IMG/VR virus record: IMGVR_UViG_3300042373_000525
Span: 1-23,993 of that record
Length of the DNA: 23,993 bases
Source of the DNA: a virus
Reading direction: 5' to 3' (one strand)
In this document: positions 1 through 23,993 of the stretch, piece by piece
Layout of the letters: each line of letters begins with the position of its first letter
Position numbering within the stretch: the first letter of the stretch is position 1
Notes under the pieces: model-generated
Database searches by the model: none
Seen by the model: only the letters and a program-made list of their open reading frames with translations
What the model was told of the DNA's origin: nothing
Made by a program: the position numbers and the translations under genes

Positions 1-15
1 GTACCGTAGGGGCAT
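1..15 (-). CDS. Start of a truncated gene (five codons visible)
   Basis: An ATG overlaps the stop of the FmdB-like gene by one base (TGATG), the same coupling used elsewhere in this genome, and opens a frame reading MPLRY to the window edge. Nothing about function can be said. The call rests only on the coupling pattern. Confidence 0.35.
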
Positions 16-215
16 CACCCACCAGAATTTTTACCGCCCTCCCCTGCTCGGTCACGCTTGGCCCACCCTTTGCCCTTGAAGACCACCGCACTCGGCGTGA
101 GCTGGAGGATCATCCAGGGTCCACACTCGCAGCGTGGTACCACTGGCTCAAAGCCTGACTGCATCCTCTCCTCGACCTTGCGGCAGGTCGGACACTTGAA
201 CTCATAGATCGGCAT
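15..215 (-). CDS. FmdB-like zinc-ribbon protein
   Basis: A 66-residue protein opening MPIYEFKCPTCRK, the typical start of the FmdB/CxxC_CxxC_SSSS family. Cysteines at about 8, 11, 29 and 31 would bind one zinc; the C-terminal half carries the usual VVFKGKGWAKRD-like stretch. Family members are small putative regulatory proteins of unproven function, common in bacteria and occasionally found in phages. I chose the ATG at 215 because the family begins exactly there, although the frame is open further upstream to 308. The start lies 14 bases inside the preceding zinc-ribbon gene, so translation is probably coupled. Family assignment is fairly safe; the role in the phage is unknown. Confidence 0.75.
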   Translation of the reverse strand: MPIYEFKCPTCRKVEERMQSGFEPVVPRCECGPWMILQLTPSAVVFKGKGWAKRDRAGEGGKNSGG

Positions 216-417
216 TGGGTACCCAGTCCTTGCCAGCCCAGTAGGGCTTACCCTCTCGCCGCTCTGCTGTGCGGCGGCAGTACGAGCACTCGCCACAGGT
301 CGGAGCATCTGGCACTAGGTCACGCTTGCACTTGTTGCAATACAGGACGCGAGAGCAGGCGCGGCGCTTACCCATCCCACGGATGTCGCCCATGTCGCAC
401 AGGTGAGCGACGGTCAC
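202..417 (-). CDS. Small zinc-ribbon protein, unknown function
   Basis: A 71-residue protein with cysteine pairs YCNKC and, after about 13 residues, CGECSYC, which together would form a zinc ribbon. The rest is basic and polar with no membrane segment. The GTG start overlaps the glycosyltransferase stop (GTGA) and the 3' end overlaps the FmdB-like gene, so it sits inside one translationally coupled chain. Two consecutive zinc-ribbon genes downstream of a glycosyltransferase suggest small nucleic-acid or protein-binding accessory factors, but this is inference. An in-frame ATG inside the gene (before GKRRACS) is a possible later start, but no better ribosome site is visible there. Confidence 0.6.
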   Translation of the reverse strand: MTVAHLCDMGDIRGMGKRRACSRVLYCNKCKRDLVPDAPTCGECSYCRRTAERREGKPYWAGKDWVPNADL

Positions 418-1628
418 TTAGCCTTCCTCCGCTGTGCTCGGTTCAGCGTGGCTGGCTGCTCAGCCGGTACGCCTAGGCGGATCTTGCCGCTGAAGATGTC
501 AGCGAAGAGCGGCTGCCACTTTGTCGTGTAGACATAGTCAGCGTCGTACTCGTACATCTTTGCGGCCAGAGCGGCGCGGTCAATCTCGCCAGCCTGTGTG
601 GCGATGTAGTTGAGCGTCAGCCCCTCAAGGATGCTGTCAACGCTTGGGATCTTCCACCATGACTCCTGCATCTCATCCCAGTCCAGTTGACCCTCGGCGA
701 TGTAGCCGTGATCCTTTACCAGCTCAGGCTGCGCTGTCCAGTCGGTCACGATGACTGGCGTGCCACACGCCTGCGCCTCGATCACAGGGATGCCGAAGCC
801 CTCACCGCGTGAGGCGAGCAGCAAGACATTGGCGGAGCGCATAATGCTGGCGAGCGTCTCGGCTGGAATGCCTGCACGCATCTGGCTGCTGTTTACCCAG
901 CGAATGCGATCCTCTGGTGCGCCCACTGCCTTGAGTACAGGGATCAGGTTGATGCCGTCTAGGTGACCCCAGCGGTCGGTGTGCAGGTACAGGTAGGCAT
1001 TCTTGTGCTGCTGCGCGAAAAGCGCCCACGCCTTCAGCATCTCAGGGAACGACTTGCGCTTGCCCTTGTTCATGGCGGTGATCACGGTCAGGTGCGCGTC
1101 CTCCGGTACGCGGAGCACATCGCGGCAGGTCGGCCCTTCGTGCGTCCATACCTTCGTGTCAATGGCGTGTGGGATGTAGACCAATCGGTCGCGCGGTACG
1201 CCTGCCTTGAGGAGTGCCTGCTCGCCGTGCTTGCTCATCGCCACGATGAGCTTGTTGCCACCCTTGATGCACCACTCAGCGACGCGCGGTGGCACTGGGT
1301 CATGATCAATAGGCACCCATGAGACCACAGGAAGGTGGTGGTACGCCTCGTTGATCGCTACCCACACATCGAACAGGGTGATGCCGAAGCCACCTTGTGA
1401 GGCAGCCATGGCGATGTTCTCTGGTCCAGAGTCGTTGGCGTACTTGATCAGCCCCTCGGCGTAAACCTGGATGCCCTCAACCTCCATGTTGGTAGGAGCG
1501 CCGTAGTTCGCAGAGACTCCCACAGGGATGCCGTCTGCCTTGATGCGGTGCGCCAGTTGCTTGGTCTGCTGGCCGTAGCCGGTCGGTGCGACTGGAGTGT
1601 TGCTGACGATGATGATCGGCTTGCTCAT
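414..1628 (-). CDS. GT4-type glycosyltransferase (GT-B fold)
   Basis: A 404-residue protein. The N-terminal half has the first Rossmann domain (PIIIVSNTPVAPTGYGQQ, with the glycine loop near residue 18) and the C-terminal half carries the GT4 donor-site signature EGFGIPVIEAQACGTPVIVTD, including the acidic residue and the E-x7-E spacing of this family. It would transfer a sugar from a nucleotide-sugar donor. The acceptor could be phage DNA, a virion protein or a host surface glycan; the sequence does not say which. The C-terminus ends in a basic RAQRRKAK tail. A clear AGGAGG lies upstream of the ATG. It follows an HNH gene and shares the unit with a methyltransferase and a dNMP kinase. Confidence 0.85.
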   Translation of the reverse strand: MSKPIIIVSNTPVAPTGYGQQTKQLAHRIKADGIPVGVSANYGAPTNMEVEGIQVYAEGLIKYANDSGPENIAMAASQGGFGITLFDVWVAINEAYHHLPVVSWVPIDHDPVPPRVAEWCIKGGNKLIVAMSKHGEQALLKAGVPRDRLVYIPHAIDTKVWTHEGPTCRDVLRVPEDAHLTVITAMNKGKRKSFPEMLKAWALFAQQHKNAYLYLHTDRWGHLDGINLIPVLKAVGAPEDRIRWVNSSQMRAGIPAETLASIMRSANVLLLASRGEGFGIPVIEAQACGTPVIVTDWTAQPELVKDHGYIAEGQLDWDEMQESWWKIPSVDSILEGLTLNYIATQAGEIDRAALAAKMYEYDADYVYTTKWQPLFADIFSGKIRLGVPAEQPATLNRAQRRKAK

Positions 1629-1637
1629 GGTGTCCTC

Positions 1638-1967
1638 CTAACTATGCTTGGTGATCTTGCCGTGACAAACCCTACACAGCGTGCGGAGCATATAGGTCGG
1701 CACGATCAACGCGCCTCCCTGACTCAGCGGCTGGATATGGTCTGCGGTGAGTGGGTTGCTGGGGTTGCCGTCGCGCTGTCCGCACAGTTTGCAGTAGGGA
1801 ACCTCCTTGCGCTTCTGGATGCTGAGCCTCCGCCAGTCGGCATTGCGATACGGAGATGGTCCGCGATTCTTCGCCCACTCGGTCGCCTTGCGTGGCCCAC
1901 AGACATTGCAGCGGTTGCCGTAGGTGGTCAGGACTCCACAGGTCAGACATGGCCGCTGCGCCCTCAT
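1638..1967 (-). CDS. HNH endonuclease
   Basis: A 109-residue protein with an N-terminal zinc ribbon (CLTC and CNVC, residues 7-23) followed by an HNH domain: CKLC near 59-62, the ADHIQPLSQGG metal-binding strand with D76 and H77, then LCRVCHGKIT with the second cysteine pair and the final histidine near 102. HNH proteins nick or cut DNA; in phages they act as homing enzymes or help terminase during packaging. It starts with an ATGA overlap on the zincin gene and is followed after a few bases by the glycosyltransferase ribosome site. Its distance from the structural genes favours a free-standing or homing enzyme over a packaging partner, though terminase is not visible. Confidence 0.85.
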   Translation of the reverse strand: MRAQRPCLTCGVLTTYGNRCNVCGPRKATEWAKNRGPSPYRNADWRRLSIQKRKEVPYCKLCGQRDGNPSNPLTADHIQPLSQGGALIVPTYMLRTLCRVCHGKITKHS

Positions 1968-2368
1968 GCCTTGGGGAATGCCGGTAGCGACAGGTAGGGA
2001 GCGATGATGCGCGCTAGGTGCTCGATGGTGCGCTCCTCGCCGTCCTCTAGTTGCGGCTCAATGACCGCCCACGCCAACTTGCCGAGAGACTCCTCTAGGT
2101 TCTCGGAAATGCGCGCATAGCGTGCGAGCACCAGGTGCAGCAGCTCGTGGGTCAGGATCAGCCGCTGCTTCTCTGGCTCCTGCTTCCAAAAGTCGAATGC
2201 GACGCGCAGGTCTGCGGTTGGCTGCTGTGGGTGCGCGTCAATGTCAGCCCATGAGTCCACATCGGAGGCGGCCTCAACAATGGTGATCTCCCAATGGTCA
2301 AGACCCATGACGGCCTGACTCTCCGAGATCCACGCCTTCAATACGGCGAACTTGTCCTGCTTAGCCAT
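1964..2368 (-). CDS. Zincin-like metalloprotease (HELLH)
   Basis: A 134-residue protein with a zinc-metalloprotease helix ILTHELLHLVLARYA (HELLH at about 74-78), preceded by an amphipathic alpha/beta region and followed by an acidic helical tail. The HExxH histidines would bind zinc and the glutamate would be catalytic. No signal peptide is visible, so it should act in the cytoplasm. Small phage zincins of this kind are annotated but mostly uncharacterised; cleavage of a host regulator or DNA-bound protein is a possibility. I chose the ATG at 2368 because GGAGGG lies just upstream; an upstream extension to 2431 has no such site. The stop overlaps the HNH start. Confidence 0.7.
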   Translation of the reverse strand: MAKQDKFAVLKAWISESQAVMGLDHWEITIVEAASDVDSWADIDAHPQQPTADLRVAFDFWKQEPEKQRLILTHELLHLVLARYARISENLEESLGKLAWAVIEPQLEDGEERTIEHLARIIAPYLSLPAFPKA

Positions 2369-2558
2369 TTGCCCTCCAGTAGTGGTGGAGCAGGAGTGGA
2401 GTTGCACCACTCGTTTGTCGCTGACCGGCAATAGCCATGATGGTCGTGCGAGCGTCTACGCTGCCCCAGGTTAGACCCTGCCGATGGGAGGACACCACCG
2501 GCAGGGCGAGAGGCCGCAGCGCCACAAGGCGCGCAGCCGCACAGGAATCGTACCGCAT
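2361..2558 (-). CDS. Doubtful 65-residue ORF filling the gap before the zincin gene
   Basis: This frame starts by TGATG overlap with the stop of the preceding gene and ends eight bases inside the zincin gene, so it exactly tiles an otherwise empty 190-base stretch. That fit supports a real gene. Against it, the predicted protein has no recognisable domain, an odd Arg/Ala/Leu-rich composition, and the DNA contains two perfect inverted repeats that could indicate structured RNA instead. I list it as possible only. Confidence 0.35.
   Translation of the reverse strand: MRYDSCAAARLVALRPLALPVVSSHRQGLTWGSVDARTTIMAIAGQRQTSGATPLLLHHYWRANG
2476..2506 (-). repeat. Perfect 8-bp inverted repeat in a doubtful gap
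   Basis: CCCTGCCG pairs with CGGCAGGG across a 13-base loop. A second pair, AGTGGTG at 2381-2387 with CACCACT at 2405-2411, lies closer to the zincin start. There is no U tract on either side, so a simple terminator is not indicated. They may structure the leader of the zincin gene. Confidence 0.45.
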
Positions 2559-3007
2559 CACTTTGTCACCCTTAGTGGGAGCGGCGACACAGATCGAAGT
2601 GGGCAGGTCTTATCCCAGCAGCTCGGCGTAGTGTCCTCATCGCCAGCGCAGACACGGCACATCAGATCAACGGCTGCGGCGTAGCGTTGCATCTTTGCGG
2701 CGATGGAGTGATCAGGCTGATCATCAATGCGCGATTTGACCCAGTACAGGTCAGCGTCGGTGACAAAGGTTCCGCCGTAGTAACGCTCTCGCGCCCAGTG
2801 GACGCTCTTACCGTATTGCGGCATCAGGTTGAACAGCGCGTTGAGTTTGACTTCTAGTTTCAGCGCCCACGCGGCACAAGCCTGTTGAAACTCTCTCTGC
2901 TCAATGGGTAGTCCGCGATTGTCACTGCTAACACGCCTCTGCCGAGCGGCGCGAGACGATAGAACGCGGTTGGACTTAGATCGATTGCTAGGCTGCGAGA
3001 TGTCCAC
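2558..3007 (-). CDS. Hypothetical protein with C-terminal cysteine cluster
   Basis: A 149-residue frame. The first 48 residues are basic and Ser/Arg-rich; the middle is helical with aromatic clusters (KSVHWARERYYGG, DADLYW), and the C-terminus has CRVC and, after 10 residues, CWDKTC, which could bind zinc. I do not recognise the family. The start is uncertain: the only start codons before the conserved-looking part are a GTG at 3007, with AGGAAGGA about 12 bases upstream, or an internal ATG at 2824. Using the GTG makes it overlap the RlpA-like gene by 148 bases, an unusually long overlap for this genome. Confidence 0.55.
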   Translation of the reverse strand: MDISQPSNRSKSNRVLSSRAARQRRVSSDNRGLPIEQREFQQACAAWALKLEVKLNALFNLMPQYGKSVHWARERYYGGTFVTDADLYWVKSRIDDQPDHSIAAKMQRYAAAVDLMCRVCAGDEDTTPSCWDKTCPLRSVSPLPLRVTK

Positions 3008-3369
3008 GGCTTTGTTATGTCCTTCCTACATCGTCCACACGAGTCGCGTGCGACCACAATCACACATCGAGTCGGATCGTCCTTCCGGCAGACGCGCAGT
3101 CTAAACGGTTTGTCGCCCCAGCGCCAGCGCGGTACCGCTGCGTACATGATCAGCTCGCCACCACGGCCGCCAGCCGCCTTGGACTTATAGGGCGAGCAGG
3201 TGTTCTTGTACCCACCCACGCAGTACTTCTCACCCTTAGGGGCGGTGCTGCCATACCAGGTCGCCACGCCGCTGACCGGCACGCCGCTTGGGGTTTCTGG
3301 CGTGGTGCTGGGTCCTGCTGAACCAGTCAGCATCGTCAGCCCTAGGAGAAACGAGACTACTTGAGCCAT
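2860..3369 (-). CDS. Secreted RlpA-like double-psi beta-barrel protein
   Basis: A 169-residue protein. Residues 1-19 (MAQVVSFLLGLTMLTGSAG) look like a short signal peptide, followed by a Pro/Ser/Thr linker and a double-psi beta-barrel from about residue 34. Matches to the RlpA/expansin-like family include ATWYG, RDSCGRC and the C-terminal AIDLSPTAFYRLAPLGRGVLAVTI, which carries the conserved aspartate near 130. RlpA-type barrels bind or cleave peptidoglycan glycan strands. No lipobox cysteine is seen, so it should be secreted, not lipid-anchored. Six cysteines could form disulfides outside the cell. The ATG at 3369 overlaps the methyltransferase stop; an upstream start would lie outside the signal peptide. 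It sits with early genes, far from the lysis cassette. Confidence 0.78.
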   Translation of the reverse strand: MAQVVSFLLGLTMLTGSAGPSTTPETPSGVPVSGVATWYGSTAPKGEKYCVGGYKNTCSPYKSKAAGGRGGELIMYAAVPRWRWGDKPFRLRVCRKDDPTRCVIVVARDSCGRCRKDITKPWTSRSLAIDLSPTAFYRLAPLGRGVLAVTIADYPLSRESFNRLVPRGR

Positions 3370-3950
3370 ACCGTCACATACCCTTCTAGGACAGGAAGGT
3401 TGCCGCGCTCCTCTAGCCACTGCCGAACGAGCGCACCCTTGCCCTCGGTCGGTGTGATGCAGTCATCCACCGCGATGATGCAGTCCGCTGGTAGTCGGTC
3501 GTAGATCGCTTGCAGCTCGCGGAGGTGATGCTCGGCCGCGTCTAGGCTGCCAGTCTTGTAGTCGAATGAGTCCAGGTACAGCAACGAGATAGACGATGCG
3601 TTGCCGAAGTGCCGGAGGAAGTCCACCGAATCGCCCACGGTGACGCGAGCGCTTGGAGCCAGAGCGCGAGCGGTGTTGACATTGTCTGGGTTGATGTCGA
3701 CTGAATAGGCGAAGCCGTCCAACTGACCTGCAAGCCATGACCAGACCACGGTGCTCTGGCCGTCGCCATTCCAGTTGTTCTCCTGCCGCGCGCAGCCGGT
3801 CTCAACGATGAGCGTGGGCTGGCTGAAGGATCGTGCGATGAGGATGTCGGCAATGAAAGTGAACGCAGACCAGCGGCGGCTCTCGCCTAGGTGTGGTCCG
3901 AAGGTCTTGGCGAACCCTGCGCGGAGCAGGGTCACATCTTCCCTACTCAC
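3357..3950 (-). CDS. Class I SAM-dependent methyltransferase-like protein
   Basis: A protein of about 197 residues with a Rossmann methyltransferase layout: LIVETGCARQENNW as motif I (SAM glycine loop variant), YSVDINPDNVNTARAL as motif II with the ribose-binding acidic residue, VTVGDSVDFLRHF, SLLYLDSFDY as the motif IV region, and CIIAVDDC. This resembles small-molecule or sugar O-methyltransferases (TylF/macrocin-type) more than DNA methylases: no NPPY or PC motif is present. It could decorate a sugar or glycan, perhaps together with the GT4 enzyme. The start is ambiguous between GTG at 3950, inside the preceding gene, and a GTG six codons later with AGGGA upstream. The 3' end overlaps the RlpA-like gene. 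Confidence 0.7.
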   Translation of the reverse strand: MSREDVTLLRAGFAKTFGPHLGESRRWSAFTFIADILIARSFSQPTLIVETGCARQENNWNGDGQSTVVWSWLAGQLDGFAYSVDINPDNVNTARALAPSARVTVGDSVDFLRHFGNASSISLLYLDSFDYKTGSLDAAEHHLRELQAIYDRLPADCIIAVDDCITPTEGKGALVRQWLEERGNLPVLEGYVTVWLK

Positions 3951-4308
3951 TCTTAGGACCAAGGAGCGCGACGAAGTCCTCAAAGTCCAAGACGATCATC
4001 GTGCGGCGCTTGGTGCCTGGTCCAGGTGCATCGCCTACGACAAGCGCAGAGAGCTGCGTGGCGTTGCCCTTCACCGACCGGAGCCAGCCGTCGTAACGCT
4101 CTGAGTAAGAGCCGTTGCCGACCTTGCACTGAATGGCGATCCAGTCGGACTGCACATCCGTCTTGCCGCCGTACTGGCCGACTCGCACGCCGCCAATCTT
4201 CTCGGCAACCTCTCGCTCAAATGAGTTGCCCTTGTTGCGTGCGCGCTTGCCACGCTTCGCCTTGTCGGCGTTCTGCTGATCGATGTCTAGGTCGCTCATC
4301 TTGCTCAC
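3943..4308 (-). CDS. Hjc-like Holliday junction resolvase (PD-(D/E)XK)
   Basis: A 121-residue protein with a basic N-terminus (RGKRARNKGNSFEREVAEKI) carrying the family's early glutamate, then a GGKTDV strand and IAIQCK, giving the D-x(n)-QxK form of the PD-(D/E)XK core at about residues 51 and 60-62. A later helix and LSALVVGD strand complete the fold. Archaeal-type Hjc resolvases and related phage enzymes bind four-way junctions and cut them symmetrically; the enzyme would tidy recombination intermediates before packaging. The start is a GTG with a GTGA overlap on the preceding gene. Another PD-(D/E)XK enzyme acting on branched or damaged DNA is possible. Confidence 0.72.
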   Translation of the reverse strand: MSKMSDLDIDQQNADKAKRGKRARNKGNSFEREVAEKIGGVRVGQYGGKTDVQSDWIAIQCKVGNGSYSERYDGWLRSVKGNATQLSALVVGDAPGPGTKRRTMIVLDFEDFVALLGPKSE

Positions 4309-4595
4309 TTCTCTACCAGCCTTCCTAGCCGTGCGTGTCCGCCATCGGACAGCGTGAACACGGACTGTTGCAGTTCTAGGTGACCTGCCTTGATCAAGTC
4401 CGCGATAGTTGCGCGGTTGAAGATGTGCTCGTTGAGGAAGAACCAGCCCTCTGGCGCGATTGCGTCCGAGTACCGGATGCTCAACTTAGCGAACTGGCGA
4501 CCGATCTTGGGGTCATAGCACCACGCGTCTGCACCCTCTTGCACGCACTTGATGCCCTCATCCAGCTCAGGTGTGAGGATCTCAATCTGACTCAC
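4305..4595 (-). CDS. Hypothetical protein, 96 residues
   Basis: The GTG start overlaps the stop of the zinc-motif gene upstream (GTGA), giving a protein beginning MSQIEILTPELDEG. It has no membrane segment. The C-terminal half (HIFNRATIADLIKAGHLELQ) looks like a small helix-turn-helix or winged-helix segment, which would suit a DNA-binding or adaptor protein, but I do not recognise a family. Two cysteines lie near residues 20 and 29. It is embedded in a coupled chain between a small zinc-motif gene and the Hjc-like resolvase. Confidence 0.6.
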   Translation of the reverse strand: MSQIEILTPELDEGIKCVQEGADAWCYDPKIGRQFAKLSIRYSDAIAPEGWFFLNEHIFNRATIADLIKAGHLELQQSVFTLSDGGHARLGRLVEK

Positions 4596-4783
4596 TTGAC
4601 GCACGCCTTGTGCCGCCACTCAAAGCGACGGCCCTTCTCGTGGATTACGAGCACGCGCGTGCCAGGGAACACCTGCCGCTTAGGGTCGGTGTAGTCGATC
4701 ACCTTGCCGCAGTCGGTGCAGTTGGTCACCGTCCATACCGGCGGCTTGGCTGCTCCTGCGCGCTTGGTCTTTACGCCTGCCAC
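4592..4783 (-). CDS. Small protein with CxxC...HxxxC putative zinc site
   Basis: A 63-residue protein with CTDC in the middle and WRHKACVK at the C-terminus; the histidine and cysteine spacing suggests one zinc site. The region between has a short beta-strand stretch (TRVLVIHEK). I prefer the GTG at 4783 because GGAGGG lies seven bases upstream, although a start at 4804 is open in frame. It overlaps the membrane-protein gene by 13 bases on one side and the 96-residue gene on the other. Function unknown. Confidence 0.55.
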   Translation of the reverse strand: MAGVKTKRAGAAKPPVWTVTNCTDCGKVIDYTDPKRQVFPGTRVLVIHEKGRRFEWRHKACVK

Positions 4784-4956
4784 TGCAATGCCCTCCACAT
4801 CCAAACCACTGTCGCTGCCGTGGTGAGCAGGTAGATCATTGACGGCGCAATCCCTACGCCGCGCTTGATGCTCATTGGCAGACTAGCGAACACCACGAGA
4901 AAGAGCGCAGTGTTGATGACCACGAGCGTGATGCCCAAATAGGCGAAGCCGCTCAT
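4771..4956 (-). CDS. Small membrane protein with two predicted helices
   Basis: A 61-residue protein with hydrophobic segments at about 4-27 (FAYLGITLVVINTALFLVVF) and about 38-55 (PSMIYLLTTAATVVWMW), separated by a short basic loop (SIKRG). Size and topology would allow a holin or superinfection-related role, but it lies among early genes, not in the lysis cassette. The ATG overlaps the preceding stop (ATGA); a GTG nine bases upstream is possible. No family recognised. Confidence 0.6.
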   Translation of the reverse strand: MSGFAYLGITLVVINTALFLVVFASLPMSIKRGVGIAPSMIYLLTTAATVVWMWRALQWQA

Positions 4957-5168
4957 AGGTCGCACAGCCCTGACAGGAGCGCCATGCGATCCGTTGCCAG
5001 TTCGATGGCTCCCTCAATGCTGTCCGCCTGGAAGGTCAGTTCCGACCCAGCGGAGTCAATGAGCACCACCGTCCAGAGTGGTGGCTCACCGACTCGCACT
5101 AGGCCGTCGTAGTGATAGCCGAGCTGCGCGGCTCGTGTCTCTAGTTCTGTTAGCGCGACATTGCTCAT
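4953..5168 (-). CDS. Hypothetical small alpha/beta protein
   Basis: A 71-residue protein: an N-terminal helix, strands around LWTVVLIDSAGSELTFQ, then a helix starting DSIEGAIELATDRM. This beta-beta-beta-alpha outline resembles HicB-like or dsRBD-like mini-domains seen in many phage orphan genes; that is a fold guess only. The ATG at 5168 has a strong AGAGGAGG upstream and an ATGA overlap with the kinase stop, so it is preferred over the open frame to 5195. Confidence 0.6.
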   Translation of the reverse strand: MSNVALTELETRAAQLGYHYDGLVRVGEPPLWTVVLIDSAGSELTFQADSIEGAIELATDRMALLSGLCDL

Positions 5169-5764
5169 GATTCCTCCTCTGGGGATGCCGACCACTTGCC
5201 GTTATCCACCATGTACTGCCTGAGGATCGCGTAGGACTTCTCCGCTGTCAAGTCTGTTGTGTCGATCTGTAAGTCGTACTCGGTCTGAAGGTAGCCGTGC
5301 TCGGTCACATCGGCTGCCCCTTGGAGCACCCCACGGCGCTCGGTGCGAGCCGCTGCGGAGGCAAACACACGCACGATGGTGATGCTTGGGATGTGCTGCC
5401 GGAGGAAGTGCGCCTCCAGTGGCAGACGCACATCGTCAATGGCGATTGGCCGCCCTAGCGGTGCCAGACGGTTGAACGCGTCGTGCCACGCCTTGATCCA
5501 GAAGTAGGCATCCAGTTCTCGCAGCTGCGCGCCGATGTCTTGCAGGATCTCGCGGCCTGAGGTCTTGACATCCAAGCCTAGGCGGCGCTGCTCGTAGTGC
5601 TTGCTCTTGTCAAAGTCCACGCCGTAGGCGAGCGATGCCACCTCACGGATGGTCTGCGCGATTGGGAGCACGATGTACCGGCTCTTGCGTCGCTCTTCCA
5701 GCATCTCTGCCAGCGTGCTCTTCCCTGACCCCTGTGGTCCGACGAATGCAATGTGTGCGCTCAC
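5165..5764 (-). CDS. Deoxynucleoside monophosphate kinase-like P-loop protein
   Basis: A 199-residue protein with a Walker A motif GPQGSGKST at residues 9-17, a lid/substrate region (GREILQDIGAQLRELDAYFW) and the strand IAIDDVRLPLEAHFLR, which matches phage dNMP kinases of the T4 gp1 type. It would phosphorylate dNMPs to dNDPs to feed phage DNA synthesis; phage enzymes of this family can accept modified nucleotides. The C-terminus is acidic (SPEEES). The start is GTG, overlapping the endonuclease VII stop (GTGA). Adenylate kinase-like NTPases are the main alternative. Confidence 0.8.
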   Translation of the reverse strand: MSAHIAFVGPQGSGKSTLAEMLEERRKSRYIVLPIAQTIREVASLAYGVDFDKSKHYEQRRLGLDVKTSGREILQDIGAQLRELDAYFWIKAWHDAFNRLAPLGRPIAIDDVRLPLEAHFLRQHIPSITIVRVFASAAARTERRGVLQGAADVTEHGYLQTEYDLQIDTTDLTAEKSYAILRQYMVDNGKWSASPEEES

Positions 5765-6168
5765 TTCATGACCCTCCTCACATACTCAATCCACATATGC
5801 AAGCGCTGTGGATAGCGCTCTAGGAATCCGACCGCTCGGTTGCATGGTCCGCAGAGCAGCGCCCTGACGCACTTACCGCACGAGATCGGTTGACCCTTTG
5901 TCCTCCGAGTACCCAGCCCTTCGTACTGGCAGCAGCGCGGATCGTGATCGACCGTCACCGCCCTAGGCTCACCGAACCGAAGCGGCTCCTTGCACGCTCC
6001 GCACCGGTCAGACTGCTCCAGCCGTAAGGCCGTGTACTGCTCCATCGTCATGCGATGGTTGTAGAGCGTGTACTTGAGCACCCTCATTGCTCGCTCTTCT
6101 GGAGTCTCCTTTGCTCGTCGCTCTCTCATCCAGAGCGTCCGAGCCGATGGACTTTCAGAGCGCTTCAT
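5761..6168 (-). CDS. Recombination endonuclease VII family (HNH)
   Basis: A 135-residue protein with the endonuclease VII layout: a helix (YNHRMTMEQYTALRLEQ), CGAC at about 56-59, the catalytic VTVDHD at 72-76, then ALLCGPCNRAVGFL with the second cysteine pair at about 106-109, and a C-terminal helix. The T4 prototype resolves Holliday junctions and branched DNA before packaging. The insert between the catalytic strand and the second cysteine pair has extra cysteines (CC and CGKC) and is longer than in many relatives. The gene abuts the replication protein gene directly (TAA then ATG). Confidence 0.82.
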   Translation of the reverse strand: MKRSESPSARTLWMRERRAKETPEERAMRVLKYTLYNHRMTMEQYTALRLEQSDRCGACKEPLRFGEPRAVTVDHDPRCCQYEGLGTRRTKGQPISCGKCVRALLCGPCNRAVGFLERYPQRLHMWIEYVRRVMK

Positions 6169-6609
6169 TTAGCGCTTCCCTCCAAGAATCTCGCCTAGCG
6201 GTAAGAGCCTGCTCTTGCCATCTCGTTTAAGAGAGGATTTAGGAGAGATTCTGTTCTGCTCTACGCTGCTCTGCTCTGGTACCGTTGACTCACCCCTATT
6301 TCGTGCTCGCCAAGTTTGTCCACGCGCGACCGAGGTTGGGTCGACTTGGTACCGAGAGTAGTTCGAGATCGTCACGAGACCGTCTCCAGACTCGCTCAAA
6401 AGGCCAATCTCAATCAACTTATCCACAGCCCTGCCAAGGCGCGGTCCGATCACCTGCTTTGCGTGTGTCCGATTCTTGAAGATGCCGCCAGAGCGCATTG
6501 TCTTGACCTCAGCGATGAGGGTGATAAACGCTCGGAACTGCGTGTCAGTCAGAGCTGCAATCTTGTCATCCTTGTGGCTGTTGACATCCCACTTGACCCA
6601 TAGACTCAT
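6169..6609 (-). CDS. Winged-helix replication initiator/organizer-like protein
   Basis: A 146-residue protein. Residues 1 to about 75 match the N-terminal winged-helix domain of phage replisome organizers: a short WVKWDVNSHKDDKIAAL start, a helix through RAFITLIAEVK, then GRAVDKLIEIGLLSES and the wing LVTISNYSRYQ. The remainder is polar and basic, with no DnaD-like or helicase-loader domain, so the protein is short for the family. It probably binds the phage origin or recruits the host helicase. A clear GGAGGAC precedes the ATG. Its place between recombination genes and endonuclease VII fits a replication role. Confidence 0.65.
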   Translation of the reverse strand: MSLWVKWDVNSHKDDKIAALTDTQFRAFITLIAEVKTMRSGGIFKNRTHAKQVIGPRLGRAVDKLIEIGLLSESGDGLVTISNYSRYQVDPTSVARGQTWRARNRGESTVPEQSSVEQNRISPKSSLKRDGKSRLLPLGEILGGKR

Positions 6610-6881
6610 GTTGTCCTCCGCTCTACGAATGGATTTTCAGGCTGACCGTACACGGTGCACTCACAGGCCTTATCGATCTTGTCAAAGGTATTCCAGAACG
6701 ATTGCACCGCATCCTCTAGCGATGAATCCGAGCCGCCCCAGATCTTGCACCGGTCATTGAAGCCGTATTGATTGACAGACACATTCCATCGACCACTGAA
6801 CGCAATCTTCACCGTGGGCTTGCCACGATGCCGACTCCGCCAGTGCGACGCAATGCCGTTTACGACTGCTTCGATATCCAC
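6606..6881 (-). CDS. Hypothetical small protein
   Basis: A 91-residue protein with a GTG start behind an AAGGAGG site. Predicted outline: N-terminal helix, strands around VKIAFSGRWNVSVNQY and a helix in SLEDAVQSFWNTF, then a tail containing CEC. The middle resembles small beta-beta-alpha phage orphans; no family assigned. The stop overlaps the replication-protein ATG by four bases, and a hairpin precedes its ribosome site. Confidence 0.6.
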   Translation of the reverse strand: MDIEAVVNGIASHWRSRHRGKPTVKIAFSGRWNVSVNQYGFNDRCKIWGGSDSSLEDAVQSFWNTFDKIDKACECTVYGQPENPFVERRTT

Positions 6882-6900
6882 TGGTCCTCCTTGTGTTGGT

Positions 6901-6937
6901 GGCTGGGAGAGGTGGAGGTCGCCAGTCTCTCCCAGCC
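6901..6937 (-). repeat. Perfect 11-bp inverted repeat between recombination and replication genes
   Basis: GGCTGGGAGAG pairs exactly with CTCTCCCAGCC around a 15-base loop. It lies in the only sizeable gap (about 75 bases) within this part of the unit, 20 bases after the Rad52-like stop and just before the next ribosome site. No U tract follows, so it may be an mRNA-processing or attenuation hairpin; a U-less terminator is possible. Confidence 0.65.
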
Positions 6938-6956
6938 GTAGATGATGCCGCTCAGC

Positions 6957-7646
6957 TCAGAACGGCAGTGACTCCAGGTCGCTCTCGTTGCGCTCAGGCT
7001 CGCCGACTGGCGCGGTCTGCGCGTTCACCCAGGCGATGCTGGGCTTGCGCTTGCAGAACTGGCCGCTGCCGTCCTTCCCACCACAGGAATAGAACGCGTT
7101 GTACTCACGGCCAGTCTTGCTCACCCCTGCCGGCTTGAACTGCCAAGCCGTGCGGTGCTCTGGGCATTCGCCCTCTGCGAACAGCAGTGCGGCTGCGATC
7201 ACTGGGTCACTCGTAGAAACCGAAGGCTGAGACACCTTCACAGAGTCCACGGAGAGGGGTCTAGGAGCCACCGAGAGGCTCGCTCCTGTGCCTGACGCAT
7301 AAAGAGACCGCCCTACCCCAATCTGGGCAGCGCAGCGGCGCAGAGCGTCGCTTGCTGCTGACTTGAGTGGCTCGTCATCCTGAGCGCTGTTGGGATAGCC
7401 AAAGTCCTGTCGGACGGTGGTGACCCCATCGATCACGGCGATCAGGGTGCCGTGCACAACCTTGGCGGCAGGGTCTGCCACCTTGACCTCAAACTGCCAG
7501 CCAGCCAGACCGAGCACATCGTCAAGGCGCTGCGCCACGGCTCGCGCGTCGGCGTAGGTGAAGGTCATTCCGCCGCGCCCTGGGCGCGTCTTTAGATCTG
7601 TGCCGGTAAAGGGTGCGGCCAGTGCCGCTGCGATTTGCTTACTCAT
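6957..7646 (-). CDS. Rad52/22-family single-strand annealing protein with zinc module and SSB-like tail
   Basis: A 229-residue protein. Residues about 25-118 carry the Rad52/Rad22 annealing core (MTFTYADARAVAQRLDDV, then DFGYPNSAQDDEPLKSAASDALRRCA, then GVGRSLY). After a Ser/Val/Pro linker comes a cysteine/histidine cluster (CPEHRTAW, CGGKDGSGQFC) that could bind zinc, and the protein ends in an acidic tip ESDLESLPF, like the DDIPF end of SSB. It would coat and anneal ssDNA, working with the YqaJ exonuclease two genes upstream in a lambda Red-like pathway. The ATG at 7646 has GGAGG eight bases upstream and overlaps the preceding gene by eight bases. Confidence 0.82.
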   Translation of the reverse strand: MSKQIAAALAAPFTGTDLKTRPGRGGMTFTYADARAVAQRLDDVLGLAGWQFEVKVADPAAKVVHGTLIAVIDGVTTVRQDFGYPNSAQDDEPLKSAASDALRRCAAQIGVGRSLYASGTGASLSVAPRPLSVDSVKVSQPSVSTSDPVIAAALLFAEGECPEHRTAWQFKPAGVSKTGREYNAFYSCGGKDGSGQFCKRKPSIAWVNAQTAPVGEPERNESDLESLPF

Positions 7647-8205
7647 TCTCTGGTCCTCCAATGGTCTCTACAGGTAGCAGTTTCTCCGCCACCAGATTTA
7701 GTGAACTTGCCTTGGCAATGTGTCCGCTCTCAAATACGGTTCCCTCCTTCACTTCTGTTGCCAGATACAGATACTGGCTTTTATCCATCACTCCGAGCAG
7801 CCACGCGCGCTGGAATCGTGTAGCGCTGGGTGCGCCATTCCGATCCTCACCGAACGCGAGCTGCAAGTGAACGAATGCGTAATAGTCCACCGCTTGGTGG
7901 TCTCGGATGTAGTCAAAGACGCTCACCTCAACATCGTCGCCAGCCGGTCGGCTCCACGCCTTCGTCTTGACATCGACCTTGAGACCGCACACTTCGTAGT
8001 CGTGCGTCGTGCGATTGACTGGTAGGTAGGGCATCTTGCAATCTCGGAGCACTTGCTCAAAGACGGCCTGACCTAGCACGCCAGTCCAAGTCGTGTTGCC
8101 TGTCGCCTTCTCCTTGCGGAATCGCAAGCCATTGCTGGACTGCGCCTCTAGGAACATCTCCTCTGCGCGGATGATCAGCGCAGGTGTGATCGCTACCTCA
8201 ATCAC
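7639..8205 (-). CDS. PD-(D/E)XK nuclease-like protein
   Basis: A 188-residue protein. GVLGQAVFEQVL places a glutamate near residue 50; HDYEVCGLKVDVKTKAW then gives a D-x8-D-x-K core at about 69, 78 and 80, typical of PD-(D/E)XK nucleases, followed by a strand DYYAFVHLQL and a late alpha/beta region. It lies between the exonuclease and annealing-protein genes, joined by GTGA and ATGAGTAA overlaps, so a DNA-recombination role is likely. The substrate is unknown; it could be a restriction-like or repair endonuclease. The GTG start is set by overlap. Confidence 0.6.
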   Translation of the reverse strand: MIEVAITPALIIRAEEMFLEAQSSNGLRFRKEKATGNTTWTGVLGQAVFEQVLRDCKMPYLPVNRTTHDYEVCGLKVDVKTKAWSRPAGDDVEVSVFDYIRDHQAVDYYAFVHLQLAFGEDRNGAPSATRFQRAWLLGVMDKSQYLYLATEVKEGTVFESGHIAKASSLNLVAEKLLPVETIGGPENE

Positions 8206-9164
8206 GCATCACCGTCCTTGCCGTGAACGCGGAACACGCGCGCACCTGGCTTCTCTGAGGTGAAGCGCTTGATGGCTTCGCCGTAGGTGTCTGGGGCAAC
8301 AGTGCGGAGGACATCCGCGATGCTCTCCCAGTCCACCTTCACGCTGCTCTTGTTGGTCTTCCAAGTGGCAAGCCAGCCCTGCCCCTTCACGCCTTCACCC
8401 TCACCGATGGCTTCCTTGATGGCGATTGCCATCTCCTTCAGCGCAGCATCAGCAGCCTCCGCCTCAGCCTTCGCCTCAATGTAGAGACGCGCGATGTGAT
8501 CGAGCTGCGGATCTGCCTTCGCGTAGGTGTTGCTGCTCTGCGGCTTGACCTCTGCGAGTGTGTCGCTGTCGTTGCCGGTCAGCGGCGGTGGAGTCTTGGT
8601 CTTGACCAAGTCCAGGAACGCCACGGCCTTATCGAACAGCAGGGTCTGGTAGATCGGATCAGCCTCAACGCGCTCAATGCGGAATACCAAGCCAGAGAGC
8701 AGCACGGCGACATCGCAGTATTTCTTTCCTGTGCAGAAGAGCTGCCACTGCACCTGATCCACATATTCAGGTGGCACTGGGTACAACTGCCAGCGGCTGC
8801 TCGTTGAGGTCTTGATCTCTACGAGACCGTCGGTGTCGCCCACAATGGTGCGGTCCAGCGATGCCATCGCCCACGGATGCTCCTTGAGGCGCACGATGCC
8901 ATTCGACTTTCGCAGCTTCTTGCCAGTCTCGGCGGTGTAGTAGTCAGCGACTGCCTGCTCTAGCAACTGCCCACGCTGTGCCGCTGATCCTGCCTGCTGC
9001 TCACCGACCTGACCAGTCAACTCCGCCCAGAGTCGGTAGGCAGTCTTGAACGGCGATGTGCCGTTGATGGCGGTAATGCCGGTGGCGGTGATGCCGCCCT
9101 TCCGCATTTCGAACCACTCTGGGCTGCGCTGCGGCGCTGATACAAACTCGTAACGCTTGCTCAC
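8202..9164 (-). CDS. YqaJ-type (lambda Exo-like) recombination exonuclease
   Basis: A 320-residue protein with the YqaJ viral recombinase pattern: RSPEWFEMRKGGITATG near residues 13-29, RGQLLEQAVADYY, ASLDRTIVGDTDGLVEIKTST with catalytic D104, E116 and K118, and YVDQVQWQL. The C-terminal third includes a Glu/Ala-rich helix (EAKAEAEAADAALKEMA) common in this family. It would resect double-stranded ends 5' to 3', exposing ssDNA for the Rad52-like partner. I use the GTG at 9164, which overlaps the preceding stop (GTGA) and has GGAGGTGG upstream; the open frame extends to 9200. Confidence 0.88.
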   Translation of the reverse strand: MSKRYEFVSAPQRSPEWFEMRKGGITATGITAINGTSPFKTAYRLWAELTGQVGEQQAGSAAQRGQLLEQAVADYYTAETGKKLRKSNGIVRLKEHPWAMASLDRTIVGDTDGLVEIKTSTSSRWQLYPVPPEYVDQVQWQLFCTGKKYCDVAVLLSGLVFRIERVEADPIYQTLLFDKAVAFLDLVKTKTPPPLTGNDSDTLAEVKPQSSNTYAKADPQLDHIARLYIEAKAEAEAADAALKEMAIAIKEAIGEGEGVKGQGWLATWKTNKSSVKVDWESIADVLRTVAPDTYGEAIKRFTSEKPGARVFRVHGKDGDA

Positions 9165-9328
9165 TTGACCACCTCCCAGATCACTACCGCGATGATCCAA
9201 GCCACCATCAATGCGACGGTAAACTTGGCGCGCTCTCGCGTTCGCTCTTGGCGCTCTAGGCGCTGGTACTCCGATGTGAAGTACGGCCGCACAACCATCT
9301 TGGGCGTGCTCTTACGATTGACTTTCAC
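9161..9328 (-). CDS. Small basic protein with C-terminal membrane helix
   Basis: A 55-residue protein: a highly charged N-terminal part (SEYQRLERQERTRERAKF) and a single hydrophobic helix near the end (VALMVAWIIAVVIWEVV). It would sit in the inner membrane with the charged part probably in the cytoplasm. The GTG start has AGGAGG five to six bases upstream and overlaps the stop of the 28-residue gene. Function unknown. Confidence 0.6.
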   Translation of the reverse strand: MKVNRKSTPKMVVRPYFTSEYQRLERQERTRERAKFTVALMVAWIIAVVIWEVVK

Positions 9329-9411
9329 AGTGACCCTCCTACTACTAGCACGATGTAGATACACGCGATGAAGATCGCGTACCCAATACCGTCAAGAATC
9401 GCGGCGCGCAT
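9325..9411 (-). CDS. 28-residue membrane microprotein
   Basis: A short frame, MRAAILDGIGYAIFIACIYI followed by VLVVGGSL, forms one hydrophobic helix. Its ATG overlaps the upstream stop by one base (TAATG), and its stop overlaps the next start (GTGA), the same coupling used by its neighbours. The ribosome site of the next gene is embedded in its last codons. It fills the gap exactly, which is the main reason to accept so short a gene. Confidence 0.55.
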   Translation of the reverse strand: MRAAILDGIGYAIFIACIYIVLVVGGSL

Positions 9412-9680
9412 TAGCGTGCTGCCATGACTGCGACGATTGCATTCTCTGCATCAATGTCGCCGAGCTGCTTGAACTGGAATGCGGCAGTGACCGCAGCCAT
9501 TGCAAGGTCTTGGTGGGTGCGAGCATTCCACGCGCGGTGCTTGAGCAGCAACGCTGCGGCGTGGTGGTCGCGCGATACCGGCTCAAGCATTACGCCATCG
9601 GCGATGCTTGACAGAGTTGCCGAGACCTCTCGAATCGTTCCCTTGGCGTTGTGCCAAAAGTTGCTGTTGCCCTTTGCCAT
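9411..9680 (-). CDS. First gene of the early unit, 89 residues, unknown
   Basis: A mostly helical, Ala-rich protein (RDHHAAALLLKHRAWNARTHQ, MAAVTAAFQFKQLGDIDAENA) without a membrane segment or recognised motif. It is the first gene behind the strong promoter at 9733-9762 and has the best ribosome site in the window, AAGGAGGT four bases before the ATG at 9680, so it should be made early and abundantly. That suggests a host-takeover or regulatory role, which is inference. An upstream frame to 9737 would start inside the promoter and is rejected. Confidence 0.7.
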   Translation of the reverse strand: MAKGNSNFWHNAKGTIREVSATLSSIADGVMLEPVSRDHHAAALLLKHRAWNARTHQDLAMAAVTAAFQFKQLGDIDAENAIVAVMAAR

Positions 9681-9732
9681 TTTGACCTCCTTGTCAGTCC
9701 AGCCGAATGGCTGTGTCCTGCCTGACATAGGC

Positions 9733-9762
9733 ATCATAGGGTCAACGGTTCGCGGCTGTCAA
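9733..9762 (-). promoter_or_regulatory. Strong sigma70-type promoter for the early unit
   Basis: Reading leftward, a perfect TTGACA (9762-9757) is followed after 18 bases by TATGAT (9738-9733), one base from consensus. A short A tract lies upstream (AAAAAATA near 9786-9778). Transcription should begin near 9726, giving a leader of about 46 bases to the ATG at 9680. Confidence 0.8.
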
Positions 9763-9766
9763 CCGT
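9745..9766. promoter_or_regulatory. Operator-like inverted repeat over the -35 element
   Basis: ACGGTT and AACCGT form a perfect 6-bp inverted repeat with a 10-base centre, overlapping the -35 and the spacer. GTTGAC also occurs twice as a direct repeat here (9741-9746 and 9758-9763). A repressor bound here would block the promoter; no repressor gene is visible. Confidence 0.45.
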
Positions 9767-9799
9767 GTTGCGCGGCTATTTTTTATGCAGGGTGGATAG

Positions 9800-9828
9800 C
9801 CCCTGGGTGAGGAGGGATCACCCAGGGG
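9800..9828 (-). terminator. Perfect 11-bp hairpin ending the late/lysis unit
   Basis: CCCCTGGGTGA pairs exactly with TCACCCAGGGG around a 7-base loop, just after the last lysis-region gene and before the early promoter. There is no U tract on the minus-strand side, so it would be a U-less terminator or a 3'-end stabiliser. Position argues for transcription termination. Confidence 0.65.
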
Positions 9829-9829
9829 A

Positions 9830-9846
9830 AGCCGTCTAGGACGGCT
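9830..9846 (-). repeat. Second hairpin covering a stop codon
   Basis: AGCCGTC-TAG-GACGGCT is a perfect 7-bp stem with a 3-base loop; the stop codon of the zinc-ribbon gene falls across the stem and loop. It stands immediately before the larger hairpin, so the two form a tandem 3'-end structure. Confidence 0.55.
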
Positions 9847-9991
9847 GCGACAAGTCCTCTAGAGCGAAGGCGATCAGGAGCCTGAGGCAGATGCCACACA
9901 GGAGCACCTGCTCAGACTCGACCTCCCAGACCCTGCTCTGTAGCTCACAGACCGAGCAAGTGCCGTAGGGGCGCTTGACTCGGACTGGCAC
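9836..9991 (-). CDS. 51-residue zinc-ribbon protein
   Basis: A short frame starting GTG two bases after the endolysin stop. It contains TCSVCELQ (cysteines 12 and 15) and LLCGICL (cysteines 32 and 35), a two-CxxC zinc ribbon, and ends SQPS. No good ribosome site is seen, so it may depend on coupling to the upstream gene. It is the last gene of the lysis unit, directly before the hairpins. Function unknown; a small DNA- or protein-binding regulator would fit. Confidence 0.55.
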   Translation of the reverse strand: MPVRVKRPYGTCSVCELQSRVWEVESEQVLLCGICLRLLIAFALEDLSQPS

Positions 9992-9993
9992 GG

Positions 9994-10242
9994 TTAGTTG
10001 CGCTTGAGGCCGTATGCGCCGTTATCACGGTCAAGAGCCTTGACCACGATGCCCAGCCCAGAGGCGAGACCGGCGGAGACGATGGTGCGGAAGTCGCCAC
10101 CTTGGATGTCCAAGAGTGGGATGCCCAGACCGAGCGCCACCGAGATGCTGACCGTGAGGAAGGTGCGGACAAAGTCCAGCGCGATCTCATCGATCTGCGT
10201 ATTCGCGGCGACATACTTGATACCTGCCCAGATTCGGCTCAT
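9994..10242 (-). CDS. Putative holin from an internal start within the endolysin frame
   Basis: The last 82 codons of the endolysin frame begin at an ATG with AAAGGA seven bases upstream. The product, starting MSRIWAGIKYVAANTQ, has two hydrophobic segments at about 24-45 and 51-70 and a basic tail, the size and layout of a class II actinophage holin. It is in the same frame as the endolysin, so the phage may make a long fusion and a short holin from one gene. That is inference from sequence alone. Confidence 0.55.
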   Translation of the reverse strand: MSRIWAGIKYVAANTQIDEIALDFVRTFLTVSISVALGLGIPLLDIQGGDFRTIVSAGLASGLGIVVKALDRDNGAYGLKRN

Positions 10243-11184
10243 ACCCTTTTCCTTTCTAGTCGCAGCGGCTGCTGCATTGATGACGGCGAGACCGTCTGCG
10301 GCGATAGCGCCCCAGTCAGCCTTGCCGATCTGATCCAACTGCGCCTGTACAGCGTCAGGTGTCTTAGTACCCTCTGCCACCTTTCGTGGCTCTGCGTGGC
10401 TCCTAGGTGCCTGTACGGCGGTTTTAGGAGCAGGTGCTGGCGTAGCTGCCGCAGGCACGACTGACGCTTCCTTCTTTCCTTCTGTCTGACGGTCGTCTGA
10501 TTTCGTCAGACTCAGGTCAGACTTCGTCACTGGAGCCGCGACCTTTGCTGGGTGCGTGACGATGAGGAGCGCCTTGTAGTCAGCCTTCAACTTGCCAGCC
10601 TTGACCTTGCTGTTGGCGATTTGGCGGAGCTGCGCCTCCGTTACCGGCACGCCATGCTTCTCAGCGGCGACCTTCTCGTCGCGCGTCGGACACGCCCACT
10701 GCCAGCCGTGATCTTCACACCACCCAGCGCTGGTCATGTGGCCGTAGCCAGCCGCGATCTTGGCAGGCTGGTGCTTGCTCCACCACTTGTGCCAGCGGTC
10801 GTGCCACGCGCTGATCTTTACGCCTGCTGGGTAATCCACTGCCTGCTGTACCCAGACCATGAGCGCAGCGCCGCCCTTAGCGGCTGCGACCGCGTCCTCC
10901 CATGACTTTGCATATCGAGCCTTGCCGCCGAAGTGCGCGATGACCTTGACGGCTTCAGCGAGAGAGCCGCCATTGTCGGACTTGCCCTGCACATCCTTGC
11001 GACCTGTGATCTTCTTCATGGCGATCACTGCATCTGCGGCGGTCGGAGATACTGCACCGCCGCTACTCCAGCCGATAACTGCCGCGCAGCTACTCCAGGT
11101 GCAGTCATCAAGGATCTGCTTTGCGCCCTTCTGCTGCGCCTCTGAATCGCTATAGAGCTGTGAGGCAACGCGGTACAGAGGCAT
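9994..11184 (-). CDS. Endolysin-like C39-type cysteine peptidase fused to a holin-like domain
   Basis: A 396-residue protein in three parts. Residues 1 to about 170 resemble a C39-like cysteine peptidase: DDCTWSSCAA with nucleophile candidate C28, and GYGHMTSAGW with H149. Similar domains occur in actinophage lysins and cut peptidoglycan peptides. Residues about 215-275 are a Pro/Ala/Lys linker; I see no standard wall-binding domain. Residues 315-396 form a holin-like membrane domain (DFVRTFLTVSISVALGLGIP, then TIVSAGLASGLGIVVKAL) with a charged tail. The ATG at 11184 has AGGAG eight bases upstream and a one-base overlap with the previous stop. If made as one chain it would be membrane-tethered. 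Confidence 0.68.
   Translation of the reverse strand: MPLYRVASQLYSDSEAQQKGAKQILDDCTWSSCAAVIGWSSGGAVSPTAADAVIAMKKITGRKDVQGKSDNGGSLAEAVKVIAHFGGKARYAKSWEDAVAAAKGGAALMVWVQQAVDYPAGVKISAWHDRWHKWWSKHQPAKIAAGYGHMTSAGWCEDHGWQWACPTRDEKVAAEKHGVPVTEAQLRQIANSKVKAGKLKADYKALLIVTHPAKVAAPVTKSDLSLTKSDDRQTEGKKEASVVPAAATPAPAPKTAVQAPRSHAEPRKVAEGTKTPDAVQAQLDQIGKADWGAIAADGLAVINAAAAATRKEKGMSRIWAGIKYVAANTQIDEIALDFVRTFLTVSISVALGLGIPLLDIQGGDFRTIVSAGLASGLGIVVKALDRDNGAYGLKRN
10243..10257 (-). promoter_or_regulatory. Internal ribosome binding site inside the endolysin gene
   Basis: Reading leftward, AGAAAGGAAAAGGGT directly precedes the internal ATG. It encodes TRKEKG in the fusion, so the purine-rich run could be coding by chance, but the spacing of AGGA to ATG is ideal and the run closely resembles the capsid gene's site. 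Confidence 0.55.
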
Positions 11185-11435
11185 TACGCGTTCTCCTGCT
11201 TGATCAGCACCGCGAGTGCGCGACCGGCTGCGTCGTAGTCCAGAGCAGCGCTGACTGGGTGCCCAGCCGTCACGCCGACGGCGTACTCTTTGCCGTCGTT
11301 CTCAATGCGCCAGAGCGTGCCACCGAAGGCGGTGTGATTGTCGTTCGGTACGACAGCAACCCACTCCATCGGCGCGACATCAACGCGCGTCCAGCCCTGT
11401 AGGTGTACCTGCTCGATGTGGTCTGTGTGTGCCAT
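11184..11435 (-). CDS. Hypothetical small protein next to the endolysin
   Basis: An 83-residue soluble protein with a beta-rich middle (WVAVVPNDNHTAFGGTLWRI, EYAVGVT) and a C-terminal helix (YDAAGRALAVLIKQENA). No family recognised. The ATG at 11435 overlaps the upstream stop by one base (TGATG) with GGAGGG just before it, so I prefer it to a GTG at 11450. The stop overlaps the endolysin ATG, so it is made together with the lysis proteins. Confidence 0.6.
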   Translation of the reverse strand: MAHTDHIEQVHLQGWTRVDVAPMEWVAVVPNDNHTAFGGTLWRIENDGKEYAVGVTAGHPVSAALDYDAAGRALAVLIKQENA

Positions 11436-11608
11436 CAACCCTCCATCCACCGTAGTGGTCCAGTCAGTAGCCAGATCAGCGTGAGACCGCCGAAGAGTGC
11501 GGCCATCGTGGACTGCGTGTCGCCCTCTGGCAGAACGACCACAGCGAAGAGCAAGCCTAGAATCGTCCAGGCTCCACCGACGAGATCAACGATGATGCGC
11601 TTGATCAC
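11435..11608 (-). CDS. 57-residue two-helix membrane protein, holin candidate
   Basis: A GTG start with a GTGA overlap on the PA14 gene opens a 57-residue frame with two hydrophobic segments: about residues 8-26 (LVGGAWTILGLLFAVVVL) and about 35-50 (MAAFLFGG-like region to LIWLLTG), separated by an acidic turn (PEGDTQ). The N-terminus is basic (IKRI). Size, topology and position beside the endolysin fit a small holin or antiholin. Every junction is coupled to its neighbours. Confidence 0.6.
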   Translation of the reverse strand: MIKRIIVDLVGGAWTILGLLFAVVVLPEGDTQSTMAALFGGLTLIWLLTGPLRWMEG

Positions 11609-12747
11609 TTGGTCACCTTTCTTGCCGCAGCTGCAGCGCTAGATGCAGCAGCCACAGCAGCACTTGCCACCTGGCTGATCACGATTGCCACAGCAACCGG
11701 CGCAGCCTTCTCTTTCTCGGCAGGTGAGAGATCCTTGCCTAGGTTGGTAATCGCTTCGATCGCCTGCGTGACGGTCTCAGCGACAGCAGCAACAGCCTCA
11801 CCAACTGCCGCAACCGTTTGCTCCGCAATGTTATCTGGTGACGGTGTCGGTTCAGGTGTTGGCTCCACGCTCGGCGCTACGGATGGTGAGTCAGTAGGTA
11901 CAGGAGTGGGATCAGGAGTAGCGGACTCACTCGCACTAGGTTCTGGCGTAGGGTCAACCGTGGGCGACGGCTTGGGTGTGGGAGTCGGTGATGGGATCGG
12001 CGATGGTTGGACACTTGGCACCTCACTTGGTGTTGGTTCTACAGATGGTGACGGCTCTGGCGTCGGTGTTGGTGATGGCTCCACAGATGGCGTAGGATCT
12101 GGCGATGGAGATTCTGAAGGACTTGGTTCTGGCGTTGGCTCAACAGATGGCTCTTGGCTTGGTTCTGGTGACGGTGTTGGAGTGGGCGCTGGCAGAGCGC
12201 TCGTAGTCAGCCACGCAGCCGGTACGACACCGTAGCCAAGCGTTGGTGCGCCGAACCAGAGACGCGCACACGCGCCGCCACCCCACTCAAACATCCAGAT
12301 GTCGAGCGCATAGGACTGACCTGCGACGAGCTGCGAGTAGCCCTCATTCGGTCCAGACCAGTGACCGCCGCAGCCGTGGAAGTTCCAGTCATCAAGCGTC
12401 AGCACGCCGTCTAGCGTCATGTACCAGCCATCGTCTGACCAGTTGAGGAACTCCCACTGGCCGCTCTCTGGCACGGTCAGCCAGCCTGTGAAGTGGACCA
12501 TGAACATATCGGCAGGGCAGCCCTCTGCGGCAGGTGCGCCACCCCAATCAAAGTCGATCATTGAGACCACACCAGAGAAACAGACTGGCTGTGTGGGTGG
12601 CTCTTGCCACGGACCGAGGCCGAGCATCACGCCGTCGTAGACCGTCATCGTCACGCCCTGCTGCGGCAGTTCCTCAGCGCGCACGATGGGCAGGAAGATG
12701 AGCGTGCTGAAGATGATCCCCAGAAGTGGGAACGCGAGCCGCCTCAC
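11605..12747 (-). CDS. Exported PA14-domain protein with proline-rich spacer and hydrophobic C-terminus
   Basis: A 380-residue protein. Residues 1-24 are a signal peptide (MRRLAFPLLG..., cleavage after IVRA). Residues about 31-183 look like a PA14 carbohydrate-binding beta domain, with FTGWLTVPESGQWEFLNWSDDGWYMTLDG matching its hallmark SG-x-Y/W-x-F and SDDG strand pair; several cysteines could form disulfides. Residues 185-306 are a Pro/Ser/Thr/Glu spacer, and residues about 345-375 are an Ala/Val-rich segment that may be a membrane anchor. It would place a glycan-binding head outside the membrane, spanning the wall. The GTG start overlaps the upstream stop (GTGA). Superinfection exclusion or a lysis aid are guesses. 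Confidence 0.75.
   Translation of the reverse strand: MRRLAFPLLGIIFSTLIFLPIVRAEELPQQGVTMTVYDGVMLGLGPWQEPPTQPVCFSGVVSMIDFDWGGAPAAEGCPADMFMVHFTGWLTVPESGQWEFLNWSDDGWYMTLDGVLTLDDWNFHGCGGHWSGPNEGYSQLVAGQSYALDIWMFEWGGGACARLWFGAPTLGYGVVPAAWLTTSALPAPTPTPSPEPSQEPSVEPTPEPSPSESPSPDPTPSVEPSPTPTPEPSPSVEPTPSEVPSVQPSPIPSPTPTPKPSPTVDPTPEPSASESATPDPTPVPTDSPSVAPSVEPTPEPTPSPDNIAEQTVAAVGEAVAAVAETVTQAIEAITNLGKDLSPAEKEKAAPVAVAIVISQVASAAVAAASSAAAAARKVTK
11830..12192 (-). repeat. Low-complexity proline-rich coding repeat
   Basis: About 120 codons encode irregular tandem units of SVEPTPEPSPS type. At DNA level, GGCTC(C/A)AC-AGATGG-like blocks recur on the plus strand. The region is the stalk of the PA14 protein and is prone to unequal recombination, so length may vary between related phages. 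Confidence 0.8.
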
Positions 12748-12911
12748 TTAGAGAGCAGCGATGCGATTAGTGGCACGAGCACGCTGAACAACAGCCCTGC
12801 AATAGCCACTAGTCCTCCTTTGAGTTTGTCCACATCGGAGCGCACCTGATCCAGTTTCGCGGAGTGTGCGTCCAGGCGCTCGATCAGTTGGTCAATCTGG
12901 CGCGGTGTCAT
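12744..12911 (-). CDS. 55-residue coiled-coil plus membrane-helix protein (XhlA/holin-like)
   Basis: A short frame starting MTPRQIDQLIERLDAHSAKL, with heptad-like Ile/Leu/Leu/Leu spacing to about residue 30, followed by a single hydrophobic helix (LVAIAGLLFSVLVPLIASLL) and a lysine end. This is the layout of XhlA-type lysis accessory proteins and of some phage holins. Its ATG overlaps the preceding stop (ATGA) and its stop overlaps the PA14 GTG start (GTGA), which supports it strongly despite its length. Confidence 0.65.
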   Translation of the reverse strand: MTPRQIDQLIERLDAHSAKLDQVRSDVDKLKGGLVAIAGLLFSVLVPLIASLLSK

Positions 12912-13111
12912 CGTGCCTCCAGCGCGGCAGTCAGCGCCAGCAGTGCGTCAGTTCGCGTCGCGCCAGTGCCAGTGCCGAGCGGCTCGCCGTCAATCGTGTC
13001 GGATGCGATGGCAGTCCACACGCCGTCAATCTGGTCAAGCAGGATGATCTGCCAGCCGTGAACGGCAGCGGCAGCCATTGCTTGATCTAGTGCTGCAAGT
13101 TCAGCGTCCAT
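12908..13111 (-). CDS. Hypothetical 67-residue protein
   Basis: A small acidic alpha/beta protein: N-terminal helix (ELAALDQAMAAAAVHG), strands (WQIILLDQIDGVWTAIASD) and a C-terminal helix (TRTDALLALTAALEAR). The outline resembles HicB-like mini-domains in phage orphans, as does the 71-residue protein at 4953-5168. The ATG overlaps the receptor-binding candidate's stop by one base (TAATG). Function unknown. Confidence 0.6.
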   Translation of the reverse strand: MDAELAALDQAMAAAAVHGWQIILLDQIDGVWTAIASDTIDGEPLGTGTGATRTDALLALTAALEAR

Positions 13112-14457
13112 TAGGCACCGATCCTTCCGACGCTCAACGCTGGGTACACGCCTGCCACATTGGCGGTGTTGAGCGCGCCGCCAGAAGTTTGCACAAGGGT
13201 GATGGTGACCTGGTCACCAGAAACGAGATACAAGTTGGTAGTGACAGAGAGGTTTGTCGTACCGGCTGACGCAGCAGAAACATTGACGCTGCCCCTAGTG
13301 GTTCCGTTTACCACGATTGCAACCTCGCGGCGGCCAGTGGCGTTGGATGCAAAAGCCGCATTTGCCGTGACGCAATAGAACCCATCTTGACCAATGTCAA
13401 TGCTGTCGTTGGCATTATTGAACCAGCCATTTGGATCGTAGGTTTCAATGCTTGGTGTGGAACTTGCAGTGCTAAGTACTGCCTTGGTTGAGGTGTTGTT
13501 CGTAAGCGATTGTGTTGCTGTGTGCGAAACACGCGCGATCCAGTTTGAGTTTTCGCCAATGATTTTCACTGACGGAGAGTCAAAATACATCTCAAGGGAA
13601 GCACTCATTGTTGTGGATTCTCCAAGCGATAAGAACCCCTGGTTAGTCGGAGCACCTAAGGTGATCTCCGCATTACCGCAGATAAGATAACCAGGAGCGT
13701 TTGTCGGATTGTTTCTATCTGTGAAAAGAAGCTCAGGCAATCCATTGCCAAGTCGCACCTCCGTCAGATCAACGGTGCGCGCTACTGGCTGCGTTGCTAC
13801 CGTGGCGATGGTGATGGTGATCTTCAGATACGCAGCGTCTGATGGTGCGGTGCTATTGGTCAGGAGCGTTGGGTCGCTGTAAAAGTCTGGCGCCAGCAAC
13901 CCTTCGGCAATGTTGAGGTCGGAGAATAAAACTGTTGCTGAACTAAACGCTGTTCCAGTCGTAGTGACTCCGTCAGCCTTGTAGAACTGACAGGTGATCT
14001 TAGCGTTGGATTCTGTGCTAAGGCCGCCATTCTCAAAGGTCGCCTCTGCGTAGAAAGAGAACGAGCGAGAGGCTGACGATGCGACAGGCACATACCGCGT
14101 CAGGGTTGCGCTCTTGCCAGTCAGCGTGCCGCTTGCCACGGTGAAGCGCAGTACATTGCCAGAGCCAGCGCCAGCGTCTGCGACGATGGCGGCAGTGATT
14201 GCGCCTGCGCTGTTCACATCCGTGAATGTCCAGTACGGCAGAGGATTCTCTGCTGTGATCGTGTCGCCAGCGGCGTCCGGCGGAATGGCAAAGTCGCCGT
14301 TCGCCACGCCAGCCTGAATCTCTCGCAGCGCAGCTGGACCGAAGAGCAGCGCCGTCTCGCCGTCGCTCGATGTGCTGACGAGAGGCGCGCCCTTATCGGC
14401 GTTTACGCCGCCCTCAAACGCTCCGAAGCCTTCTAGGTTTGTGCCGTACTTACCCAT
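13111..14457 (-). CDS. Tail-tip/receptor-binding protein candidate with C-terminal C1q-like domain
   Basis: A 448-residue protein, beta-rich and with few charged residues. The middle (about 70-230) looks like carbohydrate-binding beta-sandwich sequence. The last ~135 residues match C1q/TNF-like jelly rolls in phage tail proteins: SIETYDPNGWFNNANDS, GFYCVTANAAFASNATGRRE, then LYLVSGDQVTITLVQTSGG. Such domains trimerise and bind glycans or proteins, so this is the best candidate for host recognition. It is the last large structural gene, directly after the tail-tip gene and before the lysis cassette, a common place for receptor-binding genes. Confidence 0.75.
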   Translation of the reverse strand: MGKYGTNLEGFGAFEGGVNADKGAPLVSTSSDGETALLFGPAALREIQAGVANGDFAIPPDAAGDTITAENPLPYWTFTDVNSAGAITAAIVADAGAGSGNVLRFTVASGTLTGKSATLTRYVPVASSASRSFSFYAEATFENGGLSTESNAKITCQFYKADGVTTTGTAFSSATVLFSDLNIAEGLLAPDFYSDPTLLTNSTAPSDAAYLKITITIATVATQPVARTVDLTEVRLGNGLPELLFTDRNNPTNAPGYLICGNAEITLGAPTNQGFLSLGESTTMSASLEMYFDSPSVKIIGENSNWIARVSHTATQSLTNNTSTKAVLSTASSTPSIETYDPNGWFNNANDSIDIGQDGFYCVTANAAFASNATGRREVAIVVNGTTRGSVNVSAASAGTTNLSVTTNLYLVSGDQVTITLVQTSGGALNTANVAGVYPALSVGRIGA

Positions 14458-14459
14458 CG

Positions 14460-15899
14460 TTAGTCCGCTCCAATCAATACGCTGAGACCCTTTAGATACT
14501 GACGGCGGAAGTCCGCCTGAATCTCATACTGGACTTGGTAGGTGCCGCCACCTTCAGCGAAGCGCATGGTGACTTGAGGAATGTATAGGATCTCGTTTGA
14601 GCAGTTGAGGGTCGGCGCATTGACCTTGACATACTGACCTGGCAGCCACGCCTTGATGAGCGTGTAGGTTGCAGGCGCGGTCAACGCGTAGCCCTGGCTG
14701 TAGCCATAGCTCCAATCTGGCGAAGAGGTCTGGCTGAGGTTTGCACCGGCAACAGTGAATGACACGGTGCGTACTGGCTTGCCGCGCGTCACCATCGTTG
14801 CGCGCGCGAGCGATCCAATCGTCGCGCCACGGTCAGACTTGGCAACAATCTTTGGTGCGCTGAACACCTCATGCGGCAGAGGACCGCTGCGGCTTGCAAG
14901 CCCAGCACCGTTGCGGCTGTAGGTTCCTGTGTAGGTGCGGAAGTATGGGTCGTTGGTTGGCGCTGTCGGCCATGTCTGGTTGCTGTCGTAGCGCGCATAC
15001 GCAGAGTCAGCCTGCACAAAGATCCCCTTCACGATGTCATCGTGATCGAGATTGACCGACAGATCTCTCGCGAGAATGCGCGTTACGGCTGCGCCGCTAC
15101 CGGTTTGCACGCTTGACGGATCGGTGACAATCTCGGCAGGCGCGGTCGCATAGGTCGGAGCTGCGGTCTTAGGTCCGTAGTTGAGCCGCCCATCTCCATC
15201 AATCCAATAGCGGTACTGCACATCTGCGATGCCGCCTGAGAGTTCTGCCACCTGATCGAGCGCGCTCTGGAGCGTGGTTGCTTTGAAGGTCTGCTTCCCT
15301 ACGGTCTGCGCGGAGCCTGTATAGATTGCTCGCGTGGAGCCGCTGATCACGGCGGTGTTCAAGATCTGGCGCGTGGTCGCGTCATTGACAAGCGTGTTCA
15401 CGCGAGCGAGCAGTCCATTGATGATGTCGCGGTCGGTCGATGTGGAAGAGCCAAGCGTGAAAGAGTCCACGAATGAAGTCGCGCGGATACCTGTGGTGCC
15501 GTTGCGGATAATGGTTTTCTGAAGCCAGCCGTCAGCGTCAGTCACACTTACAGTGGCGCGTGTGCCAAGGCCGTTCTCTAGCATGACCGCGTCAATGTTG
15601 GTGACATAGCCAAGGAAGAGTGGGGTGCTGGCGCTGTACCGGCTATCAAAGAACTGCACGCGCGCATTGTCATGCACGCCGCCTGAGCGCCACCACGGTG
15701 TAGTGCCGCTTGGAGTCTTCACCTCAATCACATCGAACGACATCTGACCACCGCCGCCGTCGCCTGAGAGGGTGAGGCTCAGGCTGCCGAGATCGACATA
15801 CGGCGTGGTCGTGGATGCTGGAGCTGGAAGGGTGAGCAGGTCGCCGCCTGCGCCTGCGCCTGTGACTCCTGCGACAATCAGCGTGAACGGTGCTGCCAT
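14460..15899 (-). CDS. Minor tail (tail-tip hub-like) protein
   Basis: A 479-residue protein directly downstream of the tape measure gene (TAA then ATG). The N-terminus (TLIVAGVTGAG..., YVDLGSLSLTLSGDGG) and the middle (LFLGYVTNIDAVM, TVSVTDADGWLQ, TLQSALDQVAEL, YRYWIDGDGRLNYGP) resemble phage baseplate-hub and minor tail proteins. The C-terminus (PQVTMRFAEGGGTYQVQYEI) is beta-rich. In siphoviruses, the proteins after the tape measure form the distal tail and hub that hold the receptor-binding protein. Assignment rests on position plus these strand patterns; the exact part is unsure. Confidence 0.7.
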   Translation of the reverse strand: MAAPFTLIVAGVTGAGAGGDLLTLPAPASTTTPYVDLGSLSLTLSGDGGGGQMSFDVIEVKTPSGTTPWWRSGGVHDNARVQFFDSRYSASTPLFLGYVTNIDAVMLENGLGTRATVSVTDADGWLQKTIIRNGTTGIRATSFVDSFTLGSSTSTDRDIINGLLARVNTLVNDATTRQILNTAVISGSTRAIYTGSAQTVGKQTFKATTLQSALDQVAELSGGIADVQYRYWIDGDGRLNYGPKTAAPTYATAPAEIVTDPSSVQTGSGAAVTRILARDLSVNLDHDDIVKGIFVQADSAYARYDSNQTWPTAPTNDPYFRTYTGTYSRNGAGLASRSGPLPHEVFSAPKIVAKSDRGATIGSLARATMVTRGKPVRTVSFTVAGANLSQTSSPDWSYGYSQGYALTAPATYTLIKAWLPGQYVKVNAPTLNCSNEILYIPQVTMRFAEGGGTYQVQYEIQADFRRQYLKGLSVLIGAD

Positions 15900-17423
15900 T
15901 TAGCGGCCGCGCCTGAAGGTGCCAGTTCGATTGATGGAGTCGGTCACGACGGTGTCAACCTTGCCAGTGCCAATGTAGATATTGCTGGTGTACTTAGCTG
16001 TCATTGGATCTGAGGTTGCACCAGAGAATGCTGGAGTTCCTGGCTTTGGCATTGAATCTGATCCATCGGTGAATAGTTCTGGCCATAGCCAAGGTGTGAG
16101 TAGTTTCTGCCACATTGGTGTTTCGCCCTTTTTATAGGCTTCGATTGCTTGTGTCTGTGCCGCGTTCTGGACTTGTCCAACCGCAAAGATCGCGCCGAGT
16201 GAAGCGACGAGTGTACTAAAGCCAGTGGCAAGGAACGGAAGCGGACCACCGCCTCCTGGGGTTGGCGCTCCTGGCAGCGCGTTTGTTGCAACCGTTGCTG
16301 CGGCCATCTTTGCCGCATAGGCAGCAATAGCCTGATTTACAATTGCGCCGGTTAGTGCGCTTGCTAGCGAGGCAGGGATTTGCGCAGCGATGTTTGCAAC
16401 GATAATTGCGGTAAATGGGTCCATACCGCCCTTCACCAGGTTAGCCGTAATGGCACCCTTTAGTCCGCCGAAGGCTGCGCCAATGCCGGTGACTAGCAGG
16501 GTGATTGACCCACCTGGTCCGAGTAGGCCGTCAGCCTCTTTGCCAATGCTGCCGATTGATTCTGCAAATCCACTAATAGCCTTCAGGCCCCTAGGCACTA
16601 GGCGCTGGAATTCTCGGAACAGCCGTGGCAATTGCTCCAAGATTTTGTTGACAATGACATCCGCCCACTTGCTAAGTTGCGGCGTATTTGCCTTGATTGT
16701 GTTGGAGAACTTCTCGATGTAGGGAGCAAGTCCCTTAAACAGTTTGGTTAGCGCTGGCAAGAACGCGTCGCCAAAGTCTCCCTTGAGCTTGTCAACGCCA
16801 ACCGTCAGTACCTGAAACGAACCTGCAAGGGTATCCGCGTAAGCGGTAGCGCTGCCCTTAGTCTTACCAAGGATTGCGTTAATTGCCTTGATGCCAGTCA
16901 GGCCTTTCTTCTGGATACCGAGCATGCCGAACAACTTTGCGCCGTTGCCCTGATATGCCTTACCAAGAGCAATGGTCGCCTCCTCAAGCGACATACCGGT
17001 GGCGCGCGATAGGTCAAACGCAGCGTTCTGAATCTTGACTGCGTCAGCATACTTGCGCGTAAATCGAGTGCTTGCCTCTACGGAGGCTCGTACCTCTCCG
17101 TCACTAAAGGCAAGCCGTTCGCCGGCTGTAATTTGTCTTTCAATTGCAGCTGCAACGGATGCAGTCGCAAGCCCACGAGCCTTCAGGGCTGCGTTCAGCT
17201 TTGCAGTCTCTGCCTGACCAGCGGCAGCCTCTTTGATAGCCGAGACCGTAAGTGCGCCTACCCCTGCAAGTACGCCACCGATACCGAGAGCAACCTTCTT
17301 GAAGTCCGCGCCGATGCTGCTGGCGGTATTACCAAGAGCACCAAGAGCCTTGTTAACCGTCTTAATGTTTTTGGACGCGGCATCACGAGCGCTGATCGTT
17401 GCATTGACCTGGACATTAGCCAT
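15900..17423 (-). CDS. Tape measure protein
   Basis: A 507-residue protein: N-terminal helical repeats (RDAASKNIKTVNKALGALGN), hydrophobic segments near residues 45-65 (LGIGGVLAGVGALTVSAI), a helical centre with TMP-type motifs (FDLSRATGMSLEEATIALGKA, GNGAKLFGMLGI), and more hydrophobic stretches around 325-425. It sets tail length and may help DNA cross the membrane. At about 0.15 nm per residue, 507 residues would mean a tail of roughly 75 nm, short for a siphovirus. AGGAG lies six bases before the ATG. Position after the frameshifted chaperone pair and a gp10-like gene agrees. Confidence 0.88.
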   Translation of the reverse strand: MANVQVNATISARDAASKNIKTVNKALGALGNTASSIGADFKKVALGIGGVLAGVGALTVSAIKEAAAGQAETAKLNAALKARGLATASVAAAIERQITAGERLAFSDGEVRASVEASTRFTRKYADAVKIQNAAFDLSRATGMSLEEATIALGKAYQGNGAKLFGMLGIQKKGLTGIKAINAILGKTKGSATAYADTLAGSFQVLTVGVDKLKGDFGDAFLPALTKLFKGLAPYIEKFSNTIKANTPQLSKWADVIVNKILEQLPRLFREFQRLVPRGLKAISGFAESIGSIGKEADGLLGPGGSITLLVTGIGAAFGGLKGAITANLVKGGMDPFTAIIVANIAAQIPASLASALTGAIVNQAIAAYAAKMAAATVATNALPGAPTPGGGGPLPFLATGFSTLVASLGAIFAVGQVQNAAQTQAIEAYKKGETPMWQKLLTPWLWPELFTDGSDSMPKPGTPAFSGATSDPMTAKYTSNIYIGTGKVDTVVTDSINRTGTFRRGR

Positions 17424-17432
17424 TGCTTACTC

Positions 17433-18170
17433 CTACCCTGTGCGCAGGTTGGACATATTTGGGCTGATGCCAAAGACTGCGGCATCTTGCCTAAGGCGCT
17501 CGTTGCGTGCTGATCGAGCAATCCGCTTGATCTTGTCGCTGGCTTCTACGCGCCGCTTGCCTTCAGCCTGGAGAGGTGTGAGAGGGCCGACAAAGTCCGG
17601 CTTGTTCCATTGCTTAAGCGCTTGCTCCTGCTGGAACTTAGTTGCCGTACCGTTGGCATACTCAATCTCTAGACCAAGTACCTTGGCGCGCATCGCCTCA
17701 TCGTTGAGCAAGAGCACGATAGTCTTAGCCATCGCGTCCTTTGCTAGTTGGATATTAGCCTCTACTGCCTCAATGACGAAGTTGCTGCCACGAGTTCCTG
17801 GGTGCTCAATGAACTTGCGGTCAGAGAACATATTGCCAGCCGTGACTCTAGGAATGGTGTGTGGTCTGGTTCCCTTAACGACGAACCACGCGTACCAGGC
17901 GTACTTCTTGCCAGCCACTGGACCGACGATTGCGCCTGGTCGAGTGATGCGCGAGCGACGGCCTCGCACGCTCTTAGCCAATCCGCCAAGGTCGGTGGGA
18001 GCCTTCTCGCGTACCGGCTTTGCAAGGGCGCGAGCTGCGTTCACCGTGGCAAACTGCTCCAGCTTGCGAACGCCCTTCCAGCCAAGAGAGTTAAGGAATG
18101 CCTTCTGGAGCGCCTCGGCTTCGCCGCGCACATTGCCCCTGAGTTCAATCTCTACGGCAGCCTTAGCCAC
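17433..18170 (-). CDS. HK97-gp10-like tail protein with C-terminal extension
   Basis: A 245-residue protein. Residues 1 to about 150 have the HK97 gp10/tail-completion pattern: a helix (NAARALAKPVREKAPTDLGG), LAKSVRGRR, a strand, FVVKGTRPHTIPRVTAG, and FIEHPGTRGSNFVIEAVE. The last ~90 residues, helical and basic (KQWNKPDFVGPLTPLQAEGK, KIKRIARSARNERLRQ), are an extension I do not recognise. The family usually has 110-150 residues and lies before the major tail gene; here it sits between the chaperone pair and the tape measure. GTG start directly after the preceding TAA, with GGAG upstream. Confidence 0.65.
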   Translation of the reverse strand: MAKAAVEIELRGNVRGEAEALQKAFLNSLGWKGVRKLEQFATVNAARALAKPVREKAPTDLGGLAKSVRGRRSRITRPGAIVGPVAGKKYAWYAWFVVKGTRPHTIPRVTAGNMFSDRKFIEHPGTRGSNFVIEAVEANIQLAKDAMAKTIVLLLNDEAMRAKVLGLEIEYANGTATKFQQEQALKQWNKPDFVGPLTPLQAEGKRRVEASDKIKRIARSARNERLRQDAAVFGISPNMSNLRTG

Positions 18171-18616
18171 TTACTTGCTCCTTGGTTGAATCTCGCAATA
18201 CAGACCCCAATAGGTCATGAGATCTTCAGCGGTTGCGGTCTTCAGTATCTCCCAAGGCGGCACACCGTAGGCGGTGCCAAGTGTGTGCGCGATAATCTCT
18301 GGGCTGGTTACCACCACTGACTGTCCGATTGACAGCCGCTTGGCTTCCAGCCTTACGCGTTTGGGAGTGCTGAGATTGCGGTTGCCCACTTCTCCATCGA
18401 TGCTGTAATGGCAGCGACTGGAGCATCAAGGATGTCATCGGTAGCGTTACCGTCAATGTCCTTGAAGTTGTGCTTCACAACCAGCTTAGCGAAGGCTGCA
18501 AACTGGACGGCAGTGTCGCCCTGTAGTTCAATCAAGATGCGAGCGCTTACATTGCGTCGCAGCTCAATGTTCCAACCGGCATACACGCCGTCTAGTTCAA
18601 TCTTTACCGTGTCCAT
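18171..18616 (-). CDS. Tail assembly chaperone fusion by -1 frameshift (gpGT-like)
   Basis: A -1 slip at CCCAAAC (18365-18359) moves ribosomes from the 87-residue frame into the second frame, continuing KRVRLEAKRLSIGQ... to the TAA at 18171. The product is about 148 residues. The second frame has no good independent start, so the fusion is its expected mode of expression. The extension (HTLGTAYGVPPWEILKTATA, MTYWGLYCEIQ) looks like the T domain that binds the tail tube protein. Two products from one gene at a fixed ratio is the known pattern in lambda-type tails. Confidence 0.85.
18353..18616 (-). CDS. Tail assembly chaperone, unshifted product
   Basis: An 87-residue protein (MDTVKIELDGVYAGWNIELR...) in the position of lambda gpG, between the major tail and tape measure genes. 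N-terminal strands are followed by helices (QFAAFAKLVVKHNF, AAITASMEKWATAI). It should bind the tape measure during tail assembly and is absent from the finished virion. The ribosome site AGGAGGG precedes the ATG. Its last codons contain the slippery site that produces the longer form. Confidence 0.8.
   Translation of the reverse strand: MDTVKIELDGVYAGWNIELRRNVSARILIELQGDTAVQFAAFAKLVVKHNFKDIDGNATDDILDAPVAAITASMEKWATAISALPNA
18359..18365 (-). promoter_or_regulatory. Programmed -1 frameshift slippery heptamer CCCAAAC
   Basis: The heptamer is in the correct phase (C CCA AAC) three codons before the stop of the first frame. Six bases later is a short stem GGCT-GGA-AGCC (18352-18342), followed by a 7-bp stem (18337-18331 with 18325-18319, one G-U pair). 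Both could stimulate slippage. Confidence 0.85.
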
Positions 18617-18651
18617 ATTGACCCTCCTACTAGCGCACTAGGCGCTGCTCT

Positions 18652-19656
18652 TTACGGTGCGACCGCCAGAGGCGAGTCCACAATGATCTCAAGCGACTTG
18701 CCTGAGGTCACATCATACGCCAGGCGGCAGGTCACTTCATTGACCACAACGCCATCCTGATCTGCCGAAAGCGGAACGACATTCTCAATCTCCCACGAGC
18801 CGAGAATCCACACGCCGTAGTTATCGGCAGTGGTGCCGTACAGGCGCAGGTACTTCTGCGTGGCGATGTCGGTGATTGGGAATGAGGTAGTGGCTGCTGA
18901 GTTGCTCGCTACCGTGAAGGTCAGCGTTGCATCAAGCACGCCAGTCAGCGCTGCGGTGGCGGCCGTCAGGCTGCCATCAAGCGCCGTGATCATCCCAACG
19001 CCAGTCGTTACCGACAGGCTGAAGTTGTAGATCGAAGCGAAGTCCGTGGCTCCTGTGCCGGTCTTGTCAGGGAAGTTGGTGTCTGTGCTCAACTTCATGA
19101 GGCGACCAGCCATCATTGGCTGCGTTGGAAGCGCGGTAGCAAATGCCAGAACCGATGACTCGACCGTGGTTGCCGCGAAGGTTGCGCCCATCTGGAGAAG
19201 ACCATTGGCATCTGCCGAGAAGGTGATCTCGGTCGGAGCTGCGTCGCGCACGAGATACTTCTGCACGCCGTCGGTGACAAGGAACGAGTAGAACACGAGC
19301 GTGTCAACATCGCCCTGCGTTGGCGACCAAGTCCAGGTGTACGGCGAAGCCGTGCCTGAGGTGCTCGCGCCGATTGCGTCAAGGATAAGTGGCATGGTGC
19401 GGAGGGATGCAGGACCCTCAGCAATGCTTAGAACTGGAGCCTTGCCAGTGATCGTTGGAAGGCCGCCCTGGATGGCGGTGCGCTTGCCAACTGAAATGGT
19501 ATCCCCAAGATCAACCGTCACGCCCAAGTCGAGCGAGCCAATCGTCTCGTTGAACAGGATCTCGCCGGTTGCGGTGCCGAATGATGCGGCCGTGCCGAAA
19601 GCAGACTGCGACGCAGTAGCGATTCGCGTCAGAGCCTTTGCGCCGTAGGTTGCCAT
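18652..19656 (-). CDS. Major tail tube protein
   Basis: A 334-residue, beta-rich protein with few cysteines. ATASQSAFGTAAS at the start, the tube-like strands GTASPYTWTWSPTQGDVDTL and LTFTVASNSAATTSFPI, and the C-terminal EIENVVPLSADQDGVVVNEV with the KSLEIIVDSPL ending match siphovirus tail tube proteins in metagenomic phages. It should form the stacked rings of the tail tube around the tape measure. Length is ordinary for the larger members of this group, which carry an extra Ig-like region. A clear AGGAG lies upstream of the ATG. Confidence 0.8.
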   Translation of the reverse strand: MATYGAKALTRIATASQSAFGTAASFGTATGEILFNETIGSLDLGVTVDLGDTISVGKRTAIQGGLPTITGKAPVLSIAEGPASLRTMPLILDAIGASTSGTASPYTWTWSPTQGDVDTLVFYSFLVTDGVQKYLVRDAAPTEITFSADANGLLQMGATFAATTVESSVLAFATALPTQPMMAGRLMKLSTDTNFPDKTGTGATDFASIYNFSLSVTTGVGMITALDGSLTAATAALTGVLDATLTFTVASNSAATTSFPITDIATQKYLRLYGTTADNYGVWILGSWEIENVVPLSADQDGVVVNEVTCRLAYDVTSGKSLEIIVDSPLAVAP

Positions 19657-19673
19657 CTCTTGCTCTCCTTGCT

Positions 19674-20105
19674 CTACGCGGTGAACGCCACGGTGTCAAA
19701 GACCGTGACTTCCGCAACTGCTTGAACCGTCAGGTAATCCTGATCGGCATAAGTATCTGTGCCGAGTGTAGTGCCAGTCACAGAGACCTGAACGGCATTT
19801 CCACTAATCGTCACAGCTTCGTCAAAGGCTGTTCGCAGCCAAGCGCGCCAGGTGTACAGGTCTCGGTACTTGTCATCCATCCGTGGGATTGGCAGCAGGT
19901 ACACAACCACATTGACCGTTAGCACAGTCGATCGGTTGCCGTTGCCGATGCTGATCTGGTCGCCGCCTGGGAAGAGAACGATGGCAGGCACAACCGGCAG
20001 AGACTCAGGTGGCGTAGCGTAGACCTTGCGGAGCGTGTAGCCAGCAGGCTTGGTGACCGCCGTCAGTCGAGCTGCGATGGCATCAAGGATAGTGAGGTCG
20101 GTCAT
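19674..20105 (-). CDS. Tail terminator-like / tail completion protein
   Basis: A 143-residue protein, beginning MTDLTILDAIAARLTAVTKP and rich in beta strands (TVLTVNVVVYLLPIP), ending in VQAVAEVTVFDT. This outline and its place between the head-tail connector and major tail genes fit tail terminator proteins (lambda gpU or SPP1 gp17 type), which cap the tail at the head end. It overlaps the connector stop by ATGA. A head-completion protein is possible. Confidence 0.6.
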   Translation of the reverse strand: MTDLTILDAIAARLTAVTKPAGYTLRKVYATPPESLPVVPAIVLFPGGDQISIGNGNRSTVLTVNVVVYLLPIPRMDDKYRDLYTWRAWLRTAFDEAVTISGNAVQVSVTGTTLGTDTYADQDYLTVQAVAEVTVFDTVAFTA

Positions 20106-20701
20106 CGCGCCAAGCCGTTGCGCTTCCGATACGGCTCAAGGATGAGTGCAGCCTCTGGGTGCAGGGCGCGGCTCATGCGGAGGATGCCGCCAAGGTCAGC
20201 CGATCCGATCACGCCGAATGGCGCGGTGCGGCTGTTCCAGACAGCGCCAGCCTGGATGATCTCTGCCTGCTTGACCGCAGCTGGAACGCTAGGGAAGCCG
20301 AACACGCCGACCACTTTGACGCCGATGTAGACATCCTTAGGGAAGTTGCGCGGCCACGACACGCTCGTGTCAATCTCCGTGTATGGGAAGCCATCCAGCG
20401 CGGCATTGACTGGAGCCAGCACATAGTCGGTGCCAACAGTCCAAGTGGTCTCGTAGGTGCCGTTCGCGTCATCGTCTGTCTGGAGCGTGGTGACGCTGAC
20501 GAGATCGTCGGTCAGCACATACTCGTAGTCCTCAGCCGTGTAGTAGCGCGTCTCGGTCGCCGTGCCGAAGCCGGTCTTGCGGTCGCAGTACAGATCGATC
20601 AGCGTGTCGGTTGCGTCCAGCACAGACTGAAGCGCAGCGTCATCCGTGCTGTCGGTAATGCCGACCGCAGCCTTGAACTCAGCAAGTGTTGCGTAAGACA
20701 T
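20102..20701 (-). CDS. Head-tail connector (gp6-like adaptor)
   Basis: A 199-residue protein. Residues 1 to about 40 (MSYATLAEFKAAVGITDSTD, ALQSVLDATDTLIDLYCDRK) match the start of phage gp6-like head-tail connectors; a beta-rich insert follows (YYTAEDYEYVLTDDLVSVTTL), then a helix VKQAEIIQAGAVWNSR, and a tail ALILEPYRKRNGLAR. It would sit under the portal and lead to the tail. Its order, after the capsid genes and before the terminator-like gene, is standard. AGGAGG lies just before the ATG. Confidence 0.78.
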   Translation of the reverse strand: MSYATLAEFKAAVGITDSTDDAALQSVLDATDTLIDLYCDRKTGFGTATETRYYTAEDYEYVLTDDLVSVTTLQTDDDANGTYETTWTVGTDYVLAPVNAALDGFPYTEIDTSVSWPRNFPKDVYIGVKVVGVFGFPSVPAAVKQAEIIQAGAVWNSRTAPFGVIGSADLGGILRMSRALHPEAALILEPYRKRNGLAR

Positions 20702-20965
20702 CTAGCGGCCTCCTGTCTGCATCCAAGTAAGTGTTTCGGTTCCAGTGACTACAACTGCGTACAGTTTATCTGCCTCTGGTAGCCACACTGTAACTGTTGT
20801 TCCCTTGTGTACCTCAAACCCTGTTGCCGTAGTGACTCCTGCGCCACCGATAAAGATGTTTTCGTTGCCGTCCACATGGAGCATCATCCACGACACACCA
20901 ACAATGCCAGTGGCAATAAAGGTTGCAGTGGTTCCGACGACGGTCTGCCCTGTCGCTAGGCTCAC
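20702..20965 (-). CDS. Small virion-protein candidate (decoration-like)
   Basis: An 87-residue, beta-rich protein. The pattern TVVGTTATFIATGIVG, NIFIGGAGVTTATGFEVHKG, and VWLPEADKLYAVVVTGTETL recurs in small head or decoration proteins next to capsid genes in uncultured phages. I infer a head-surface or head-joining role. GTG start with GTGA overlap on the preceding gene. It has no recognised catalytic motif. Confidence 0.55.
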   Translation of the reverse strand: MSLATGQTVVGTTATFIATGIVGVSWMMLHVDGNENIFIGGAGVTTATGFEVHKGTTVTVWLPEADKLYAVVVTGTETLTWMQTGGR

Positions 20966-21198
20966 GCCTCAGGCTCCACGGTTTCCGCCACGCTGGCGGT
21001 CTCTGTTGGCAGGGTAGCAGTCCTCATAGCCTTTGATACTTTCGCGCGCTCTACGAGCCGCGTTGGTGCCTCTGCGTCGACATCTGCAACAGCCTCAGCC
21101 AAGCCAAACCCAATCAGGCTCTCCGCCTCTGCCTGTGGCAGGTCAACGATTGAGCCGGAAGGATATTCACCGCGTCGCTTGCAAAGTCGAACGAGCAT
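20962..21198 (-). CDS. Small head-region protein
   Basis: A 78-residue protein with an N-terminal motif RGEYPSGSIVDLPQAEAESLIGFGLA, seen in short proteins encoded next to phage capsid genes, followed by an acidic, Thr/Ala/Glu-rich tail that looks disordered. Function unknown; position directly after the capsid gene suggests head structure. The ATG is preceded by TAGGAGAAACAA, a good ribosome site, and lies just after the hairpin at 21222-21247. Confidence 0.55.
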   Translation of the reverse strand: MLVRLCKRRGEYPSGSIVDLPQAEAESLIGFGLAEAVADVDAEAPTRLVERAKVSKAMRTATLPTETASVAETVEPEA

Positions 21199-21221
21199 TT
21201 GTTTCTCCTAACTTGCGGTTT

Positions 21222-21247
21222 AGGGGAGCCGCCGAAGCGACTCCCCT
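21222..21247 (-). terminator. UUCG-tetraloop hairpin after the capsid gene
   Basis: On the transcript, AGGGGAGUCGC closes on GCGGCUCCCCU around a UUCG loop: 11 pairs, one of them G-U, in the stable C(UUCG)G form. It lies 31 bases after the capsid stop. No U tract follows, and downstream genes need readthrough, so it is more likely an attenuator or mRNA-stability element than a full stop. Confidence 0.7.
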
Positions 21248-21278
21248 TCACCACTAACTAAACCTAGCTACTGACGGA

Positions 21279-22415
21279 TCAGTTGCAGGCGTAGTACTTA
21301 ACGGCATCAGCCTGGGCAAGCCCAGTTGCACCGCGAACCTCAACCTTGTACGAAACAAGGCCCAGGTTCCACGCGTACTCGCGGCTTACATCCACGCGGA
21401 TGCCACCGACGAGCGCGGTCTTGATCTGCCCAAGGTCACCGAACAGGATTGGCTTGGCATTGTCAGCAATGTCAGCAATCCCTGAAGCGGTGTAGACAGG
21501 CTTGCCAAGGAGGCGATCAACGCCACCCTGACCACCTGGCTGGAAGAGCGGAACGCTGGACGATGTGATTCCAAGGATTGCTCCAAGGGTCGCATCGGAC
21601 ATCAGCCAGCCGCTCTTAGCAGCCGAACGGTACTGCTGCTTCACAGCGTACTGAAGCGAGACCAGTTCCGCATAGGTCGGAACAAAGGTCGCACCAGTCA
21701 CGCCTGAACCAGCAGCGCTTACGACGGCCGTACCAGCGGCTGCGCCGTGAGCGATTGCAACTTCCTGACCAGCAGCGTCAGCGATGAACGCGGCGATGTC
21801 GAAAGCGGCATCCTCCACGAGCTCTTCTGAAACTTGGACCAGGATCTTGTAGCCGCTCGGAGTCAACTGCAAGGTACCCATTGTTGGGTCACTTTCTACG
21901 ATTGTCCCAGCCTCGCCAGGAGCGGTCGCAGTTCCGAGAGCCGTGGCTCGTGGGAACTTGATCGCGTTGCCGGTGGCAACCTGAATTACATCAACAACAT
22001 CTGGGTTGATGAATGGGTTGATCTGACCAGCCACAACATTGACGCGTGGGAACACGGCAACTGGATCACCCAGGTTGCTGCTCTTGGTCACATCGCGGCG
22101 CTCAAAGGTCTCTGAGCCGCCAGCAAGACCGATCGCGCGGAGGCGCTCGGAGTCGCTCTTAGCCTTAGGAGCCGTAGGAGCCACGACAGCGGCGAACTCG
22201 GCACGAGCCTCGTTAGCAGCCTTGCGTGCTTCGCCAGCGTTCTGCTCGGCTTTCATCGCCTCAGCCAGCACGCCAGCCTCTGCGATAAGTCGATCAAAAC
22301 GAGCCTTGTCTTCCCCATCCAGGGCGACTGAATTGTTGGCTGCGTCCACGGCAATGCCGCGAGCCTCAGTCAACAGGTGCGCTCGCTTGTCAGCGAGATT
22401 TGCGAAGTCGGACAT
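21279..22415 (-). CDS. Major capsid protein, HK97 fold
   Basis: A 378-residue protein. Residues 1 to about 100 are Ala/Glu/Lys-rich and helical, the delta/scaffold segment expected to be cut off by the prohead protease; the rest has HK97-type elements (AVFPRVNVVAGQINPFINPD, GTIVESDPTMGTLQLTPSGYKILVQVSEELVEDA, SGWLMSDATLGAI, LFGDLGQIKTALVGGIRVDVS). It would form the icosahedral shell. I prefer the ATG at 22415, with GGAGAAAGGA at good spacing; a GTG three codons earlier is also open. The protease gene lies directly upstream. Confidence 0.9.
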   Translation of the reverse strand: MSDFANLADKRAHLLTEARGIAVDAANNSVALDGEDKARFDRLIAEAGVLAEAMKAEQNAGEARKAANEARAEFAAVVAPTAPKAKSDSERLRAIGLAGGSETFERRDVTKSSNLGDPVAVFPRVNVVAGQINPFINPDVVDVIQVATGNAIKFPRATALGTATAPGEAGTIVESDPTMGTLQLTPSGYKILVQVSEELVEDAAFDIAAFIADAAGQEVAIAHGAAAGTAVVSAAGSGVTGATFVPTYAELVSLQYAVKQQYRSAAKSGWLMSDATLGAILGITSSSVPLFQPGGQGGVDRLLGKPVYTASGIADIADNAKPILFGDLGQIKTALVGGIRVDVSREYAWNLGLVSYKVEVRGATGLAQADAVKYYACN

Positions 22416-22527
22416 AGGGTCCACTTCCTTTCTCCGCGCATAGGCGGACTATCTGTTTCTGCTCTCCTCGGTGGGTTGCTCTAACGCGGACTCGCCTACT
22501 TAGGGCGGTGGGGCGTAGGCACGAGAC

Positions 22528-23733
22528 CTAGAGTGCTTCACCTTCTGCCGATGCCAAGGTGAGCATTGCCATAGCGACGGATGGGTCAATGACCTTCTCC
22601 TGCTTTGGTGCCAACTTGGAACGGACAGCATCAATGACAGCCACTTCCTCGGCGGACAGTTCGCGTCCAGCCTTGACTGCTTCAAGTGTGGCGACCAGCG
22701 CCTCAGCCTCTACGCCGATCTTTGGCGCGGTAACCTGGCGGATTGCCGTGAGACCAAGGGTCGCAGGGTAGGCAGGGGTCTGGCCACCGGCAGCAAGGAT
22801 GCTTACCTCAAACAGGTTGGCTTCCTTGATCGTGCGGCTGTTGCCATCCCAGGCATCCTGCGTCATCTGGAATCCAAATGACATTCCAGCGGCTGCGGCC
22901 TCGTGCGTCAGCATCGAGATGACCTTGGCTGCGTCTGGGTCGGCTGGGTCTAGCTTCGCCTCAACGCGCAGACCAGTCTCGTCCTCAGTCAACTGAAGGC
23001 GGCCGCTCGCGGTCGTGGCAAGGGCGCGCGCCTCGTCGTGACCAAACAGGAAGGCAATAATCTTCTGCCCTGCGGCAGCGCGAGAGAGTGAACGCTTGAA
23101 TGCTCCAGGCGCAATGCGCTCCTCGAACGGCAAGCCCTCAGACGCGCTGTTCCAGACAGACGCGTAGCCGGTAAAGGTTCGCTGTCCGTCAGCGTCAGCC
23201 TCGGCAAGACGGTACTCGCCGATTGGTAGCGAGCGAACTTCTTTCTCTTTCAAGTCAATCACCTCTGCTGTGTCGCCCACTGCTGAGCGATCTTCTTCTG
23301 ATGGTAGGGGCGCAGGTTGATCTTCCGAGTCATTATCCACAGCCTGATCGGCAAGGTATTCCTCTGGCGAGTACGCCTCAATCTCTAGGCGGCGAGCCAT
23401 CTCGCGCACCTCTGCGTCATTGTCAATGGCGTACTGGAGTTGCATTCCGTACTGCTCCTTGAGCAGGCCGTACTTGTACTCCTTGAATGCCAAGCCGGTA
23501 GCGAATGGCGTGCCGTCAAAGTCATTGAGGTGTACCTCTTCAACGCCAGCCAATTTGTATTCCTGAAGCCAAGCGCGCGTCTCCTCAAGTCGATCAATGC
23601 TGCGAGCAGAGACCACGATGATCTGGGTTTGGCTGTCCATTACCTTGCCGTTGAGGGCATTAATGAGCGGCTGGTTTGGTTGCTCGTTCTCTAGAACTAG
23701 CGTGCCGTCTAGGTCAACGATGGTGTAGGTCAT
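22528..23733 (-). CDS. Fusion of HAD-like phosphatase domain and HK97 prohead protease (S78)
   Basis: A 401-residue protein. Residues 1 to about 125 hold HAD motifs: TIVDLDGTLV (D7, D9), IVVSARS (S42), lysines at 84-87 and YAIDNDAEV (D104, D106). Residues about 126-165 are an acidic linker. From about 165, a prohead protease domain has the three expected active-site regions: FLFGHDEA (H232), AAGMSFGFQM (S285) and LFEVSIL (E309). The protease cuts the capsid scaffold segment during head maturation. S78 proteases are often near 200 residues; here the HAD part nearly doubles the length. An ATGA overlap with portal sets the start. The HAD role is unknown; the substrate could be a nucleotide or phosphorylated end. 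Confidence 0.85.
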   Translation of the reverse strand: MTYTIVDLDGTLVLENEQPNQPLINALNGKVMDSQTQIIVVSARSIDRLEETRAWLQEYKLAGVEEVHLNDFDGTPFATGLAFKEYKYGLLKEQYGMQLQYAIDNDAEVREMARRLEIEAYSPEEYLADQAVDNDSEDQPAPLPSEEDRSAVGDTAEVIDLKEKEVRSLPIGEYRLAEADADGQRTFTGYASVWNSASEGLPFEERIAPGAFKRSLSRAAAGQKIIAFLFGHDEARALATTASGRLQLTEDETGLRVEAKLDPADPDAAKVISMLTHEAAAAGMSFGFQMTQDAWDGNSRTIKEANLFEVSILAAGGQTPAYPATLGLTAIRQVTAPKIGVEAEALVATLEAVKAGRELSAEEVAVIDAVRSKLAPKQEKVIDPSVAMAMLTLASAEGEAL

Positions 23734-23993
23734 ACCTGTGGGTCCTGACCAACTACGCCGATGTTGAGCGCCTTGTAGTGCTCGTCACCACCGACCACAT
23801 CCGCGCGATCCTCAAGACGGCGGATCTCGTTGAGCGACAGGATGCCGTTATTTAAAGCGATGGCGTATGCGTCGTAGCGCTCCTTGGTCGTAGGTCGGAG
23901 CAGGCCGTCAAGGGTGAACTTGATGAAGGTCTGATCAGCACCTGGAACGAGACGCTGCAAGCCAGCCTCTAGCCGCGTGACCAGTGGTCCAAG
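23730..23993 (-). CDS. Phage portal protein, C-terminal fragment
   Basis: The frame is open from the window edge; only the last 87 residues are visible. The start of the visible part (LGPLVTRLEAGLQRLVPGAD), then FTLDGLLRPTTKERYDAYAIALNNGILSLNEIRRLEDRADVVGGDE, is the C-terminal clip-to-tail region of HK97-family portal proteins. Portal forms the dodecameric ring for DNA entry and tail attachment. The terminase genes are expected upstream, outside the window. An upstream start within this fragment is not needed. Confidence 0.88.
   Translation of the reverse strand, partial: LGPLVTRLEAGLQRLVPGADQTFIKFTLDGLLRPTTKERYDAYAIALNNGILSLNEIRRLEDRADVVGGDEHYKALNIGVVGQDPQV

Follow-up and report, generated by a model that had tools for sequence, protein, structure and literature searches.

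Endolysin genes that yield two polypeptides through an internal translation start have been described (Pinto et al. 2022, PMC9430671), and examples include CTP1L (PMC4777826), Ply2638A (PMC12203907), and the lysA gene of Ms6 (PMC3111421). In these genes, two in-frame open reading frames (ORFs) end at one stop codon, and an internal Shine-Dalgarno (SD) sequence and start codon allow a C-terminal product to be made in addition to the full-length endolysin. This shorter polypeptide consists either of a cell-wall-binding domain or of an enzymatic and a binding domain together. A holin and an endolysin are also joined in one chain in a natural fusion of the TpeE family from Clostridium sporogenes (WP_163247266.1), in which an N-terminal holin with a single transmembrane (TM) segment is followed by the endolysin (PMC9527704). 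No internal start was reported for that fusion (PMC9527704). A further possible fusion, of a holin with a major capsid protein, has been described in a Gordonia phage (PMC9671378). No report of a holin embedded in an endolysin gene came up in the literature searched, outside which most subscription papers lay, and we do not claim priority.

Here, we analyzed a 23,993-nucleotide stretch of viral DNA (the window; positions 1 to 23,993 of IMG/VR record IMGVR_UViG_3300042373_000525) in which a gene from a freshwater phage gene family joins a putative cell wall peptidase, a linker, and a holin-like membrane domain in one frame. As in the two-polypeptide endolysins, the C-terminal part has a start of its own. 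The features of the locus are listed in Table 1.

Table 1. Positions of the lysis gene, its parts, and the neighboring ORFs in the window
Feature	Position	Strand	Basis
Fusion ORF, 396 aa (peptidase, linker, and membrane domain)	9994..11184	-	Open frame; in-frame in 126 distinct relatives
SD sequence AGGAG of the full-length product, 8-nt spacer	11193..11197	-	Sequence
Papain/C39-like cysteine peptidase domain, residues 4-212	10549..11175	-	AlphaFold2 pLDDT 90.4; Foldseek matches
Putative catalytic Cys28, motif QILDDC	11101..11103	-	Invariant in 59 sequences
Putative catalytic His149	10738..10740	-	Invariant in 59 sequences
Putative third catalytic residue Asp169	10678..10680	-	D in 53/59, N in 6/59
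Pro/Ala/Lys-rich linker, then predicted helices, residues 217-314	10243..10536	-	pLDDT <50 at 217-276; helices 277-308
Linker DNA with the gene's strongest synonymous conservation, residues 251-276	10357..10437	-	Synonymous conservation; module comparison
Internal SD sequence AGAAAGGA, 7-nt spacer	10250..10257	-	-10.2 kcal/mol to ACCUCCUUUCU
Internal start codon ATG, residue 315	10240..10242	-	ATG/GTG at or near this column in most relatives
Embedded holin-like product, 82 aa	9994..10242	-	Two predicted helices; separate gene in L125, L214, L225
88-aa ORF	11184..11450	-	Present in most relatives
57-aa two-TM ORF, GTG start; second holin/antiholin candidate	11435..11608	-	Upstream of the fusion in relatives

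A peptidase and a membrane domain share one open frame

A sequence-only reading of this DNA had proposed an in-frame endolysin-holin-like fusion at 9994-11184, and we confirmed that the region is a single open minus-strand frame of 396 codons. The ATG that starts the full-length product is preceded by AGGAG and shares one base with the stop codon of the 88-aa ORF (TAATG). Scans of IMG/VR recovered 181 related stretches for the whole protein, 407 for the membrane domain, and 275 for the peptidase, which left 126 distinct fused in-frame ORFs once identical ones were removed. Because all 126 are fused in frame with no stop between the halves, we rejected a sequencing error as the origin of the fusion. 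Relatives with two separate genes, which that reading had named as a sign of such an error, are present but form a minority alternative state and do not indicate one.

Neither half matched a known family in Pfam, PHROGs, or NCBIfam or, by sequence, an entry in the PDB, and tblastn of the family against isolate phages gave nothing convincing. Since the family is absent from the isolate phages searched and matches no profile, both of its functions would go unrecognized in phage annotation.

The N-terminal half is predicted to be a papain-like peptidase

We modeled the N-terminal half in AlphaFold2 with 59 relatives (mean pLDDT, 90.4), and the predicted fold is that of the C39/papain-like cysteine peptidases. 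The closest solved structure found with Foldseek was the pseudomurein endoisopeptidase PeiR (8z4h; E value, 7.5e-4), and other matches were staphopain (~1e-3), the C39-like peptidase 3erv (3e-3), and the peptidase domain of PCAT1 (7e-3). The predicted viral proteins that matched include some named endolysin or lysozyme. Cys28, His149, and the Asp or Asn at position 169 fit, as expected, a putative papain-like Cys-His-Asp/Asn set. The peptidase domains of PeiR, 3erv, PCAT1, and ComA share this fold and residue set with the window peptidase, but their identity to it is only ~10 to 12%, and the window peptidase has no Pfam family match. The earlier label "C39-type" holds for the predicted fold and the putative catalytic residues but finds no counterpart in Pfam, whose C39 models matched none of 23 family members, nor the DDCGPSS variant L126.

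Four relatives (L126, L128, L135, and L136) carry DDCGPSS or DDCGASS in place of DDCTWSS and are nearer to the classical C39/papain motif. In another (L072:905-2111), the peptidase frame is broken near its start into two frames, probably by a frameshift or an assembly error. Because no Amidase_2, CHAP, M23, or NLPC_P60 domain was detected in seven records of up to 41 kb (the window included; some possibly incomplete), the fused peptidase is the main endolysin candidate.

The C-terminal domain resembles a small two-TM holin

In a model of the full chain, helices of membrane length were predicted at residues 331-352 and 362-384, with low confidence in the C-terminal 82 residues. A hydropathy scan with a strict threshold flagged only the first helix, as one segment, in the window protein, and a relaxed threshold gave two segments in its close relatives. 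By these predictions, the 82-aa product is a small protein with two membrane helices, as expected of a two-TM holin. The fused membrane domain matched no holin profile or described holin family in Pfam, PHROGs, or NCBIfam. Based on its topology, its context, and the stand-alone relatives, we infer that the domain is a holin; the earlier description as "holin-like" agrees with these three lines of evidence but not with a profile match.

The sequence-only reading overlooked a second holin candidate just upstream of the fusion. This 57-aa two-TM ORF overlaps the stop codon of the adjacent PA14-domain gene, and it lies directly upstream of the fusion in 105 of the 112 testable loci. Its product has no holin profile match either and could be the holin or a partner of the holin, which is the main uncertainty about function. 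In three relatives without the 57-aa gene (L197, L229, and L294), the peptidase is preceded by a short ORF that is reminiscent of XhlA in combining a coiled-coil-like stretch with a single TM segment. The two of these short ORFs that were searched had no Pfam match.

The membrane domain carries a recurrent internal start

The claim of an internal ATG at 10242 with a good SD sequence was also borne out: the motif AGAAAGGA lies at a 7-nt spacing, and its pairing with the extended anti-SD sequence ACCUCCUUUCU, against which we scored start strength, yields -10.2 kcal/mol. This value is within the range of the other gene starts in the window, and the ATG is the strongest internal in-frame ATG found there, save one at 2368 that is probably the true start of another gene. 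An equally strong start was present in 13 (0.8%) of 1,712 background segments of 13 codons, which were taken from the remaining genes of the window and of two related contigs. The internal SD sequence is unpaired in the predicted RNA fold. We rejected pure chance as the source of the signal based on the background count and on its recurrence in relatives.

At the boundary between peptidase and membrane domain, the start is the strongest of ~16 in-frame internal starts per ORF in 117 of 126 ORFs (~93%), a proportion that is not a probability, since related sequences are not independent. Lineages build this start with differing codons, phases, and positions. The signal reads AGA AAG GAA AAG GGT ATG in the window's group, ACG AAA GGA in another phase in L065-L067, and AAG GAG with ATG or GTG in L058-L064, and the ATG lies three codons later in L076 and its allies. 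The idea that every relative has its start in the same column proved wrong: 20 ORFs have none at the usual column and instead have a stronger start 47 codons upstream, composed of AAGGAGGTTCCA-ATG/GTG or AGAGAGGAGTTCT-ATG with a near-perfect SD sequence (AAGGAGGT), which would give a longer membrane product. Only a weak boundary signal was found in one small group (L168, L170, L177, L180, L197, and L212).

A codon-resampling null gave no significant result (median p, ~0.2 at the window-type site and 0.56 at the upstream site), as the same amino acids, when recoded, often give an equally good SD sequence. We also found no synonymous constraint at the internal SD sequence beyond the gene average. 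The case for the internal start rests on its recurrence in different forms and on split versions of the gene, not on codon-level constraint.

Split genes and exchange of membrane modules

The sequence-only reading had suggested a search for the same fusion or for split genes among relatives, and this recovered both: beside the 126 distinct fused ORFs, 7 contigs encode the membrane domain in a gene of its own, with a start of the same type. In L125/L213, L214, and L225, the peptidase stop is followed by ~20 nt with a AGAAAGGA- or CGAAAGGA-type site and then by a GTG-started membrane protein. In L123, L216/L217, and L274, the GTG that starts a linker-plus-membrane gene overlaps the peptidase stop (GTGA), and this gene keeps its own internal SD sequence and ATG. 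The split state maps to at least two places inside the fused family on the peptidase tree and requires three changes.

The peptidase and membrane modules reassort. L043 and L267 are 97% identical in the peptidase and 47% in the membrane domain, the corresponding values for L076 and L165 are 100% and 64%, and the window and L040 are 68% identical in the peptidase and 98% in the membrane domain; over all pairs, the two identities have a correlation of only 0.13. Given this reassortment, the internal start seems to move together with the membrane module. The membrane-domain tree required 8 changes of start type and the peptidase tree 10, a small difference between poorly resolved trees.

In the linker DNA at 10357-10437 (minus strand), synonymous sites are almost completely conserved between phages with different flanking modules. 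RNA structure gained no support as the reason (fold z-score, -1.1) and was rejected in favor of a recombination joint, which fits better. In the simplest reading of the sequences, this stretch is probably the joint at which membrane modules recombine, and other causes are possible.

A probable two-product lysis gene and competing explanations

We consider it fairly probable that the locus is a two-product lysis gene that encodes a holin-tethered endolysin and a free holin. The earlier proposal of a membrane-tethered lysin and a free holin from one gene is supported at the sequence level by the boundary start in ~93% of the fused ORFs, the split genes, and the module reassortment. Translation from 11184 would produce a cell wall cysteine peptidase, a flexible linker, and a two-TM holin-like domain in one chain, and the internal ATG at 10242 on the same mRNA would produce the 82-aa holin-like protein alone. 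The free short form would accumulate in the membrane, where the long form would co-assemble with it through its own identical membrane domain while staying on the cytoplasmic side, and opening of the holin assembly would deliver the tethered peptidase to the wall where the hole has formed. Synthesis of both products, a holin role for the short form, and co-assembly of the long and short forms are all inferred, the last by likeness to internal-start endolysins in which the short product associates with the full-length one (PMC9430671, PMC4777826, and PMC12203907). More speculatively, the endolysin might be built into the hole itself, with full-length chains that copolymerize with the free holin and position the tethered peptidase and with the product ratio setting the timing. 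If so, a single gene would encode a lysis machine, and phages would exchange its membrane modules together with their own start signal.

The fusion may instead be incidental, a stop codon between two genes having been lost, with the linker cut by a host protease or the tail tolerated so that the parts act as two ordinary proteins. On the peptidase tree, the split genes form two or more separate groups nested in the fused family, which indicates that the state changes easily, and the linker is long, Pro/Ala-rich, and predicted to be disordered, as such an origin would allow. However, fusion is the dominant state (126 distinct ORFs, compared with 7 split contigs), and many module exchanges have left the frame intact, so that we regard an incidental fusion as conceivable but doubtful. 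The codon-level results bear on a different reading, in which only the long chain is made and relevant, the SD-like sequence is a by-product of the residues KEKG, and the chain combines export with wall cutting. The codon-resampling tests were not significant, the internal SD sequence lacks synonymous constraint, and a natural single-chain holin-endolysin fusion is known from C. sporogenes (PMC9527704), all of which agree with a single product. Relatives with separate holin genes nevertheless have the same kind of start, one group has relocated its start 47 codons upstream with a near-perfect SD sequence, the SD sequence occurs in different codon phases, and the start is carried along in module exchange, which together make this reading quite improbable.

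The 57-aa protein (11435-11608) raises the question of which product is the holin. It could be the true holin and the fused membrane domain an anchor or regulator, such as an antiholin, in which case the internal start would make a free regulator that competes with or tunes the 57-aa protein. Its position directly upstream of the fusion in nearly all testable loci is consistent with this, as are the absence of a holin profile match for the fused domain and the frequent presence of at least two holin-like proteins per cassette in actinobacterial phages (PMC9671378; PMC13056207). But the 57-aa protein is equally without a profile match, whereas the fused domain has the size and two-TM layout of a small holin and is a separate gene in some relatives, and we consider a regulatory role unlikely.

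Host leads and other genes

Two weak leads bear on the host. Over about half its length, the capsid protein shares 33% identity with its counterpart in Pontimonas phage phiPsal1, the lysis genes of which are unrelated to those of the window, and a 6-kb contig that carries one of the relatives was binned as Rhodobacteraceae. The gene immediately preceding the lysis genes encodes a PA14-domain protein (11605-12747, minus strand; E value, 3e-11) that has a hydrophobic N terminus, a long Pro/Ser/Thr repeat stretch, and a hydrophobic C terminus. Away from the lysis genes, a possible second wall-active protein is encoded at 2860-3420 (minus strand): a DPBB (lytic transglycolase-like) protein, just below the Pfam cutoff, whose N-terminal stretch is hydrophobic. 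Another fusion, at 22528-23733 (minus strand), joins a weakly matched N-terminal HAD-phosphatase-like part (E value, ~0.01) to a prohead protease (Peptidase_S78; E value, 6e-32).

Comparison with known fusions and internal-start endolysins

The Gordonia phage protein resembles the window gene in that a holin-like domain is in frame with another phage protein, but its partner is the capsid and not an endolysin. In the C. sporogenes fusion, as in the window gene, a holin or holin-like part and an endolysin share one chain. Yet the window gene does not have an N-terminal TpeE-like holin followed by an endolysin: its order is reversed, its membrane part has two predicted helices, and that part has its own start. 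With the two-polypeptide endolysins, the gene shares, as judged from its sequence, two in-frame ORFs with one stop codon, an in-frame internal start, and an internal ribosome-binding site, from which a C-terminal product would be made beside the full-length endolysin. It has no recognizable wall-binding domain, and its C-terminal product is a hydrophobic, two-helix protein that matches nothing in Pfam, PHROGs, or NCBIfam. Because its short product is predicted to be a membrane protein and not a wall-binding domain, we place the gene as a variant, not a strict member, of this class.

In the two-product reading that we favor, one ORF would supply both the enzyme and the membrane protein for its release. 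By comparing the naturally fused, overlapping, and split versions, one could readily assess the contribution of covalent tethering to lysis. Wall-binding and enzymatic fragments are the products known from internal starts in endolysin genes, and this family would add a holin to these.

Follow-up and report, generated by a model that had tools for sequence, protein, structure and literature searches.

The gene read on the minus strand at 22528..23733 of the window (the whole 23,993-nucleotide stretch of viral DNA analysed here) encodes a 401 amino acid protein in which a HAD phosphatase domain is fused to a prohead protease, and a ribosome-binding site conserved within the frame suggests, from the comparison of related sequences, that the protease is also made alone. 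The annotation of such genes as 'prohead protease' hides an enzyme and, probably, a second product, in a virus group that is widespread and known mainly from metagenomes.

Genomic context and protease domain

The coding sequence forms a single unbroken frame on the minus strand only, from 23733 to 22528, and the plus-strand reading contains stops. A preliminary description of this DNA had correctly reported one unbroken frame at this place, but without stating the strand. The limits of the gene are supported by the open frame, by the conservation of the fusion in relatives and by the overlap of the ATG of the long form with the stop codon of the upstream portal gene (ATGA), whose 3' end occupies 23730..23993 on the minus strand (Phage_portal match, E 5e-13). 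The downstream gene, at 21279..22415 on the same strand with its ATG at 22415, probably encodes an HK97-type major capsid protein, as judged from gene order and start context, and the protease gene would accordingly lie between portal and capsid genes, the latter recognized by position. Elsewhere on the minus strand, the window carries a gene whose predicted product looks secreted and has a long tract of Pro-Ser-Thr-Glu-rich repeats (11605-12747) and a recombination cluster composed of endonuclease VII, a Rad52-like annealing protein and a YqaJ exonuclease (5761-9200); a P-loop kinase-like gene (5165-5764) is found near this cluster.

The C-terminal part of the protein contains a Peptidase_S78 domain at residues 176-325 (22759..23208, minus strand), with matches to both the Peptidase_S78 profile (E 6e-32, 111.6 bits against a cut-off of 21) and phrog_80, which corresponds to PHROG 80 (E 2e-34). 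Its residues H232, S285 and E309 are invariant among 38 aligned proteins, in agreement with the intact H-S-E protease described previously. This part was assigned from profile evidence alone because its AlphaFold model was poor (pLDDT <50).

The N-terminal domain is a conserved, PNKP-like HAD

Residues 1-132 (23338..23733, minus strand) are predicted with high confidence to form a HAD-superfamily fold with motifs I-IV, represented by D7, D9, S42, R44, K84 and D104. In the AlphaFold model, nearly all ten-residue blocks of residues 1-130 reached a pLDDT of 88-97, with one block at 78. The top Foldseek match was the 3' phosphatase of T4 Pnkp (E 2e-5), which VIA-align superimposed on the domain over 118 residues with a Z of 16.2 and an rmsd of 1.9, Pnkp1 being a close second. 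By sequence alone the signal is marginal, since the HAD_PNKP profile scored 21.0 bits, below its curated cut-off of 27.6, although phrog_415 (polynucleotide kinase) matched with E 1e-9; by fold it is clear. Compared with a full-length phage Pnkp, the DxDGT and SxR motifs and the Asp of the last motif are kept, while the stretch between motifs I and II is shorter. Because of this clear fold match and the retained motifs, the domain looks like a PNKP-type HAD, and its fold suggests phosphate-bearing nucleic-acid ends or nucleotides as the substrate class. The limits proposed beforehand for the two domains (residues 1-125 and 165-335) lie close to those found here (1-132 and about 161-340).

Across 115 HAD modules, D9, T11, R44, K84, D104 and R110 are invariant, D7 is present in 114 with Glu as the single exception, and position 42 is always Ser or Thr (Thr in three), so that the four motifs which the preliminary description had called intact (D7/D9, S42, K84 and D104) are conserved in 112-115 of the 115. 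Median dN/dS reached 0.118 for the HAD and 0.112 for the protease. Decay of the HAD was ruled out by the conserved motifs together with these ratios, and the earlier argument that the domain is no scaffold remnant is borne out by a comparison of sequences that points to selection on its catalytic residues. Two individual modules depart from this pattern, one in which Glu replaces the Asp that acts as nucleophile (L133) and one with a deletion of about 22 residues (L080), both possibly decaying or misassembled.

Distribution of the fusion and exchange of phosphatases

The search for the same fusion in related phages, which had been proposed as a check, identified it in more than 100 distinct ORFs from viral contigs. 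In IMG/VR, the gene occurs in identical form in three contigs, in addition to many divergent ones; these independent assemblies rule out chance, sequencing error or gene merger as the origin of the fusion. In a first set of 98 distinct ORFs, 84 were both 5'-complete and HAD-fused, and a single 5'-complete ORF (L013) bore a different N terminus; in a wider set, the HAD was present in 116 of 174 5'-complete ORFs. Neither of the outcomes named beforehand as speaking against the fusion was found: the predicted structure is a HAD fold, and in 5'-complete relatives these HADs are always carried on the protease, never encoded by separate genes. No second PNKP-like phosphatase was seen in eight related contigs of 21-37 kb.

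The HAD is exchanged among relatives. In one pair of relatives (L021 and L031), the proteases are 99.2% identical and the HADs 40% identical, which, on these identities, represents a swap of non-orthologous phosphatases onto near-identical proteases. A third HAD type, scoring 30.2 bits with HAD_PNKP and thus above the cut-off of 27.6, was detected at 34 loci, at 32 of them within a protein of this kind; two of the 32 are truncated before the protease. This divergent PNKP-like domain lies between the modules termed NCW and RGL in proteins resembling that of the Pontimonas phage phiPsal1 (L257, L284, L306 and L312-L343). Because it occupies the same place in these phiPsal1-like proteins, repeated, independent recruitment is suggested.

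Neither HAD nor protease alignments revealed the fusion in cellular genomes (genome_contigs), and no record in the phage collection reached 80% coverage of P0001. Within that collection, one HAD type (that of L008) had no match, and another (that of L038) matched free-standing polynucleotide kinases at about 30% identity. Such a fusion is already present in structure databases, labelled only 'Prohead protease' (A0A6J5R419). In the open-licence literature we found nothing specific on a HAD-prohead protease fusion or on an internal start in such a gene, and no account that brings together a PNKP-type phosphatase, exchangeable modules and an internal start that is conserved.

Exchangeable N-terminal modules

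Across the 174 distinct 5'-complete ORFs, the N-terminal modules comprise HAD, the short NCW, a Cys-rich module resembling HIPIP, DUF3721, DUF5824, a TUDOR-like domain (Hva1_TUDOR) and the helical RGL, D3721 labels overlapping NCW at about 10-25 bits being cross-hits. Relatives carry up to five or six modules, and the cultivated phiPsal1 displays the order NCW-Cys-RGL-protease with no HAD. The pairing of HAD and protease put forward in the preliminary description is therefore real but incomplete, given that HAD is, as far as these sequences indicate, one of several exchangeable N-terminal modules. The Hva1_TUDOR domain is inserted before RGL in L303, L306 and other relatives of 644 amino acids.

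RGL (about 109 amino acids; model pLDDT 96; example L233:4364-4690) precedes the protease in nearly all relatives, and is absent from the window and its nearest relatives. No convincing solved relative was found (best Z 4.7), nor any Pfam family. Because it recurs in viral prohead proteases, XkdF and portal proteins, RGL is, by its distribution, a head-associated domain without a name. In the window protein, the corresponding region is a poorly modelled linker (residues 133-160; 23254..23337, minus strand), where relatives bear RGL and other modules.

A conserved internal ribosome-binding site

Where the protease begins, the window contains a Shine-Dalgarno (SD) sequence, GAGGTGAT (23258..23265, minus strand, read from 23265 to 23258), followed by an in-frame TTG whose first base is 23253 (23251..23253, minus strand), corresponding to Leu161 of the long form. 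Initiation at this predicted start would give a short product of 241 amino acids and about 26 kDa, the protease alone (22528..23253, minus strand). The pairing energy of GAGGTGAT with the 3' end of 16S rRNA is -12.0 kcal/mol, against -4.0 for the start of the long form, and belongs to the strongest tier among the starts examined in the window.

An SD sequence and an ATG, GTG or TTG are found at the beginning of the protease in nearly every member, and in all families, with linkers that differ in amino-acid sequence: the SD stands at a suitable distance in linkers such as REIVDM, AEVIDL, AERYDV, LEENSM, KESNAM, AKGQAL, VTGEAL, RSNV and others. In the window family, the homologous codon is ATG in 82 cases, GTG in 11 and TTG in three, with no other codon. 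In the phiPsal1-like members, TTG is used in 56 of 56 Leu cases (TTG constituting 34% of their Leu codons) and GTG in four of four Val cases, and the preceding codon varies freely. Wherever the residue is Leu or Val, a start codon is thus kept (TTG in 56/56 and 3/3, GTG in 15/15). In the largest linker class, the Arg codon within the SD is AGG in 75 of 75 sequences, although AGG represents 2.5% of Arg codons.

Random synonymous recoding with the peptides held fixed attained the observed signal strength with p values from 0.009 to 0.7 per linker class, several classes (p about 0.5) not being significant alone, and a combined Fisher p of 0.0016 for classes that share ancestry and are not fully independent. 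Ranked against the other in-frame starts of its ORF, the junction start came out on top in 53 of 173 ORFs and within the first three in 116. Synonymous diversity showed no clear dip at the internal start, and the argument from such a dip was dropped. The codon conservation and the persistence of the SD suggest a conserved internal ribosome-binding site from which the protease would also be made alone, and we infer that the gene has two products, the long form joining phosphatase to protease and the short form consisting of the protease. The fusion product of the preliminary description is genuine and widespread; its assumption of a single product is incomplete.

Discussion

We propose that one late gene gives rise to two proteins in the same frame: a long form, with a PNKP-type HAD phosphatase joined N-terminally to an HK97-type prohead protease, and a short form starting at the internal SD-TTG (23253), which would be the protease alone and would carry out the bulk of head maturation. 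Its stronger SD would make the protease alone the more abundant product, despite the weakness of TTG as a start, with the long form as a minority passenger. The protease of HK97-type phages is enclosed in the prohead, so a domain fused to it would enter too, and the protease half of the long form may in this way carry the phosphatase into the assembling prohead. Once released there by proteolysis, the phosphatase would act on phosphate-bearing nucleic-acid ends or nucleotides; it may do so within the head, but the newly infected cell, reached by ejection along with the DNA, is the more likely site. A separate short protease would let the phage attach variable domains without spoiling head assembly. 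The phosphatase is, on this proposal, probably an optional cargo on some copies of the protease, and its packaging and injection are plausible. The recurrence in head proteins of RGL, which most relatives bear, speaks for the proposal. The weak TTG start and the lack of the head-associated RGL module in the window count against it, as do the linker classes that lack significance singly, the missing synonymous dip, the HAD_PNKP score below the cut-off and the short motif I-II stretch. Overall, our confidence that this is a two-product gene, with a minority head-borne phosphatase carrier and a short form responsible for most maturation, is evenly balanced.

The internal signal might instead go unused, reflecting only the acidic and basic residues of the linker together with a protease start inherited from an ancestor, and the fusion would then be the only product. 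Glu/Lys-rich linkers easily encode SD-like DNA, and both the linker classes with p about 0.5 and the missing synonymous dip fit this explanation. It does not account, however, for the start codons retained at every Leu and Val, for a rare Arg codon used in all 75 SD cases, or for a signal that persists at shifted positions in different linkers, and in view of the combined p value as well we regard it as unlikely. The second product could also be real and the head irrelevant: the HAD would then be a cytoplasmic enzyme healing nucleic-acid ends, which the fusion only co-expresses with a protease already freed by the internal start. The fold, and the nearest free relatives, which are phage polynucleotide kinases and phosphatases active in the cell, favour such a role; all 5'-complete relatives nonetheless keep these HADs on the protease and not as separate genes, and end healing is not an obvious function of the other modules found in this position, making a purely cytoplasmic function rather improbable.

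A third explanation concerns bulk instead of catalysis, the N-terminal extension serving as a scaffold that fills or organises the prohead core, or as a regulator that holds the protease inactive before assembly, with the HAD present for its volume or binding. Module content and length vary while the protease stays constant, the helical RGL module is tied to head proteins, and propeptides exist in prohead proteases (PMC9026906). A spacer would have no need of catalytic residues, whereas in the HAD these are invariant and under strong selection, and HADs unrelated to one another share them; a structural or regulatory role is accordingly very unlikely in our view.

A broader extension of the cargo proposal is possible but doubtful: the protease may be a general cargo carrier in a large, mostly uncultured group of phages, in which a minority long form would bring interchangeable modules, PNKP-like phosphatases of at least three kinds among them, into the prohead. 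The protease itself would cut these loose, and after leaving the head with the DNA they would heal or silence phosphate-bearing ends in the newly infected cell; how much carrier is made relative to free protease would be set by the conserved internal start. Should the phosphatase prove to be carried in the head, the protease would join the T4 internal proteins and MuF fusions as a carrier of early-infection effectors. Through the internal start this idea can be tested directly, and such a start would alter both the annotation and the expression of these proteases.

Comparison with known systems

The phosphatase domain shares its fold (Z 16.2, rmsd 1.9) and its DxDGT, SxR, Lys and Asp motifs with the 3' phosphatase of T4 Pnkp (PDB 5uj0, 1rrc), from which it differs in lacking a kinase domain, in its shorter motif I-II stretch and in its fusion to a head protease. 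With the HK97-type S78 prohead proteases of PHROG 80, such as that of phiPsal1, the window gene has in common the protease domain, the portal-protease-capsid order, a modular N terminus and an internal SD with TTG, which in phiPsal1 reads GGAG-N5-TTG; the phiPsal1 protein, in contrast, carries NCW, Cys and RGL modules and no HAD.

Variable domains borne on a head protein are also known from the MuF-fused polymorphic toxins of temperate phages (PMC5576092), although MuF is the carrier there; in the present case the variable part sits N-terminally on the protease, and there was no match to a MuF domain. In polyvalent proteins, one of the two nearest kinds known, the assemblin-like peptidase, of the prohead-protease class, is always C-terminal (Iyer et al. 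2017, PMC5512222). They likewise unite unrelated domains in one head-region polypeptide ending in such a peptidase, the counterparts here being HAD and S78, and the text of that study, as searched, mentions in such proteins neither a HAD or PNKP phosphatase nor an internal start. The likeness is one of architecture, delivery of the window protein into the host being hypothetical.

The other nearest kind, and the direct precedent for a two-start prohead protease, as reported through PMC9026906, is T4 gp21, where initiation at a second site, Met45, yields a shorter protein that head assembly requires (Hintermann and Kuhn 1992, cited therein). As in such two-start proteases, a conserved in-frame SD and start are present before the protease domain, and a shorter protease is predicted from them. 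Unlike the stretch preceding Met45 in that account of gp21, the part before the second start here is a whole enzyme or set of modules, of 160 to more than 400 residues.
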